NCBI GenBank assembly: GCA_016214035.1
Contig: JACRPF010000016.1
Location: forward strand, 62,001 to 126,000
DNA: 64,000 bases
Direction of reading: 5' to 3'
Source: Spirochaetota bacterium
Lineage (GTDB): Bacteria; Spirochaetota; Brachyspiria; Brachyspirales; JACRPF01
Translations under genes and position numbers: made by a program
The notes under the pieces: generated by a model
The model's input: the letters and a program-made list of their open reading frames with translations, nothing else
What the model was told of the DNA's origin: nothing
The model's database searches: none
Shown: positions 1 through 64,000 of the stretch, piece after piece
How the letters are laid out: each line of letters starts with the position of its first letter
Numbering within the stretch: position 1 is the first letter of the stretch

Positions 1-17
1 ACTCACTCCCGCTGCGG

Positions 18-43
18 TATACTGTTTCTATCGATTAAAGAGG
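18..43 (+). promoter_or_regulatory. -10 element and ribosome site of the P83/100 gene
   Basis: TATACT at 18-23 is a good -10 hexamer; its -35 would lie at or beyond the window edge. AAAGAGG at 37-43 is a ribosome binding site seven bases before the ATG at 51 and decides that start over the in-frame ATG at 69. Confidence 0.4.
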
Positions 44-50
44 TGCGGCC

Positions 51-1637
51 ATGATACTATCGAATACCATGAAATCAATTGCGCTGGTTATTTTGATATC
101 AACAGCGGCATTCAGTCTTGAAGTTGCCGTTGATGAGATACAGAATGCCGCGCAGGCGAAAATAGAGTTCATCAACTACACCGGGCCCAATAAAAAAATC
201 GACCCCGCCGGCGGCATCAGCGCCATCGGCGAGCAGCTCGCAAACGGGTCACGCGCGAAATTCAACGAAACATTCAGATACTTCGGCAAGTATTCCATCA
301 CCCGCGCGGTAACGGCAGAAGAACCCGGCAAACTGTCAGCCGATATATTCTCCATCGACGCGGATGCGCAGGTGGACCATATTGACAATGTCAGGCGCAT
401 CATCGCCGCATATCTCTCCGCCATGTACGGATACGAGAAAAAGCAGGCCTGGGCGCTTGCGGTGTATGTTTCCTATTACAACGCGGTCCATCGCGCCGAG
501 ACGACCTATTTTGCGGGCGCATATAAAGCTTCGGTTATGAAGTACATCAACGCATCGAATGCCGGTATCGCCATAACATATTCCGAATGGCCCGGGAAAA
601 CGAAAATGCTTATCCCGCTCACTGACGGCATCAGGAAAGGCGCAAGCAATGTGGTTGATCCGTTCACGCTTTCCGATGACAAGACGAAAAAGGAACTCAG
701 GAAAGACGACCGCATCCCTGAACGCAAAGAAATCACCGAGATGAAAGAGAAGGCGCTTGACAAAGAGAAAGGAGCGCTCACCAAAGACAAGGAAGATGTT
801 GCCAAAAAAAAGGACGATGTCGCAAAAGAGAAGCTGGCGCTTGATACGAAAAAGGACGCAACGCCGAAAGAAAAGGAAGCCGTCGCCAAAAAGGAAGAAG
901 AGGTTAAAAAAGAGGAAAAACGTGTTGAGGAAAAAGCAGCGGACATAAAGAAAAAAGAAGATACGGTAGCCGAGGAGAAGAAAGAGATCGCGCAGGACGA
1001 GAAGAAAAAAGCGGAAGCCGTTTCGCCGAAAGAAGCGGCGCTCGATGCCAGAGAAAAGACGCTTGACAAGCGGGAGGACGCGCTCAAGTCGAATGAGCCG
1101 GATAAGAACATCTACGCACAGAAGCTATACTATTTCAAAATGCGCGACTACATCGAAGGCGGCCACTACAACAACGACTTGTACATGATTGACGCAGCCG
1201 CACGCAAACTGCTGTTTAAATCATCGGTACTTAATATATGCGGCGACCGCTGTGACATATTCTCCGACGGGATTGTTGTACTTACGCACACCGGTACGCA
1301 CGGAAAAGCGCACCACCTCACACTCATCGACCGTGAAACACTTACGGAAAAGGACACCGGTGCCGATGACATATTCTACCGGAGCTTCATCGAGATCAAG
1401 GACAGTTTCATCTATGCACTCGTGGTGAAAGACGGCAAACATTATCTCGGCAAATTCGACAGCACGCTCACCCGCGTGGCACTCTCGGCGGATGCGGTTA
1501 ATGAGAACACGTTCATCAGTTTTTTCAGCGATCAGGTGTTCATTAATGCACCGGATAAATCGGTGCTGGTACTGAACATGAAAGACCTGTCACGTATCGA
1601 TGTTATCGCTCCTGAAACGGGACAGCTTAAGAAATAG
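51..1637 (+). CDS. P83/100 family protein (spirochaetal antigen family)
   Basis: A 528-residue exported protein of the P83/100 family, known from Borrelia (BB0744) and Treponema as periplasmic or surface-associated and without a settled biochemical role. A hydrophobic signal segment lies at about residues 8-22. The N-terminal globular domain (about 25-210) carries the family blocks around EFINYTGP, IGEQLANG, YFGKY and EWPGKTKMLIPL. Residues 215-355 are a long Lys/Glu-rich coiled coil that also gives spurious reading frames on both strands. The C-terminal 170 residues look beta-rich, with repeated short strands resembling a propeller-like domain. It stands alone with its own promoter. The N-terminal match to Borrelia P83/100 is by recognition of the blocks, not by a search, and is the main reason for a spirochaete assignment. 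Confidence 0.85.
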   Translation: MILSNTMKSIALVILISTAAFSLEVAVDEIQNAAQAKIEFINYTGPNKKIDPAGGISAIGEQLANGSRAKFNETFRYFGKYSITRAVTAEEPGKLSADIFSIDADAQVDHIDNVRRIIAAYLSAMYGYEKKQAWALAVYVSYYNAVHRAETTYFAGAYKASVMKYINASNAGIAITYSEWPGKTKMLIPLTDGIRKGASNVVDPFTLSDDKTKKELRKDDRIPERKEITEMKEKALDKEKGALTKDKEDVAKKKDDVAKEKLALDTKKDATPKEKEAVAKKEEEVKKEEKRVEEKAADIKKKEDTVAEEKKEIAQDEKKKAEAVSPKEAALDAREKTLDKREDALKSNEPDKNIYAQKLYYFKMRDYIEGGHYNNDLYMIDAAARKLLFKSSVLNICGDRCDIFSDGIVVLTHTGTHGKAHHLTLIDRETLTEKDTGADDIFYRSFIEIKDSFIYALVVKDGKHYLGKFDSTLTRVALSADAVNENTFISFFSDQVFINAPDKSVLVLNMKDLSRIDVIAPETGQLKK

Positions 1638-1751
1638 CTATTTATCGAGGTTTTCTTCACAGAAACGGCATTATCTGTCTACCGGTAAATCATCCATAAC
1701 CGCCGTACAATATGCAAAGACCAGGGAGTATGGTTACGGTATATTGTTGCC

Positions 1752-2516
1752 ATGAAAAATAAAACAGCCTTGATAACCGGCGCCGGTTCGAACCTGGGGC
1801 TGGCGCTTGCAAAACGTTTTCTGGCGGACGGATACAACGTAGCAGCCTGCGACGCGAATACCCGATTTATGAAAGCGGCCGCCGCCGAGTTGCATACTGT
1901 CGACCGTACCCGCGTACTCACACTCGGGGCTGATATTTCCGATGAACGTGCCGTCAAACACATGACGCGATCCGTTGTAAAACGTTTCGGCGGCATTGAC
2001 GTTCTTGTCAGTAATGCGGCGGCACAGGGTGTAGGATATACGTTCACCGATACGCCCGTTGCATTGCTCGATACCGTCATCGGCGTAAATATACGCGGGA
2101 CATTTCTTGTCGGCCAGAGCGTTGCCCGCATCATGCTGAAACAGAAACGCGGCGTTATCATCAATATAAGTTCGAACACATCGGAACGGGCGCTGCGCAG
2201 CCGTTCAGCCTATATCACCAGCAAAGGAGCTATTGATGCGCTCACCCGCGCCATGGCGCTCGATCTGGCACCGTATATCCGCGTTAACACGGTGTCGCCG
2301 GGGTACATCTGGACAACGCGCTGGAACGCCATCGGCGAAAAAGCGCGAAAGACACGACGGGCGTCCATTCCGCTGCACGAACCGGCATACTTCGACGACA
2401 TAGCGGACATGGTTCTCTTTCTCACGAGCGACAAGGCACGCAACATCACCGGCGGACGGTATGTCGTTGACGGCGGATGCGGCGCACAGCATCTGCCGGC
2501 AGCCGTCGATATGTGA
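1752..2516 (+). CDS. SDR family NAD(P)-dependent oxidoreductase
   Basis: A classical short-chain dehydrogenase of 254 residues, the normal family length. The cofactor-binding glycine motif TGAGSNLG is at residues 9-16, the NAA motif at 88-90, and the catalytic triad is Ser140/141, Tyr154 and Lys158 (YITSK). The C-terminal GGRYVVDGG block is typical of 3-oxoacyl-reductase-like and sugar dehydrogenase SDRs. It precedes a sugar-acid dehydratase homologue, so oxidation of a sugar or uronate is a sensible role, but the substrate cannot be read. No ribosome site precedes the ATG; a TATATT hexamer ends six bases before it, so the mRNA may be leaderless. Confidence 0.88.
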   Translation: MKNKTALITGAGSNLGLALAKRFLADGYNVAACDANTRFMKAAAAELHTVDRTRVLTLGADISDERAVKHMTRSVVKRFGGIDVLVSNAAAQGVGYTFTDTPVALLDTVIGVNIRGTFLVGQSVARIMLKQKRGVIINISSNTSERALRSRSAYITSKGAIDALTRAMALDLAPYIRVNTVSPGYIWTTRWNAIGEKARKTRRASIPLHEPAYFDDIADMVLFLTSDKARNITGGRYVVDGGCGAQHLPAAVDM

Positions 2517-2564
2517 CCGGTTAATTGAAGTAATTCATGATATACTGTCTGTAAGGAGCTATCA

Positions 2565-3728
2565 ATGAAAGTCACCGGTATAAAAACATTCATCTGCGAC
2601 GTATTCCGCACGAACTGGGTTCTCGTCAAGGTTATGACGGACGAAGGCATCTACGGCGTTGGTGAAGCGACGCTTGAACACCGCGAGCTTGCCGTGGAAG
2701 CGGCGGTACGTGAGCTTGAACGTTACCTCGTGGGTAAAGATCCGCACAACATCGAAGCGTTCTGGAGCGAGGCGTATCGCGATTCATACTGGCGTAACGG
2801 CCCCGTGCTCATGACGGCGCTCTCCGGCGTGGAAATGGCGCTCTGGGATATCAAGGGCAAAGCACTCGGCGTGCCGGTGTATCAGCTGCTCGGCGGCAAA
2901 GTGCGCGACGAGATTCCGTGCTATGCGAATGCGTGGTTTGCCGGCTCAAAAACACCGGCGGATTTTGCCGCCAAAGCGAAAGAAACGGTAAAGCTCGGTT
3001 ATAAGGGCCTTAAGTGGGATCCGTTCGGCAAGGCGTATCTCTCGCTCACGGCTGAGGAATTCTCCACTGCGGTAGAATGCGTTGAAGCGGTACGTGATGC
3101 CGCCGGTAAAAATGTTTTTCTCATGATTGAAGGTCATGGCCGTCTCGATATACCCACGGCGGTTCGTGTGGGGCATGCGCTTGAAAAGTTCGACATCTAC
3201 TGGTTTGAAGAGCCCATACCGCCGGGCGACTTGAAAGGACTTGCTGAAGTAAAACGGCGCATCAATATCCCGGTGGCGGCGGGCGAACGTCTTTTCGGCC
3301 GCTGGGATTACCGCGACTTCTTTGAACTTGAGTGCGCCGATTTTGCGCAGCCGGATCTCTCACACTCGGGCGGCATCATGGAAATGAAAAAGATAGCCGC
3401 GATGGCGGAATGCCATTACATCCCCTTCTGCCCGCACAATCCCATCGGCGCGGTGACGAATGCGGCAACACTGCAGCTAGCGGCCTGCGTAACTAATTTT
3501 CATATCCTGGAAACGATGTCAAATGATGTGCCGTATCGCAGCGCGCTCACGAACGAGAAAATACGTTTTGAGAACGGCATGATGAAAATACCCGACGGCC
3601 CGGGTCTCGGCATTGATATCAACGAGGAGGAACTGGCAAAACATCCTTATACGCCGCATAATCTCAGACATTTTACCGGCGCGCTTACCGACATCCGTCC
3701 AAAAGACGCAGGCGGATGGACGAAATAG
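2565..3728 (+). CDS. Enolase-superfamily sugar-acid dehydratase (galactonate dehydratase-like)
   Basis: A 387-residue mandelate racemase/muconate lactonizing enzyme family protein, closest by eye to D-galactonate dehydratase. It keeps the N-terminal capping domain (DEGIYGVGEATLE, GKDPHNIEAFW) and the barrel residues. The magnesium ligands appear to be Glu189, Glu215 (FEEP) and Glu241 (AGER), with general acid/base candidates His191 (EGHGR) and His291 (CPHNP). In DgoD the first ligand is Asp, so Glu189 is a small variation. The reaction would be dehydration of an aldonate to a 2-keto-3-deoxy acid. An AAGGAG site precedes the ATG, and TATACT lies at 2541-2546. The KDPG-aldolase-like gene near 49.3 kb could process the product, though it is not linked. 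Confidence 0.87.
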   Translation: MKVTGIKTFICDVFRTNWVLVKVMTDEGIYGVGEATLEHRELAVEAAVRELERYLVGKDPHNIEAFWSEAYRDSYWRNGPVLMTALSGVEMALWDIKGKALGVPVYQLLGGKVRDEIPCYANAWFAGSKTPADFAAKAKETVKLGYKGLKWDPFGKAYLSLTAEEFSTAVECVEAVRDAAGKNVFLMIEGHGRLDIPTAVRVGHALEKFDIYWFEEPIPPGDLKGLAEVKRRINIPVAAGERLFGRWDYRDFFELECADFAQPDLSHSGGIMEMKKIAAMAECHYIPFCPHNPIGAVTNAATLQLAACVTNFHILETMSNDVPYRSALTNEKIRFENGMMKIPDGPGLGIDINEEELAKHPYTPHNLRHFTGALTDIRPKDAGGWTK

Positions 3729-3755
3729 CCCACTCACCCACACGGAGTAACCGAC

Positions 3756-4196
3756 ATGAAAAAACTACCTCGCACTAAAATTATACGAAATCCGTCATTC
3801 CCCAAAACACGCATGCAGCAGCCGATAGCCTTACCGATAAAAAAGCGATGGAAGCCGCTCTGCGGCGATGCTAAACACTGGCGCGTCGGCATCTTCTCGC
3901 CTATTATCGCATCACGAAAAGAAGTAGTTGAATTCGAGCAGCACGACTGCCCCGAGCTATTCATGCTCATCGAAGGCGCACTTACTCTTGTTGTCATCGA
4001 GAACGGTGTTGAAAGACAAATACGCCTGAAAAAAAACGTACCGGTACTGGTAACCGCTCCGCATGCGGGGTTTTGCCCGAACGGCAGTCATACCGGAAAA
4101 GCCTTCGTCGTTGAACGCGATGAATTCGACACTATGTACCGTTCAAAAGAAGATTGGACTTCACGCCAGAAAAAAGGAGCACAACGTCATGCCTGA
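3756..4196 (+). CDS. Small cupin-like hypothetical protein
   Basis: A 146-residue soluble protein with no signal peptide. The central part (about residues 40-125) reads as a single cupin-type beta barrel: alternating strands around VVEFEQHDCPELFMLIEGALTLV and a later VPVLVTAPHAGF segment. A possible metal site is His64, Glu68 and a later His. A CGGAG ribosome site precedes the ATG. Its stop codon overlaps the start of the next gene by eight bases, so the two are probably co-translated. The context is sugar-acid metabolism, so a sugar-binding or isomerase role is conceivable, but the family was not firmly recognised. Confidence 0.6.
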   Translation: MKKLPRTKIIRNPSFPKTRMQQPIALPIKKRWKPLCGDAKHWRVGIFSPIIASRKEVVEFEQHDCPELFMLIEGALTLVVIENGVERQIRLKKNVPVLVTAPHAGFCPNGSHTGKAFVVERDEFDTMYRSKEDWTSRQKKGAQRHA

Positions 4197-6261
4197 ACAA
4201 AACGCGCTGCACACCATCGAGAATGAAAACATCCTGCTGTCATTTGACGCAAAGGGCAACCTGCATTCGCTTACAAACAAACTGACCGGCCACGATTATG
4301 CCGGCGGGAAACCCGTATGGCGCCTTTATTTTCAGCGTGACGCTGTCTATGACTGCGAAATCGTCTATCCTGACAAACCGCCGCGCATCGAGCGCACTTC
4401 GGATACAATGACGCTCAGCTGGAATGACGTAACGTACCAGGGAAAAGCGATGAAAATCGTTGTTAACGTCACTGTTTCAGTTCATGCAGATGAGACATAT
4501 TGGTCGATACATATCGCCAACAATGAGGCAGAGATAAATGTACGCGAATGTCAGTTCCCGCTTGTCGGCGGCATACAGATAAAACCAGCGCAGGAACTGC
4601 TCTGGTCGCAGCACGGCGGTGAGCGTATAGCGGATATCCGTACTGATGTAAAGCGCAGACATTCCGCGTACATGGCATCGGATCACCTCTTCGTCGGCAT
4701 GAATACGATGTATCCCGGACGCGGCGCCGCCACAAACTGCTGGGTGCTTGCTGACGACACTGAAGGCATCTATTTCGGCTGCCATGATGCGTCATTCACC
4801 TATACCGGACACTCGTTCCGATTGTACGGCGAAGACCTCGAATCCGGCTTCTTCCGCTATCCATCCATTGCAGCCGGACAATCCGCAACAATCGAGAACT
4901 TCATCATCGCTCCGTATCGCGGGACGTGGCATGCCGGTGTAAAGCGTTACCGCACCTGGGCTGATTCATGGTATCGCCACGGCAAAGTTCCCGCATGGAC
5001 TGCTGACATGAACGGCTGGCAGCGCATAATCCTCAAGCATCAGTACGGTGAACAGCATTATCGATACGATCAACTGCCGCAGATACACCATGACGGAATG
5101 GCCGCCGGCATCAACACGCTGTTCATGTTCGGCTGGTGGCAGGGCGGGATGGACAACTCCAATCCCGAATACGTTGCCGCCGACGATCTTGGCGGTGATA
5201 AAGAACTTGCGAAAGGCATTAAATATTTCCGCGACAACGGCGGGAATGTGATACTGTACAGCAACGGAAAACTCATCGACACGACAACGAAGTTCTATAA
5301 AGAAATCGGCAAACGCATTGCGATAAAGGATATGCTCGGCAATGAGATACACGAAGTGTACCGCTTCCGGGGACGCGGCACATTCTACGGCAATAATGCG
5401 GACAGAACATTTGCGGTTGCGTGTCCGTCGTCCGAGGAATGGTTCAAGGTGCTCACCGGTATCGTAGACACAGCCAAACGCATCGGCTGCAGCGGGGTGT
5501 TCTTCGACCAGATCGGCATGGGCGACATCGCCTGCTGCGACCCCACGCACGGACATCCGGTGCCGTTCATGAACATCATGCAGGAAAAAGCGCGTTTGAC
5601 CGAGCGGCTCAGGGCGTATGTGAAGAAAGCAGACCCCGACATGGCATTCGGCATTGAATGGCTGTGCGACTGTACGGCGCAGGACGTCGACTTCATCCAC
5701 TCACTCGGCGGTTATTGTGTCGCCACGAACGACTGGGCGAAAACCGGAGAAAAGCCACGGTCACGCGGCTTCATCGACTTCTTCCGCTACCTTTTCCCGG
5801 AGATAATCGTCAGCGACCGCGAGATACGCGATGACACCGACATCGAGCGCAGGCTCAATCACGCCGTACAGAAAGGACTTCACAGCGATGTTGAGATCTA
5901 TCGATGCAGAAAGACCATCGCCGAGACGCCGCACTATCAGGCGCGCATGACCGAGACCAACAAGTTTCGCCAGCGTCAATCGGCACTGCTCCTTCGCGGA
6001 ACGTATATCGACACGACCGGATTCACCTGCGACAACCCCGACATCGACGCGCGCGCGTTCGTAAACGGCGACATGATGGGCGTTGTAATTTGTCAGAGTC
6101 ATAAAGATTCGATAACCGCGAAGATAAAAGCCCCCGGATATGTTTATTCCAATACCGATGGTGTCGGGAATGCCGTCACCGAGAAAATCGCCGGCGATAC
6201 GATACAGGTGACCGTACGGAAGAATGATATCGCCATGCTGATCTTCAAACGAGCAGTGTAA
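4189..6261 (+). CDS. DUF6259-like glycan-associated protein
   Basis: A protein of 690 residues without a signal peptide. The start at 4189 is preferred over an in-frame upstream ATG at 4063 because AAGGAG lies just before it and the upstream extension overlaps the previous gene. The N-terminal 240 residues are beta-rich and resemble a galactose-mutarotase-like sandwich (NLHSLTNKLTGHDYAGG, PVWRLYF). The rest is a probable TIM barrel, with FMFGWWQGGMDNSNP near residue 310 and CSGVFFDQIGMGD near 440, where Asp residues at strand ends could be catalytic. I assign it to the DUF6259 type by overall look; proteins of this kind sit beside glycoside hydrolases in spirochaete, lentisphaere and planctomycete genomes. 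Activity is unknown. Confidence 0.6.
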   Translation: MPEQNALHTIENENILLSFDAKGNLHSLTNKLTGHDYAGGKPVWRLYFQRDAVYDCEIVYPDKPPRIERTSDTMTLSWNDVTYQGKAMKIVVNVTVSVHADETYWSIHIANNEAEINVRECQFPLVGGIQIKPAQELLWSQHGGERIADIRTDVKRRHSAYMASDHLFVGMNTMYPGRGAATNCWVLADDTEGIYFGCHDASFTYTGHSFRLYGEDLESGFFRYPSIAAGQSATIENFIIAPYRGTWHAGVKRYRTWADSWYRHGKVPAWTADMNGWQRIILKHQYGEQHYRYDQLPQIHHDGMAAGINTLFMFGWWQGGMDNSNPEYVAADDLGGDKELAKGIKYFRDNGGNVILYSNGKLIDTTTKFYKEIGKRIAIKDMLGNEIHEVYRFRGRGTFYGNNADRTFAVACPSSEEWFKVLTGIVDTAKRIGCSGVFFDQIGMGDIACCDPTHGHPVPFMNIMQEKARLTERLRAYVKKADPDMAFGIEWLCDCTAQDVDFIHSLGGYCVATNDWAKTGEKPRSRGFIDFFRYLFPEIIVSDREIRDDTDIERRLNHAVQKGLHSDVEIYRCRKTIAETPHYQARMTETNKFRQRQSALLLRGTYIDTTGFTCDNPDIDARAFVNGDMMGVVICQSHKDSITAKIKAPGYVYSNTDGVGNAVTEKIAGDTIQVTVRKNDIAMLIFKRAV

Positions 6262-6292
6262 CGTTCAAAATAATCATCGATGAGGGAATACA

Positions 6293-7096
6293 ATGAGCAG
6301 TAATCATGTAGAAAGTCTCCTGCCGAAAGGAAAGAAATGGAAGCTTGTGTGGAACGATGAGTTCGACGGCGACAAACTTGATGAAAGTAAATGGAGTTAT
6401 CGTCTGCATATCATGCATCGTAGACATGAGACATTTTCCGACGGCGGCGTGATATTCGACGGCAAGAGCAATATACTTCTGCCGCTCATCAAGGACGGCG
6501 ACCACTACCGCTCGCCGCACCTGCAGACCGGATCGAATTTCATGGACGTACCCGAGGAGCGGTATGAAAAATCGAAACTCGCCTGGCCCATCGGAAAGTT
6601 TCAGAAGCAAAAATTCCTTCACAAGTACGGATATTACGAGTGCCGCTGTAAACTGCAGACGCAGCCCGGCTGGTGGTCGGCGTTCTGGCTGCAGTCACCG
6701 ATAATCGGCGCGACGGCGGATGCGAAGTTCTCCGGTGTAGAAGTGGACATCATGGAAAATTTCACCCGTGACGGATTGATATCCCACAACAATCACTGGG
6801 ACGGATACGGCAGCGACCACAAACATGTCGGCTCGGGCAATATCAAAGTAAAGGACACCGCCGACGGTTTTCACGTTTTCGGTCTGGATTGGAGTCTTGA
6901 CGGCTACACCTATTACATCGACGGTGAGAAGTCATGGCATGTTGACGGACCGGTGTCAGATCGCGAACAGTTCATACTTATCTCAACGGAATGCGAAGGA
7001 TATCGTAACGGCGACACCCCGAGCGAACGGCTGAAAACAGCGGTACTGCCGGATTATTTTATCGTCGATTATGTGCGTGTATTCGACACTGTCTGA
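6293..7096 (+). CDS. Glycoside hydrolase family 16 protein
   Basis: A single-domain GH16 enzyme of 267 residues. The family signature is intact: nucleophile Glu150, assisting Asp152 and acid/base Glu155 in GVEVDIMENF. The N-terminal WKLVWNDEFDGDKLDESKW block and the GWWSAFWLQSP strand are also typical. GH16 enzymes cleave beta-1,3 or beta-1,4 linkages in laminarin, lichenan, agar, carrageenan or porphyran; the plain E-x-D-x-x-E form does not settle which. No signal peptide is visible, so it may act in the cytoplasm on imported oligosaccharides or leave by another route. It lies 31 bases after the DUF6259-like gene with a GAGGGA ribosome site, consistent with one operon. Confidence 0.88.
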   Translation: MSSNHVESLLPKGKKWKLVWNDEFDGDKLDESKWSYRLHIMHRRHETFSDGGVIFDGKSNILLPLIKDGDHYRSPHLQTGSNFMDVPEERYEKSKLAWPIGKFQKQKFLHKYGYYECRCKLQTQPGWWSAFWLQSPIIGATADAKFSGVEVDIMENFTRDGLISHNNHWDGYGSDHKHVGSGNIKVKDTADGFHVFGLDWSLDGYTYYIDGEKSWHVDGPVSDREQFILISTECEGYRNGDTPSERLKTAVLPDYFIVDYVRVFDTV

Positions 7097-7166
7097 TATA
7101 CTGGCAGCATGGCCATGCAGCGGGCAATTATCTTGATCGCCGAAATAACGAATGAAAGGATATCCC

Positions 7167-9323
7167 ATGCGTTCAACCATATTCAGTATCGGATTCTGCA
7201 TCATATGCGGAATGAGCGGCTTTGGCAGTGCGGGCAGCGTTGAACAGCTTCCAGTAGACCGCTTTGATGAATATATCAGCGGAACATTTCCGCCGCATCC
7301 CTGGCAGATGCTCGGAACTGTAAACGCTGCAGTAACGCTGACACTGGAATCCTCCGGCGAATCGCCGTTCATCTCAAACCACGTCACCGGTAAAGGCCTT
7401 GTCTTCACGGACAAATCCACGAATGACGGCGATAACCAAGGCGCTGCATATGCGTTCATTCCTCCGCCTCCCGGTGATTTATTCCTGGGGTTCGATATGG
7501 TGATCTCCGCAGCCGCGAAAAGGGACAACGGCTGCATACTGGTGTGCGAACTCACCGACGATAGCGGACGCGGCATCGTCATACGCATGGATGAAACCGG
7601 CGGCGTGACCGCGGGGGCAAATAACAAGGCAATAAAAAGAATAGCACCACTGCACCCGGGCGTCTGGCACCGCGTGACCGTACGTTTTCTTTCAAACGGA
7701 AAAGCCGTTGTCACCGTGACCAATACGCTTGAAACCCGCGTACATCACCCGGAAATTATAGAGCTCGGTGATGCCGGTCCCTATCAACGCCTGCGTTTCT
7801 ACAGCGACGGCGGCGCGGCACGGACCGGAAGCTGGTCGCTTGACAATGTGCTCATGGCCGGAAAAGTGGATGCGCCGCGCGACGAACTGCTGCCGATGAA
7901 AAAAGCATCCGTTGAGACACTGCGTCGATCGCCGAAAAAGGTCATTGCATATTACTATGAGATCTATACATCAAAATATACCGATGAAGATCCCGGGCTG
8001 ATCTACTACAGCCGTACGCTCTTCAATCCGGCGGCGTCACCCGCGGACCGTAAAAAGGCGGGAACGGAGCTTCTGTTCCGTCCGATGCCGCGTCCGCAGA
8101 TGGCTCCGGGCATGAGCAAAGACGACGTACTGCTTCGGGCTATGGAGGAAGAGGTACGCCTCGCCATCAACGCAGGAATCGACGGATTTTTGACCGACCT
8201 TTTCGCATTTCCGGAATCCTATCCCAACCCCGCATCGATCAATGAATTCAACCGCCGGTCATTCGCGCTCTTCGATGCCGCCGGCCGGGTCGATCCCGGG
8301 TTCAAGATAATCCCCGCCGTATATGCGGGCGGCAAGCCTCCCGTATCCGCCGCGTCGAACGCCGACAGCAACAGAGCATGGGCGTCAGCCTACGCGCAGT
8401 CGCCCGTAGTACGCAAGGCCTTGACGCATCCGCAGGCATGGCGAGACGACAGGGGACGAACGCTCTTCAGCTGCTGGGGAACTGAACGGCGAAGCGCTGC
8501 GTGGTGGAAGGATGTATGCGATGACATCACCGGAACCGGCATAGCAAACACATTCATGGCGCAGGTGAACGGCCTTTCCGCCGAACGTCTCGCGCCGTAC
8601 ACGAATGCAGCGTCAGCCATGGCCGACTGGGGAATACGCACACCCATCGAGTACCGGTGGATCGAACGCGCACGACCGCTGACGAAAACCGTGGTCTCTC
8701 CGGTGGTAATGCAGGATGTCCGCACGCGGGAGTGTATCTATTGGGAAGCCTGCGGCAGCGATCTGCTCCGCAGAAAATGGCGGACTGCCATCGAGAAGGA
8801 TGCGGATTGGACGATGATCTCCACGTGGTCGGATTACACCGAACAGGCGCAGGCGCCGTCGACCGCTATAGGATTTGTTCCGTATGATATAAGCACCTAT
8901 TACACCTACTGGTTCAAAACGGGTACACAGCCGCCGATCATACACGACACGCTGTACTATTTCCACCGGAAACATCACACTGATGTAGATCCGGGCCGCG
9001 GCATTCGATGGCGGCTCATCAAAGAAGGCGGATCGAACAGCATCGACACCAGGAACGAAATAGAACTTCTGGCATTTCTCAAGGAGCCCGGCGAACTCGG
9101 CATAACAATCGACGCCGGAACATTCCGCACCAATGCACCCGCGGGCATCACATCGTTCAAAGTACCGCTGCCCTCCGGTAAACAATTCACGCCTGTATTC
9201 TCGCTTCGTCGCCGCGGCGCAACGGTTATTTCAGGCCGCGGGCGGTATACGGTACTCGATGCCGTGGAATACCCGAACTATTTGTATCACGCCGGCATGG
9301 TCACACCGGAACCGCTGCGATGA
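7167..9323 (+). CDS. Secreted GH71/GH99-like glycoside hydrolase with N-terminal beta-sandwich
   Basis: An exported protein of 718 residues. The start at 7167 follows GAAAGGA at good spacing; an ATG five codons upstream has no ribosome site. The signal peptide covers about residues 1-22. Residues 25-235 look like a concanavalin-type sandwich that describes a covered surface (VLMAGKVDAPRDE near its end). From about 255 a TIM-barrel domain begins with KVIAYYYEIYTSKYTDED and contains INAGIDGFLTDLFAF, IIPAVYAGG and TMISTWSDYTEQ, a layout shared by GH71 alpha-1,3-glucanases and GH99 mannanases. Candidate acids are in the DGFLTD and SDYTE segments. The family call is by layout only. Confidence 0.6.
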   Translation: MRSTIFSIGFCIICGMSGFGSAGSVEQLPVDRFDEYISGTFPPHPWQMLGTVNAAVTLTLESSGESPFISNHVTGKGLVFTDKSTNDGDNQGAAYAFIPPPPGDLFLGFDMVISAAAKRDNGCILVCELTDDSGRGIVIRMDETGGVTAGANNKAIKRIAPLHPGVWHRVTVRFLSNGKAVVTVTNTLETRVHHPEIIELGDAGPYQRLRFYSDGGAARTGSWSLDNVLMAGKVDAPRDELLPMKKASVETLRRSPKKVIAYYYEIYTSKYTDEDPGLIYYSRTLFNPAASPADRKKAGTELLFRPMPRPQMAPGMSKDDVLLRAMEEEVRLAINAGIDGFLTDLFAFPESYPNPASINEFNRRSFALFDAAGRVDPGFKIIPAVYAGGKPPVSAASNADSNRAWASAYAQSPVVRKALTHPQAWRDDRGRTLFSCWGTERRSAAWWKDVCDDITGTGIANTFMAQVNGLSAERLAPYTNAASAMADWGIRTPIEYRWIERARPLTKTVVSPVVMQDVRTRECIYWEACGSDLLRRKWRTAIEKDADWTMISTWSDYTEQAQAPSTAIGFVPYDISTYYTYWFKTGTQPPIIHDTLYYFHRKHHTDVDPGRGIRWRLIKEGGSNSIDTRNEIELLAFLKEPGELGITIDAGTFRTNAPAGITSFKVPLPSGKQFTPVFSLRRRGATVISGRGRYTVLDAVEYPNYLYHAGMVTPEPLR

Positions 9324-9392
9324 CAGTACCGGAATAGATAATCCCAACGGCCACAATACTTTCTACGGCAACGCCGCCGTCCCGCACATATC

Positions 9393-9421
9393 TTGACAGT
9401 ATAGGGTATTTCAACTATAAT
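9393..9421 (+). promoter_or_regulatory. Perfect consensus sigma-70 promoter
   Basis: TTGACA at 9393-9398 and TATAAT at 9416-9421 are separated by 17 bases, an exact match to the vegetative consensus. It drives the large GH20-like gene. Such a strong promoter in a catabolic locus implies tight repression by something bound downstream. Confidence 0.85.
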
Positions 9422-9423
9422 AC

Positions 9424-9438
9424 ATATGTAATACATAT
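9424..9438 (+). promoter_or_regulatory. Palindromic operator candidate (ATATGTAATACATAT)
   Basis: A perfect 15-base palindrome with a single central base covers the expected transcription start. Its core is GT-N3-AC, the spacing common for GntR-family operators. A GntR-type regulator is encoded directly after the downstream gene, so that protein is the natural candidate to bind here. Confidence 0.55.
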
Positions 9439-9460
9439 TATTCTCCGTCAGGAGCGCCCC

Positions 9461-12400
9461 ATGTATACTGTCATTTCACGGCTCACCGCCCTCTGTTTCA
9501 CCGTTCTGATCGGCGCATCACTCGCATCGGCAGTGAACGGATCGCTCGCGCCGATACTTCCGGCCGACTGGACAACTCTTCAGGTGGACAATAAAGCTGA
9601 CGGCAGCATCGCTATCCAGGGCGATACGGTGGTAATGAAGCGCGGTGCGCAGGGCGGAACATGGTATTTCCAGCGCGCATACCGCGATATCGAGGTAAAA
9701 GCCGGCGCACAGTATCTGTTCACGTTCACCGCAAAAGTGGACGGGCCGGGAATTGCAAACGCATTCTTCTATATGGCGGGCGCCGATGGAAAATGGGATG
9801 AAAAAATCAATCGTGTATACAGTGAACAGAAAAAATCCGGTAATTTTTCCACAATACGCACGGTGATTACCATGCCGCCCGACCGCACAAAACTCCGGAT
9901 GTGCCTGAGCGCAAGCGGTGCGAATACTACCGCACTTTTCAAGGATGTCGCTTTCGGCGAACTATCCGACGTAAAAATGGAGATAGCCCCCGGCACGGGC
10001 GAGATAACGCTTGATGGTGCTATCGATGATCCGTTATGGTCATCCGCGCTGAAATTATCCGCATTCCGTGTTCTGGGACTTCCGGAAAAAACGGCGCAGA
10101 ACCAGACCACATGCCGCATGGCTGTAAAGGACGGTATGCTCTATATCGCCTGCCGCGTCATCGAACCCGACATGGGGGCTGTGAAAGCCGTAACAAAGAG
10201 CAACAGCATCGATGTGTATCAGGATGACTGCATCGAAGTCTTCATATCACCTGACCGCCTGTCGTACGCGCATATACTGCTCAACACCCGCGGTATGCGC
10301 TACTGGGAGCATAAATATATCGGCTCACGGGCGACATGGTTTCCCGCGGTCACAACAACCGCTTTTACCGGAGACTGGGACGCAAAAACCGCTTTAGGCA
10401 ATGGTGAATGGACCTGCGAATTCCGGATTCGGCTGAAAGACATCTATGGAGTAGAACCCGCGGGTGTTACGCCGCTCTATGTCAATATCGGACGCCACCG
10501 CCCGCATGGCGATGAAGCATATACGACATTCACGCCGCTTTCGGGAAAAAGTTTTCATGTGCCCAAAGACTTCTCATCGATAATACTGAAGCTTGATGGC
10601 GGAACAGATACGACCATACCGCGCGTCGATCTCGCTTTCACGAAGCTCCTGCCGGAACCGGATATCCCCATCGCCGGCAAGCCGGTATCGCTGGTCCTGA
10701 AAAGCGAGCGCTGCGTACTTCCTTCATCGGTACGCATCAGCGAAAAGAATGTCACGATGGACGTCGGAGTAAGAACGTACCTCACGCAGACGCTCACCGG
10801 AACTGCAGGCGGCACGCTCGAAGTAATACTCGAGCAGAACGATCCGTTCACCGGGATGACGCTGTCGTCAAAAAATCGCGAACGCCTCAAGAGCCCTGAA
10901 GCGTTCAGACTTGATATCACCAAAAACCGGATAACGATCACCGGCCGCAGCTATGACGCGGTGGCGCGCGGTATTGCGACACTGTCGCTCATTGCACTAC
11001 GCGCACGTTTTCTGCCGGATGTTTCGCTTCCCGCGATGAGCTTGTGCGACGCGCCGCGCATAGCGTTCCGGAGCTGGCTCGTGCACGCCGGCGAAACCAT
11101 GAACGACACGAAAAGAATGATCGATGCCGCGTGGCTTCTGCGTTACAACAAGATCTTCATCATGCTCGACAGCTTCACGCCGAGGGAAACACCGTTCCCG
11201 TTCTCATGCGCCGACATCGGCACCAAGAACTTCACCAAAGAGGACTGGGTTGATGCGTTTAACTACGCACGCGCCCGCGGACTTGAACCCATACCCTATC
11301 TCGCCTCCTGGGGCAGGACACAATACATCACGCGGAAACCGGAATACAAGCATCTGAATGTCACCGACCGCTCGCTTATGCCGCAACAGTCATATTACCG
11401 GAATCTCGATGTGGCCAATCCGGAGGCTGTAAAGCTCATGCTGTCGCTTCAGGAAGAGCTTATCGACACGCTGAAACCGCGCGGATTCAATATCGCGTTC
11501 GATGAAATTCATTACGGCGAACTGGCCAAGTCGAAACTCGCACTTGATAAAGGATGGAAAGATTCGGATTGGATAATTGCCGCGCTCACCGCCAACGCGG
11601 CATTCTTTGATAAAAAAGGCGTTGAACTGTACCTCTGGGGAGACAATTTCGATCCGGGCCAGAACGGCGGACATATCGATATCAGCGGCCCCGAAATGCT
11701 CGCGAAAGTACCCAAAAACATGATATTCATGGACTGGAAGTATGAAGGCAAATTCGACTACGCGGAAGAATTCCCCTCATTCCGGATGTTCAAGGATGCT
11801 GGATTCAGAACACTCGGCTGTCCCTGGTACAAACCGCTCAACGTTGCGCGATGGGTGAATACCGTGTATGCGGGCAAGGGCGACGGCGTATGTCTTACCT
11901 CATGGAGTGCCACCGAACTGCATCGAATACGCCCGGAAATGGCGCGCGCGGCAGCGCTGTGCGGTTATCTCTCATGGTCGCCGGAAAATTGCAATCTCGA
12001 TGATTTCCCCTTCGTTCCCGATACACTGCTGCAGACAATGGCGTGGCGCACCAACAGCCTCGGCGCAGCGAGAAAAGTCAGTCATATAGCCGCACCCGCG
12101 GAATGCACGCCTGAACCCGCGGTTGCGGCATTGCTCGGATTTCCGAAGGAATACAGCCTTGACTTTCTCCGAACAAACTTCAAAAATTACCGGGGCGTCG
12201 ATTTCTCGGTATTCACCCGAAATGGAAGACCGGCCGCGATAACCGCAACGGGGAGCGGCGGACCGGGGCAGATCAACAACGGAGATTTCTCGCTGGGTCT
12301 CTCCGCCTGGGGCAGCCAGGGCAATGCCGATGAAGCGCGATACAGCATCACCGGCGGGGCGCTCTGCTCCGAGCGGCTCAAACCCGGCGCGTTCATCCGC

Positions 12401-13105
12401 GTCTGGCAGGATGTCCGCCTGGAAAAAGGTAAATCCTATGTCCTCAGCATGCGTGTCAGGACCGCCGCGGGTGCGAAAGCGCATGTATGGCTGTATCCGG
12501 GGGATGCGCAGATGAAATGGGATGAAAACGGCGTAACGCATCTGCCTTCTTTTTCATCGGACGGATGGACAAAAAATGAGTTCCCGATAACGTTCACCGG
12601 CGCCGAGTCTGTCCGTATCTGCCTTACACCGGAAGGAACGGGTGAAGTGTGGTTTGACGATGTTGCACTCCGGGATGTCAACACGGCCGTTGCGGTTGCA
12701 GAAAAACACCCCAACGTCCGGCTCGCGATCGGCGGCAGCGCTCGCGCAGTAACCTTCCTTCATTCGGTGAACGCGCAGCATATTTCCGAGACAACAAGCA
12801 TGGGAGATATCGGGAAGCTCTATGAAAGCATTATTCCCGGCGTATATATCGTACGCTATGAAGACGACACTGCCGCACAGATTCCGCTGGCATTTCGTGT
12901 CAACATCGGCGACATCAACGATTATGCGCTGGGACGCAGTATGGACGCGGGGCTTTTCGGCACTGTAGGCAACAAGCACTTCATCAATCTGCCGACATTC
13001 ACGTGGGTCAATCCATATCCCGGCAAACGCATCAAAGAGATAGAGGTCGTGCCGGGTAATTCCAGGAACATGACGCTCCTCGTCTTCGGCGTATCGCTGG
13101 ATTAA
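9461..13105 (+). CDS. Large secreted multi-domain GH20-like glycosidase
   Basis: A 1214-residue exported protein with a signal peptide at about 1-24. Order of domains: a beta-sandwich (25-175); a CBM9-like domain (180-375) opening with LDGAIDDPLW and holding YQDDCIEVFISPD; a small alpha/beta domain like the N-terminal domain of GH20 enzymes (390-525); a TIM barrel (530-860) with the pair Asp681-Glu682 in NIAFDEIHYGE at the place of the GH20 catalytic Asp-Glu; a carbohydrate-binding sandwich (935-1080); and a short C-terminal beta domain. GH20 enzymes release N-acetylhexosamine, galactose-type or modified sugars with substrate help. The barrel is divergent, so the substrate is open. CAGGAG precedes the start. 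It is probably cotranscribed with the regulator that begins nine bases later. Confidence 0.7.
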   Translation: MYTVISRLTALCFTVLIGASLASAVNGSLAPILPADWTTLQVDNKADGSIAIQGDTVVMKRGAQGGTWYFQRAYRDIEVKAGAQYLFTFTAKVDGPGIANAFFYMAGADGKWDEKINRVYSEQKKSGNFSTIRTVITMPPDRTKLRMCLSASGANTTALFKDVAFGELSDVKMEIAPGTGEITLDGAIDDPLWSSALKLSAFRVLGLPEKTAQNQTTCRMAVKDGMLYIACRVIEPDMGAVKAVTKSNSIDVYQDDCIEVFISPDRLSYAHILLNTRGMRYWEHKYIGSRATWFPAVTTTAFTGDWDAKTALGNGEWTCEFRIRLKDIYGVEPAGVTPLYVNIGRHRPHGDEAYTTFTPLSGKSFHVPKDFSSIILKLDGGTDTTIPRVDLAFTKLLPEPDIPIAGKPVSLVLKSERCVLPSSVRISEKNVTMDVGVRTYLTQTLTGTAGGTLEVILEQNDPFTGMTLSSKNRERLKSPEAFRLDITKNRITITGRSYDAVARGIATLSLIALRARFLPDVSLPAMSLCDAPRIAFRSWLVHAGETMNDTKRMIDAAWLLRYNKIFIMLDSFTPRETPFPFSCADIGTKNFTKEDWVDAFNYARARGLEPIPYLASWGRTQYITRKPEYKHLNVTDRSLMPQQSYYRNLDVANPEAVKLMLSLQEELIDTLKPRGFNIAFDEIHYGELAKSKLALDKGWKDSDWIIAALTANAAFFDKKGVELYLWGDNFDPGQNGGHIDISGPEMLAKVPKNMIFMDWKYEGKFDYAEEFPSFRMFKDAGFRTLGCPWYKPLNVARWVNTVYAGKGDGVCLTSWSATELHRIRPEMARAAALCGYLSWSPENCNLDDFPFVPDTLLQTMAWRTNSLGAARKVSHIAAPAECTPEPAVAALLGFPKEYSLDFLRTNFKNYRGVDFSVFTRNGRPAAITATGSGGPGQINNGDFSLGLSAWGSQGNADEARYSITGGALCSERLKPGAFIRVWQDVRLEKGKSYVLSMRVRTAAGAKAHVWLYPGDAQMKWDENGVTHLPSFSSDGWTKNEFPITFTGAESVRICLTPEGTGEVWFDDVALRDVNTAVAVAEKHPNVRLAIGGSARAVTFLHSVNAQHISETTSMGDIGKLYESIIPGVYIVRYEDDTAAQIPLAFRVNIGDINDYALGRSMDAGLFGTVGNKHFINLPTFTWVNPYPGKRIKEIEVVPGNSRNMTLLVFGVSLD

Positions 13106-13113
13106 CGGCTGTC

Positions 13114-14202
13114 GTGGAAAACAAAAAGAGCGACGGCACACCGCAGTACATCCGCGTACGTGAGGCGCTGCGGGCCGATATAACACACGGCCGGTACCCA
13201 ATCGGCGGCCTCATCCCACGCGAGGAGGATATCGCCGCGATGTATCAGGTGAGCCGCGTAACGGTTCGAAAAGCGCTGGACGATCTCAAACGCGAAAAAC
13301 TGATAACGAGTAAAAAACGTTTCGGGACTGTGGTCACGGGCAGCGCAGGAAAAACACGGCAGCGGCGGAAAAACATCATCGGCGTGATAACACCGAACAT
13401 GTATCAGACGATGTACGCCGGAATACTCCACACATTGGAAAGCACACTGCATAAAAGCGGCATCGACCTCATCGTGCACAACATCAATCTATCACCGGAA
13501 ACCGAACGCGCCGGCATCAATGCGCTTCTCAAACGCGGTGTAGACGGCATCGTCCACATCTGGGATAAAAAGTCCGAAGCGAACATCGAACGGGTGAGGC
13601 ATGTAGCCGGACAGATGCCGCTGATCATTGTAGACCATTTCGACAAATCCATACCCGCGGATTTCATCATGCCGGACAACAGCGGGAGCACCCGCGACGC
13701 GGTATCACATCTTATCGATGAGGGTTGCCGCCATATCATGCATATCAGAGCCACCACGGGGCTCTGGAGCGCTGACGAACGCACCAGGGAGTTCCTCGCC
13801 GTCACAGAAAAACATGGCATCGACGCTGCACACGCACCGGTTATCGTTGGAAATTATGACGCCGCAACCGCGCTCCGGGCGCTTACTTTATATATGAAAA
13901 AAGGCGGAACTGTCCCTGACGGCATATTTGCATCATGCGATATGACCGCCTATGCCGCGTATGAGTTCTTTTCAAAACTGAACATCCGCGTACCCGATGA
14001 ACTCAAGATCGTCGGTTTCGGAAACGACATCGGTATGCGGCCCGAACACAACATGCTGTCCACCGTCGAACATCACCCGGACGCCATCGGTGAAGCAGTT
14101 GCCGAACGCGTGCTTGAACGTATCTACGGCGGTAAAAATGAATTGACCGTACGCACCATACCCGGTACGCTTATCGTTCGTTCATCATCCCGAAAAACGT
14201 GA
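13114..14202 (+). CDS. GntR-type transcriptional regulator with LacI-type sensor domain
   Basis: A 362-residue regulator. Residues 8-72 are a GntR winged helix-turn-helix (YIRVREALRADITHGRYPIG, then MYQVSRVTVRKALDDLKRE). Residues 85-360 are a periplasmic-binding-protein-like sensor of the LacI/GalR type (IIGVITPNMYQTMYAGIL, KRGVDGIVHIWDK, PDELKIVGFGND). This GntR-HTH plus LacI-sensor design is that of AraR from Bacillus and usually senses a sugar. The GTG start is nine bases after the preceding stop and is needed to keep the whole DNA-binding domain; no strong ribosome site is seen, so translation may be coupled. The likely target is the palindrome at 9424-9438. Confidence 0.88.
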   Translation: MENKKSDGTPQYIRVREALRADITHGRYPIGGLIPREEDIAAMYQVSRVTVRKALDDLKREKLITSKKRFGTVVTGSAGKTRQRRKNIIGVITPNMYQTMYAGILHTLESTLHKSGIDLIVHNINLSPETERAGINALLKRGVDGIVHIWDKKSEANIERVRHVAGQMPLIIVDHFDKSIPADFIMPDNSGSTRDAVSHLIDEGCRHIMHIRATTGLWSADERTREFLAVTEKHGIDAAHAPVIVGNYDAATALRALTLYMKKGGTVPDGIFASCDMTAYAAYEFFSKLNIRVPDELKIVGFGNDIGMRPEHNMLSTVEHHPDAIGEAVAERVLERIYGGKNELTVRTIPGTLIVRSSSRKT

Positions 14203-14251
14203 CCTGTATATTTCGGTAAATTCGCATACCCCGGCGGATGATATGCAAAGA

Positions 14252-14276
14252 AATGTACAATGTTATACCGTACATT
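14252..14276 (+). promoter_or_regulatory. Inverted repeat upstream of the DUF4832-like gene
   Basis: AATGTAC at 14252-14258 and GTACATT at 14270-14276 form an interrupted inverted repeat with 11 bases between. It sits 20 bases before the start codon and includes TTATAC, a possible -10 element. It may be an operator; the half site is not the same as the 9424 palindrome. Confidence 0.35.
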
Positions 14277-14295
14277 ATGTGCACGGAGAACAGCC

Positions 14296-15807
14296 ATGAA
14301 CGCAGCAACGATCACCGTACAACCCGAAGAGAGCAACGCAATACTCAACAACCCCGGCATGGGAGTCCTCATACTGCTTCGCGGCGTCAATAAACCGCGT
14401 TTTGAAGATGTTCCGCCGGACGCGTGGTTCATCAAGGAACACATCACCGATAAGATACTCGTCGACGTCCCGTGGTCGGTCATCGAGCCGCGCGAGGGCG
14501 AAATACAGTGGGACCATCGCGAATGGGAAGCCTGCTTCAACTCGTGGATAAAGGCCGGCTTCAAGGTGGCGCTCCAGGTACGCGGCATGGGTTCGCTCGG
14601 CACGCTTTACAACGACGGTACACCGCAATGGGTGTTCGACGCGGGCGCGAAGTGCATCGACGAAGATCCGAAATGGTATAAAGACTTCGGCACACGGCGA
14701 CCCATCGATGACAGGCCGCTGCGAACACCGGTATATTGGGACCCGATCTATATTGAGAAGGCTGCAAACCTCGCGTGCGCTCTCGGGAAACGCTACAATG
14801 TAAATCCGGATATCGAATTCGTCATGATGGGGCACATGGGAAAATGGGGCGAGATGCACGTCACAACAGGCCTTGCCCCCATCGAGCCATGGATCGCCGC
14901 GGGGCTTACACCCGAACGTTATCTTGCCGCGCACAAAAAGCATATCGATGCATATCGTTCGGCATTTCCCGACAAGCTTCTCGTGCAGGAGCTCGGTGCT
15001 CCGGCATTCGGCAGAAATCCCGACGGCATGCCGCTCGATTTTTACACAATACGCGAGATCATCCCCTACCTCGTTGAGCGTAAGATCGGCATCAAGCAGA
15101 ACGGATTCCGCGAGTCGTGGGGCGAGAAGGAGAATTTCGGCGCACGGTATTTCAATTCCTGTTACCCGAAGGTGCCGGTGATGCACGAATGCTGGGCGAT
15201 GTTCTGCTCGGCGGCGGACGCACGTGCGACGGCGGACTTTCACGGCAGTTACTGGAACCGCGGCGGCGAGGCCGAGGGTCTTGCGGAACTTCACATTCTC
15301 GGCGACAAACTCCCCGTTCCCCGCGGCGGCGGTTTCACCGAAGCCGTACATAAGCTCATGAGTGAGACCACCGCAGAGGAGCGCAAGGAAATCTGGCGCA
15401 TCGCGGCGAGGGATATCGGCTACCGGTTCGTGCTCGACGAGGTAGCATATCCTGCTGAAATAAAAACGGAAAAATACTTTCAAACGGCATTGACATGGAC
15501 GAATAAAGGTGCCGCCCCCTGCTATCACGACTACAGCATCACACTATCACTCGCCGATTCCAGCGGACGCATCGTATGGGAGCATGCGGAGCTGCCTGAA
15601 TTCCCCACCTCGTCACTCCTGCGCGACCGCGGATTGACGCTTACGGAAACGCTCCGGTGGACGATACCTCCGGGCATACAGCCGGGCACGTATTCACTGC
15701 AGATCGGTATGTGCGACACCGACGATATGACAAATCGAATCGCACTCGCCATCGCGGGTGACGACGGCACTCGGCGCTATACCGTCGGCACAATAATAAT
15801 TTCATAA
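14296..15807 (+). CDS. DUF4832-like glycosidase-type protein
   Basis: A 503-residue protein without a signal peptide. The ATG at 14296 has CGGAG before it; an in-frame ATG 12 codons upstream has none. The N-terminal 390 residues look like a TIM barrel of the GH42/beta-galactosidase-like clan: NNPGMGVLILLRG, LVDVPWSVIEPREGEIQWD, YNVNPDIEFVMMGHMGKWGEMH and KIGIKQNGFRESWG. The last 100 residues form a beta-sandwich (KYFQTALTWTNKGAAP through GTYSLQIGM). This matches DUF4832 proteins, which are commonly found next to glycoside hydrolases. Glu in KWGEMH is a fair candidate for an active-site acid. Substrate unknown. Confidence 0.62.
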   Translation: MNAATITVQPEESNAILNNPGMGVLILLRGVNKPRFEDVPPDAWFIKEHITDKILVDVPWSVIEPREGEIQWDHREWEACFNSWIKAGFKVALQVRGMGSLGTLYNDGTPQWVFDAGAKCIDEDPKWYKDFGTRRPIDDRPLRTPVYWDPIYIEKAANLACALGKRYNVNPDIEFVMMGHMGKWGEMHVTTGLAPIEPWIAAGLTPERYLAAHKKHIDAYRSAFPDKLLVQELGAPAFGRNPDGMPLDFYTIREIIPYLVERKIGIKQNGFRESWGEKENFGARYFNSCYPKVPVMHECWAMFCSAADARATADFHGSYWNRGGEAEGLAELHILGDKLPVPRGGGFTEAVHKLMSETTAEERKEIWRIAARDIGYRFVLDEVAYPAEIKTEKYFQTALTWTNKGAAPCYHDYSITLSLADSSGRIVWEHAELPEFPTSSLLRDRGLTLTETLRWTIPPGIQPGTYSLQIGMCDTDDMTNRIALAIAGDDGTRRYTVGTIIIS

Positions 15808-15871
15808 AAAAAAGGCATCTATGTGCCGAAGGATTTCCACTACGGCACCGCCGGCATTCGCCGCTTTTCCA

Positions 15872-15900
15872 TTGCATTTTTACCCCCATCGTGATAAACT
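15872..15900 (+). promoter_or_regulatory. Candidate promoter of the livJ-type gene
   Basis: TTGCAT at 15872-15877 and TAAACT at 15895-15900 with a 17-base spacer lie 56 bases before the start codon. The match is moderate. Confidence 0.45.
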
Positions 15901-15955
15901 CTGCCGCAACATCTAAGAGCCTTTGTATCAAAAAAATGTATCATTCGGAGGCACT

Positions 15956-17092
15956 ATGAAGCACGCTCTCGTACTGTTCCTCTGCGCACTGGCATCACTG
16001 CCGCTTGCCGCAGCGGGAAAAACCGTCAAGATCGGGGCGATTTTCGCCGTAACCGGTCCCGCATCATTTCTCGGCGCGCCGGAACAGAAAACCGCGCAAA
16101 TGCTCGTTGATGAGATCAACGCCAAAGGCGGCGTAAACGGCGACAAACTCGCGCTCATCATCAAGGATTCGGAAGGATCGCCGGAAAAAGCGGTTTCGTT
16201 CGCGAAACAGCTCATCGATGAAGAAAAGGTGTTCGCCATCATCGGACCCACCACGAGCGGCGAATCGCTCGCCATCAAAAAGATATGCGAAGAAGGAAAA
16301 ACGATATTGATATCCTGCGCTGCGGCTGACGCCATCGTCAATCCCCTCGCGTCATGGGTGTTCAAGACCCCGCAGAAGGACAGCGATGTCGTGAAATGGA
16401 TTTACGACACCATGAAGAAAAAAGGGCTCACGAAAATCGGCGTGCTCTCAGCCAACACCGGTTTCGGCAAGTCCGGCAAGGCTCAGCTTGAAGCACTCGC
16501 CACCAACGCGGGCATCACGATACTCATCAGCGAAGTCTTCGACAAACAGGCAACCGACCTCACGTCCGTGCTCACCAAGATCAAGGCGATGAACGTACAG
16601 GCCATCGTGAACTGGTCCATCGAACCGGCACAGTCGATCATACCGAAGAATATGAAACAGATCAACATGAACGTGCCGCTGTTCCAGAGCCACGGCTTCG
16701 GCAACGTGAAATACGCAACCGAAGCGGGCAAAGCCGGCGAGGGCATCGTGTTCCCCTGCGGACGCATCTTCGTCGCCGATCAGCTTGCCGACAAAGATCC
16801 GCAGAAAGCGGTCCTCCAGAAATACAAGAAGGACTATGAGACGAAATTCAAAGAGGATGTAAGCACGTTCGGCGGACACGCCTATGATGCCATCCTCATT
16901 CTCACCGAAGGGATGAAAAAAGCCGGAAGCGCCGATAAAGCCAAGGTGCGCGCAGCCATCGAGAACATCAAGGGTCTCGCCGGAACCGCGGGCGTCTTCA
17001 ATTATTCAGCAACCGACCACAGCGGCCTCGGTATGGATTCGCTCTCGCTCCTGACCGTGAAAGACGGAAAGTTCGTTCTCTATAAAGAATAA
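15956..17092 (+). CDS. livJ: Branched-chain amino acid-type ABC transporter substrate-binding protein
   Basis: A 378-residue periplasmic binding protein of the type I Leu/Ile/Val family (Peripla_BP_6). The ATG at 15956 follows CGGAGG and starts a clean signal peptide (KHALVLFLCALASLPLAAAG); an ATG 11 codons earlier lacks a ribosome site. Family blocks include VKIGAIFAVTGPASFLG, NAKGGVNGDKLALIIKD, FAIIGPTTSGESLAIK and FGGHAYDAI. The protein captures a ligand for the LivHM channel encoded next. Because a phenylacetate-CoA ligase gene follows the transporter, an aromatic or other carboxylic acid is as likely as leucine or valine. It is separated from livH by a terminator. Confidence 0.9.
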   Translation: MKHALVLFLCALASLPLAAAGKTVKIGAIFAVTGPASFLGAPEQKTAQMLVDEINAKGGVNGDKLALIIKDSEGSPEKAVSFAKQLIDEEKVFAIIGPTTSGESLAIKKICEEGKTILISCAAADAIVNPLASWVFKTPQKDSDVVKWIYDTMKKKGLTKIGVLSANTGFGKSGKAQLEALATNAGITILISEVFDKQATDLTSVLTKIKAMNVQAIVNWSIEPAQSIIPKNMKQINMNVPLFQSHGFGNVKYATEAGKAGEGIVFPCGRIFVADQLADKDPQKAVLQKYKKDYETKFKEDVSTFGGHAYDAILILTEGMKKAGSADKAKVRAAIENIKGLAGTAGVFNYSATDHSGLGMDSLSLLTVKDGKFVLYKE

Positions 17093-17107
17093 GCAGCGTT
17101 ACCTACA

Positions 17108-17137
17108 AAAGGCCGGAGAGCGATCTCCGGCCTTTTT
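17108..17137 (+). terminator. Rho-independent terminator between livJ and livH
   Basis: A 12-base perfect stem (17108-17119 with 17124-17135), loop GCGA, ends in a run of T. Placed right after the binding-protein gene, it would let part of transcription continue, giving more binding protein than membrane subunits. Confidence 0.9.
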
Positions 17138-17167
17138 ACTATCCATTAAATAAAACTGCGGTGTAAT

Positions 17168-18058
17168 ATGCCGGTTGAACAGATTCTGCAATACCTTCTT
17201 TCGGGCATTACCAACGGCTCGATCTATGCGGTTGCGGCCATAGGTTTCAACATCGTGTACAACACCACCGGTATCATCAATTTCGCGCAGGGTGAATTTC
17301 TCATGCTCGGCGCCATGACCGCCATCTCGTTCTCAAAGATAATGCCGCCGTGGCTTGCGATACCGCTCGCCATAATCGTCACCGCCATAATCGGCGGGCT
17401 TGTGGACATCGTCTTCATCCGCCGTATGAAAAAGCCTACCGTGCTCAACATGATCATGGTCACCATCGGGATATCGATACTGCTCAAGGAAGTGGCGCTC
17501 CACATCTGGGATGAAAAGGTACGGTCGCTGCGTTTCTTCACCGGCGACGAAACGTCGTCGGTAAATCTCGGCGGGGCATTCATCTCGCCGCAGGTATTCT
17601 GGGTGCTCGGCGTATCGGCGCTCATTGTCACGCTCCTTACCCTCTTCTTCCGTTATACCGCGCTCGGACGCTCAATGCGCGCCTGCGCTTCAGATCCCGA
17701 CGCGGCGCGTCTGTGCGGCATCAGCACGAAGAACATGATCACCCTCTCATTCATGCTCGCGGCAGCCATAGGCGCGGCGGCCGGCTGTGTGGTCTCGCCG
17801 CTCACGCAGACGCAATACGACTGCGGCACATCGTTCGCGGTGAAAGGGTTCACGGTAGCCATCATCGGGGGTTTGGGCAACAGCGTAGGGGCTGTCATCG
17901 GCGGCATTCTCATCGGCATACTCGAGGCGTTCAGCATCAGCATACTCCCCCTCGCCTACAAGGACGCCATCTCGATAAGCATACTCCTCATCGTGCTGTT
18001 CGTAAAACCGAGCGGTCTTTTCGGCAATAAAGCGGCATCATCGCTCAGGGAATTCTGA
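17168..18058 (+). CDS. livH: Branched-chain amino acid-type ABC transporter permease LivH
   Basis: A 296-residue inner-membrane permease with about eight hydrophobic segments, the usual LivH length. It opens with QYLLSGITNGSIYAVAAIGFN and NTTGIINFAQGEFLMLGA, both LivH signatures, and carries the cytoplasmic loop RYTALGRSMRACASDPDAARLCGI that meets the ATPases. It forms half of the membrane channel with LivM. Its stop overlaps the livM start (TGATG). Confidence 0.94.
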   Translation: MPVEQILQYLLSGITNGSIYAVAAIGFNIVYNTTGIINFAQGEFLMLGAMTAISFSKIMPPWLAIPLAIIVTAIIGGLVDIVFIRRMKKPTVLNMIMVTIGISILLKEVALHIWDEKVRSLRFFTGDETSSVNLGGAFISPQVFWVLGVSALIVTLLTLFFRYTALGRSMRACASDPDAARLCGISTKNMITLSFMLAAAIGAAAGCVVSPLTQTQYDCGTSFAVKGFTVAIIGGLGNSVGAVIGGILIGILEAFSISILPLAYKDAISISILLIVLFVKPSGLFGNKAASSLREF

Positions 18059-19104
18059 TGGCACGCCGCTTCATTCCCGTACTGATACTCGTCGCGGCTG
18101 TCATCGCCGTGCAGCTTGTGCTCACGCTTATGGGAAGCGCCTTCCTCCTCACCCAGATGACCATGGCATGTTATTACGGCCTTCCCATCATCGGACTCTG
18201 CATGCTCATGGGGTATGCGGGACAGATATCCATGGGTCATGCGGCGTTCTTCGCCATCGGCGGCTACACCAATGCGGTGCTCACCACGATGAACCTGAAC
18301 GTACAGACGGGCATTGGACGTGTACTCGCCGTAATGCATCTGACCGTTACCGGCACCGACATGTACGGCACCGCCACGACGTATCTCTCACCGATGCTCG
18401 CGCTCGTGTGCGCCATGGTCATAGCCGGGCTTATCGCCTTCGCCATCGGCATTCCGATACTCCGGCTCAAGGGCCATTATCTCGCCATGGCAACGCTCGG
18501 CTTCGGGATCATCGTCGCGAAAATCATCGTCGGAACAAAGCTCTTCGGCGGCGCCGACGGCATTTCAGGTGTTCCGTCATTCCCGGTGGGGCCCTTCGCC
18601 GTGTCGGGTGACAGCGCCCATCGAATCGAGAACTATTATATCGCCTGGGCGGTGCTCATCGCCGCACTCGTCCTCATCATCAATCTCATCAATTCACGCG
18701 CCGGCCGTGCGCTCAAGTCGATTCACGGCAATGAACAGGCCGCACAGAGCATCGGTGTCGATACGGCGCGTTACAAACTATCAGTGTTCGTGCTGAGCGC
18801 GGTACTTGCCGCGGTGGGCGGTGCGCTCCTGACGCATTACAACGGGAGCATCGGCCCCTCGGAGATCAGCATATCGAAATCGGTGCGGTATGTGGCCATC
18901 GTCGCGGTGGGCGGCATGGCGAATGTCTGGGGCGCGCTCATCATGGGGCTTATTCTCAACTTCCTGTCACTGCGCGGATTCTTCGGTTCGTATGACGAGG
19001 CGTTCTTCGGCGTCATACTCATCATTATCATCATGTTCTTCCCCGACGGATTGTTCCGCAAGCCCGACGGGAATATATTCAAACGGTGGCTGCGACGACC
19101 ATGA
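18058..19104 (+). CDS. livM: Branched-chain amino acid-type ABC transporter permease LivM
   Basis: A 348-residue permease with about ten hydrophobic segments. The block YAGQISMGHAAFFAIGGYTNAVL and the ATPase-contact loop SRAGRALKSIHGNEQAAQSIGV are LivM signatures. A longer stretch of about 30 residues between the first helices (TMNLNVQTGIGRVLAVMHLTVTGTD) is a mild extension. Overlaps both neighbours by a few bases, so livHMGF is one translationally coupled operon. Confidence 0.94.
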   Translation: MARRFIPVLILVAAVIAVQLVLTLMGSAFLLTQMTMACYYGLPIIGLCMLMGYAGQISMGHAAFFAIGGYTNAVLTTMNLNVQTGIGRVLAVMHLTVTGTDMYGTATTYLSPMLALVCAMVIAGLIAFAIGIPILRLKGHYLAMATLGFGIIVAKIIVGTKLFGGADGISGVPSFPVGPFAVSGDSAHRIENYYIAWAVLIAALVLIINLINSRAGRALKSIHGNEQAAQSIGVDTARYKLSVFVLSAVLAAVGGALLTHYNGSIGPSEISISKSVRYVAIVAVGGMANVWGALIMGLILNFLSLRGFFGSYDEAFFGVILIIIIMFFPDGLFRKPDGNIFKRWLRRP

Positions 19105-19865
19105 AACTCCTCTCGGTGGAACATCTATCCAAATCGTTCGGCGGGCTGACCGCGGTTAATGATGTATCGTTCAGTGTTGATACCGGTATGATCAAAGGCA
19201 TCATCGGACCCAACGGCGCGGGAAAGACCACGCTCTTCAATCTCATCGCCGGCGCGCTTTCCCCCGATACGGGAACGGTGCATTTTGCGGATAAGCCGAT
19301 ACACGGGCTCCCGCAGCACCGGATAGCCGAGCGCCGCATCGCACGGACATTCCAGAACATAAAACTGTTCCCGCACATGACGGTACTCGAGAATGTCATT
19401 GCGGGGCGGCATACACGGACGAAAGCCGGATTCATAGCCGGCATGCTCTCGCTCCCGCATACACTGAGTGAAGAAACGAAAGCTGTTGCGGCTTCACGTG
19501 ACATACTTGATCTTCTCGGCATCGCCGCGCTTGCCGACAAGGAAGCGGGAAGCCTCCCCTTCGGCCGCCAGCGCGTGGTGGAATTCGCCCGGGCGCTCGC
19601 GCTCGACCCGGAGCTCATCCTTCTCGATGAACCGGCGGCAGGCCTAAATAATCATGAGACCGACGAGATCGCGGCAATCATCCGGCGCATCCGGGACCTA
19701 GGCATTACGGTGCTCATCATTGAACATGACATGTCGCTTATCATGGAAATATCGGACAGCATTCTTGTCTTAAGTTCGGGAAAACAGATCGCCGAGGGGC
19801 CGCCGTCGGAGATCCAGCGTAACCGCGAGGTCATCAACGTGTATCTCGGAGCGGAAGATGCTTAG
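19101..19865 (+). CDS. livG: ABC transporter ATP-binding protein LivG
   Basis: The ATG at 19101 overlaps the livM stop as ATGA and gives a 254-residue protein; a GTG five codons upstream is possible but less likely. Walker A is GPNGAGKTT, the signature is the LivG-type variant LPFGRQR, and Walker B is LILLDEPAAGL. The C-terminal MEISDSILVLSSGKQIAEGPP is typical of LivG. It powers the LivHM channel as a dimer with LivF. Confidence 0.94.
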   Translation: MKLLSVEHLSKSFGGLTAVNDVSFSVDTGMIKGIIGPNGAGKTTLFNLIAGALSPDTGTVHFADKPIHGLPQHRIAERRIARTFQNIKLFPHMTVLENVIAGRHTRTKAGFIAGMLSLPHTLSEETKAVAASRDILDLLGIAALADKEAGSLPFGRQRVVEFARALALDPELILLDEPAAGLNNHETDEIAAIIRRIRDLGITVLIIEHDMSLIMEISDSILVLSSGKQIAEGPPSEIQRNREVINVYLGAEDA

Positions 19866-20610
19866 CGTAGCAAGTCTCCGTGCGTCATACGGGAGCCTCC
19901 GCGTGCTCAGATCGGTATCCATTCACGTGGATACCGGCGAGATTGTGGCCATCATCGGAGCGAACGGCGCGGGAAAGTCAACACTCGTACGCACCGTCAC
20001 CGGACTCGTGAAAGCGTCGGCCGGAAGGGTACTGCTCGACGGCACCGACATAACCCGCATGCCCACCGAACGCATCGTCGCCAACGGCTGCGTGCTTGTC
20101 CCCGAAGGCCGTCACGTTTTCGCCGCCATGAGCGTACGCGAGAACCTCATGCTCGGGGGACATCCGCTCAGAAGAAAACTGCCCGCACGCGAACGCCGCG
20201 AGGCGGAGAAAAGCGAACTCTCGCGCATGTACAGTCTTTTCCCTAAACTGCTTGACCGGCAGCATCAGCTTGCCGGTACGCTCTCCGGCGGTGAGCAGCA
20301 GATGCTCGCCATCGGACGCGCGCTCATGTCGCGACCGAAGCTCCTCATCCTCGATGAACCGTCAACGGGGCTTGCCCCCATCGTCGTGAAGGATATATTC
20401 CGGGTGATCAAAGAGCTCAGGGATTCCGGGATGACGATACTCATCATCGAACAGAACGCGCGTGCGGCGCTGGCGATAGCCGACCGGGGCTATGCACTTG
20501 AAACCGGCCAGGTGATGCTTGAGGGCAGCGCGAAAGCGGTACTCGGTAATCATGATATTCAGCGCGCGTATCTCGGTAAAGAATATAAAGCGAAGAGTGA
20601 CCTGAGGTGA
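19858..20610 (+). CDS. livF: ABC transporter ATP-binding protein LivF
   Basis: A 250-residue ATPase overlapping livG by eight bases. Walker A is GANGAGKST, the signature LSGGEQQML, Walker B LLILDEPSTGL followed by the LivF hallmark AP. The family block GCVLVPEGRHVFAAMSV is present. Completes the importer. Confidence 0.94.
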   Translation: MLSVASLRASYGSLRVLRSVSIHVDTGEIVAIIGANGAGKSTLVRTVTGLVKASAGRVLLDGTDITRMPTERIVANGCVLVPEGRHVFAAMSVRENLMLGGHPLRRKLPARERREAEKSELSRMYSLFPKLLDRQHQLAGTLSGGEQQMLAIGRALMSRPKLLILDEPSTGLAPIVVKDIFRVIKELRDSGMTILIIEQNARAALAIADRGYALETGQVMLEGSAKAVLGNHDIQRAYLGKEYKAKSDLR

Positions 20611-20614
20611 ACAT

Positions 20615-21916
20615 ATGATATTCAATAAAGCGATCGAAACGATGCCGCGCGAAAAGCTGGCGCAGCTGCAGCTTGAACGCCTGCAGGCTACACTGCACCG
20701 TATCTACAAGAATGTGGCATTCTACAAGCAGTCGTTTGATAAAGCCGGCATCGACATCGAGAACATCACAACGCTCGAACACCTTGCCGATCTGCCGTTC
20801 ACCACCAAAGACGATCTCAGAAAGAGTTATCCGTACGACCTCTTCGCCGTGCCGCTCAAGGACATCGTACGCATCCATTCATCGTCGGGAACCACCGGCA
20901 AACCCATCGTTGTCGGCTACACCAAGAACGACCTCGCCAACTGGGCGGAATCGACGGCGCGTTTTCTCGTCTCGGCCGGAGTGAGCGATCACGATTTCAT
21001 ACAGATAGCCTTCGACTACGGCCTTTTCACCGGCGGTTTCGGGTTTCACTGCGGCGCCGAACATGTGGGCGCGTCGGTGATACCGGCGTCGTCGGGCGGC
21101 AATATACAGAAACAGATTACCATCATGAAGGATTACAAAACAACCGTGCTCGCAAGTACGCCCGGTTACGCTATGCGCATTGCCAAAGGGCTTGAGGAGA
21201 TGCACTTGCATCCGTCATCGCTCAATCTCAAGATCGGGATTTTCGGCGCGGAGCCGTGGAGCGAACACCTGAGGACCGAACTTGAATCAAAACTCCGCAT
21301 CACCGCATATGACACGTACGGCCTCAGTGAGATTATGGGACCGGGCGTCTCCGGTGAATGTTCTGAGAAGAACGGCCTGCACGTGAACGAAGACCAGGTA
21401 ATCGTTGAGGTCATCGATCCTGCAACACTGAAGTCCGTTACACCGGGCGACGAGGGCGAACTGGTGTTCACCAACATCGCAAAAGAAGGATGCCCGCTCA
21501 TCCGCTACCGCACCGGCGATATAGCACGGCTTCTTCCCGGTAATTGCGCCTGCGGACGTACGCACGTACGCATGAGCCGCGTATCACGGCGCGCCGACGA
21601 CATCATCGTTTTCATGGGATCGAAAATTGCTCCGGCCCAGGTAGAGCGCATCCTCGCGAACGCCGAAGGCGTCGAGACGCAGTTCAGGATCGTACTCGAC
21701 AATGCCGGCGGCACCGAGACCATGGAGATCAAAGTGGCCGTATCCGACCGCATCACCATCGACGAGATCAAAATACTTGAAGATCTGAAAAGCAACATTG
21801 CCCGGCAGATTGAAACGGAGCTCGGACTCGCGGTAAAGGTGACGCTCGTCGAACGCGCCACGCTCGAACCGCGCGACGGAATGAAACACAAACAGGTTGA
21901 AGACAACCGCAAATAG
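20615..21916 (+). CDS. paaK: Phenylacetate-CoA ligase
   Basis: A 433-residue AMP-forming acyl-CoA ligase of the PaaK type. The P-loop SSGTTGKP is near residue 90, YDTYGLSEIMGPG near 230 and the hinge YRTGD near 295. A four-cysteine-type segment (CACGRTHVRMSRVSRRADD) and the C-terminal lid follow as in PaaK. It converts phenylacetate, or a related aryl acetate made from aromatic amino acids, to its CoA thioester. It lies four bases after livF with a GAGGTGA ribosome site, so it belongs to the liv operon. Liv-PaaK pairing is common in anaerobes that ferment aromatic amino acids; the matching keto-acid oxidoreductase is not in this window. Confidence 0.92.
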   Translation: MIFNKAIETMPREKLAQLQLERLQATLHRIYKNVAFYKQSFDKAGIDIENITTLEHLADLPFTTKDDLRKSYPYDLFAVPLKDIVRIHSSSGTTGKPIVVGYTKNDLANWAESTARFLVSAGVSDHDFIQIAFDYGLFTGGFGFHCGAEHVGASVIPASSGGNIQKQITIMKDYKTTVLASTPGYAMRIAKGLEEMHLHPSSLNLKIGIFGAEPWSEHLRTELESKLRITAYDTYGLSEIMGPGVSGECSEKNGLHVNEDQVIVEVIDPATLKSVTPGDEGELVFTNIAKEGCPLIRYRTGDIARLLPGNCACGRTHVRMSRVSRRADDIIVFMGSKIAPAQVERILANAEGVETQFRIVLDNAGGTETMEIKVAVSDRITIDEIKILEDLKSNIARQIETELGLAVKVTLVERATLEPRDGMKHKQVEDNRK

Positions 21917-21917
21917 C

Positions 21918-22763
21918 ATGCGGACGACGGGATACAGCATGAAACGCCCGCTTGATATCGTTATCGCGCATATGCACGCGCTTGCGTCGCTGACCGGTAT
22001 CAACGTACTTTTAAAAGACCCTTCCGGCGGCGCAGGAATTCATGGCCTTCCCGATGAACTTCATATGCATGGCAACCGTTTCTGTAAAACGGTGAAACAG
22101 ACTGCGCCGCGCTGGGATATCTGTAAAATGTTTTATGCGGAAGTAAATGTCCGTTCCATCACCGGAGATAAACCCGCGGTTGTCTACTGTCATGCTGGAG
22201 TGAAGCAGCTGATCATACCGCTCATCGAGAACGGACGATATGAAGGCGCTGTCATTGCAGGTCCTTTGCGTGACCATAAACGATGCCCGTATGCAGATTG
22301 CCGGCGCGCGGCTGTAACACTCCCCAAGGCAGAACACTCCCGCCTTGATGCGATGACGGATGCGCTTATCATGCTTGCGGCATTTTGCGCCGAAAATCGC
22401 GGAAGATTCATGCTCGACCGGATGAAGGACCGCGACAGACGTATCGATAAATCTTTGGAATACATCGCCGCTCATGAAGGCCGGGAAGTCCGCGCAGCGG
22501 ATGCGGCAGGCGCTGCGGGGCTCAGTGTCTCACGGTTTCTTCACCGTTTCCATGAAATAACCGGCATACCATTCTCAGAACATATCATTCGCACGCGCAT
22601 AGAAACGGCAAAACGGCTGCTCGCATCCACCGATGCGAACATCGGTGATATCGCTGAAAAAACGGGCTACGCGCAGCAAAGTCATTTCGGCTCGATATTC
22701 AAGCGTCTTACCGGCTTATCGCCGAAAGCATATCGTGATATGATACGTGCCGAAACACCATAG
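21918..22763 (+). CDS. PocR-domain AraC family transcriptional regulator
   Basis: A regulator of about 281 residues. The N-terminal half is a PocR-type ligand-binding domain, with the typical cysteine-bearing blocks FCKTV, RWDICKMFYAEV, VVYCHAGVKQLIIPLIENG and a later HKRCPYADC. The C-terminal 100 residues contain two AraC helix-turn-helix motifs (AADAAGAAGLSVSRFLHRF and IGDIAEKTGYAQQSHFGSIFKR). In PocR the domain senses 1,2-propanediol. Three starts are possible: TTG at 21897, overlapping paaK; ATG at 21918; ATG at 21939. None has a strong ribosome site. Probable regulator of the liv-paaK operon or of the following beta-helix gene. Confidence 0.85.
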   Translation: MRTTGYSMKRPLDIVIAHMHALASLTGINVLLKDPSGGAGIHGLPDELHMHGNRFCKTVKQTAPRWDICKMFYAEVNVRSITGDKPAVVYCHAGVKQLIIPLIENGRYEGAVIAGPLRDHKRCPYADCRRAAVTLPKAEHSRLDAMTDALIMLAAFCAENRGRFMLDRMKDRDRRIDKSLEYIAAHEGREVRAADAAGAAGLSVSRFLHRFHEITGIPFSEHIIRTRIETAKRLLASTDANIGDIAEKTGYAQQSHFGSIFKRLTGLSPKAYRDMIRAETP

Positions 22764-22849
22764 CATAATCACGACAGCCGGCAGCAGCTGCGTCTATAGC
22801 ACACTGAACTTTTGGATGATAATATAGTTCCATCGAATAGGAGTCTGCC

Positions 22850-24457
22850 ATGAGTTCAACGCGAATATTCAGTATAGCGGATTTCTCCCCGGCCGCAGAC
22901 GGCGTAACGGACGATCTCGACGTGTTTATACGCTGCTTCACCGACGCAAAGATTGCGAACGGCGCTACGATTACGATTCCCCCGGGGACATATTTTCTTT
23001 CGGGTACATCATCAATTCCGATACCGTCACATGCAGCAATATTCGCTTACGGCGCGGTATTCATTCTGCCGGAGCATCTCGGGGACAAGGCGCGCATCGA
23101 TCTTTTCGCCGGCACTGACATCGTTGATTTCCACTGGAACGGCGGCTGCTTCAAAGGACAATGCTTCGACCACCGGCGGCAGCCGAACACCTGGGAACCG
23201 AACGTCACCACGCGGATTTTCGCGATAGCGACATCGCGCGGCGGCAGAACCGAGGATATACGTTTCCGTGATGTCTCCTCGGAACGTATCGCAGGCGCCG
23301 TGGTGAGCGTTGCCGGCTGCCATAAGGATGGATCAGACAGGTATATTGATACCTACGCAGAAAACATAACGCTCGAGTCGTGCACGTTCATCGACAGCGG
23401 CAAATTCATGTGGGATTACGGTCTTTTATGGCAGATGATAGTCTGGCCGGAGGATTATACCGCCGATGAAGTTTCAATGGCATACAAATACTTTCACCGC
23501 GGACTGATACGCGATAATGTCCGCATGGAAAACGGCGACACCCGTGTTTCCTTCGCCAATAATGAAGACGTAATTCCGGTATGTACAAGTGACACTCCAG
23601 CCCAGTGCGTCTGTTTTTCCGGAGACAAGTTGCCGGCAAATATCATACGCGGCAGAAAATACTATGTCGCTTCATCGGGACCATACCACATCACCATTTC
23701 GGATACGTTCGGAGGAGCGCCCATCCAATTTGACGGGAACGGCAGCGGCGTGAAAATGATCCATAACCTTCAGAAAGCGTTCTATGAACTGTTCTGGCCC
23801 ATCGGCACGGGACCGGGCAAAGGCGGCATAGATATCGTTGCCGCTAAGAACGTGACGGTAACCGGCTGCAGGCTGAGCGCGCTCGGCGATACGATGCATA
23901 TTCATTCATGTGACACGACGGTCTTTTCGAACAACCACATCACCGGTTCACGCATGGGCGCGTTCTTCCTCGCTGAGTGGTGCAGAAACACGACGATCAT
24001 AGGAAATACCGTCGATGGGACGAACGGATCCCGCGTGATGAGCGTTGAGAAGTCGAACGAAAATGTCACCATTATGGGCAATATATTCAGGAATGGTGGG
24101 CGCGGCAGCTGGATCAATCAGCCAAAGAACATCATCATCCAGGGAAATGTGTTCGTCAACAATACGACGAAATGCGAGCACGATCCGTGCCGGGGGCGCA
24201 GAAGTTTTCACACCGGCGATTACGAACAGTACGCCGAGATGTATTTTACACTCCACGAGAAGGATGGATCATACGGCCCGGTGATACTCCGTGATAACAT
24301 TTTCGTCACCGGACCGGAATGTGCAACAGCGGTATCGTTCGCACCCAACGGGCATGACATCATCGTGAGCGGCAATGTATTCACGGGGCACTCCCGCATC
24401 GTGACCATCGACCCGTCATGCACAAATGTCACGACGGATATCGTGATCACCCGTTAG
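22850..24457 (+). CDS. Right-handed parallel beta-helix protein (pectate-lyase/GH28-like)
   Basis: A 535-residue protein without an obvious signal peptide. It begins with the pectate-lyase-superfamily opening: FSPAADGVTDDLDVFIRCF then GATITIPPGTYFLSG. The rest shows short repeated strands with Asn/Val ladders (NVTVTGCRLSA, NTTIIGNTVDG, NVTIMGNIFRNGG, NIIIQGNVFVNN), the signature of a right-handed beta-helix. Proteins of this fold cleave uronate-containing or other acidic polysaccharides as lyases or hydrolases. An insertion at about residues 205-275 interrupts the helix. An AGGAG ribosome site is present. Neighbouring AraC regulators on both sides suggest local control. Confidence 0.8.
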   Translation: MSSTRIFSIADFSPAADGVTDDLDVFIRCFTDAKIANGATITIPPGTYFLSGTSSIPIPSHAAIFAYGAVFILPEHLGDKARIDLFAGTDIVDFHWNGGCFKGQCFDHRRQPNTWEPNVTTRIFAIATSRGGRTEDIRFRDVSSERIAGAVVSVAGCHKDGSDRYIDTYAENITLESCTFIDSGKFMWDYGLLWQMIVWPEDYTADEVSMAYKYFHRGLIRDNVRMENGDTRVSFANNEDVIPVCTSDTPAQCVCFSGDKLPANIIRGRKYYVASSGPYHITISDTFGGAPIQFDGNGSGVKMIHNLQKAFYELFWPIGTGPGKGGIDIVAAKNVTVTGCRLSALGDTMHIHSCDTTVFSNNHITGSRMGAFFLAEWCRNTTIIGNTVDGTNGSRVMSVEKSNENVTIMGNIFRNGGRGSWINQPKNIIIQGNVFVNNTTKCEHDPCRGRRSFHTGDYEQYAEMYFTLHEKDGSYGPVILRDNIFVTGPECATAVSFAPNGHDIIVSGNVFTGHSRIVTIDPSCTNVTTDIVITR

Positions 24458-24506
24458 CTGACATTCGGCGATAATCAGTCAATAGTCGAGAGGATGTATA
24501 TAAAAA

Positions 24507-24534
24507 TTGACAGCCGTCGAATTTTATATATACT
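24507..24534 (+). promoter_or_regulatory. Promoter for an apparently leaderless AraC gene
   Basis: TTGACA at 24507-24512 and TATACT at 24529-24534 are separated by 16 bases. The -10 ends six bases before the ATG at 24541, so the expected transcription start is the A of the start codon. Confidence 0.75.
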
Positions 24535-24540
24535 TTAGCG

Positions 24541-25311
24541 ATGCACATTGAACCGATACAATTCGGCATCTATCGTCCCGAGGACTGCTACGTGGTGAGC
24601 GGATGCAAACCGAAAGGATTCACCTTCATCTATGTCCTTGACGGCGCGGGAAAGTTCTGCGACGACACACGCTGCATTCACGCCGCACCGGGGGATATGA
24701 TAATACTCCCCAGCGAGAACGACTACCGCATCAAGACACGATCGCAGAGCATGCGGTGCTACACCACCGTCGTATTTCCATGCGGCATGGGGAACGGCGA
24801 GATCGCGGAGCTTATCACCGCGCGCATGCCGAAAATCGCTATCGGGATAAACCGGCGATGGTTCTTCGAGGCGATACGCTCACGATTATCATCACCTCAC
24901 GCCTACGCTCAGAAAGCGGCGTTCTACAGCATCGTCTCGCTCATCTACGAGATCAATATGCCGCACCCCGAACATGCTGCCGAATCAGCCGCAGTTGAAT
25001 CTGCCCTGCGCGAGATACAGCGCCGTATTGCCGAACCGGCTATCGACGTCGGTCAGCTTGCCGGGCTATCTGGTCTTAACCGGTCATATTTCATCAGACT
25101 GTTCAAATCGCGTGTCGGTGTGCCTCCCCGGCAGTATTTTCTCCGGTTAAAAGTGGAGGCCTCGCAGCCGCTGCTCAGCCGCACCGAATTGCCCGTGCAC
25201 AAAATCGCGGACGATTTCGGCTTTGCCGACCAGTTTCATTTCAGCCGGATATTCAAGAAATGGACCGGTGTCTCTCCGCGCACCTATCGCGAGAACGGGG
25301 CACGCGCCTGA
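24541..25311 (+). CDS. AraC family transcriptional regulator
   Basis: A 256-residue AraC/XylS regulator. Residues 1-120 form a cupin-like sugar-sensing domain (GFTFIYVLDGAGKF, HAAPGDMIILPSENDY). Residues 155-250 hold the two helix-turn-helix motifs (DVGQLAGLSGLNRSYFIRLFK and VHKIADDFGFADQFHFSRIFKK) with the family end SPRTYRE. There is no ribosome binding site: the promoter -10 hexamer lies six bases from the ATG, so the message should begin at the start codon. Probably controls the beta-helix gene upstream or the glycosidase operon downstream. A GCCGAT/ATCGGC hairpin at 25322-25338, between the convergent genes, lacks a T run. Confidence 0.9.
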   Translation: MHIEPIQFGIYRPEDCYVVSGCKPKGFTFIYVLDGAGKFCDDTRCIHAAPGDMIILPSENDYRIKTRSQSMRCYTTVVFPCGMGNGEIAELITARMPKIAIGINRRWFFEAIRSRLSSPHAYAQKAAFYSIVSLIYEINMPHPEHAAESAAVESALREIQRRIAEPAIDVGQLAGLSGLNRSYFIRLFKSRVGVPPRQYFLRLKVEASQPLLSRTELPVHKIADDFGFADQFHFSRIFKKWTGVSPRTYRENGARA

Positions 25312-25360
25312 CCCGGCATTCGCCGATTCAGTATCGGCAATTACCCTGCGCACCTCGTCA

Positions 25361-26272
25361 TCACAGAAAAACAGGATTGCTCCACGCCGTCTTGCCGTCG
25401 GCATCGGCCACTTCAAGACGGACATATTTTTCTCTGCCGCGAAGTTTGTACGTTGCTTCGGTTATTAACCCGCGTTTCGCCGCAGCATAACTTTCACCGA
25501 ATCCCCGACCGCAGTCGGCGGCTATGGTCACCAGTTTCGCCTTCGATGTATTAGCGACCGCATATCCGTTCTCGATAAAAAAGTCCTTGATCACGGGACC
25601 GTCGCCGGGACCCGAACAGGCATAGAACTCCCCCGCCGCTACCGCCGCCATGATATGTTCCGTCGTGCAAGCGGCCGCCTTCACCATGATATATGCGTTT
25701 GCAACATCGTCCGGGCGATGGTCGTTACAATGATGATGCGCATCGTCGTTGGCAAAACCGTATACGCGTATGTTTCGCGCAAGAAGATCGTCCCACTGAT
25801 TTGCCGAATTACCTTTGCCGATGGAATAGTGACACGAGCTGTTATACACTTCAACGCCGAAATAATCGTGAAGCGGCAGCATATCATTCAGCGTGAGCGC
25901 CGACCAGTACGGATGCGCTATGATGACGCCCCCGCCCTGTGCGCGCACCGCATCTATGATAGCCTGCGGGGATGTGTACTTTTTAGGATCGATTGCCTCT
26001 TTGATATTCACTGCCACAAAATGAAACTCGCCGCCCATCTCGGCGACACCGGCAGTTATCTCCTCGCCGCTGATCATGAGAAGTCCTTCGGGCGCTTTCT
26101 CAACGCGTGTAAGCCTGTTGTGGTCGGCGATTGCCAGAAAGTCATACCCGCGCTTTCGGTATGACGTCACGATCTCCGCTGGTGACGCGGCACCGTCGGA
26201 ATTGATCGTATGCGTATGGAATTGTCCTTTGTACCAGTTTCCCTCACGCGTCCAGAATGATGATGACGGCAT
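25361..26272 (-). CDS. PHP-domain metallohydrolase (CehA/McbA type)
   Basis: A 303-residue protein of the polymerase/histidinol phosphatase fold. The metal-binding residues of motif 1 and 2 are visible: His19 and His21 (FHTHT), Asp26 and the Asp50-His51 pair (IADHN). Later ligands are GGVIIAHPYW and FANDDAHHH. The last 70 residues are a small beta-sandwich domain (VTIAADCGRGFGESY to AWSNPVFL), common in CehA/McbA relatives. No signal peptide. It likely cleaves a phosphoester or carboxyl ester; substrate unknown. It is the last gene of a three-gene minus-strand operon after the LacI regulator and the GH51-like enzyme. Confidence 0.85.
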   Translation of the reverse strand: MPSSSFWTREGNWYKGQFHTHTINSDGAASPAEIVTSYRKRGYDFLAIADHNRLTRVEKAPEGLLMISGEEITAGVAEMGGEFHFVAVNIKEAIDPKKYTSPQAIIDAVRAQGGGVIIAHPYWSALTLNDMLPLHDYFGVEVYNSSCHYSIGKGNSANQWDDLLARNIRVYGFANDDAHHHCNDHRPDDVANAYIMVKAAACTTEHIMAAVAAGEFYACSGPGDGPVIKDFFIENGYAVANTSKAKLVTIAADCGRGFGESYAAAKRGLITEATYKLRGREKYVRLEVADADGKTAWSNPVFL

Positions 26273-26302
26273 GGTGTGCTCCTCTGCTTTATTTTCTGTA
26301 AC

Positions 26303-28420
26303 CTACTTAAGTAATTCAATCATTGCAAGCGAATTCGGCGGCAGCGTTACGTATTCGAACGGCAGCTTCAAAATAATTGTCCGCAGCACAACATTATCGG
26401 GATTTTTTTCATTGTTTGCCCGAAATCCGTCGGGGTCGTCCGTTGTCAGCACATGCATTCGTGCGGATGACGGGTTGAAATTCCTGACAGTAAAACGTAC
26501 CGACGCACTTCGTTTTACGTCGCAGTTTACAAGCGCCACAGCCATGCCGTTCTCAGTCCTGCTTGAACGTGCCCGCACGAGCGGCATGCCTTCTTTCACC
26601 GGTCCGTCCTGATCGGACGTCGCCGCTATTGCACGTACCGTCGGAGAAACGACATCACAGCCGGTCAGGGTTGTACCGAAATATTCACTGAACAGCTTCA
26701 ACGTGTAATATGCCGGAGTGCGATGATAATTATCCTTTTCAGCATTCCCCGAATGTATCATCCCCGACCGGTCACACGAACCGTACAAATGAAAATGCGT
26801 ACGCATCCCGACGCCGGCGTCCATATCCGCCATGAGTATGACGGCATTCGCGATAGCCTCCGCAAGATCAACCGACGACGGATACACACCGCCTTCGGTC
26901 TGTGCAAGGAAGAGCGGCACGCCCGCCGCGGAAAACTGATCGTTGAGGCCGGCATGCTTCTGTTCCATGTATCGCGTCTGCCCGTAGATCGAATAGGCGC
27001 GGTCGGACTGGAATATCTCACGGGACACCCCGTCCTTTTCCAGGAGCAGCGCATCGATAAAGACATCGCGCCCCCGCCTGTCGGCACCGGTCATGCTCCC
27101 GTCGTAAAAATCATTTGCCATCCGGAGTGTTACCGAATGCTCTCCCGCGGTAAGGTCCTTCGCTATTTCATACCATTCAAATTTGTTCGGAATGATCTCG
27201 CTGCGATCTGCAGTGAAATTCTTTGTTATTTCGATACTATCGACCGGGGAATCATCGATGCGCATTTCCATGATCGACGGGACTCCCCGTTCTTTAGGAT
27301 ATTTGTCCCCGAAATATGCGCGCCCCCATGCATGCATACGGAGCTGATACCGTCCTGTAGTCGGCACAGTAAATGAACGCGTCACCGGATTGCTGCCGCG
27401 AAACGCAAAGACGGGATTCCTGCCGACACCGCTGCCGCCGATATAATCGTGCACGATATAAAAGTCAATTGCTCCGGGAACCGTCTTCAGGATATCAAGC
27501 TGACGCGCCACATCCTCTTTTTTCGGTTTGCCGGTCGGCCATTCAACAATGCCCACCTTGATCGACGGATCGATCTTTTTCATCGCCTGCGCGTAATCCA
27601 CGGCATTGCGTGTATATTCCTCGCAGGATATCGGCGCAAATTTGTCAACCTTCGCGGCATACGAACCGCCCGCGTTATGAAATATATCTACCTCGTTGCC
27701 TATCTCCCAGTATTTCACGACGAACGGCTTTACATGTCCCAACTGCGCCCGGAGAAACGCGAAATATCCTTTCGGCATCGGCATGAGTGAGTATTCCGGT
27801 TTGTATTCATCCGGAAATGACGGATCCCGAACCGCCGGTGCGTCCATGTTCATGAACTCCACCCAGTTCACCGCCTGCTGTATGGCGATCTCCTTTCGCG
27901 AGCGGGCATCGCCGTTCTTCTCTGCGTCATAGAATCCCTTAAGTATGCCAAGCGGATAATTGACGATGATAAGCCCCTCGCTCCCCATGCGCTCGGCAAG
28001 CGAAATGAATTCCATCACACCGAACGTATAATGCTCGCCTGCGCCCCACCGCGTGAACACTTCATTAGTCTGGCGATATTTCCACGGCATGATGCTCCAG
28101 CCCCAGTAAAAGAAGTCGCCGTTCGATCCGTCGCCGTATCGCAATATACGGAACTTCGCATCGACAAGCCAGTCACGCACCGCCGGATTGATGCAATTGC
28201 CGTCGCGAAGCCAGATACCGTTGTCACGCTTGTGATGCGACTCTCCGTCGGCCAGCCATTTCGTATTATTCCCGTACAGCAGCGGCGTGACTTTTTTCCC
28301 CGTGAGTGAGTGATCGATCGTCACCGAAGCATCGTATATTTTTTCATCCGCAGCGGGCAATGAGATACAACCTGCTATGATGAGCAGCGACATTTTCACC
28401 AATGACATGCTTTTCATCAT
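26303..28420 (-). CDS. GH51-like alpha-L-arabinofuranosidase lipoprotein with inserted CBM
   Basis: A 705-residue exported enzyme. The signal segment ends in a possible lipobox (IIAGC, Cys18). The TIM barrel has acid/base Glu243 in KYWEIGNEVDIF and nucleophile candidate Glu509 in LAQTEGGVY, as in clan GH-A arabinofuranosidases. A beta-sandwich resembling CBM35-type modules (about 336-465: RSFTVPTTGRYQLRMHAWG to VFIDALLL) is inserted between the two catalytic strands. A C-terminal beta domain ends the protein. The start overlaps the upstream lacI stop as ATGATG, so the two are coupled. Expected role: release of arabinose or a similar furanose from side chains. Confidence 0.75.
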   Translation of the reverse strand: MMKSMSLVKMSLLIIAGCISLPAADEKIYDASVTIDHSLTGKKVTPLLYGNNTKWLADGESHHKRDNGIWLRDGNCINPAVRDWLVDAKFRILRYGDGSNGDFFYWGWSIMPWKYRQTNEVFTRWGAGEHYTFGVMEFISLAERMGSEGLIIVNYPLGILKGFYDAEKNGDARSRKEIAIQQAVNWVEFMNMDAPAVRDPSFPDEYKPEYSLMPMPKGYFAFLRAQLGHVKPFVVKYWEIGNEVDIFHNAGGSYAAKVDKFAPISCEEYTRNAVDYAQAMKKIDPSIKVGIVEWPTGKPKKEDVARQLDILKTVPGAIDFYIVHDYIGGSGVGRNPVFAFRGSNPVTRSFTVPTTGRYQLRMHAWGRAYFGDKYPKERGVPSIMEMRIDDSPVDSIEITKNFTADRSEIIPNKFEWYEIAKDLTAGEHSVTLRMANDFYDGSMTGADRRGRDVFIDALLLEKDGVSREIFQSDRAYSIYGQTRYMEQKHAGLNDQFSAAGVPLFLAQTEGGVYPSSVDLAEAIANAVILMADMDAGVGMRTHFHLYGSCDRSGMIHSGNAEKDNYHRTPAYYTLKLFSEYFGTTLTGCDVVSPTVRAIAATSDQDGPVKEGMPLVRARSSRTENGMAVALVNCDVKRSASVRFTVRNFNPSSARMHVLTTDDPDGFRANNEKNPDNVVLRTIILKLPFEYVTLPPNSLAMIELLK

Positions 28421-29463
28421 TGCATCCTCCCGCCACCTGTTTTACCGCTCGAACCGCGTACGACCAGAGAAACCGGCAGCTGCCGGTTTGCCGGACGGAC
28501 GTCCGGTTCTGCTATTCTGGCCAAAAGCATACGTACCGCTTCCCTGCCGATGTCCTCTTTGGGCACATCGATTGTTGTGAGCTGCGGATATATCAACGAA
28601 GACTCAGGGATATTATCATACCCGACAACGGAAATATCATTCGGCACGGAAAGCCCCGACTCAAGGAATGAATGAACCGCACCGATCGCGGTAAGATCGC
28701 TCGCGCATAGTACTGCGGTAGGCCGCTTGCCCCCTGACAACAGCGCAGAACCTGCAGATCTGCCGATATCGAATCCAAACCCGTCACCGAGACACCATTC
28801 GTCACGCACAGCAAGACCACGCGCATGCATCTCGGCCAGAAATGAGGTGAACCGTGTGTCAGCGCCGGGGCCTTTCTTCACGCCGCCGAGAAATCCGATA
28901 TCGGAATGCCCCAGTGAACTGACATACTCGACAGCCAGTCGCATGCCGCGGGCTTTGTCGGCATTCACGCAGACGTCATGTTCCGTTCCGCCGATACCTA
29001 CGACCGGGGCGAGCGCGGTCAGTTTCTCATAGATATCACGCCGGTCAGATCCGGCAAAACTGATGATACCGTCTATCGCACCGCTGTTGAGCAAAGCATT
29101 GAAAAGCAGCGGCTGCCGCTCCAGTTCTTCACACGATTCCATGAACGCAAGATAATGGCCTTTTGCTTTCAGTTCAGATTCTATCCCGGCAAAAATGCCC
29201 GTGAAGTAAGTACTTTGATATTTGGCGATATCGCCGCGCAATATACAGGCGATGTTCAAACCAGAGTGTCGTCGTCCGATTGACGGTGTTCTGCCGAGCA
29301 CCAATTGCCGTGCTGCCGCGTTCGGCACATATCCCATTTCTCTGATAGCGTTGATAACTTTTTCACGGACCATCTCTTTTACATGCGGTGCATTATTCAC
29401 CACATTGGATACTGTCTTTATTGATACGCCGCATTTCCTGGCGATATCTTTCATTGATTTCAT
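28417..29463 (-). CDS. LacI family transcriptional regulator
   Basis: A 348-residue repressor. The helix-turn-helix MKDIARKCGVSIKTVSNVVN, with hinge NAAARQLVLGR, is at 3-60; the sensor domain follows (IACILRGDIAKYQSTYFTGIF, DGIISFAGSDRRD, SVVGYDNIPESSLIYPQLTTID). It precedes and is coupled to the GH51-like and PHP genes and probably represses them together with itself. Its promoter overlaps a perfect palindrome. AGGA lies seven bases before the ATG. Confidence 0.93.
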   Translation of the reverse strand: MKSMKDIARKCGVSIKTVSNVVNNAPHVKEMVREKVINAIREMGYVPNAAARQLVLGRTPSIGRRHSGLNIACILRGDIAKYQSTYFTGIFAGIESELKAKGHYLAFMESCEELERQPLLFNALLNSGAIDGIISFAGSDRRDIYEKLTALAPVVGIGGTEHDVCVNADKARGMRLAVEYVSSLGHSDIGFLGGVKKGPGADTRFTSFLAEMHARGLAVRDEWCLGDGFGFDIGRSAGSALLSGGKRPTAVLCASDLTAIGAVHSFLESGLSVPNDISVVGYDNIPESSLIYPQLTTIDVPKEDIGREAVRMLLARIAEPDVRPANRQLPVSLVVRGSSGKTGGGRMQ

Positions 29464-29480
29464 AAAAAATTCCTACGTTA

Positions 29481-29496
29481 TTTACAACGTTGTAAA
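29481..29496 (-). promoter_or_regulatory. LacI-type operator (TTTACAACGTTGTAAA)
   Basis: A perfect 16-base palindrome with the central CG step typical of LacI/GalR operators. It overlaps the last bases of the -10 hexamer of the minus-strand lacI promoter, so binding would block that promoter. Autoregulation is the simplest reading. Confidence 0.8.
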
Positions 29497-29523
29497 TATA
29501 TCCATTATTTTAGCATTTGTCAA
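29495..29523 (-). promoter_or_regulatory. Promoter of the minus-strand lacI-GH51-PHP operon
   Basis: On the minus strand TTGACA (29518-29523) and TATATT (29495-29500) have a 17-base spacer, five of six -10 positions and all -35 positions matching consensus. Confidence 0.85.
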
Positions 29524-29580
29524 ATTCAAATCTGCCGATGCATCAAAAATACATGCACACAAACTGATAAAAATTGATGC

Positions 29581-29609
29581 TTGACTTTCAGGATGAATCT
29601 ATATATCTT
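29581..29609 (+). promoter_or_regulatory. Promoter of the plus-strand lacI gene
   Basis: TTGACT at 29581-29586 and TATCTT at 29604-29609 with a 17-base spacer. The next base begins a palindromic operator. Confidence 0.7.
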
Positions 29610-29629
29610 ATAGTAAACCGTTTTACTAT
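29610..29629 (+). promoter_or_regulatory. Second LacI-type operator (ATAGTAAACCGTTTTACTAT)
   Basis: Arms ATAGTAAA and TTTACTAT flank a four-base centre with the CG step. It lies directly after the -10 hexamer and covers the start site. It differs from the 29481 operator, so the two divergent repressors probably recognise separate sites. Confidence 0.75.
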
Positions 29630-29637
29630 GAGGTATT

Positions 29638-30639
29638 ATGACTGGTATTAAAGATATCGCAAAACGCGCCGGTGTTTCACTGGCGGCAGTCAGCAGATTT
29701 CTCAATAAGGATGCGACCCTCAGTCTGAGTGACGCAACCAAAGCGCGTATCACCAAGGCGGTAAAAGACCTCCATTACATCCCGAATCACGCCGCCCGCA
29801 GCCTTAAACGCAGAAAAAGCGACACACTCGGTATCATATTGCGCCACGTCGATCCGTATATCCTCGGACTGCTCGGTAATATTGAACAGAAAGCTGCATC
29901 ACATAATTATACACTACTGTTAGCAGCATCACAGGGTGATGTCCGCAAGGAGACGGAATTCATCGGCCTTATGAAACAACGGCTGTGTGATGCCGCTTTT
30001 GTAGTCAACACATACGAGCCGTCATCTGTCGTACCGATGACTGAATATCGCCGGGCGGTTGCACAGCTTCGCTGCGTGTTCGTCGACTCAAAACCGCCGG
30101 GAGATTCATGGGAATACATTGTAAGCGACAATTATGCTGACTCTCACAAAGCGGTCACCCATTTCATCACAAAAGGAGCGCGTGCGTTCGTCTATGTCGG
30201 TTCATCGCTGCAGCTTGATGTAGTCAATGAACGCAAACGGGGATTCACCGATGCGCTCTCCGGCGCAGGTTTATCCAAGGACATGACATTGCTTGAGGGG
30301 TACGATCGACTTCCCCAGGCGCTTACTGCCGCGAAAGACGGAACGCTCTTTTTCTTTGAATCACTCACCACGTTCAGCACCGCGCTTCCCCATCTTATCC
30401 ATTCGGGACGGGTTATCGGCAGGGACATCTTCGTCAGCGGTTTTGACGCACCGCATATAGAGAACCCGCTGGCGATCATCCCCTCGCTCGGCAAGGCGAT
30501 ACAAAGCCCCATTCCTTATGTGTATCAGGACAAGGAAGCAATCGCCACACATGCGGTTGAAAATCTTGTACGTACACTCGGCAAGAGCGAAAAAATACGG
30601 ATGAAAATAGCATCGCAGTTCATTAATTTCGAATCATAA
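29638..30639 (+). CDS. LacI family transcriptional regulator
   Basis: A 333-residue LacI/GalR regulator with helix-turn-helix IKDIAKRAGVSLAAVSRFLN at 3-22, hinge NHAARSLKRRKS and a sugar-sensing domain (TLGIILRHVDPYILGLLGNIE, VYVGSSLQLDVVNERKRGFTDAL, DIFVSGFDAPHIENPLAIIPS). GAGGT lies before the ATG. It heads a co-oriented set with the dehydrogenase, the epimerase-like gene and the large GH2-like gene, all with short gaps, so it probably controls them and itself through the operator just upstream. Confidence 0.92.
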   Translation: MTGIKDIAKRAGVSLAAVSRFLNKDATLSLSDATKARITKAVKDLHYIPNHAARSLKRRKSDTLGIILRHVDPYILGLLGNIEQKAASHNYTLLLAASQGDVRKETEFIGLMKQRLCDAAFVVNTYEPSSVVPMTEYRRAVAQLRCVFVDSKPPGDSWEYIVSDNYADSHKAVTHFITKGARAFVYVGSSLQLDVVNERKRGFTDALSGAGLSKDMTLLEGYDRLPQALTAAKDGTLFFFESLTTFSTALPHLIHSGRVIGRDIFVSGFDAPHIENPLAIIPSLGKAIQSPIPYVYQDKEAIATHAVENLVRTLGKSEKIRMKIASQFINFES

Positions 30640-30661
30640 AATAATACAACGGAGAACTATC

Positions 30662-31702
30662 ATGGACATCAAGACATGCAAATCGGTCGTCATCGAACGC
30701 CCCCGGCAGGCGAATTTCCGGGAGATAGAACTCGCACCGCGACAGCCGGACAGTATTATCGCCAAAACGGTCTTAAGCGGCATCAGCGCCGGCACCGACA
30801 TGAAAACATGGCGCGGCGAGCAGCATCCCGATAAACTCTTCTACCCGTGCGTCCCCGGCTATGAGAACGTCGGCGTCATCGTTGAGGAAGGATCGTGGGC
30901 GCCGCACCTGAAAAAAGGCGACCGTGTGATGATCAACGAGGTCCGTAAATTCGGCAATGTCTGCTCGGCCTGGGGCGGCAACATGCACTACGCGATCAAG
31001 GACAAAACGAGCGCCGGCGGCAATGACGGCATGGCGAAGATCCCCGACAATGTCACGGACGCTGATGCGGTACTCGCCTATCTCGCGGGCGTTGCGCTCA
31101 AAGGCGTATATAAAGCGCCGATAAAAGACGGCGACCGGGTGCTTGTGGTGGGCGCCGGCATGGTGGGTCTCGGTGCTATTCAGAGTGTGAAGATCATGTT
31201 CCCGAAAGCCACCGTCTGCTGCATCGAACGCCATCCGATGCGCTGCGAGGTCGCGAAACTCTTCGCCGACCATGTCATCCTTGCCGATGGGAATGAAGTG
31301 CAGCAATACAACGACTACACCAACGGCAAACGTGCGGATGTCATCCTCGAATGCAGCGGCAATCCCGCTGTGCCGGGAACGCTCCATAAATTTCTCAAGG
31401 ACGGCGGGTGGTCGCGCGACAGCATTGGCGGACACATACATCTGCAGGGCGATTATCCCGAAAAGCTCATCTTCGACGATTACCACCGCTGGTTCGGCAA
31501 GAACTGCACGATTTCGATGACCTGCGCAATCTACTTCGAGTGTAAAACCACCATACTGCAATGGATGACTGAAGGTAAATTCAAGACAAAAGGCATTCCC
31601 TTCGAAGTATGGCCCGTCGGCAAATGCGCCGAAGCATACGACTACTTCGACAAGAAGAAAGGCGATGTATTCAAAGTACTGTTCGACTGGAGCAATGTAT
31701 GA
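30662..31702 (+). CDS. Medium-chain dehydrogenase/reductase, zinc site altered
   Basis: A 346-residue MDR-family oxidoreductase with a clear Rossmann motif (VLVVGAGMVGLGAIQ, about 158-172) and the catalytic-domain strand PCVPGYENVGVIVEEG. The residue that should be the zinc-binding Cys of ICGTD is replaced: ISAGTD, residues 41-46. The usual GHE is GYE at 66-68. This pattern occurs in BchC-like and other zinc-free members. It probably oxidises or reduces a sugar, polyol or glycoside hydroxyl. The next gene, an epimerase-like TIM barrel, overlaps its stop by four bases (ATGA), so the pair should act in one pathway. Confidence 0.82.
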   Translation: MDIKTCKSVVIERPRQANFREIELAPRQPDSIIAKTVLSGISAGTDMKTWRGEQHPDKLFYPCVPGYENVGVIVEEGSWAPHLKKGDRVMINEVRKFGNVCSAWGGNMHYAIKDKTSAGGNDGMAKIPDNVTDADAVLAYLAGVALKGVYKAPIKDGDRVLVVGAGMVGLGAIQSVKIMFPKATVCCIERHPMRCEVAKLFADHVILADGNEVQQYNDYTNGKRADVILECSGNPAVPGTLHKFLKDGGWSRDSIGGHIHLQGDYPEKLIFDDYHRWFGKNCTISMTCAIYFECKTTILQWMTEGKFKTKGIPFEVWPVGKCAEAYDYFDKKKGDVFKVLFDWSNV

Positions 31703-32529
31703 CACTCGGCAATGCCGCATGGGGCTTCCGCGAAACGCCGCTCGAGCAGCAGCTCACAGTGACGCGTGACATGGGCCTGTCGCTCATAGAGCTTGGCATC
31801 GGCGGCGTGCCGAAAGACCGCATTCAGGTAGGCATCAGCGATGCGGATATCGATGCGGTAAAAAAGTTATTCGCATCAAACAGCATACAGCTGCAGTATG
31901 CGTCTGTCGGCAATGATTTTTCCGGAGCCGATGAAAAGAACAGCTACGCCGGTCTTGAAACGATGAAACAGAAAATCGACATCGCGCACAAGCTCGGCGT
32001 CAAGGGCATACGCATATTCGCCGGCTTCAGTGCGGCGAAGGATGTCACCGGCAAGCGTTGGGACACCATGATAGACTGCCTGAATTCCGCGGCGGCATAT
32101 GCAAAACGAGCAGGCATTTTCCTCGCGATTGAGACTCACGGCGGCGTACGAAAGACGGAACGCGGATTCATCCATTCGCCGAGTGTTACTACCGATATAC
32201 CGTCACTGAAACGCCTCATGAACGAGCTCACCCCCGAACTGGCGTTCAACTATGACCCGGCAAACATATGGGCGGCGAACAGAAAACCGCCTGAGGAAGT
32301 GCTATCCGTCATCTATGACCGAACGAAGTATATCCACCTCAAGGATTATCGCATCGTGGAAGCAGACGTGGTCTGGCCGGTGGGCTGCGGCGAGGGCGTG
32401 CTTGACTGGGACGTGGTGATTAAATCGCTCAACCGGTACACAGGACCGGCGTTCATCGAATATGAACCAACGGAAGACGTTGTTGACGGCTGTCGCCGTT
32501 CGGCCGCATTCCTGAAAAAATATCTGTAA
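31699..32529 (+). CDS. Sugar phosphate isomerase/epimerase-like TIM barrel protein
   Basis: The ATG at 31699 overlaps the preceding stop and yields 276 residues; a frame extension 30 codons upstream lies wholly within the dehydrogenase gene and is rejected. It is an AP-endonuclease-2/xylose-isomerase-like barrel. Metal ligand candidates are Glu in FLAIETHGGV, Asp in LAFNYDPANIW, His in YIHLKDYR and Glu in AFIEYEP. Such proteins isomerise or epimerise sugars, inositols or 3-keto sugars. A pairing with a dehydrogenase fits a route through a keto sugar. Confidence 0.85.
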   Translation: MTLGNAAWGFRETPLEQQLTVTRDMGLSLIELGIGGVPKDRIQVGISDADIDAVKKLFASNSIQLQYASVGNDFSGADEKNSYAGLETMKQKIDIAHKLGVKGIRIFAGFSAAKDVTGKRWDTMIDCLNSAAAYAKRAGIFLAIETHGGVRKTERGFIHSPSVTTDIPSLKRLMNELTPELAFNYDPANIWAANRKPPEEVLSVIYDRTKYIHLKDYRIVEADVVWPVGCGEGVLDWDVVIKSLNRYTGPAFIEYEPTEDVVDGCRRSAAFLKKYL

Positions 32530-32539
32530 GGACCCGGCT

Positions 32540-35500
32540 ATGAAAATACGTATCCTGTCGATTGTTGCGCTTGGTACGTTCCTGCTGGCTGCTGAACCCG
32601 TTACGGTTCCGCCGCTCCCCTCCGGCGCATATCCTGAATGGGATTCTGCAAAGGCATGGCATGCCGATTCCGGTTTTCGCGGCGAAGTCTGCCTGAACGG
32701 GCTCTGGCGCTTCCGCTCGGCTGCCGTTGCTCCGACTGCTCCGGTATTCATCGACGGTTTCGAGGGAGAGACGCCCGCCGGATGGAGTATCGGCATTGCG
32801 TCGGCATACTCGGCAACGCTGGATACGGTCATCAAAAAAAGCGGCCGCGGCGCGATGAAGGCGGTTTTTGACATCCCGCAGCGTCAGAATTTCTATCACA
32901 TAACACGCGATAATGTCGCCGTAAAGCCGTCGACAGCGTATGTACTGTCGGCATGGCTTAAGACCGAGCTTTCGTCAGGTGATATATCACTTGAGATGCA
33001 GGATATGCGAAATAATTTCGGCAAGGAAACGAAGATATATCTTGTGCAGCGCGGCGAAAAATACAAAGGTACCGCGGATTGGAAAAAAATACGGCTTGAA
33101 TTCCGCACACCCGAAGGATGCACCGCCGTAAAGATCATGCTCCGCAATTACGGCGACGGCGAGGCACTCAAAGGCACGGTGTGGTTTGACGATATCACGC
33201 TCGATACCGCCGCACGGCCTTTGACCGATGCCGTATTACCGGCGGACGGCAACTGGGGATTCGCAAAGGTACCGGGGAGCCCCAAAGACAGCGCCTTTGC
33301 AACATACTGGCACGAAAAGGATACGCTCAGGAACAATCAGGGCGCACTCGAGTACGCATGGTATCAGCGCACGTTCATCGTGCCGTCAGAATGGAACGGC
33401 CGGCGTATCTGCGTGTATGCGGAACGTGCCGCCAATTCACTCGGTGTATTCATCGACGGTGTTAAAGCCGGTGACGCCGGTTATTTCGGCGGCCGCATAG
33501 ATGTTACAAGGCTGGTGACACCTGGGAAACAGCATACACTATCCATTCTCACGCGCGCACGAGACGGCGGAGACCTTTCCGAACAGCTCTCAAAAGTGCA
33601 GCCGGGCAATAATGGCATTCCCGGAAATGTCTATCTTGTATCCGCACCGTACGGCCATACACTCGCCCCCTTCCGCATAGAGACAAGCGTGAAAAAGATG
33701 AGCGTATCGGTATTTGCAGCGCTTGCATCGAATGAGACTGCACTGCCGTCAGGGCACACCATCACCTGTGAAATAACACGTGAAGGAAAGACCGTAAAAA
33801 CATTTTCATCACCGATAGATGCGGGAAAAGCCGTCGCGACAGCGCTGTTCCCGGAAGCGGTTCTCTGGGATATCGGCCGCCCGTCACTCTATGCCATGAC
33901 GGTAACACTTCGCAATGACCGCGGCGACGTGATCGACCGCACGCCGCCTGAACGTTTCGGCTTCCGTGAATTCGAGATACGCGGACGATACTGTTATCTC
34001 AACGGCATAAAGATCAACATCCATCCATGTGCGTTCTCGGTACGGTATTCATATCTCACGCGCGACTGCATCGCACGATGGTGTTCAAATGCCGTTGCCG
34101 AGGGAAGGAATTATATCTACCTGGAAACGGTTGACCGGCCGGGAAACACCGAAGGATTGCAGGAGGTACTTAACGTCGCCGATGAGATGGGAATACTCAT
34201 GGCGATAACGCCGACGCAGATCAACACGTTCTGGCAGCGGCTCGAAGAACCGGCGGTCACTTCATGGTTCCGCTCAAAACTCGCTGAACGCGCCGAACGC
34301 GTGTGGAACCATCCCTCGCTGGTGTTGTACCGCATGAACATGAATTTCGACTGTTACGCTCAGGACCAGAATCCGCTCTGCCTCGACGGCGTGCAGAAAC
34401 CGGATACGAACTCGCAGCTTGAGAAAAAATTCGCGGCGGCTGATATATCGGCTGCGATCATGAAATCCATCGATCCTGCGCGCGGCGCGTACCATCATGC
34501 GAGCGGAAACATGGGCGATCTCTATACGCTCAATAATTATCTCTGCTGGCCGGAGGAACAGGACCTCCGGGAATGGCTTTCAATCTGGGCCGCCAGGGGA
34601 ACAAAACCGCTCATGATGGCGGAGTTCGATCTGCCGTATCCGGGTTCGTTCAGTATGAACGACCCGACAAGCTGGTGGATGAACGAACCGCTTATGACCG
34701 AATACGGGGCGATGCTGCTCGGAGAAAAAAGCTATGCGCTTGAAGAGGATGACTTCCGGATCTTCTCAGACCTTGCGTGGAACCGTCAGAAGAATAAATG
34801 GGAAAGCGCCTATGGTTACTATTGCCGCGCTGTTCCGGACATCGCTGATGAGTGTTCATCAAGGTATTACAAGACCACATTTCAGGCATGGCGTACCTGG
34901 GGAATATCCGGCGGCATGAACGGATGGGAATACGCCACCCAGCGTCTTAAAAAACGGAAAACATCGCCGCACTTTTCAAGCATGCGTGAAGGACCGCCAC
35001 CGGTAACACTCCCGACAGACTGGTCAAAATTACAGACACCCGGATACAGCCCCGATATATTTACGTATGACTGCCGCGGCACCGGAGAGATACTCACCTA
35101 CACGTTTCCCGGTCTGCCGTCCGAAGCGGAATATCTTGAGCCGACAAAATGGGGAAAAACCGTATCCAATGTCCTGGCTCCGCTCTATGCGTACATCGCG
35201 GGAAGCGGTAAAGACTGGCCGTCGCAGGACCATGCGTTCTACACCGGAGAATCGGTGAAAAAAAGCGTCGTGCTTATCAACGATCAGCGGACGCCGGCGG
35301 TATTCCGTGTACAGTGGAAAGTAATGCTTGGGAACAAGGAGATTGGTTCAGGAAAAGGTACCGCGACCGTCCCTCCGGCTGAGACAGCTCAAGTACCGAT
35401 CTCATTCATTGTCCCCGCAGTGATTGGCCGCACAGAAGGCACTGTCACCGCTGAGATAATATGCGAAAAAAAGGATATCCCCGTCGATGCATTCGCATTT

Positions 35501-37333
35501 CAGGCATACGCGAAGCACGCCGCACCATCCGTCGATTTCTCAAAATGGGCGCTGTATGATCCGAAAGGAAAAACTGCGGCGGCCTTCAAGCGGAACGGTA
35601 TTACACTACGCTCAGTGAAAGATATTCCCGACGGGCTTGATGTACTCGTTATCGGATGCGAGGCACTTGAAACCAATACGCCGCCGGCATTCCTTAAGAC
35701 GCTTACCGCACGCGCTGCAGGCGGAATGCAGGTTCTTGTTCTGGAGCAGACTGCCGATGCGTTGAACGTCTTATTCCGTTTGCGGACAATACCGCGCGGC
35801 ATGCGCGAGGTGTGCGTACGCGATTCGGCGCATCCGGTAGTGTCTGGACTTTCCAGCACCGACATGGCGAATTGGCGGGGGAACACCACGCTCTCCCCGC
35901 TCGATGGACCGCCGCCGAGTCTTACAACATCGCAGCGATGGGAACGCGTCTGGCGCTGTTCACAGCGCGGTGTTGTTGCATCGATTATCGTGGAAAAGCC
36001 GCATGTCGGGTCTTTTCGACCGATTGTGGACTGCGGATTCGATCTCAGGTACACGGCACTCTGGGAATCATTCGAAGGACGCGGCCGAATGGTATTCTGC
36101 CAGATGGATATCACCGACCGTATCGGCATCGATCCTGCCGCAGACATTCTTACGGCGAATGTAATCCGGAACTGCGCTGCGTGGAAACCGGCACCCGCTG
36201 CAAAAACAGCCCTGATAACTTCAGGTAATACGCTAGCCGACTTCGCGCCCTATCGCATCATCGGAGAACAGAACCCGGTGTCTGCTGCCGGCATGCAATC
36301 GCTGGTACTCGGTCCCGGTTGCGGCGTATGGATTACACAGCACGCAGATGATGTGAAAAAGGTGCTCGCGGACGGAGGTACCGTCATCGCCGCGGGGTTG
36401 TTCGAGAATGACGCATCCGCATTGGCGGCGGCCGGTTCACCCGAGCTGAAGTTCGTAAAAAAAACAGTGTTTACGACACTCCTTTCCGGAAGTATGCCTC
36501 CATCACTGCGCGGCGTCGGACCCGGCGATGTACATTGGCGCGAAAAAAAAGAGGTCATGACGGTTGCCGCATCACCGAAAGGAAGCTGGGTATCCGACAG
36601 CGGAGCATACGCCGAAATACGCACAGGCAGCGGACGCATCGTATGGATACCGGTACTGCCGAATGTCTTCGATGAAAAACGCCGGCCCGACCTTATATTC
36701 ACCAAAGTCAACGCATCACGGGTAATAGCCCTGGCACTTGTGAACGCCGGCATCCCGTGCGCAACCGGTCTCGCCGAGATGATATCGAATGCGCAGTATC
36801 TTGCTGCCGCTGAAATACCGCTTTCAGGTGTATGGCGCATGCGGAAGGACACCGATAAAAAAGCGTCTGAAGCCTGGATGAAGGACGACACCGATGAAAA
36901 GTCTGACACATGGGTGGATATGAAAGTTCCCGGCATGTGGGGCGAGATGTATCCTGACTGGAACGGATATCTCGGCGACGTATGGCACCGTTTCAGGTTT
37001 ACCGCACCTGCTGCGGCTGAGAACTTGCCGCTTGAGTTTTACGCCAAAACCATTGATGACACCGACGAAGTATGGCTTAACGGTGTAAAAATCGGCGCTA
37101 CAACGACGAATACGGCGAAGTGGTGGGAGACAGAACGGCATTACCGCATACCCGCGGGGCTGCTTCGCATCGGCTCAGAGAATATCCTGACGGTACGGAT
37201 AAACAATAATTATCAGGACGCCGGTTTCGTTGGACCGGTGCGGCTGCAGTTTTCCGAACCGACAGCCAGCATCGCGCATTATATTGATGTGAGGAAACCC
37301 CGAGACGACCCATACGCGTATATGCGTTGGTAA
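32540..37333 (+). CDS. Giant GH2-like secreted protein lacking the usual acid/base glutamate
   Basis: A 1597-residue exported protein (signal peptide 1-18). Residues 45-60 and 235-370 form the GH2 sugar-binding jelly roll (CLNGLWRFRS, WYQRTFIVPSEWNGRR), split by an inserted CBM4/9-like sandwich (68-225). An immunoglobulin-like domain (375-480) leads into the barrel (480-720). The barrel keeps NHPSLVLYR, but the next residues are MNMNFD (599-604) where GH2 enzymes have the catalytic Asn-Glu. The nucleophile candidate is Glu695 in MMAEFDLPY. Long C-terminal parts include a flavodoxin-like or ThuA-like segment (about 1010-1190) and a second GH2 jelly roll (about 1440-1575, VWLNGVKIG). It follows the epimerase gene by 10 bases with AAGGA. 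Perhaps a binding or altered-mechanism protein. Confidence 0.72.
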   Translation: MKIRILSIVALGTFLLAAEPVTVPPLPSGAYPEWDSAKAWHADSGFRGEVCLNGLWRFRSAAVAPTAPVFIDGFEGETPAGWSIGIASAYSATLDTVIKKSGRGAMKAVFDIPQRQNFYHITRDNVAVKPSTAYVLSAWLKTELSSGDISLEMQDMRNNFGKETKIYLVQRGEKYKGTADWKKIRLEFRTPEGCTAVKIMLRNYGDGEALKGTVWFDDITLDTAARPLTDAVLPADGNWGFAKVPGSPKDSAFATYWHEKDTLRNNQGALEYAWYQRTFIVPSEWNGRRICVYAERAANSLGVFIDGVKAGDAGYFGGRIDVTRLVTPGKQHTLSILTRARDGGDLSEQLSKVQPGNNGIPGNVYLVSAPYGHTLAPFRIETSVKKMSVSVFAALASNETALPSGHTITCEITREGKTVKTFSSPIDAGKAVATALFPEAVLWDIGRPSLYAMTVTLRNDRGDVIDRTPPERFGFREFEIRGRYCYLNGIKINIHPCAFSVRYSYLTRDCIARWCSNAVAEGRNYIYLETVDRPGNTEGLQEVLNVADEMGILMAITPTQINTFWQRLEEPAVTSWFRSKLAERAERVWNHPSLVLYRMNMNFDCYAQDQNPLCLDGVQKPDTNSQLEKKFAAADISAAIMKSIDPARGAYHHASGNMGDLYTLNNYLCWPEEQDLREWLSIWAARGTKPLMMAEFDLPYPGSFSMNDPTSWWMNEPLMTEYGAMLLGEKSYALEEDDFRIFSDLAWNRQKNKWESAYGYYCRAVPDIADECSSRYYKTTFQAWRTWGISGGMNGWEYATQRLKKRKTSPHFSSMREGPPPVTLPTDWSKLQTPGYSPDIFTYDCRGTGEILTYTFPGLPSEAEYLEPTKWGKTVSNVLAPLYAYIAGSGKDWPSQDHAFYTGESVKKSVVLINDQRTPAVFRVQWKVMLGNKEIGSGKGTATVPPAETAQVPISFIVPAVIGRTEGTVTAEIICEKKDIPVDAFAFQAYAKHAAPSVDFSKWALYDPKGKTAAAFKRNGITLRSVKDIPDGLDVLVIGCEALETNTPPAFLKTLTARAAGGMQVLVLEQTADALNVLFRLRTIPRGMREVCVRDSAHPVVSGLSSTDMANWRGNTTLSPLDGPPPSLTTSQRWERVWRCSQRGVVASIIVEKPHVGSFRPIVDCGFDLRYTALWESFEGRGRMVFCQMDITDRIGIDPAADILTANVIRNCAAWKPAPAAKTALITSGNTLADFAPYRIIGEQNPVSAAGMQSLVLGPGCGVWITQHADDVKKVLADGGTVIAAGLFENDASALAAAGSPELKFVKKTVFTTLLSGSMPPSLRGVGPGDVHWREKKEVMTVAASPKGSWVSDSGAYAEIRTGSGRIVWIPVLPNVFDEKRRPDLIFTKVNASRVIALALVNAGIPCATGLAEMISNAQYLAAAEIPLSGVWRMRKDTDKKASEAWMKDDTDEKSDTWVDMKVPGMWGEMYPDWNGYLGDVWHRFRFTAPAAAENLPLEFYAKTIDDTDEVWLNGVKIGATTTNTAKWWETERHYRIPAGLLRIGSENILTVRINNNYQDAGFVGPVRLQFSEPTASIAHYIDVRKPRDDPYAYMRW

Positions 37334-37367
37334 CCGGCGTTTGCTTGCTTTTCGATGCTGTTGCTGA

Positions 37368-37395
37368 TTGACAATCATCCGGATATTTATATTAT
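37368..37395 (+). promoter_or_regulatory. Promoter for an apparently leaderless radical SAM gene
   Basis: TTGACA at 37368-37373 and TATTAT at 37390-37395 with a 16-base spacer. The -10 ends six bases before the ATG at 37402, the same arrangement as at 24507-24541. Confidence 0.7.
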
Positions 37396-37401
37396 GGATC
37401 T

Positions 37402-38421
37402 ATGCTGACATCTGAACTACAAGCCGTACATTTCCAGCTTACACGCACCTGCAATCTTCGCTGCAGGATGTGCGGACAATGGGGCATACACGGTTATCAG
37501 CGTGAACATATCCGCGAGCCGGAACTCACCCGCGACGACTGGTTTCGCATCATCGACGAGCTGAAGCCGCCGATGAACATCACGCTCTGGGGCGGCGAGC
37601 CGTTCATAGCGCCGTTCTGCCTGGATGTTGCGCACCGTCTGCGTGAACGGAACTTTAAAGTAAGTATCGTAACCAACGGTGTGCTCCTTGAAAAATATGC
37701 GTCGGAGCTCGACGGCCTCTTCGGCACGATATTCATCTCCGTTGACGGCACTGCCCCGATACACGATAATGTACGCGGCGTTGCGGGAACTTTTGCGCAC
37801 ATCGATGCCGGCATACGAAAGCTCCGGTCCGTGCTTCCAAAGCAGGTCATCTGCATCAAGACAACACTGGTACGCGAGAATATCGACAATCTGCCGCAGC
37901 TTGCGCCTTTTATACGGTCGTGGGGCGTACAGCACTGGTCGCTTGATCCGCAGATGTTCCTTTCCGCAAAACGGATGCAGCCGTACGCCGCGTTTGAAAA
38001 ACAGTTCGGCGTTGATAATATTACCGCGGAAAGCTGGCGCGACGAATTCGGTCCCGGTTACGGGAAACAGGTATCATCGGCATTGCGTGAACTGATTGCC
38101 GCCAACAGCGACCTGCGCATAGGCATCGGCGGTCACGGCATGACGGCCGAAAGCGTCATAGACTGGTATGAAGCACCCGACACCGACATTGCCGCGCATC
38201 ATTGTTATGCCCCGTTTCGCCGACTGTCGATACAAAGTAACGGCAATACATCGTTCTGTCTCGACATCACCGACGGCTCGTTCGGAAATGTCCGTGAACG
38301 GTCCATTGAGGAGATCTTTACTTCCCCAGACGCAGTGCGTTACCGTAACGCGATCATGGCGGAGCAGAACCCCGCGTGCATCCGCTGCGTCTGGAAACGC
38401 CACCCCGAAGCGTATCGCTGA
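37402..38421 (+). CDS. Radical SAM/SPASM domain protein
   Basis: A 339-residue radical SAM enzyme. The cluster-binding cysteines are Cys17, Cys21 and Cys24 (CNLRCRMC), followed by the TLWGGEPF motif. The C-terminal part has a short SPASM/twitch-type set: Cys268, Cys286, Cys326 and Cys329 (FCLDI, CIRC). Such enzymes modify peptides or act as anaerobic sulfatase-maturing enzymes. Formylglycine generation is worth testing, since two sulfatases with the Cys-type motif lie in this window, but the SPASM set is shorter than in anSME. No ribosome site; the message is probably leaderless. Confidence 0.85.
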   Translation: MLTSELQAVHFQLTRTCNLRCRMCGQWGIHGYQREHIREPELTRDDWFRIIDELKPPMNITLWGGEPFIAPFCLDVAHRLRERNFKVSIVTNGVLLEKYASELDGLFGTIFISVDGTAPIHDNVRGVAGTFAHIDAGIRKLRSVLPKQVICIKTTLVRENIDNLPQLAPFIRSWGVQHWSLDPQMFLSAKRMQPYAAFEKQFGVDNITAESWRDEFGPGYGKQVSSALRELIAANSDLRIGIGGHGMTAESVIDWYEAPDTDIAAHHCYAPFRRLSIQSNGNTSFCLDITDGSFGNVRERSIEEIFTSPDAVRYRNAIMAEQNPACIRCVWKRHPEAYR

Positions 38422-38439
38422 CAACCGGAACTGCCGCGG

Positions 38440-40287
38440 TCAAATAATATAGTGATGCGCGATATCCCGAAGACGCTTGTCGCCGAGCACATGAAAGCTC
38501 CTTAATTTCCTCACCGTTTCGCTTGCGAACGAAGCGAGCGGTATATAGACAATTTCCACTCCCTTTTGCGCCGCAAAAATTTTTATACCTTCTGACGGAG
38601 GATTCGGAGCGCAATAACCCGTATATTTTTCCTTCGAATAGATGATGCCCGCGTACAGCAGGAGCTCGGCCTCGTTGGCGACCACGCGTGCGGCACGGAG
38701 TATCGGATAGAGCAGCCACACGTTCTTTACGTTCTGCGGCGGCATGATGGACGCATACCCGCCGAAATAACAGCGTGAAATGCCGGGCCCCACGAGATCG
38801 AGCCCGGGTTCGCTCGCATAGAGTATGAGGTCACTGTCGTCGTGCGCCTCCGACAGCCATGAAATGCGCCACGGATATTCATCATAATTGACATCGTCGA
38901 AAATCATGACCATCGGCCCCACATCGCCCGTAACCGGAGGGATATCGCGGACATGAATCTCGTGCTTATGATAATTGCGTATCGTCTCGCGCATATCGAT
39001 GCCGTCCTCGATGCTCGCGGTGAACGGATGTATGCGCACGCGTTCCTCACCGAGTTTTTCGCGTATGCGCGTCCGGAGATAGTCCATCGAGCGCTCCATG
39101 CGTATATCCTCGGGAATATGCGACATATGGTTAATCGATGAACGCCACACGTCGTCCCACTCGCCCTCATACCGTTCCGCCGGGCGCTCGGTAAGCGACA
39201 CTTTCTTGAGCGATGTTTTCCAGATATGATCGCGACGGTTCAGCGTTATTTTCTTTTCTTTCAGATATCCCGCAAGCGCATCGGTAAGCGGGTCCTTCGT
39301 CACTTTGATATCCGGATACCGCTCGTCGGCTTCATGCCCCGAATAAAACGAGAGCGTCTTCAGCACTTCAAGCGCATATTCGTTATTAACGAAATTCTTT
39401 GCCGCGGTAAGTATATCGATGCGGTCCGGCGTGATATGCCGGTCGAGAAGCGCCAGATTCCTCAGATACTTCATCATCCCCGCTTCCTGCGTGAATGGCA
39501 CCGCAATCCGGTAATTGCGGCGCGCCTCGTAAAAAATACGTCCGATAAGATCGAGCCTGTTGAATTCCTTTTCGCTTCCGTTCCGGTACAGTTCATAGAC
39601 GTTCATGATATACGGCATTTCACCGAGCACGGCAAAAAACGAATCCCGGTGCAGATGGTGAATGCTGATGACTCCGTCGTTCGTCTCGTCATCATCCTGC
39701 GCAGCGGTGTTCTCGCGCAGGTGCCGTTTAATCCCTTCCCAATGCGACAGCCCGCCGATGAACAAAACCTTACCGAAACGCCTGGCGCACTCCGCAAGTT
39801 TCACCGCGATGAACGCCTCACGAGCTTCATCCACGGATGATTTTTCAGCGAACATATGCCGGGCGGTAATCTCAGTGTAATACCGTTCAAGGCCGATGGT
39901 CATGAGAAGCTGATCGTCCGGCATCAGATACCGCGAGTTTTCCGGGAATACCGGTACATCCTTGTCCACACAGCAGAACGGTATCTCTCCCTCTACGGCC
40001 ATTCTCACGCCTTCAATTATCGAATCTGCAGGATCGACGGGAATATACAGCGCCTCCTGATCCGTGCTTCGCATGATAAGTGATATGGACGGCAGACGCC
40101 CGACCGCTTCACGAAGCGCCTCAGTGAACGCTTCAGGCTGCTCAACGGCAATTACGTCGGGCTTGAACGAATGCACCGCGTCACGTACCGCACGCGCAAA
40201 ATACACCCGCGAGTGTATTGACGGAACGGCGACGATGGAACCGAATTTGAGCGGCGATTCTTCGCTGAGTGTAAAAAGCGTATCCAC
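38440..40287 (-). CDS. TraB-like domain protein of unknown function
   Basis: A 615-residue soluble protein. The N-terminal 190 residues resemble the TraB/PrgY fold: a strand with VAVPSIHSR, then FKPDVIAVEQPEAF, and later FGKVLFIGGLSHWEGI, in the order of the TraB motifs G-x-x-H, VxVE and GxxHxxG. The remaining 420 residues, rich in Arg, Tyr and Glu, were not recognised; they include GPMVMIFDDVNYDEYPWR and GPGISRCYFGGYAS. The start is GTG, directly abutting the glycosyltransferase stop, with AAGGAG before it, so the two are cotranslated. TraB-family proteins are membrane or peptide-signal proteases; this one lacks membrane segments. Confidence 0.55.
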   Translation of the reverse strand: MDTLFTLSEESPLKFGSIVAVPSIHSRVYFARAVRDAVHSFKPDVIAVEQPEAFTEALREAVGRLPSISLIMRSTDQEALYIPVDPADSIIEGVRMAVEGEIPFCCVDKDVPVFPENSRYLMPDDQLLMTIGLERYYTEITARHMFAEKSSVDEAREAFIAVKLAECARRFGKVLFIGGLSHWEGIKRHLRENTAAQDDDETNDGVISIHHLHRDSFFAVLGEMPYIMNVYELYRNGSEKEFNRLDLIGRIFYEARRNYRIAVPFTQEAGMMKYLRNLALLDRHITPDRIDILTAAKNFVNNEYALEVLKTLSFYSGHEADERYPDIKVTKDPLTDALAGYLKEKKITLNRRDHIWKTSLKKVSLTERPAERYEGEWDDVWRSSINHMSHIPEDIRMERSMDYLRTRIREKLGEERVRIHPFTASIEDGIDMRETIRNYHKHEIHVRDIPPVTGDVGPMVMIFDDVNYDEYPWRISWLSEAHDDSDLILYASEPGLDLVGPGISRCYFGGYASIMPPQNVKNVWLLYPILRAARVVANEAELLLYAGIIYSKEKYTGYCAPNPPSEGIKIFAAQKGVEIVYIPLASFASETVRKLRSFHVLGDKRLRDIAHHYII

Positions 40288-41022
40288 TCAGACGCTCCTT
40301 ATCCTGTGCCGCGGGAAGCGGCATTCACCCCAAATAGAACGGTATGTTTCCTGGTCTTTTGCCTCAATGGGTGACGTAACCGCCCCTTCCCTGTCCTGAC
40401 GGATATAGCAGGTCCGGTGAAACACATACGGCCCGCGCGACTGCATGAGCGAGCGTTTCCCGTTGGCGGCGACAAGACGGTTCATGAAATCCCAATCCTC
40501 GCAGCAGAGCACAAAGCGGTCGTTCACACCGACGCGCCGATAGGTTGCCGTATCGATGAGAAAGCAGAAACCATAGCACCATCGCCGTGTCTCAGGGTGA
40601 TGCTGATTGATGAACAGAAGCGTCCCGTCACGATACCGCTCCATCATATATGACAGCCAGCGTTTTTCGGGAAATGTCATATCGGTTTGGATGGTCACGG
40701 TATACGGCGTCCGCACTTCAGCAAGTCCGGCCTTCAGCGCCTTGACATAATTCACGTTGGCAGGCATATACACGACGCGGACATACGGCAAGCGCTCATA
40801 CTCGCGGAGTATCGCTTTTGTCTCAGGCACCGAATCGTTATCTATAATGACAAGGTGGAACGGATACGTTTCCCGCGTGGCGATGAGTGTCGTCAGGCAT
40901 TCCTGAAGCATCGCGGGATAATTATATGACACCAGTACCAGTGTCACTACCCGTTTCAGATTACGGGCACGCATATCGCGTTCCGACAGGCGCTGAATCA
41001 GGTCTATTATCTTATGCAGCAT
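40288..41022 (-). CDS. Family 2 glycosyltransferase
   Basis: A 244-residue GT-A fold transferase. It has the GT2 opening VTLVLVSYNYPAMLQECLTTL, the nucleotide-binding VIIDNDS and a TIQTDMTFP segment in place of the DxD motif. A mutation-free W/RRWCYGFCFLIDTATYR acceptor segment follows. No membrane helices. It adds a sugar to a cell-surface glycan or protein; the acceptor cannot be told. It is cotranscribed with the TraB-like gene. Confidence 0.82.
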   Translation of the reverse strand: MLHKIIDLIQRLSERDMRARNLKRVVTLVLVSYNYPAMLQECLTTLIATRETYPFHLVIIDNDSVPETKAILREYERLPYVRVVYMPANVNYVKALKAGLAEVRTPYTVTIQTDMTFPEKRWLSYMMERYRDGTLLFINQHHPETRRWCYGFCFLIDTATYRRVGVNDRFVLCCEDWDFMNRLVAANGKRSLMQSRGPYVFHRTCYIRQDREGAVTSPIEAKDQETYRSIWGECRFPRHRIRSV

Positions 41023-41060
41023 TGCCGGTCACGTTATCGCATATAGCCAAAGGCCTGTGC

Positions 41061-41117
41061 CGTTGGACGCACCTGCATGACACATGCATAACACCTGTAT
41101 GACAGATACGTCCAACG
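41061..41117. repeat. Inverted repeat enclosing two short direct repeats
   Basis: CGTTGGACG at 41061-41069 pairs with CGTCCAACG at 41109-41117. The enclosed 39 bases hold ACCTGCATGACA and ACCTGTATGACA, a near-perfect direct repeat. A T run follows about 13 bases later on the plus strand, where no gene would use it. It could act as an extended hairpin at the end of the permease operon. Confidence 0.5.
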
Positions 41118-41133
41118 AGACACGCCGCTTTTT

Positions 41134-43518
41134 TTAATACTTCGTACCGCCCTCGGAAAGACCGCGGATGAAGAAACGCATGGCGAAAATAAAGAGCAGA
41201 ATGACCGGTATGGCTGCAAGCGCATAGCCCGCCATGAGCGGTCCCCACAATTTGAAATATTCGCCCGACATTCGGAGGAGCTGTACCGTGATCGGCAGCT
41301 TGGTATTGTCGCGCATAATGATCAACGGCAGGAGGAAGTCATTCCATTCATGGACGAAACGCATGATACCGACGGTAGCGATTATCGGCCCCGAAAGCGG
41401 CAGCACCACGTTTGCCATCTGCTGAAGATGCGAGGCCCCGTCGATCTCGGCGGCCTCAAAGAGGTCTTTGGGAATATCGGTTATAAAATTCTTCAATATG
41501 AATACCGACCCCACCAATGCGCCGGCGGTCCCCACGCATATGAGCGCGGTGAATGTGTTCAGCAGGTTCATGTCCTTTAAAAGCCTGAACAACGGCACCA
41601 GGTTCGCAATGGACGGCAGCATCATGAGCAGCAGTATCGCATTCCAGAAAAGATTCTGCAGCGGCATTTGGATACGAATGAAAAAGTATGCCGCAGCTAG
41701 CGCAAGCAGCACCGCAAGCACGACAATTGAACCGGTGATGAAAATACTGTTCGCAACGTTCGTACCAACCATCGTCCACGCCGTCTGCCAGTTTTCCCAG
41801 TGGAACGGCGCCTCAAGCGTGAGCGGATTGCCGTAAAACTGCGAATTGTTCTTGAGACTGACGATCATCATCAGATAGAACGGGATGAACGCGAAAAACA
41901 GCACGAGAATAATCGTAAAGTGCTTCATAAAGCGGAGAAAGCGGACGGTGACGCTGTAACCGAGCCGGTAAAGCCCGGTGCGTGTGAAGTCCAGATACTG
42001 CTGATAGATGATATCGGGATCCACTCCCTCATGACCGCGCATCCGTATGCTGAGCAACTTGATATCACGATACGGTATCGCAGCTATCGCTATAAAGAGG
42101 AACAGTACGAAAAAGAACGGCGTGTACGGAATTGCCGGTTTTCCGTTGAATAACGGAAGGCAGGTCACTATTCCGGCTATTGCCGCTAACGGGACAAGGA
42201 TACGAAGGAGCGCTTCAAACGCATTTGCGGAACGCCGCACGAACATAAAATGATTCAAAAAGCTCCACGGCATCCCGCACATTCCCAGTATCATCGCAGC
42301 GAAATAGTATACTAACGGTGACAATGGCGGTAATGGAGACGCTTTGCCGCCGAAATAGGCTACTGCGAACAATATGGAACCGGCGACAAGCAGCAGCACA
42401 CGCTTGAAATAGCCTTTTTTATCATAATAAACGCTGAGCAGTTCATACGGAAGACTGCCGAGGATAAGCACGAACGATATGGCCCAGAGCCGGTTACCGT
42501 ATGCGAGCCCGAGAGCTATGGCCATGAGAATGATACGGAATACATTACGCTGTGTTTTACTTTTCTGCTTCCATTCCGACGTAAATGACGAAATGTTCTG
42601 CAGACCGAACACGATGACGGTAAGCACAATACCTATGGCGCAGGCGTATCCCATATCCTGCTCAACGAATGCTTTTCTGAGCATAAAGAGCGCAGGCACA
42701 GTGGCGACACCCCCGGGACCGCCGTCAATACCGACCAGAGCAAGTACGGTGCCCGCATCGCGTATCGTATCGATAATGGTGAAAATAAGCAGCACGTAGA
42801 TCGATCCGAACAGATACGGCAGCTCGATCTTCGTGAATTTTGTCCACCAGTTCACGCCGTCAATATCAGCGGCTTCATACACACTGTTATCAACACCCTG
42901 CAGTTTCGCAAGGTGGGCAAGAACGCCGAACGACCCCACCCACGGAAAGCCCCAGAGCACCATGGCGGTGACAATAAGTTTCGGGTTTCCCAGCCATGCC
43001 GGATTCTGATCGGGTCGGAAAATACCCCAGCCCACGATCTTGTCGGTGAGCAAGAGCAGCTGTTTTATGCCGAAAAAATTGATGAACTGATTAAGATAGC
43101 CCTGGCTGGTTTCGAAGAAAAACGAACGCCACACGAGGACGATAACGAGACCGGGGACGATCATCGGGACGACAAAGAGCACGCGATACAGAAACTGCAT
43201 CTTGTCGCTTTTACAGCGGTGTATGCATACCGCAACGAGCAGGGCGGGTATCATCTTGAGCAGATTGAATGCGCCGAGGATGAATACCAGCTTGAATGAT
43301 TCCCAGAACGTCTTGTTCTTGAACAGATCAAGGTAGTTATCAAACCCCACCGGGTCGGCGATGTCGGCACCGTTCCACTTAAAAAAGCTGTGAAAGACTC
43401 CGCTCAACGCAGGATAATATGAGAATATCCCGATGATGATGAGTGTCGGAATGATGAAGAGGTAAATATCCCAGTGATATTTCAGCGTTTTGAGCGTCAC
43501 TTTGTTTTGCGAAATCAT
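41134..43518 (-). CDS. Fused sugar ABC transporter permease (MalF-type plus MalG-type)
   Basis: A 794-residue membrane protein joining two permease subunits that are normally separate. Residues 10-312 are a MalF/UgpA-type unit with the ATPase-contact EAA loop at 215-234 (EAADIDGVNWW). Residues 525-794 are a MalG/UgpE-type unit with its EAA loop at 688-707 (EAAEIDGASHLQ). The 210-residue linker is itself hydrophobic, with about five or six extra membrane segments (325-485). The reading frame is unbroken through both. With the LysM-binding-protein fusion upstream it forms an import system for oligosaccharides. No ATPase gene is in the operon, so a shared MsmK-like ATPase elsewhere is assumed. 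A good AAGGGAGAG site precedes the start. Confidence 0.9.
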   Translation of the reverse strand: MISQNKVTLKTLKYHWDIYLFIIPTLIIIGIFSYYPALSGVFHSFFKWNGADIADPVGFDNYLDLFKNKTFWESFKLVFILGAFNLLKMIPALLVAVCIHRCKSDKMQFLYRVLFVVPMIVPGLVIVLVWRSFFFETSQGYLNQFINFFGIKQLLLLTDKIVGWGIFRPDQNPAWLGNPKLIVTAMVLWGFPWVGSFGVLAHLAKLQGVDNSVYEAADIDGVNWWTKFTKIELPYLFGSIYVLLIFTIIDTIRDAGTVLALVGIDGGPGGVATVPALFMLRKAFVEQDMGYACAIGIVLTVIVFGLQNISSFTSEWKQKSKTQRNVFRIILMAIALGLAYGNRLWAISFVLILGSLPYELLSVYYDKKGYFKRVLLLVAGSILFAVAYFGGKASPLPPLSPLVYYFAAMILGMCGMPWSFLNHFMFVRRSANAFEALLRILVPLAAIAGIVTCLPLFNGKPAIPYTPFFFVLFLFIAIAAIPYRDIKLLSIRMRGHEGVDPDIIYQQYLDFTRTGLYRLGYSVTVRFLRFMKHFTIILVLFFAFIPFYLMMIVSLKNNSQFYGNPLTLEAPFHWENWQTAWTMVGTNVANSIFITGSIVVLAVLLALAAAYFFIRIQMPLQNLFWNAILLLMMLPSIANLVPLFRLLKDMNLLNTFTALICVGTAGALVGSVFILKNFITDIPKDLFEAAEIDGASHLQQMANVVLPLSGPIIATVGIMRFVHEWNDFLLPLIIMRDNTKLPITVQLLRMSGEYFKLWGPLMAGYALAAIPVILLFIFAMRFFIRGLSEGGTKY

Positions 43519-43576
43519 GGTTTCTCTCCCTTAAGATGGTTCGGATACTATCACATCGGTGCTCGTATGTCAATTC

Positions 43577-45592
43577 TTACTTGAGTTTCAGGCGCGCGCG
43601 CGCTTCCGGACTGTAATAGAACGGCGGCGGCGGTATGATGCCATCCGCTGCGTTCTTTATCAGCGCCCGCTCGAATGCTACATCGACTTCCCTGGTGAAC
43701 GGCCGCAGCATCACATAGCGGTATTTCGACCAATACTCTTTCTTTTTCCGTTCATCGGTGGCGATGATGGCCTTAGCCCTGAGCATATTGACGATCTTTT
43801 CGTCGTTGATGATATTGCGCCGCCAGTTCTTGTTCACGATGATGTAGTCGTTAAGACCGCGGTCAAGATAGTACGAGGTAAAATCGTCGCGCATTTTTTC
43901 GAATGACATCTGACCGACCTGATACATCGCATACACCTGCTGCCATTTTATGGCGGACTCCCCGCCGATACCGGGGTTCCATCCGCCCTGTACGCCGTCA
44001 TTATGCGGTTTGAAATACTGGAGCACACCGGCACCATCGGCACCGGATACGGAGGGTATCCATCCGATAAGTTCGTTGAGCTTATAATTATTCTCTTTTG
44101 CAGACATGAACAGCAGGAAGTCGATGGCGATGCGTCTGCGATCAGCGGCACTTTCCGGCGTGGGAGTACCGAATTGAAAACCCGCACCCGGATCCTCGAA
44201 CGACGCGCCCATGAACTGCTTGCGCAGATCCTCATCATCATCCTTGCCGCTCGGATACGGAAAATCCATGATGCCGATCTCAAACCCGTTATCCTTGGCC
44301 TGTTCGGCAAGTGTGAGCGCATCCCATGTCCCGGTGATAATAAACACCGACCGCTGCTGTACGAACATGAGTACCGCATCGTCGCGCCCCAGACCGGTAA
44401 ATCCGGGCATGGAATTACTGCAGTACTGCGCAACCATTTTAAAGCGCGCACGGTATGCGGGGTGATCCATCGTCACCATCTTGGATTTGAATCCGATGTA
44501 CTGTTCCACCGCACCCAGCGTACAGTCATGATTGAAATCCATAGCCTCGCGCGCGGAGGCCGCCATCACATTAAAAAGGCTTCCCTCGACCATATTCATA
44601 TGATATTTCGAGTTTGCTATCGGAGCGAACATCGGCACGGTAAGCATATAATTTGAAAGCTCTTTCTTCCGTAATGCAAGCTCAGATTCGGCAGACGCAA
44701 CGCTTCCCGCGGACGCGGAGGCCGTCTTCAACGCCTGCAGATGCTTTTCCGCTTTTGCGACTTTCGCGCTGAACTTTTCAATCTCCGTGCGGGATGTCCG
44801 GTTAATGTACTGGTGCTTCTTTATTTTCTCACATGCAGCAAGGAATTCACTCCACGTTTCCGGCGCGGTATCGCGTCCGGTGAGCTTCTTGAGCAGATTC
44901 TTATTGTAATAGAAACGGACAAGGAATTGCGACAATCCGATGGTCATGTATTCCTGAACGTCATTGTTATAACACGTCTTCAATCCGTCCTTGGTTGTCT
45001 CCCGCAGCGGCACTTTTGCAAATTCATTATGCGCATTATAGGGGTTCGGCTGCGTAACGATATCGGTCAGCGGAGTGAAATAGCGCATGTAGTAGCCGAT
45101 GAGCAGATTGTACGGCACTCCGAGCGCGCATTCTATAAGGTCCGGTGCCGTCCCGCCGAGCATCTGCGTGATGAACCACTGCCCGTAGGTCGACTCGGGC
45201 ACGGCGTTCTGAACAACACGGACATTCGGATGGATTTTCTGATATTCCTTCGCCATGTATGCGATACCGTCACGTACGCCCGGCTCAAGCTGCCAGTGCG
45301 CAAGCCGCACGGTGATGATACGGTTCTGCGCGCTGCCGGGCATCTTGATCTTCATGCCGGGTTTGATAATTTCATTCGGAGAAATATCGGGATAATTCTC
45401 TTCGCAGATACGCGCCACCGTCGTCTGATAACTGTCGGCGATTGATTTAAGCGTTTCGCCCGGTTCAACGACGTGAAACACCTCGGTATCAACACGCCCG
45501 TTCATGAATACCATGACCGTGGCGATAACAAACGCGCCCGCGATAACGATGAGACCGAAATATTCTTTAATGGTCTTAATCAACTTACCCAT
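43577..45592 (-). CDS. Membrane-anchored LysM and extracellular solute-binding fusion protein
   Basis: A 671-residue protein. A single membrane helix (about 12-30) without a clear cleavage site is followed by a LysM domain (38-85: FHVVEPGETLKSIADSYQTTV to IIKPGMKIKMP). From residue 93 it is a family 1 solute-binding protein (VRLAHWQLEPGVRDGIAYMAKEYQKIHPNVRV, then VFIITGTWDALTLAEQ). A coiled-coil insertion at about 250-320 interrupts it. LysM binds peptidoglycan N-acetylglucosamine, so the receptor would be tethered to the membrane and held on the cell wall. It is encoded just before the fused permease. Ligand is probably an oligosaccharide. The start has AGGAGCAGG before it. Confidence 0.85.
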   Translation of the reverse strand: MGKLIKTIKEYFGLIVIAGAFVIATVMVFMNGRVDTEVFHVVEPGETLKSIADSYQTTVARICEENYPDISPNEIIKPGMKIKMPGSAQNRIITVRLAHWQLEPGVRDGIAYMAKEYQKIHPNVRVVQNAVPESTYGQWFITQMLGGTAPDLIECALGVPYNLLIGYYMRYFTPLTDIVTQPNPYNAHNEFAKVPLRETTKDGLKTCYNNDVQEYMTIGLSQFLVRFYYNKNLLKKLTGRDTAPETWSEFLAACEKIKKHQYINRTSRTEIEKFSAKVAKAEKHLQALKTASASAGSVASAESELALRKKELSNYMLTVPMFAPIANSKYHMNMVEGSLFNVMAASAREAMDFNHDCTLGAVEQYIGFKSKMVTMDHPAYRARFKMVAQYCSNSMPGFTGLGRDDAVLMFVQQRSVFIITGTWDALTLAEQAKDNGFEIGIMDFPYPSGKDDDEDLRKQFMGASFEDPGAGFQFGTPTPESAADRRRIAIDFLLFMSAKENNYKLNELIGWIPSVSGADGAGVLQYFKPHNDGVQGGWNPGIGGESAIKWQQVYAMYQVGQMSFEKMRDDFTSYYLDRGLNDYIIVNKNWRRNIINDEKIVNMLRAKAIIATDERKKKEYWSKYRYVMLRPFTREVDVAFERALIKNAADGIIPPPPFYYSPEARARLKLK

Positions 45593-45676
45593 CTTTTCCT
45601 GCTCCTGAACACGGCGTTCATGCCGCGTGATATGCGAACGTTGCCTGCCTCGGAATCCGCACCGCCGTCTGCGATG

Positions 45677-46555
45677 CTATTTGCGACGCTCCATATCGCT
45701 CATGCGCTGCAGCGCGATCTTCGCGGCGAACACGCGCATGTCGAGCGGATATTCCTTGATGAGCCGGTTATAATATTTCCGGGCGAGTGAAAAATCACCG
45801 AGACCCCATTCGGCGATATCGCCGATAACCCATATCTGACCGGTAAGATCGCGAACGCTCGGATTGACCTTATCCTCTTCAACTATCTTCAGAAGCGCCA
45901 TATTTGCGGCGAGGCGTTCCTTCGGTTTCTCCAGAATGCGGTACACGCGGTCAAGACAGACATACGCGGCGCGCAGGAAATTCGGATTCGGGTAACCGTT
46001 GATGTATTTCAGCAGGTTCTTCTCCGCGATGAGCGCGTCGCTCTTCTGCCAGGAAACAACATAGGTCTCCTGCAAATAGACGATGGCTTCTTCGGTAGCC
46101 TGATGCACGGGGAACGCGTCGATGAGGCGCTGATATGCGGCGCGGATAGCGGTGAAATCCGGCTCTTCGTTCACACCGACGACGTGCTTCATGCGGCCGA
46201 GCGCAAGCATCGCCCATGCAACTTCATCGTGCTTGCCGCCTTCTTTGATAACAGTTTCATAGAGTTCGGCGGCTTTTTTCTTATCGGGATTGTCATTAAA
46301 GTTATATACAAGTCCGAGGCCGTATGTTGCCTTCAGCCGGGCGCTCATGAGCTTATCATCAGTCGTCGTGGCCGGTACAGAATCGATAACCGCGGTAAAA
46401 TTGCGCATGGCTCCTTTGTAATCGCTGAAAATATATGTTTTCCAGCCCTGAGCTAGTGTTTTTTCAACCTCGTTGGCCGCGACCTTCTTGCCTTGAGCGA
46501 ACATCATGATCACAGGAAACACCGACACAAGAACCACAAGCAATAGCTTCTTCAT
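45677..46555 (-). CDS. Exported helical-repeat (TPR-like) protein
   Basis: A 292-residue protein with a signal peptide (KKLLLVVLVSVFPVIMMFAQG). The ATG at 46555 has AAGGAG before it; a frame extension of 75 codons upstream would run through the promoter and is rejected. The body is helical with TPR-like repeats: AQGWKTYIFSDYKGAMRNFTAVIDS, ARLKATYGLGLVYNFN, DFSLARKYYNRLIKEYP. Such proteins act as periplasmic scaffolds. As first gene of the operon with the LysM-binding protein and fused permease, it may assemble them. Confidence 0.75.
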   Translation of the reverse strand: MKKLLLVVLVSVFPVIMMFAQGKKVAANEVEKTLAQGWKTYIFSDYKGAMRNFTAVIDSVPATTTDDKLMSARLKATYGLGLVYNFNDNPDKKKAAELYETVIKEGGKHDEVAWAMLALGRMKHVVGVNEEPDFTAIRAAYQRLIDAFPVHQATEEAIVYLQETYVVSWQKSDALIAEKNLLKYINGYPNPNFLRAAYVCLDRVYRILEKPKERLAANMALLKIVEEDKVNPSVRDLTGQIWVIGDIAEWGLGDFSLARKYYNRLIKEYPLDMRVFAAKIALQRMSDMERRK

Positions 46556-46628
46556 CGAAAACTCCTTAATACATAAATGATAACACCGCATTGTGCTGGA
46601 AAATAATCGATTTCTTTGCAACAATGTT

Positions 46629-46657
46629 ATTTTACGCCAAAAAAAATGATTTGTCAA
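46629..46657 (-). promoter_or_regulatory. Promoter of the TPR-LysM/SBP-fused permease operon
   Basis: On the minus strand TTGACA (46652-46657) and TAAAAT (46629-46634) are 17 bases apart. The predicted 5' leader is about 65 bases. Confidence 0.8.
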
Positions 46658-46659
46658 TG

Positions 46660-46858
46660 GAGCTCGATGCATTTTGTCGTATTTCAGGAAGTGCCGGTCG
46701 CTTTCGCGTGGTCGCCGGGTACGGCTCCGCAACGGCATCCGGCACCGCTGGCGCTCGGCGTCAGCGCGGGTACTATCCATAGATTATTATTGTCGCGCAT
46801 CGTGCGCGGCCCAGGAACAGATAACTTTCGTTACATGATGCAAATGAGCCGCGCTGTG
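46660..46858. other. Intergenic stretch without a recognised feature
   Basis: Together with the promoter region this forms a 300-base gap between topA and the TPR operon. The short frames in it (for example those starting near 46591 and 46616) have no ribosome site and no family features. I see no terminator for topA. Confidence 0.5.
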
Positions 46859-49078
46859 CTAGAGCGGTGTTGTATCCGCAACCGCTGCGGCTTTCGGCTC
46901 CCCGTTTTCATCGATGGCCTGTGTATAACCGCATGCCTCATCAATACAGGTGAGCGTCATGCTGCCGGAGACCTTCACGCTTTTCTCCACAAGCATCTTG
47001 CCGCATTTCGGACACGGTGTCGGAGACGGTTTGTCCCACGTGACGAAATCGCAGTTCGGATACTTCGAACAGCCGTAGAATTCCCGGCCCCGTTTCGAGC
47101 GTTTGAGGGTTATGACGCCGCCGCATTTCGGACAGGTGCCGAGCGGAATACTTTTTGCGTTCCGGCAGTCGGGAAAACCGCTGCAGGCGAGAAAGTAGCC
47201 GTAGCGCCCGAGCCGCTTTATCATGGGCTTGCCGCATTTCTCGCAGACAAGATCGGTCTTTTCATCGAAGAAGTTTTTCATATTCTTGATGTTTTCCGAT
47301 GCGATTTCCAGCGTCTGCTTGAAATCGGGATAGAACGACGACAGCAGCGAATGCCACTCAATGGACGCATCCTCTACTTTATCGAGTTTTGCCTCCATGT
47401 CCGCGGTGAAATTCGCATCAACTAGTTTTGGAAAATTCTTCGTTATCAATTCATTGACGAGTTTCCCAATTTCGGTGGGCACAAGCTGCTTGCCTTTACG
47501 TACCACATAGTGCCGACCGATAATCGTTTTGATGGTCGGCGCATACGTCGACGGCCGTCCGATACCGGATTCTTCGAGCACTTTGACGAGTGTTGCGTCC
47601 GTATACCGCGGCGGCGGCATGGTAAAATGCTGCTCGGGGACCAGCCGTTCAAGCGCCAGTTTTTCCCCAACGGTGACATGCGGGATGCGGCTTTCCTTCT
47701 CGTCATCCTCGACGATGGATAACGGTTTCAGATAGCCGTCAAACACAGGCTTCGACGATGATGCGGTGAACTCGCCTTCGCCCGCGCGGATAATAATGCG
47801 TTTAGTCTCGAAGCGTGCCGGCGGCATTTGTGATGATATGAACCGCTCCCAGATGAGCTTGTACAGCCGGAACTGATCACGCGCGAGGAATTCCTTGATA
47901 CTGTCCGGTGTCATGTTGACGTCCGTGGGACGTATCGCTTCGTGCGCATCCTGCGCGTTCTTTTTCACCGCATACACCGGCGGTGCGGGCGGCAGATAGT
48001 CCTGGCCATATGCTTTAAGGATGAAATCGCGCGCCTGAGCCTGCGCGTATTCGGACACGCGTACCGAGTCCGTACGCATGTAGGTGATGAGTCCCACCGG
48101 TGCGCCGTTGATCTCAACACCCTCGTAGAGTCCCTGCGCCACCTGCATCGTCTTCGGGGCATTATAGCCGAGCGCACCCGACGCCGCCTGCTGCAGTTTA
48201 CTGGTGGTGAACGGCGGCGACGGATTTCTCATCTTTTCTTTCAGTTCAATGTTCTCGACGATGAAATCCTTATCGGCGAGTTCGGCCATAACCGCATCGG
48301 TCGCCTCTTTCGTTTTGAGGTCGACCTTGTCTCCCTTGAACTTCGTCATCGCGATGAAAAAGTTCTTCTGCTTGTGCTTCACCTCGGCGTCAAGCGTCCA
48401 GTATTCATCGGGAATAAATTCAAGTATCTCGTCTTCACGTTCGACGATGAACCTGAGCGCAACCGACTGAACGCGGCCCGCCGAAAGACCTTTTTTCACT
48501 TTCTCCCAGAGCAGCGGGCTCAGATTATAGCCCACAATACGGTCAAGCACACGGCGCGCCTTCTGCGCATTCACCTTGTTCACATCGATGTCGCGGGGAT
48601 GTTTCACCGCTTCGATGAGCGCATCCTTCGTTATCTCTTCGAACACGATGCGTTTTATCGGCACGGTGCCTTTTGTCGCTTTGTTCATCTGGTTGCCGAT
48701 ATGCCATGCGATAGACTCCCCTTCGCGGTCGTCGTCTGACGCGAGGAGAATTTCAGTGGCATTCTTGGCCTGCTTCTTAAGCTCGTTGAGCACTTTTGCC
48801 CGGCCCCGGATGGTGATGTATTCCGGCTCAAAATCATGCTCGAAATCGATGGCCATACGTGATTTCGGCAGATCGATGAGATGCCCCATGGATGACGTCA
48901 CATAATAATCATTGCCGAGATAGCGGTTTATCGTCTTCGCCTTCGCCGGCGACTCGACGATGATGAGCTTGCGCTGCTGGCCTTTGCGGATACGATTTGC
49001 CGAATTATTATCCTTAGGGGCTCTCTTTGCAGCTGCCGGCTTTTTGGCTTCGTTTTTTTCCAATGCTTCAGATTCCAT
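46859..49078 (-). CDS. topA: DNA topoisomerase I
   Basis: A type IA topoisomerase of 739 residues from the ATG with AAGGAAG before it; an in-frame ATG 16 codons upstream lacks a site. It has the TOPRIM start KLIIVESPAKAKTI, the metal-binding DDDREGE, and the active-site tyrosine context TYMRTDS. Three C-terminal four-cysteine zinc ribbons are complete (CEKCGKP...CSGFPDC, CPKCGGV...CSKYPNC, CPKCGKM...CIDEAC). It relaxes negative supercoils. An Ala/Lys-rich N-terminal tail (about 25 residues) before the TOPRIM is an extra. Housekeeping gene with its own promoter. Confidence 0.95.
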   Translation of the reverse strand: MESEALEKNEAKKPAAAKRAPKDNNSANRIRKGQQRKLIIVESPAKAKTINRYLGNDYYVTSSMGHLIDLPKSRMAIDFEHDFEPEYITIRGRAKVLNELKKQAKNATEILLASDDDREGESIAWHIGNQMNKATKGTVPIKRIVFEEITKDALIEAVKHPRDIDVNKVNAQKARRVLDRIVGYNLSPLLWEKVKKGLSAGRVQSVALRFIVEREDEILEFIPDEYWTLDAEVKHKQKNFFIAMTKFKGDKVDLKTKEATDAVMAELADKDFIVENIELKEKMRNPSPPFTTSKLQQAASGALGYNAPKTMQVAQGLYEGVEINGAPVGLITYMRTDSVRVSEYAQAQARDFILKAYGQDYLPPAPPVYAVKKNAQDAHEAIRPTDVNMTPDSIKEFLARDQFRLYKLIWERFISSQMPPARFETKRIIIRAGEGEFTASSSKPVFDGYLKPLSIVEDDEKESRIPHVTVGEKLALERLVPEQHFTMPPPRYTDATLVKVLEESGIGRPSTYAPTIKTIIGRHYVVRKGKQLVPTEIGKLVNELITKNFPKLVDANFTADMEAKLDKVEDASIEWHSLLSSFYPDFKQTLEIASENIKNMKNFFDEKTDLVCEKCGKPMIKRLGRYGYFLACSGFPDCRNAKSIPLGTCPKCGGVITLKRSKRGREFYGCSKYPNCDFVTWDKPSPTPCPKCGKMLVEKSVKVSGSMTLTCIDEACGYTQAIDENGEPKAAAVADTTPL

Positions 49079-49165
49079 TATCTTCCTTAAAAGGTGCCCC
49101 GCCCATACGGTTAAGCTTAGGCACAAGAGACGCCGAAAAACGGTTCTCTTCTTTATGAAGACGAC

Positions 49166-49194
49166 TAATTACACTACTTTTCATATATTGTCAA
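49166..49194 (-). promoter_or_regulatory. Promoter of topA
   Basis: On the minus strand TTGACA (49189-49194) and TAATTA (49166-49171) are 17 bases apart. The leader is about 85 bases. Confidence 0.7.
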
Positions 49195-49255
49195 CAGCAC
49201 AGGGGAATTATGTAAACCGGCGGCGGAAGCCTCTCCTGCCGCACCGGCCGCTGTA

Positions 49256-49283
49256 TTGACTTTTTCATCATGCCGTCTATACT
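49256..49283 (+). promoter_or_regulatory. Promoter of the KDPG aldolase-like gene
   Basis: TTGACT at 49256-49261 and TATACT at 49278-49283 with a 16-base spacer. The leader is about 23 bases and carries AAGGAG. Confidence 0.75.
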
Positions 49284-49312
49284 GTGGAAACAACGGAATG
49301 AAGGAGCTTGGC

Positions 49313-49990
49313 ATGGCGCGTTTCAAGAAAATACACACTCTCTCAAAGATGGAATCCATCGGCCTTATACCGGTATTCTACCATGCGGATGCCGCAATAG
49401 CGAAACAGGTGGCGGGCGCATGCCATGCGGGCGGGGCACTGGTGATGGAATTCACCAATCGCGGCGATTTCGCCTGGGAAGTGTTCAGCGCACTTGAAAA
49501 ATATGTCCGGACCGAACTCCCCGATATGATACTCGGCGTGGGTTCAATTGTCGACCCCTATACGGCGTCGCTCTATATCGCCAACGGCGCGAATTTCGTT
49601 GTTGGGCCGGTACTCAATGCCGAAGTGGCAAAGCTCTGTAACCGTCACGGCGTACCCTATATGCCCGGCTGCGGCAGCGCCACCGAGGTGCAGCAGGCAC
49701 AGGAACTCGGCAGTGATATCGTGAAAGTATTCCCCGGCGACAGCGTGGGCGGACCGGATTTCGTGAAATCGGTGAAAGGCCCCATGCCGTGGACGTCGAT
49801 AATGCCGACCGGCGGTGTATCGCCCACCTATGATTCGCTTTCTGCCTGGCTCAAGGCTGGTGTGACCTGTATGGGTGTCGGTTCGAATCTCATCACCAAG
49901 GAAATCCTCGCAAAAGGCGATTATAAAAAGCTGGCCGATGATGTGAAAACCGCGCTATCGATCATCGCCGAGATCCGCAGTAAGAAATAG
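49313..49990 (+). CDS. eda: KDPG/KHG aldolase family protein
   Basis: A 225-residue class I aldolase of the 2-keto-3-deoxy-6-phosphogluconate / 4-hydroxy-2-oxoglutarate family. The ATG at 49313 is six bases after AAGGAG; the ATG five codons earlier overlaps that site. Active-site residues appear as Glu in LVMEFTNR and the Schiff-base Lys in DIVKVFPGD, with GVGSIVD and MPTGGVSP phosphate-binding blocks. Splits a 2-keto-3-deoxy sugar acid into pyruvate and an aldehyde. It could finish the route begun by the dehydratase near 2.6 kb, but it has its own promoter and distant position. Confidence 0.88.
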   Translation: MARFKKIHTLSKMESIGLIPVFYHADAAIAKQVAGACHAGGALVMEFTNRGDFAWEVFSALEKYVRTELPDMILGVGSIVDPYTASLYIANGANFVVGPVLNAEVAKLCNRHGVPYMPGCGSATEVQQAQELGSDIVKVFPGDSVGGPDFVKSVKGPMPWTSIMPTGGVSPTYDSLSAWLKAGVTCMGVGSNLITKEILAKGDYKKLADDVKTALSIIAEIRSKK

Positions 49991-50032
49991 TTCTCGTCGG
50001 ACATGTATAGCAGAGGTGAGCCTGTATAAACG

Positions 50033-52729
50033 ATGGTAACTGTTGTATTGATTGTATTCGCCTATGTCGCCATGCTTGTCATGGGGCTAACCTTCCTCAT
50101 CATCTATTCCAAGAACCGGACGCTCAAGTATTATATCTATTTCGGCATTCTGTCGTTCCTCATGGGTTTATACGCGCTTGGCGTAAGCCAGTTCTACCTT
50201 TACACTGAACCCGATGCGGTGCAGAAGCTCTGCTATCTCATCACACTCGCATCACTCTTTATCCCCGCCATCAGCATGCAGCTTATCGAGACGCTTCTGG
50301 TGGGCAATACGCTCAAGCGTTTCGCATTCTGGGCAGGCGTGGTCATGTATGTGACCGCAGGGTTCCTGACACTCGGGCTCATATTCACCGACCAGTTCTT
50401 CGTCCTCGTCGCTTCACGCGGCCAAATCGCGCTGTCGCCGCGTGCGCTGTATATCGGTTCAACGATAGTTGCGCTTGTGTCGCTCATCACCGGAACCGTG
50501 CTCATCACGCTCAACTGGATCCGCTACCGTACCATACGCCATGCCCCGTACGGCCCCACCTTCGTCATCGTGAATATACTCGCGCTTATCGTGCAGATCG
50601 CCTATTTTATCTATCAGCCGTTCAACAATCTCTTCCCGCAGCCGCCGGTATTCGCCGAGCTTCCGATTGCGCTCAGACTGAACGTGGGCGTGGTGCTCTC
50701 CGACATGTTCATCGTCGCCGGATTCTTCAGCATCTTTCTCCGTCACACCAGGAAAATATTCACGGAGCTTTCCGAAAACCGCAGCGCCATCGAACAGCTG
50801 CTCTTGAAAACGCGCGCCAACACCGGCAACATGATCAACACACTCGTCAAGGCGCTCGAACAGCGCGACCCGGTGACCGCCGCGCATTCACGCCGTGTGG
50901 CGGATTATGCGAAAATGCTCGCCTCCGTCATGAGTTATCCCAAGTCGGGCGTTGAACTTATCTATACCGGCGCCCTGCTCCATGACATCGGAAAAATCGG
51001 CATTGCCGATGACGTGCTTCACAAGCTCGCGAAACTGACACGCGAGGAACTTGACACCATACGGATGCACCCGCTCATCGGAACGGAGATCGTATCGCAC
51101 ATCGACGATTTCCTGCCGATACTCGACATCATTCAAAGCCATCACGAACGCATTGACGGCAACGGCTATCCGGAGGGCCTGCGCGGTGATGCGATACCTG
51201 AAATGGCGCGCATCATCGCCGTGTGCGACACCTACGACGCGATAACATCGGACGTTTATAAAGAGCCGCTCTCGCACGATGCGGCATGCCGCGTGCTGCT
51301 TCGATGCCGCGGCACGCAGCTGGATGCGTCAATCGCTGAACTGTTCGTCAAAAAAATAATAGAATCCGCTGCCGCACAGCACCGGCCGCGGGAACCATGG
51401 AGCAACATGTTTAATTCAAACCAGAACAAGATCTTCGTACTCGACACGAACGTAGTACTGTACGACTTTCGCGCCATCTATTCATTTGAAGAGCACAACG
51501 TGGTCGTCCCCATCACCGTACTCGAGGAGATAGACAACTTTAAACGCGGCAACGAGATCATCAACTTCAATGCGCGCGAATTCGTCCGGCTGATGGACGG
51601 GTTGTCCAACGAGAAGATCTTCACCGCCGGGGTGCAGCTAGAAGGCGGCGGGCTCATCATGGTCGATACGAACATGAAAAAGGACGATTTTTTAAGCTCC
51701 GTATTTTCCGAGGACAAGCCGGACCACCGCATTATCGGCGTGGCATACCGGCTGCAGAAACAATACGGCGAACGCGTGACGCTCGTTTCCAAAGACATCA
51801 ATCTGCGCATGAAGGCGAAAAGCGTCGGTATACGCGCCGAGGATTACGAAACGGGAAAAGTGCCCGATATTTCCGAACTGTACATGGGACGGCGCAGCAT
51901 CGAGAATGTACCCGGGACCGTTGTCGATGAAATATATGAAAAAGGCTCCATACCGCCCGCGGGACTCATGGACCCGGCGCCGGTACCGAACGAATTTTAT
52001 ATCCTCCGCAACGGAAAGAAAAGCGCGCTCGCCCGTTACGACAGCGCCGCGCAGCTTATCGTACGCACCGAAAAAAGAAAATGCTACGGCATCGAGCCGC
52101 GCAATTCCGAGCAGACATTCGCCATCGATGCGCTTCTCAACAAGGACATTCTGCTTGTCACGCTGTCGGGCAAGGCGGGAACCGGAAAAACGCTCATGGC
52201 ACTCGCCGCCGCGCTTGAACAGCGCCAGGAATACAAGCAGATATTCCTCGCACGCCCCATTATCCCGCTCTCCAACCGCGACCTCGGTTTTCTTCCGGGC
52301 GACATCAAGAGCAAACTCGATCCGTTCATGCAGCCCTTGTTCGACAATCTCGCCGTCATAAAACACCAGTACAAAGAGGACAGCGAGGAGCTGAAAAAGA
52401 TCAACGACATGGTTGAAAAGGAAAAACTCGTCATCACTCCCCTCGCCTATATACGCGGCAGAAGTCTGTCACGGATATTCTTCATCATCGACGAAGCGCA
52501 GAACCTCACGCCGCACGAAGTAAAGACCATCATCACGCGCGCGGGAGAAGGCACGAAGGTTGTGTTCACGGGCGACCCGTACCAGATTGACACGCCGTAC
52601 CTCGACGCACGCAGTAACGGACTCACCTACCTTATCAATAAAATGAAAGGACAGAACGTATACGGCCATGTGACGCTTGAACGCGGCGAACGGTCGTATC
52701 TGTCGGAACTGGCGTCGGACCTGCTGTAA
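50033..52729 (+). CDS. 7TM-HD-GYP-PIN-PhoH fusion protein
   Basis: One unbroken 898-residue frame joins modules seen in separate proteins. Residues 1-237 have seven hydrophobic segments (7TM sensor type). Residues 265-445 are an HD-GYP domain, with His285, His317-Asp318 (LLHDIGK), His346, HHE 370-372 and GNGYPEGL 376-383. Residues 466-610 are a PIN nuclease domain (Asp471 in VLDTNVVLYD, Glu498/499, Asp588). Residues 685-898 are a PhoH ATPase (Walker A SGKAGTGKT 712-720; IIDEAQNLTPHE; FTGDPYQID). PIN-PhoH is the known PhoH2 toxin-like RNase/helicase. HD-GYP hydrolyses cyclic di-GMP. An internal ATG at 51407 with GGAG four bases before it might also yield the PIN-PhoH part alone. Confidence 0.9.
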   Translation: MVTVVLIVFAYVAMLVMGLTFLIIYSKNRTLKYYIYFGILSFLMGLYALGVSQFYLYTEPDAVQKLCYLITLASLFIPAISMQLIETLLVGNTLKRFAFWAGVVMYVTAGFLTLGLIFTDQFFVLVASRGQIALSPRALYIGSTIVALVSLITGTVLITLNWIRYRTIRHAPYGPTFVIVNILALIVQIAYFIYQPFNNLFPQPPVFAELPIALRLNVGVVLSDMFIVAGFFSIFLRHTRKIFTELSENRSAIEQLLLKTRANTGNMINTLVKALEQRDPVTAAHSRRVADYAKMLASVMSYPKSGVELIYTGALLHDIGKIGIADDVLHKLAKLTREELDTIRMHPLIGTEIVSHIDDFLPILDIIQSHHERIDGNGYPEGLRGDAIPEMARIIAVCDTYDAITSDVYKEPLSHDAACRVLLRCRGTQLDASIAELFVKKIIESAAAQHRPREPWSNMFNSNQNKIFVLDTNVVLYDFRAIYSFEEHNVVVPITVLEEIDNFKRGNEIINFNAREFVRLMDGLSNEKIFTAGVQLEGGGLIMVDTNMKKDDFLSSVFSEDKPDHRIIGVAYRLQKQYGERVTLVSKDINLRMKAKSVGIRAEDYETGKVPDISELYMGRRSIENVPGTVVDEIYEKGSIPPAGLMDPAPVPNEFYILRNGKKSALARYDSAAQLIVRTEKRKCYGIEPRNSEQTFAIDALLNKDILLVTLSGKAGTGKTLMALAAALEQRQEYKQIFLARPIIPLSNRDLGFLPGDIKSKLDPFMQPLFDNLAVIKHQYKEDSEELKKINDMVEKEKLVITPLAYIRGRSLSRIFFIIDEAQNLTPHEVKTIITRAGEGTKVVFTGDPYQIDTPYLDARSNGLTYLINKMKGQNVYGHVTLERGERSYLSELASDLL

Positions 52730-54634
52730 GTGCTGCAGAAGAAAAAAAAGCACCGCTACTGCGACAGGAGCGAGCTTCCGTTCAAGCTCCATCGGCGCAT
52801 CGGACTCAGGCTCGCGTTCTACTTCATGATCTCCGGCCTGCTCACCGGCCTCTTCGTCTACTGCTTCGCGGTCATATTCGACACGCGCGTGCTCGTCGCC
52901 AATTTCGGGGCGTTCATTCTGAGCCGTGCGCACCACAAGAAAAGCCCCCACGCGCTCATCGACAAAGAGACTCATAAGCGCAGACTCCAGGAACGCATCA
53001 TGATTGTACGCAAGACCATGGAGGCCGAATCGCACGGCATTATGGTGAACCTGTATCTCAAAAAGACCAATACCTCATGGCAGGAAGCGCGCATCGGAAG
53101 CAACGACGTGATGTTCCTCGCCGTTCCGCCCGCAATGCATCCCGACCTTGACAAAGCGCTCGCTGTGCGTTATACGCAGATACCTCCGGCAACGACGAAC
53201 ATCGTCTACAGTTGTTACTTCAGCGTGCTTGACACCGACACCCGTGAAGAATATGTGCTCAAGCTCACCATTCTCCGCAATGCCTTCATTGAGAAGATAC
53301 GCACCGACAAGGAGCTTCTTATCGGTTACGGCGTGATACTCACCATTTTCTCCATGCTCCTCGGCCTGTTCTTCTCATCAAAAATATCCCGGCCGATCAA
53401 CGAATTATCAGACGCCGCCATACGCATGGCACGCGGGGATTATGCGTACCGCAATGACATACAAAGCAAGGACGAAATTGGATTCCTCGGCAAGACGCTC
53501 AACTACATGGCCGAAAAAGTGGATACGCATATCAACGAGATCGACTACCGCACGCGCACGATGGAGGCGATGAACCGCATCGACAAGACCGTGCTCACCT
53601 CGCTGTTCGACCCGCATGTCATCGATCTGGTCACGGGTATCGTCGCGGCATTCCTTGAATCGGGCGTGGTTCTCCTTGCCGTTCCCGACCATGACAAAAA
53701 GGCCTTTCTGCTCTCGCTGCATCAGGAACATGCGTCCGATACGCTATCCGTCGACACACAACCTGTACCGTTCGAACGGCTCTCCGGCGACATGGACTTG
53801 AGCACGCGGAGTTTCGAGCAGTATATCGTGACACCGGACTGCGGCTGCCCCGCATGGCTCACGTCGATAATCCGGATGCGATTCGGCACTATCATCCATG
53901 CGCCGCTGTTCAGCGCAAACGTTTATCAGGGATCGTGCGTCGTCATCGACGAGGAGAAAAGCGGATTTACCGCGGGCGAACAGGAGGCGATACGCATGCT
54001 CGCCGATCAGGTGGGCGTGGCGCTGCAGAACGCGCGCATCTACCGCGAGAAGGAGGAGCTCTTCCTCGAACTCCTGCTCGCGCTCACCCGCGCCATCGAC
54101 GCGAAATCGAAATGGACGGGCGGACACAGCGAACGTGTAGCGGCATATGCCGTGGCACTCGGCAGGGAACTGGGCATGCCGGAAACGGAGCTCTCCTCGC
54201 TCAAAATATCGGCACTCCTTCACGATATCGGAAAGATCGCAACGCCGGAGACGATACTCGACAAGCCGGACAAACTCACCGACAGTGAATACGCCGTCAT
54301 CAAAAATCATCCGGTCGAGGGCGCGCGCATCATCGGTCATATCTCGTCGTATGAAAATATCGTCCCCGGCATACTGCATCACCACGAGCATTTCGACGGA
54401 CACGGTTACCCCGACGCAATTGCGGGAAATGACATACCAAAAGCCAGCCGCATCATCTGCATCGCCGACGTGTATGACGCGATCAGCGCCGACCGCCCGT
54501 ACCGCGCCGGCATGGGTGCAGAAAAAGCGCTTTCATTCATGAAAGAAAACGCGAATGTGCTTTTCGATCCGGACATGCTCGCGGTTTTTCTTGACAAAGT
54601 CGCGGGAAAAGTTACACTGCCGACAACACCATAA
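52730..54634 (+). CDS. HAMP-GAF-HD-GYP cyclic di-GMP phosphodiesterase-like protein
   Basis: A 634-residue membrane protein. It has a helix at 28-50, an extracytoplasmic sensor domain (51-197), a second helix (198-216), HAMP (216-268), a GAF-like domain (about 280-438) and a C-terminal HD-GYP domain (445-630) with His466, His498-Asp499 (LLHDIGK) and HHHEHFDGHGYP (550-561). It probably degrades cyclic di-GMP in answer to an external signal. The GTG start immediately follows the stop of the HD-GYP-PIN-PhoH gene, so translation is coupled; no ribosome site is visible other than in the preceding coding sequence. Confidence 0.9.
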   Translation: MLQKKKKHRYCDRSELPFKLHRRIGLRLAFYFMISGLLTGLFVYCFAVIFDTRVLVANFGAFILSRAHHKKSPHALIDKETHKRRLQERIMIVRKTMEAESHGIMVNLYLKKTNTSWQEARIGSNDVMFLAVPPAMHPDLDKALAVRYTQIPPATTNIVYSCYFSVLDTDTREEYVLKLTILRNAFIEKIRTDKELLIGYGVILTIFSMLLGLFFSSKISRPINELSDAAIRMARGDYAYRNDIQSKDEIGFLGKTLNYMAEKVDTHINEIDYRTRTMEAMNRIDKTVLTSLFDPHVIDLVTGIVAAFLESGVVLLAVPDHDKKAFLLSLHQEHASDTLSVDTQPVPFERLSGDMDLSTRSFEQYIVTPDCGCPAWLTSIIRMRFGTIIHAPLFSANVYQGSCVVIDEEKSGFTAGEQEAIRMLADQVGVALQNARIYREKEELFLELLLALTRAIDAKSKWTGGHSERVAAYAVALGRELGMPETELSSLKISALLHDIGKIATPETILDKPDKLTDSEYAVIKNHPVEGARIIGHISSYENIVPGILHHHEHFDGHGYPDAIAGNDIPKASRIICIADVYDAISADRPYRAGMGAEKALSFMKENANVLFDPDMLAVFLDKVAGKVTLPTTP

Positions 54635-54654
54635 TACAGTACGGAGGATCTCCC

Positions 54655-56256
54655 ATGTCGATCACAGCCTTTGTTCTCACGCTGCTTCCCATCGTCATCA
54701 TTCTCTGCATGCTCATCATCTTCCGGCAGGCCGCCGATATCAGCGGCATCGTCGGCTGGGCGGCCATCGCCCTCGTTGCCCTCTTCTTTTTCAACACCTC
54801 AATCGAGGTGATATTGCGGTCAACCGCAGCGGGATTCATCCGCTCGTTCTCAGTGTCGCTCATCGTTGCCACATCGCTTCTGCAGATGGCGTATATGGAA
54901 AAGACAGGCGCGTTGAAACGCATCATCATCTTCATCAAGACGATAGCAAGCGACAATCGAGCCGTGCAGATAATGATGATCAACATCGGTTTCGGCACGC
55001 TCATGGTGGCCGTGGGCGCCACGCCCGTGTCACTCCTTCCGCCGATACTGCTCGCAATGGGCTATTCAACGTATGTTGCCATCGCGCTCCCTGCCATCGG
55101 CTACGACGCACTCTGCACCTACGCGCTCCTCGGCGCGCCCATCGTCGTGTTCGTGGATATCGCCAACAGCTTTCTCGGCAAGGGCAATGAGATCAGCCTT
55201 CATCAGGCCGGCATGGTATTCTTCATGTTCCTGCCGCTCGTGTCAACGCTCATCGGCTTCTGCATGCTCTGGATAGTCGGCAAGTGGAAGGCGATCAAAG
55301 AAGGCTGGCTGCCGTGCCTCATCACCGGTACCGTCATCGGCGTGGTGGCGTATTTCACCAATCAGTTCGACAATCTCGTCGTGCTCACCGGCGTACTCTG
55401 CGGCGTTGCCGTCATCATCACGATGGCGATATACCTTCTCGTCACCGGAAAAAAGATCATCGACAGAAGCCGCCTGACTGACGAGGAACTGGCATACGAA
55501 AAACAGTATCCGCTCTGGAAAGCGCTCATGCCGTGGATTCTCCTCATCATCTGCATTCTCGCGCTCAATATCCCCAAAGACATCTTCAACTATCTGTACC
55601 GCACGATGAAGCTCCCGATACTCGGGCTCACCGCCGACGGCAAACCGCTCGACACGCGCGCGCTCTGGCAGGCTTACACCTGGATATTCGTGAGCATAAT
55701 CCTCTCGCTGCCGTTCCTGCGTCCGAACGGGAAACAGATAAAAGAAACGTTTGCAATCTGGCTGAAGCGCGCACCGCGTCCCGTGTTCGCCGCGGCCGTC
55801 TTTTTCGCCATCGGCGAAGTGATGAACATGTCCGGATTCAGCATGGCCACGAATAAATTCGAAGTCGCCAGCATGGTGAAAACACTCGCCGATTACTCCG
55901 CGCAGTTCTTCCATAACACCTACGGCGGCGTGGTGGCGTTCATCGGGCTCTTCGGCGGTTTCATCACCGGAAGCGAAGCGTCGACCATTGCCATGTTCGC
56001 GAAATATACGCTCACGACGGCGAAGAATCTGGAGATGCCGCTTACCGGGCTCATCATCATCACCGCGGGGCTTGCCTTCGGCGGCGGACTTGCCAGCGTA
56101 ATATCACCGGCGAAACTTCAGAACGCGGCGGCGTCCATCGATAAGATCGGCGAAGAAAACAAGGTGATACGCGTTGCGTTCGTGTTCTCGCTGATACTTA
56201 CCACGGTGACATCGGCGTTCGTATTACTGCTGCTTGCGATCAACAAAATAGCGTAA
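54655..56256 (+). CDS. L-lactate permease family carrier
   Basis: A 533-residue protein with 12 or more membrane helices. Family hints: GFGTLMVAVGATPVSLLPPILLAMGYS, ALLGAPIVVFVDIANSFLGKG, and GGFITGSEASTIAMFAKYTL, a variant of the LctP motif GTGSNTSSNMLF. Likely a proton- or sodium-coupled carrier for lactate, glycolate or another short organic acid. ACGGAGGA precedes the ATG; 20 bases after the HD-GYP gene, so it may share its mRNA. Related families (GntP, DASS) are the alternatives. Confidence 0.72.
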   Translation: MSITAFVLTLLPIVIILCMLIIFRQAADISGIVGWAAIALVALFFFNTSIEVILRSTAAGFIRSFSVSLIVATSLLQMAYMEKTGALKRIIIFIKTIASDNRAVQIMMINIGFGTLMVAVGATPVSLLPPILLAMGYSTYVAIALPAIGYDALCTYALLGAPIVVFVDIANSFLGKGNEISLHQAGMVFFMFLPLVSTLIGFCMLWIVGKWKAIKEGWLPCLITGTVIGVVAYFTNQFDNLVVLTGVLCGVAVIITMAIYLLVTGKKIIDRSRLTDEELAYEKQYPLWKALMPWILLIICILALNIPKDIFNYLYRTMKLPILGLTADGKPLDTRALWQAYTWIFVSIILSLPFLRPNGKQIKETFAIWLKRAPRPVFAAAVFFAIGEVMNMSGFSMATNKFEVASMVKTLADYSAQFFHNTYGGVVAFIGLFGGFITGSEASTIAMFAKYTLTTAKNLEMPLTGLIIITAGLAFGGGLASVISPAKLQNAAASIDKIGEENKVIRVAFVFSLILTTVTSAFVLLLLAINKIA

Positions 56257-56279
56257 CGCGGTTTCATCAGGGAGAAACA

Positions 56280-56906
56280 ATGCTGTCAGGACCGACAATT
56301 ATTTTACAATGTTCGGCCTGTCAAAAGCCGATCGAAGAACATACCGCGGTAGAATCGGATGATATACCCGATGCCGTTTTCTGGACCGACGGCCGGCGAT
56401 ACGCCCCCGTGATTCCCGACGAACCGCTCCTGGTGATGTGTCCGCATTGTCATGCCCCGCTGTGGCTTGATGAACTTGAAGAGCTCGGCACGTTCGAACC
56501 GCTCGACGACTGGCGCGATGAGTTCAGTGATGCCCGCGAATATGTTATTCCCGCGCCGGACGATTATTTCGCGCTGCTGGACAGTACTGTCGATAATCCG
56601 GAGAAAGAGCATTATATACGCCTGAACGCGTGGTGGACACTGAACGACGAACGTCGTGAAAGCCCGGACGAAATTCCGCTCTCGTCACGGGAGACGTATA
56701 ATCTGAAATCATTGGCGCGCATGCTCGATGAATCCGACGATCATGACCGGGTGATGAAAGCGGAGATAATGCGGGAGCTCGGGCGATTTCCCGATGCGCT
56801 GGCGCTCCTTTCACACCGGTTTGATGACGATATGGCCGAGGCGGTTGAGATAATCCGGAGTCTGGCGCAGAAGAATGACCGGTATGTACGCGAGATGCAG
56901 TTCTGA
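56280..56906 (+). CDS. Zinc-ribbon hypothetical protein
   Basis: A 208-residue acidic protein with four cysteines placed as in a zinc ribbon: Cys11, Cys14, Cys54 and Cys57 (CSAC, CPHC). A helical C-terminal half follows (DNPEKEHYIRLNAWWTLNDER, KAEIMRELGRFPDALALLSHRF). GGGAG precedes the ATG. The gene starts 23 bases after the carrier gene. I do not recognise a named family; a zinc-binding adaptor with helical repeats is the plain reading. Confidence 0.65.
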   Translation: MLSGPTIILQCSACQKPIEEHTAVESDDIPDAVFWTDGRRYAPVIPDEPLLVMCPHCHAPLWLDELEELGTFEPLDDWRDEFSDAREYVIPAPDDYFALLDSTVDNPEKEHYIRLNAWWTLNDERRESPDEIPLSSRETYNLKSLARMLDESDDHDRVMKAEIMRELGRFPDALALLSHRFDDDMAEAVEIIRSLAQKNDRYVREMQF

Positions 56907-57014
56907 GTGGATTGAATTGTCTTTGCATACGCCCCTTCCTCCCCGACGCTCAGCGCAAGCCGCGCGGGAACCGCGTGACCGTGCTTTAGGTGTGACTCAA
57001 TATCAATGAAAAAC
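56907..57014. other. Spacer before the tandem repeat
   Basis: This stretch holds no gene. It leads straight into the tandem repeats described next. Confidence 0.4.
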
Positions 57015-57262
57015 GGGACAGACCATGTTTAACATGGGATAGATGACTGCGCGGATGGGACAGACCATGTATGCGCCGGGACGGACCGATGCGCACACGG
57101 GACAGATCATTTTTTTGCGGGACAGGCAATTGCGCGGACGGGACGGATCATATGCATGGAGGGACAGACCGTTGCGAACGCGGGACAGGTCATTTATGTG
57201 CGGGACGGATGAATGTGCAGACGGGATGGATGATTTATATGCGGGACGGATTGTTTACGGAC
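57015..57262 (+). repeat. Twelve-unit tandem repeat, 20-21 bp, core GGGACRGAYCAT
   Basis: Twelve head-to-tail units begin with GGGACAGA, GGGACGGA, GGGATAGA or close variants, followed by a variable part such as CCATGTATGCGCC or TCATTTATGTGC. Eight units are 21 bases and four are 20. The invariant GGGA starts every unit. There are no spacers, so it is not a CRISPR array. Reading frames through it do not stay open cleanly because of the 20-base units. Confidence 0.85.
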
Positions 57263-57268
57263 GGAAAA

Positions 57269-57441
57269 CCTCATCCCCTAACCCCTTCTCCAAAGTGAGT
57301 ACACTTTAGAGAAGGGGAACGCCTTTACTTTCACTATCATTTTTCATCTACAAAAAAATAAGATGAACGTTTGACCAAAGCAATGCGCTTCCCCTCTCCA
57401 TGGTATTTCCCATGGAGAGGGGACCTGAGGGGTGAGGTTAT
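57269..57441. repeat. MITE-like element with two hairpins
   Basis: The left end reads CCTCATCCCCTAACCCCTTC and the right end GGGGACCTGAGGGGTGAGG, which together are imperfect terminal inverted repeats. Inside are two strong hairpins: 57282-57297 with 57302-57317 (16 pairs, one mismatch), and 57391-57403 with 57410-57422 (13 perfect pairs, loop TATTTC). The CTCATCCCCTAACCCCT/CTCTCC motif is common in dispersed non-coding elements of many bacterial genomes. No coding capacity. Confidence 0.7.
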
Positions 57442-57442
57442 T

Positions 57443-58159
57443 CTATTTCGCCGGCTCGGCAGCCTTGGGTTCAGTCACCGGCAGCACATCCGCCGGTCTA
57501 TCAGCACTCGTAGCCGCGCCGATGCCGAGCTTTACCAGAAGCTCCGGCTTTTTCCTGAGCGCCACCTTTGCAATGCCGATGAAATCCGACATCCAGTCGG
57601 CAAGTGCGCCGAACGCCGCGTTGCGTTCCTGCGTAGAGCCACGGGCACTCCCCTTCGCCGATTCCTGTGCGCTGTTCTGCTGAATGACCTCGTCTATCAG
57701 CCTCTTCCCCGAAGAAAGCTTTTCTTTCGTTATGTTGAACTTTGCGAATCCGGCAATGACCGCAGCATCCGCGAGCGCGTTATCGAAAAACAGTTTCGCT
57801 TCGGCCCATCGTCCGTCGAAGTCGTGATCCCTGCGGCCGGAAAGACCGAGCTTAGTGGCGACATCCCGGTTCTTCCGGAACGCCGTGCGCGCCACTTTGA
57901 GATACGACGCGTACAGATCGTCCGCGTCGTCGCGTTTTGCGTCAAGCGCATCCGTTGCGCCGTATTGCGAACCGTAACTCGATTTCTGCCAATCATATAA
58001 CGCATTCGCAGCGTCATAGAGCCTTTTGAGTTCGGCAAGACGTTCGTCCGCATACCCGTACTCGGCAAGCAGCGGGGCGACTGCTGCGTCCTTAGTGTTG
58101 TCGAGCACCAACTGCGAACGTGCGAGGATGTTCTCGAGCGATTTCCGTGAGCGTGACAT
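57443..58159 (-). CDS. Helical hypothetical protein
   Basis: A 238-residue soluble, almost wholly helical protein without signal peptide. It has a run of charged amphipathic helices (LENILARSQLVLDNTKDAAV, DERLAELKRLYDAANALYDWQ, DDADDLYASYLKVARTAF) and an Ala/Pro-rich tail. I do not recognise the family. AGGAG precedes the start. Its stop lies inside the edge of the MITE-like element, so its last codons may be element-derived. Confidence 0.6.
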   Translation of the reverse strand: MSRSRKSLENILARSQLVLDNTKDAAVAPLLAEYGYADERLAELKRLYDAANALYDWQKSSYGSQYGATDALDAKRDDADDLYASYLKVARTAFRKNRDVATKLGLSGRRDHDFDGRWAEAKLFFDNALADAAVIAGFAKFNITKEKLSSGKRLIDEVIQQNSAQESAKGSARGSTQERNAAFGALADWMSDFIGIAKVALRKKPELLVKLGIGAATSADRPADVLPVTEPKAAEPAK

Positions 58160-58299
58160 AAGAAACTCCTACTGTGTATTTATTTCTGAACGTTCTCCGG
58201 AGAGGACGGTTCATTCACCACTGCGCCTTTGAGCGGGCGCTTTCTATTTTTTTCGGATGGGGTTCAATGTTTCTGTAAAGCGATATCCGATAGTCGCGG

Positions 58300-58328
58300 A
58301 ATTTATCAAAGGATGGGGGATTTGTCAA
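58300..58328 (-). promoter_or_regulatory. Promoter of the helical hypothetical gene
   Basis: On the minus strand TTGACA (58323-58328) and TAAATT (58300-58305) are 17 bases apart, giving a leader of about 135 bases. Confidence 0.7.
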
Positions 58329-58411
58329 GCGCGTACACCAATGCCGATATATATATCCTGCGTAACCGGAAAAAACATGGTTTGCTGGAGAATTGCGCGT
58401 TAGTGGATGAT

Positions 58412-58491
58412 GAGCCGGAAGGAGTAGGACAGCGGGGCATCCCTCGACGACGCTCGGGAACCATGCCCCGCTGTCCTACTCCTTCCGGCTC
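58412..58491. repeat. Perfect 29-bp inverted repeat with 22-base loop
   Basis: The arms 58412-58440 and 58463-58491 are exactly complementary. The arm begins GAGCCGGAAGG and includes ACAGCGGGGCAT. The loop has CGACGCTCGGGAACC. This lies between the helical gene and the surface-protein remnant. It could be a bidirectional terminator without T run, or a palindromic mobile unit. A partial second copy of the loop region is at 60757-60793. Confidence 0.85.
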
Positions 58492-58524
58492 CGCTTCATA
58501 CTGTCAATCTATCACAAAGTAAGC

Positions 58525-58915
58525 TCAGCGCAGAACCATAACTCGCACCGTTCTGTATTTGTCGCCAAGCTGTACCACACATAAATAGACGCCTTTCGCC
58601 ACCGGCTTACCGGATGTATTGTCGGTATACCAGACTACACGTCCGGCCTTGCCATCTTTGGTTGAAGCGTCCGTCCGCATTTCTTTTACAAGATCGCTGC
58701 CGATACTCACCGCTGAACGTGATGATTGCTTCGGCATAATCGCTTGGAAGTCCCATCGAGATCACACGCATTCGCAGATAATATTTCTTCGTCTTTAAAA
58801 GACCGGATATCGTCGGGAATGATATGCTCTGCACACCGTCGGTGTTCTGGATATTACTGACCTTACCGGAAATACCGGTCAACGGGATAGCGGTATAATC
58901 CGTTGCACCGCTATC
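58525..58915 (-). pseudogene. Frameshifted remnant of a secreted surface protein
   Basis: In one frame residues read SGLLKTKKYYLRMRVISMG then DYAEAIITFSG, the end of a fibronectin-III-like domain. In the next frame the sequence goes on as SDLVKEMRTDASTKDG, VVWYTDNTSGKPVAKGVYL and KYRTVRVMVLR, a C-terminal propeptide or FlgD-like sandwich. The switch falls near 58700-58715. An in-frame TGA at 58916-58918 cuts the upstream side. So only the tail of a once larger gene remains, and it is not expected to be made. Confidence 0.7.
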
Positions 58916-58963
58916 TCAGATGAAAATCAAGTTAAATAAAACGAGCGTAATAACCACTGATAT

Positions 58964-60529
58964 TTATGGTATGACCCTGCGAACCCTGTTGTTATCACTT
59001 GTAAAAATGTTACCGCTACCAGTAACTACAATACCATTTAATCCATTGAATTTTGCTAATGCGGCTGATCCATCTTGAAACCCGATAATTCCTGATCCTG
59101 CTATTGCTGAGACAATTCCACTGCTTGATATTTTCCGCACTCTCTTATTCCCGCTGTCGGCAACATAAATATATCCACTACTATCAATAGAAATCCCGAA
59201 GGGTGTATCGAAACTTGACGAAGTGCCTATTCCATCAACGAATGCTTGCGATCCCGATCCCGCAAAAGTTGTTACGTCACCCGATATTGAAATCTTTCTA
59301 ATTCGGTGATTCCAGGTATCCGATATGAATAAATTCCCGTTACTGTCTAAAGCAATATCCATCGGTTGGCGGAATCTTGCGCCTGTCCCATTACCATCGA
59401 CATATCCTTCTGAAAGTGACCCGGCAATAGTTGTTACGATATTTGAACTGGTAATTTTTCGTATGCAATTATTGTAGCTATCAGTGACGAATATGTTGCC
59501 GTCATTATCTATCGCAATTCCTGAAGGATGATTAAAATACGCCATGTCCCCCGGGCCGTCTGAGTATGCGGCAATATTAGTACCGGCAACTGTTGTTACA
59601 TATCCAGTTGAGGATATTTTACGTATGCAGTTGTTGTCAAAATCTGCGACAAATATATTCCCGCTATTGTCGGCTGCAACATCATAGGGATGGAAAAAAC
59701 TTGCATTGGTAGACTGCCCATCTGAGAACCCGCCATATGATCCCGCAATTGTTGTCACCTCACCATCGCTCGCAATTTTTCGTATTCTATTATTCCATGT
59801 GTCTGCCAGAATAATATTTCCATTGCTGTCAACACACAGGCCAGTCGGCACATTGAAACATGCTGCAATCCCATTGCCATCAGCGAAAGTACCGGCTCCT
59901 GATCCAGCAAAAGTGGCAACAGTTCCGAGCATTATCGTATAATTGGCGATTGAAACACTGCTGTTAGTCCATCCGCTTTTTGTTGCTAAGGCTTTTAACG
60001 TCGCTGAAGAAGATATATTTATCGGGACTGAATAAACCGGCGATAACGTCGTTGGAACATCTCCATTCGTAGTATAAAATATAGACGCACTTGGAGTAGA
60101 AGAGGAAATTGAAACTGAAAGCAACGAACCATATGTCCCTTCTGCAGGGGAAAACAATGGCGGAGAAACCGTACCCGAAATCGTGAATGTCCCTGAGACC
60201 ATTACGCTATCACTCATCCCGGCTTTTGTCGCAAAAGCTTTTATTGTACAGGTTGTTGAAATATATAGTACATTTGAGAATATCGAAGAAGCTTTCGAAG
60301 GGATATTTCCGTTGGTTGTATAATAAATAATTGCGCCCGCTGTAGGGCAAAGAATACCAATATATTGCGGAATGGATGATATCCCGGGATAAGGATTAAA
60401 ATAAGGAGTATCAACGGCATCAGCATCGTCGACATTGGATGTTGGATTAGTTGGCTGATTTGCACCACATGACAATAACCCTACACATAGAATAGACAGA
60501 ATCAATATTTTTATTTCACAAGACCACAT
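58964..60529 (-). CDS. NHL-repeat lipoprotein with chitobiase-type C-terminal domains
   Basis: A 521-residue lipoprotein: signal peptide with lipobox LLSCG (Cys near 21). Two copies of the chitobiase/hexosaminidase C-terminal beta domain follow (about 50-120 and 125-195, each with IxYTTNGxxP and ATKAG/ATKSG). From about 200 to the end come seven or so NHL repeats (GLCVDSNGNIILADTWNNRIRKI, VATVAGT), forming a beta-propeller. Together a surface binding protein or adhesin is likely. Base composition is clearly more AT-rich than the neighbours, with a different codon style, suggesting recent acquisition. It lies on the same strand as the remnant to its right. Confidence 0.87.
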   Translation of the reverse strand: MWSCEIKILILSILCVGLLSCGANQPTNPTSNVDDADAVDTPYFNPYPGISSIPQYIGILCPTAGAIIYYTTNGNIPSKASSIFSNVLYISTTCTIKAFATKAGMSDSVMVSGTFTISGTVSPPLFSPAEGTYGSLLSVSISSSTPSASIFYTTNGDVPTTLSPVYSVPINISSSATLKALATKSGWTNSSVSIANYTIMLGTVATFAGSGAGTFADGNGIAACFNVPTGLCVDSNGNIILADTWNNRIRKIASDGEVTTIAGSYGGFSDGQSTNASFFHPYDVAADNSGNIFVADFDNNCIRKISSTGYVTTVAGTNIAAYSDGPGDMAYFNHPSGIAIDNDGNIFVTDSYNNCIRKITSSNIVTTIAGSLSEGYVDGNGTGARFRQPMDIALDSNGNLFISDTWNHRIRKISISGDVTTFAGSGSQAFVDGIGTSSSFDTPFGISIDSSGYIYVADSGNKRVRKISSSGIVSAIAGSGIIGFQDGSAALAKFNGLNGIVVTGSGNIFTSDNNRVRRVIP

Positions 60530-60598
60530 TCTAATCTACCACCATAATACATCTAGCATTAGCCTGATTGAATAGAACTATATATTTATCGTAGAGAT

Positions 60599-60627
60599 AA
60601 TATACTTCATTCCAACAACTCCGTCAA
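60599..60627 (-). promoter_or_regulatory. Promoter of the NHL lipoprotein
   Basis: On the minus strand TTGACG (60622-60627) and TATATT (60599-60604) are 17 bases apart, with a leader of about 65 bases. Confidence 0.7.
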
Positions 60628-60996
60628 CCAATTATAGGCCAATTTGTTAGGCATTATTTTTTACGTCCACTGAAATTCTATTGGAGCATTCAAAAGATCA
60701 AACATAATCAGCATACGTTATAGCAGATAGAGAACAAATAGTTTAGCATTGGGGTAATCCATCGATCGCTCGGGAACCATGTTAAGCCGTCCTCAATAGC
60801 CATTCGTCTTTGATGTTGGATACTCCTGCGGAACAGCAGATATGGAATGAGCGCTGGCAGAGGCAGGGAGTCTTTGGATATGTGATTATTTTGTGTATTC
60901 TTCGTCGCAGAAAACATCTTGCGATTGTACCGCACACCTTATCGGCGCACCATAATCACCCATCTAGGAATACGTAGTCAAATCCGGATGTATCGC
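60628..60996. other. AT-rich intergenic stretch with a related repeat core
   Basis: No supported gene. At 60757-60793 the sequence repeats the loop and part of an arm of the palindrome at 58412-58491: CGCTCGGGAACCATG is identical, and ATCC-TCGA before it and GC-GTCCT after it also agree. The rest shows no structure I can name. Confidence 0.55.
60757..60793. repeat. Partial copy of the palindrome core
   Basis: Shares an exact 15-base core CGCTCGGGAACCATG (60767-60781) with 58451-58465, plus flanking matches. The second inverted arm is not preserved here. Confidence 0.6.
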
Positions 60997-61170
60997 TCAC
61001 GGACCGGTAAGCTCGAGCGCATCACCGCCGTTCTCAGCAGAGACCTTATCAAAAAGCGCGGCGTATTCCGATAAACCGAGATACCGTGCGGCGATGCGAT
61101 AGACATACAGGCTCCCCGGCTCCCGGTACGATCCGAGATCTGCCGCAAGAACATTCACCTGTACACCGCG
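60997..61170 (-). pseudogene. Short coding remnant downstream of the sulfatase
   Basis: An open frame of 57 codons before a TGA, flanked upstream by another TGA. It reads VNVLAADLGSYREPGSLYVY, then RIAARYLGLSEYAALFDKVS, with codon use like real genes. There is no start with ribosome site and the sulfatase stop is only 12 bases upstream. It looks like the C-terminal end of a decayed gene; not identified. Confidence 0.45.
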
Positions 61171-61182
61171 TCACGCCGACCG

Positions 61183-62649
61183 CTATTTTCCTGCCGTACT
61201 CCGGGATGCCGTGGCCCAGCCGTAGCCTTCCGGGATGACCGGCTCACCGGTTCTGACTGATTCCGGGATGGGCTTCCACGGCGGAAGTGTTGCCTTCCAT
61301 TTCATAAACTCTGTTTCCATGAGTTTCACGATATCCCGATGCTCCGCAGCGACATCATGCATTTCCTGAGGGTCCTTGGCCAGGTCAAAAAGCTGCCAGG
61401 TGTCGGTCTCTTTGTAGCGGTAGAGACGCCAATCTTTCCAACGCACCGCGACCAGATGGCGTCGCTTTTCGTCGGTGGGATCGTTGTTGAGCCAGAACAG
61501 AAACTCATGCGCATCCCCGGTCCGCTGCCCCTGCAGATAGGGAATCATATCCACGCCGTCCAGATGCTTCGGCGCAGGTACGCCGGTAAGGGCCGCCGCG
61601 GTTGCATAAAAATCAAGGCTGCAGGTGATGCCGGCATACGTCTTTCCCCCGGGGATCACTCCCGGCAGCGAATAGATGGCGGGAACGCGCACCCAGCCTT
61701 CTTTTTGAGTCCCCTCGCCTTTCCCGCCGCTGTAGGGCGTGGAACTCCCGCCGTCATCCTCGTTGGCCCCGTTGTCGCTTGAAAATATTATCAGCGTCTT
61801 TTCCCGCAGACCGTGTTTTTCAAGCACCTGAAGAAGCCGGCCGACCTGATCGTCAACCGAAACAACAGCGCCGGCGAGAAATTTCCTCGGCCCGGAAGAC
61901 ACCCGTGTTCGGTCGGTAAGTTCCGGCGGAGCCTCTATGCTCGGAGAATGAACGGCATGCGGGGCGAAATAGAGTAAGAATGGCTGGTCTTTATGCCGGG
62001 TGACGAAATCCACCATCATGCTCCCGTCATAATCCGTTTCCCATTGGACCTTGTTTTCCTGATTGATGATGAAATCCGTTGATTGTTTCTTCTTCAGATA
62101 TTTCTTGAGCATGGGCGAATCGCCCACTCTCTTTTTCAACTCGGCGAGCTCCGCATCGGTGTATATGCGGCGCGGCGCGTCCTTTCGGGTTTCATCGAAA
62201 CCGGCATTCAGCGGTCCCTGTGCTTTGCTACCCAGATCCCATTTGCCGATATGGCCGGTCACATAGCCCGCATCCTTCATGAAACGCGCCAAAGTCTGAC
62301 GGTCTTCAGGGATGGGCAGTCCGCGCGCCATTCCGTATTTTCCGAAGCGCTGACCGTAACAGCCCATCATGAGACTTGAGCGGCTCGGTGAGCACGGCGG
62401 ATTCGTGATATAGGACGTAGTGCATTTGGTGCCCTCGTTCGCCAGACGGTCAAGATGCGGCGTCGGGATATCCTTACATCCAAACGGACCGATATCTCCG
62501 TAACCAAGATCATCGATGAAGAGGATCACGACATTGCGCTTTTCCGGCACGGACATTTTTGACAGCGCCGTTCCAACGGAGGCCTTGCAGACTGCCCCTG
62601 CGGCAAACGTTGCGGATAGCGTGAGAAAGCGTTTTCGATCCATACTCAT
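61183..62649 (-). CDS. Sulfatase (FGE-type, exported)
   Basis: A 488-residue arylsulfatase-like enzyme. The N-terminus MDRKRFLTLSATFAAGA resembles a Tat or Sec signal. The metal site shows Asp-Asp in LFIDDLGYGDIG. The fGly cysteine is Cys86 in NPPCSPSRSSLMMG, the C-x-P-x-R motif that must be oxidised to formylglycine. IFSSDNGANEDDGG supplies the second Asp-Asn metal pair. Removes sulfate esters from a glycan, which fits algal or host polysaccharides. It begins 28 bases after the second sulfatase stop and shares its operon. AGGGAG lies near the start. Confidence 0.93.
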   Translation of the reverse strand: MSMDRKRFLTLSATFAAGAVCKASVGTALSKMSVPEKRNVVILFIDDLGYGDIGPFGCKDIPTPHLDRLANEGTKCTTSYITNPPCSPSRSSLMMGCYGQRFGKYGMARGLPIPEDRQTLARFMKDAGYVTGHIGKWDLGSKAQGPLNAGFDETRKDAPRRIYTDAELAELKKRVGDSPMLKKYLKKKQSTDFIINQENKVQWETDYDGSMMVDFVTRHKDQPFLLYFAPHAVHSPSIEAPPELTDRTRVSSGPRKFLAGAVVSVDDQVGRLLQVLEKHGLREKTLIIFSSDNGANEDDGGSSTPYSGGKGEGTQKEGWVRVPAIYSLPGVIPGGKTYAGITCSLDFYATAAALTGVPAPKHLDGVDMIPYLQGQRTGDAHEFLFWLNNDPTDEKRRHLVAVRWKDWRLYRYKETDTWQLFDLAKDPQEMHDVAAEHRDIVKLMETEFMKWKATLPPWKPIPESVRTGEPVIPEGYGWATASRSTAGK

Positions 62650-62677
62650 GATGAGAACTCCCTATATATTAGCGGCA

Positions 62678-64000
62678 CTATTCATTGATGTGTCGTTTCC
62701 TGTCCTTGCCGTTCCCCACGCGGGCCATTTTCCCGAATGGATCGCGGGTTTCCTCCACCCAATTCCGGAGCAGGGCGCGGTGCCGTTCCACTTCTTGCGT
62801 AAGCGAGGGATCGCCGGCAAGGTTCCGGGTCTCCCCGGGGTCGGATTCCAGATTGAAAAATTGCTCGCGGGAACTTCCTTCGGAATAGACGATATATTTA
62901 TACCGCGCCGTTCGCACCATGCGCGCTTCCGTTCCGCTCACTGTTTCTGCGAAAACGGCGTCACGCCATGGGACACGACGCCCCTCAACGAGCGCCCGCA
63001 GGCTCCGTCCCCTGAGCGTGGCAGGCGCGGTGATGCCGGCGTAATCGAGAAGCGTGGGCATGACATCCAGGCCGCTCACGAGTGATGTGGAATCCACGCG
63101 CGGATTGACGCCCGGAGCAGCGACGATCAGGGGCACGTTCGCCGCCTCGTCATAGAGTTTCTCCTTGGTGGTCATGAGATGCGAGCCCATCATCTCGCCG
63201 TGGTCCGAAGTAAAAACGACGATGGTGGATTCGGCCAGGCCGGTCTGCCGCAGTGTTTCCATCACGCTGCCGATATGGGCATCAGCTTTTTCAATGAGCC
63301 GCTCGTACACATAGAGGTATTCCCGCCACTCACGATCGGATCGGTCCTGGTTCTTCGGCTTCAGCGCGGCCAACGCCGAAGGCAAGCCGTCGACGGCATG
63401 CGTGTTCGGACGCACGGGGGGAAGTAGTCCGGGGTCTGCGGGGAGCATTGCTGTCAATTCGGCGCATCTGCCGTATTCACAGATGTCGTGCGGATTGAGG
63501 AAGGATGCAACAAGAAAAAATGGCTTCGCGTGTGGTTTCCGCAGGAATGCGTTGGCGGCATCCGCCGTATTGGGATCCACGACCAGGCCTTTCCCGAATT
63601 TATCCTTGTCCTGCGCGTGCGGGTCATCGCCGGCGATGGGCAGCGCGGTGAAACCGGGTATGCTTCCCCGTTTGAACGTGGGATAGGCCTGTTTCAGGTG
63701 CCATTTTCCCGCATACGCAGTGTCATAACCCGCCTCGCGGAAGAGTTCACCAAGCGTCGGTACACCCTTCTCGGCCAATTCGGCGTCGGTATTTCCGTAG
63801 ATGCCCAGTTCATGCGGCATACGCGAGGTGAAAAGGCTCGCGCGTCCAGGGCAGCACAGGGGATACGTGCAGTACGACTTCTCAAAGCGCACACCGCGCG
63901 TTGCAAGAGCGTCGAGCGCTGGGGTGCGTACGCTGGAATTGCCGGCAGCGCCCAGCGCCTGCGCGTAGTGCTGGTCGGTCATGAGGAAGAGGACGTTTGG
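62678..64000 (-). CDS. Sulfatase (FGE-type), 5' end outside window
   Basis: The frame runs through the window edge; codons before the first Met read PNVLFL, the usual strand just before MTDQH, so the true start is beyond 64000. At least 440 residues are present. The fGly cysteine is Cys43 (counting from that Met) in LCCPGRASLFTS, C-x-P-x-R. The metal sites are MTDQH and FTSDHGEMMGSHLM. The C-terminal part is typical (EQFFNLESDPGETRNLAGDP). No signal peptide can be judged. It may act on sulfated sugars with its downstream neighbour. Confidence 0.93.
   Translation of the reverse strand, partial: PNVLFLMTDQHYAQALGAAGNSSVRTPALDALATRGVRFEKSYCTYPLCCPGRASLFTSRMPHELGIYGNTDAELAEKGVPTLGELFREAGYDTAYAGKWHLKQAYPTFKRGSIPGFTALPIAGDDPHAQDKDKFGKGLVVDPNTADAANAFLRKPHAKPFFLVASFLNPHDICEYGRCAELTAMLPADPGLLPPVRPNTHAVDGLPSALAALKPKNQDRSDREWREYLYVYERLIEKADAHIGSVMETLRQTGLAESTIVVFTSDHGEMMGSHLMTTKEKLYDEAANVPLIVAAPGVNPRVDSTSLVSGLDVMPTLLDYAGITAPATLRGRSLRALVEGRRVPWRDAVFAETVSGTEARMVRTARYKYIVYSEGSSREQFFNLESDPGETRNLAGDPSLTQEVERHRALLRNWVEETRDPFGKMARVGNGKDRKRHINE

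Follow-up and report, generated by a model that had tools for sequence, protein, structure and literature searches.

The window, a stretch of 64,000 nucleotides from a Spirochaetota bacterium, encodes a fusion of a MalF-type and a MalG-type permease in one chain, probably the channel of a CUT1 importer, and the linker joining them probably serves as a topology-neutral tether. The interval initially annotated for this gene (41134-43518) is right but the gene itself lies on the minus strand, as do its parts and the two cassette genes described below: its frame of 794 amino acids opens with an ATG and runs uninterrupted from 43518 to 41134, while the plus strand over the same interval is interrupted by stops. 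Two BPD_transp_1 stretches are found in the chain (Pfam). The MalF-type half (residues 1-318, 42565..43518) has six membrane helices and is delimited by the ends of separate MalF proteins; its residues 12-310 give MalF/UgpA/GlcT-type matches in NCBIfam. The MalG-type half (residues 519-794, 41134..41964) likewise has six membrane helices, and residues 527-793 give MalG/UgpE/GlcU-type matches, among them GlcU (E 1.6e-40) and MalG (E 8e-30). Foldseek searches of the PDB with the structural model retrieve SugA, AlgM1 and MalF for the former and SugB and MalG for the latter. The PDB relatives are the pairs SugA/SugB, MalF/MalG and AlgM1/AlgM2, and each member of these pairs matches its own half only. 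Both EAA motifs are intact and lie exactly where the initial annotation had placed them: residues 215-234 (EAADIDGVNWWTKFTKIELP; 42817..42876), the ATPase coupling loop of the MalF half, which is conserved in eight aligned members, and residues 688-707 of the MalG half (EAAEIDGASHLQQMANVVLP; 41398..41457).

According to an alignment of separate relatives, residue ~318 would be the last of a native MalF and residue ~519 the first of a native MalG. The intervening membrane linker (residues ~319-518, 41965..42564), absent from separate MalF/MalG pairs, is predicted to contain six helices, in agreement with the extra membrane helices proposed initially. In an AlphaFold2 model built from 63 aligned sequences (pLDDT 84, pTM 0.79), which replaced a discarded model from 8 sequences only (pLDDT 41), the six main helices span residues 321-340, 345-355, 367-389, 401-415, 433-452 and 467-480, and a short helix (501-513) precedes the MalG half. 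The helices may be grouped into hairpin 1 (residues 321-361, 42436..42558), hairpin 2 (residues 367-421, 42256..42420) and hairpin 3 (residues 433-481, 42076..42222). The two permease halves are mostly modelled with a pLDDT above 80 and hairpin 1 with 82-94, while hairpins 2 and 3 reach 49-76.

The same one-chain permease is encoded at 27 further loci (28 in total) distributed over three phyla, which together with the single frame and its two permease domains bears out the idea of a natural fusion. In the phylum of the window, surveyed for the fusion as had been suggested, three of the 393 genomes carry it: the genome of the window itself, a member of the same family with a 74% identical protein (hereafter the sister) and G011. 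Of the 388 genomes surveyed in the phylum of G393, to which a Lentisphaerae MAG belongs, 21 have it, as do two of the 45 from the phylum of G397, where one copy is truncated at a contig end. The genome surveys were sampled, with phyla such as Planctomycetota outside them, and the counts are lower bounds. A contig scan gave five relatives in MAGs titled Lentisphaerae, Verrucomicrobiia, PVC group and Hainich bacterium, every one a single-ORF fusion and two of them adding to the whole-genome counts; in PLSDB no fused permease was found on plasmids. It had been recognised from the start that the fusion would be refuted by a sequencing error joining two genes, or by homologues consistently separated by a stop codon. 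The 27 other fused loci, including that of the sister, argue against a sequencing or assembly error, as does the fact that the linker is in frame and under purifying selection, and no member of the fused clade is broken by a stop codon; the probability of an artefact is thus negligible.

In a tree of 27 fused proteins and 22 separate MalF and MalG pairs (49 rows, 579 columns), a single branch with 100/100 support sets all the fused proteins apart from the separate pairs. The fusion therefore probably arose once, as judged from the tree; a very long branch to the outgroup row makes the position of the root unsure, but the split between fused and separate forms is independent of the root. The patchy spread over three phyla implies that the fused gene was transferred horizontally or has often been lost. 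The three members from the phylum of the window are scattered in the tree, and a single clade for these is not rejected (p 0.18). Two other candidate fusions were rejected. A 1380-aa open frame at L005 resembled a fusion of a solute-binding protein (SBP) to the permease, but the SBP is encoded in a different frame, and the start of the permease is near 5986; open frames of ‘584 aa’ taken for second fusions hold MalF and MalG in a shared frame with a stop codon between them. Among the unfused relatives, malF and malG of L110-L113 share a reading frame and lie about 18 bases apart with one stop codon, an arrangement that, as read from the sequence, is one step short of a helix-free fusion.

The most variable part of the family is the linker. 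Between two fixed landmarks (residues 307 and 532) the permease of the window has a spacer of 224 aa; across the family the spacer measures 60-370 aa. Helices were counted by a dynamic-programming predictor of our own, using the positive-inside rule, and in one AlphaFold2 model. By this predictor most fused proteins have two linker helices, while none are predicted in L003, L004 and L097-L099 (linkers of 60-69 aa), four in L100 and also in L005 and L105, six in the window, the sister, L103, L104 and L106-L108, and about 12 in L102. An even number is preferred in all 27 fused proteins, with a small margin for the window and L005. In known systems the C-terminal end of MalF and the N-terminal end of MalG are cytoplasmic, which would explain the even predicted counts, since only with an even number do both halves keep their cytoplasmic ends.

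Growth of the linker appears to have occurred by addition of hairpins. An HMM built from the two-helix linkers of other members recognises hairpin 1 of the window (iE 6e-10; hhalign 5e-9), which is thus homologous to the common two-helix linker, while hairpin 2 (AlphaFold2 helices 367-389 and 401-415) was added in the lineage of the window. In the L103 group the homologous part is the last hairpin together with the segment before MalG (33% identity over ~100 residues to L092, E 2e-13). The four added helices hence come after the shared hairpin in the linker of the window and before it in that of the L103 group, which suggests that six-helix linkers were gained independently; a single clade of all six-helix linkers is not rejected by an AU test on the halves (p 0.28). 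The L102 linker matches that of L103 twice, over residues 1-182 and again over its last ~100 residues (44% identity, 1e-16), indicating an internal duplication in L102. A three-fold hairpin repeat was also considered for the window but is suggested only: hairpin 1 is solid, hairpin 2 shows no significant match to hairpin 1 and is indistinguishable from shuffles, and hairpin 3, a possible copy of hairpin 1, is marginal, its similarity to hairpin 1 exceeding all 500 local shuffles, barely, and that to the L001 hairpin reaching a blastp E of 0.009.

The linker is translated and under weak purifying selection. Values of dN/dS in the family are about 0.03-0.11 for the halves and mostly 0.13-0.36 for the linker; in the close pairs among L103, L104 and L108, where synonymous change is unsaturated, they are 0.05-0.11 and 0.25-0.36, respectively. 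Constraint on the linker is 3-7 times weaker than on the halves. Between the window and the sister, with dS near saturation, amino-acid identity is 89% for the MalF half, 43% for the linker and 83% for the MalG half. Purifying selection and a two-helix hairpin still recognisable across phyla may point to some sequence-specific role of the linker. The new function tentatively ascribed to the linker in the initial annotation is left unsupported by the linker's range from 0 to ~12 helices, its weak constraint and the searches made with it. A family search on the linker alone, made as the initial annotation had advised, gave chance-level Pfam matches to unrelated families at E up to 1 and no convincing domain, and a known domain was rejected; a mobile domain was likewise rejected, as, the sister genus apart, a search of 296 genomes from the phylum of the window gave no convincing homologue. 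The free variation in linker length and sequence would also be expected if the product were a polyprotein, cleaved in the linker after translation into an ordinary MalF and MalG. This is very unlikely, as a conserved cleavage motif was not seen, many members have most of the linker embedded in the membrane, and a preserved topology matters most for a chain that is made whole.

The fused permease is part of a conserved cassette. In 25 of the 27 loci analysed, the order is a TPR protein, an SBP_bac_1-type binding protein and the fusion; the exceptions are L106, near a contig edge, and L107, where neither partner is nearby. In the window the binding protein (43577..45592, 671 aa) combines SBP_bac_1 and LysM (Pfam) with an N-terminal membrane anchor. 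A hydrophobic N-terminal segment and no obvious lipobox were seen in the SBPs examined, and the segment is read as a predicted membrane anchor. The LysM is situated between this anchor and the SBP domain, and among the fused loci examined it occurs only in the window and the sister (L042). The TPR protein (Pfam TPR; 45677..46555, 292 aa) carries a signal peptide; its likely start is residue 76 of the ORF as listed, where the alignment of the L042 protein begins. Downstream of the permease are a 615-aa ORF (38440-40287) with no Pfam match at E 0.001 and a secreted protein of 1597 aa (32540-37333) that is glycoside hydrolase-like by eye.

The fused locus in the window has no ATPase gene in the operon. 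Three other loci (L004, L097, L099) have a MalK-type ATPase gene directly downstream of the permease, and L043 has one upstream. OB_MalK is matched only once in the genome of the window, at C20:24552 on another contig, by an ATPase about 60% identical to these locus-linked ones, so that it is simplest to assume an ATPase shared between importers, of the MsmK kind. Sharing of ATPases is established for CUT1 importers (e.g. PMC4519317, PMC7658222).

Conservation of the TPR - anchored SBP - fusion cassette across phyla, and a hairpin that is homologous between phyla and under purifying selection, would fit with extra helices forming a working lateral membrane module, e.g. one that docks the anchored SBP or the TPR protein, or one that senses the state of the membrane. 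Five members (L003, L004, L097-L099) nevertheless keep both the TPR protein and the anchored SBP while lacking any linker helix, and the extra helices are lineage-specific and fast-evolving, which makes a lateral module improbable. Nor is it likely, to about the same degree, that the linker is a hairpin-growing module recruited in some lineages to hold the SBP and the TPR protein in a permanently assembled importer. As members without a linker membrane helix keep the same partners, the linker is unneeded for basic importer function.

A tether enforcing 1:1 pairing is instead the best-supported role of the linker, as judged from sequence. In type I importers two six-helix subunits stand face to face and each EAA loop contacts one ATPase, and no feature of the fused protein conflicts with this architecture. 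The two six-helix halves would pair within the chain to form a normal pseudo-twofold pore, and each EAA loop would dock one of the two subunits of a dimeric MalK-type ATPase, presumably encoded elsewhere. The adjacent membrane-anchored binding protein would deliver the substrate, putatively of the maltose/oligosaccharide class, with the TPR protein as a conserved accessory. As a topology-neutral membrane tether the linker would admit only even numbers of extra helices, and lineages may have gained (2 to 4, 6 and 12) or lost (0) helices as hairpins while the pore stayed unchanged. The likely benefit would be a fixed 1:1 stoichiometry and co-translational assembly.

A natural one-chain maltose-type importer is useful where a fixed stoichiometry is desired or where the halves are to be mutated singly. 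The natural series of 0, 2, 4, 6 and ~12 predicted linker helices round a constant pore bears on the gain of helices in membrane proteins, and allows the neutrality of extra hairpins, usually hard to test, to be asked. Elsewhere in the genome of the window two paralogous importers of another design are found (L044:6815-11908 on contig C2 and L045:6868-11973 on contig C20). In each, SBP_bac_1 and MalF are joined in a protein of about 1000 aa, after which comes a MalG of 687 aa. Behind its first helix this MalG carries ~370 inserted residues that weakly match Glyco_hydro_42, and it may be a permease into which a sugar-binding or hydrolase-like domain has been built. Similar long ORF pairs are also present in G393, G394, G395 and G397.

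Compared with known systems, the nearest relatives of the fusion are separate MalF/MalG pairs from the phylum of G393 (L060, L109-L129; 36-51% identity). Like the fused loci, these are often preceded by a binding protein gene, but they consist of two genes whose MalF and MalG ends lack a linker, and no TPR relative was found beside them. The family resembles the CUT1 pairs MalF/MalG (MalFGK2), SugA/SugB, AlgM1/AlgM2 and UgpA/UgpE in the sequence and fold of both halves and in the EAA motifs, and CUT1 importers in general in the SBP_bac_1 partner and, in some fused loci, in a neighbouring gene for an OB-domain MalK-type ATPase. The initial annotation called a one-chain channel unusual; this holds for MalF/MalG, for which neither a published fusion nor a variable hairpin linker was found in the literature searched, but one-chain type I permeases exist for other substrates. 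The thiamine permease ThiP (3.A.1.19) and PhnU2 are also fused type I permeases, and the iron permeases FbpB/FutB (TC 3.A.1.10) join, as here, two six-helix type I halves in one chain, FutB being a duplicated twelve-TMS protein (PMC3654945). These belong to other families with other substrates, whereas the halves of the present fusion are of the MalF and MalG types; its best NCBIfam matches are CUT1 permeases, and FbpB and ThiP families are absent from these matches. In Foldseek searches of the PDB, the one-chain FbpB of Thermus thermophilus (9j4r_A) spans both halves over 753 columns with an rmsd of 15.5, indicating that the way the halves are placed relative to each other is poorly matched; it accommodates both halves in 490 residues, compared to 794 here. 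The one-chain principle is thus already known from type I permeases for iron and thiamine, while CUT1 pairs are two polypeptides and the fused family is one chain with 60-370 aa inserted between the halves, which makes it a variant of CUT1 rather than a plain member.
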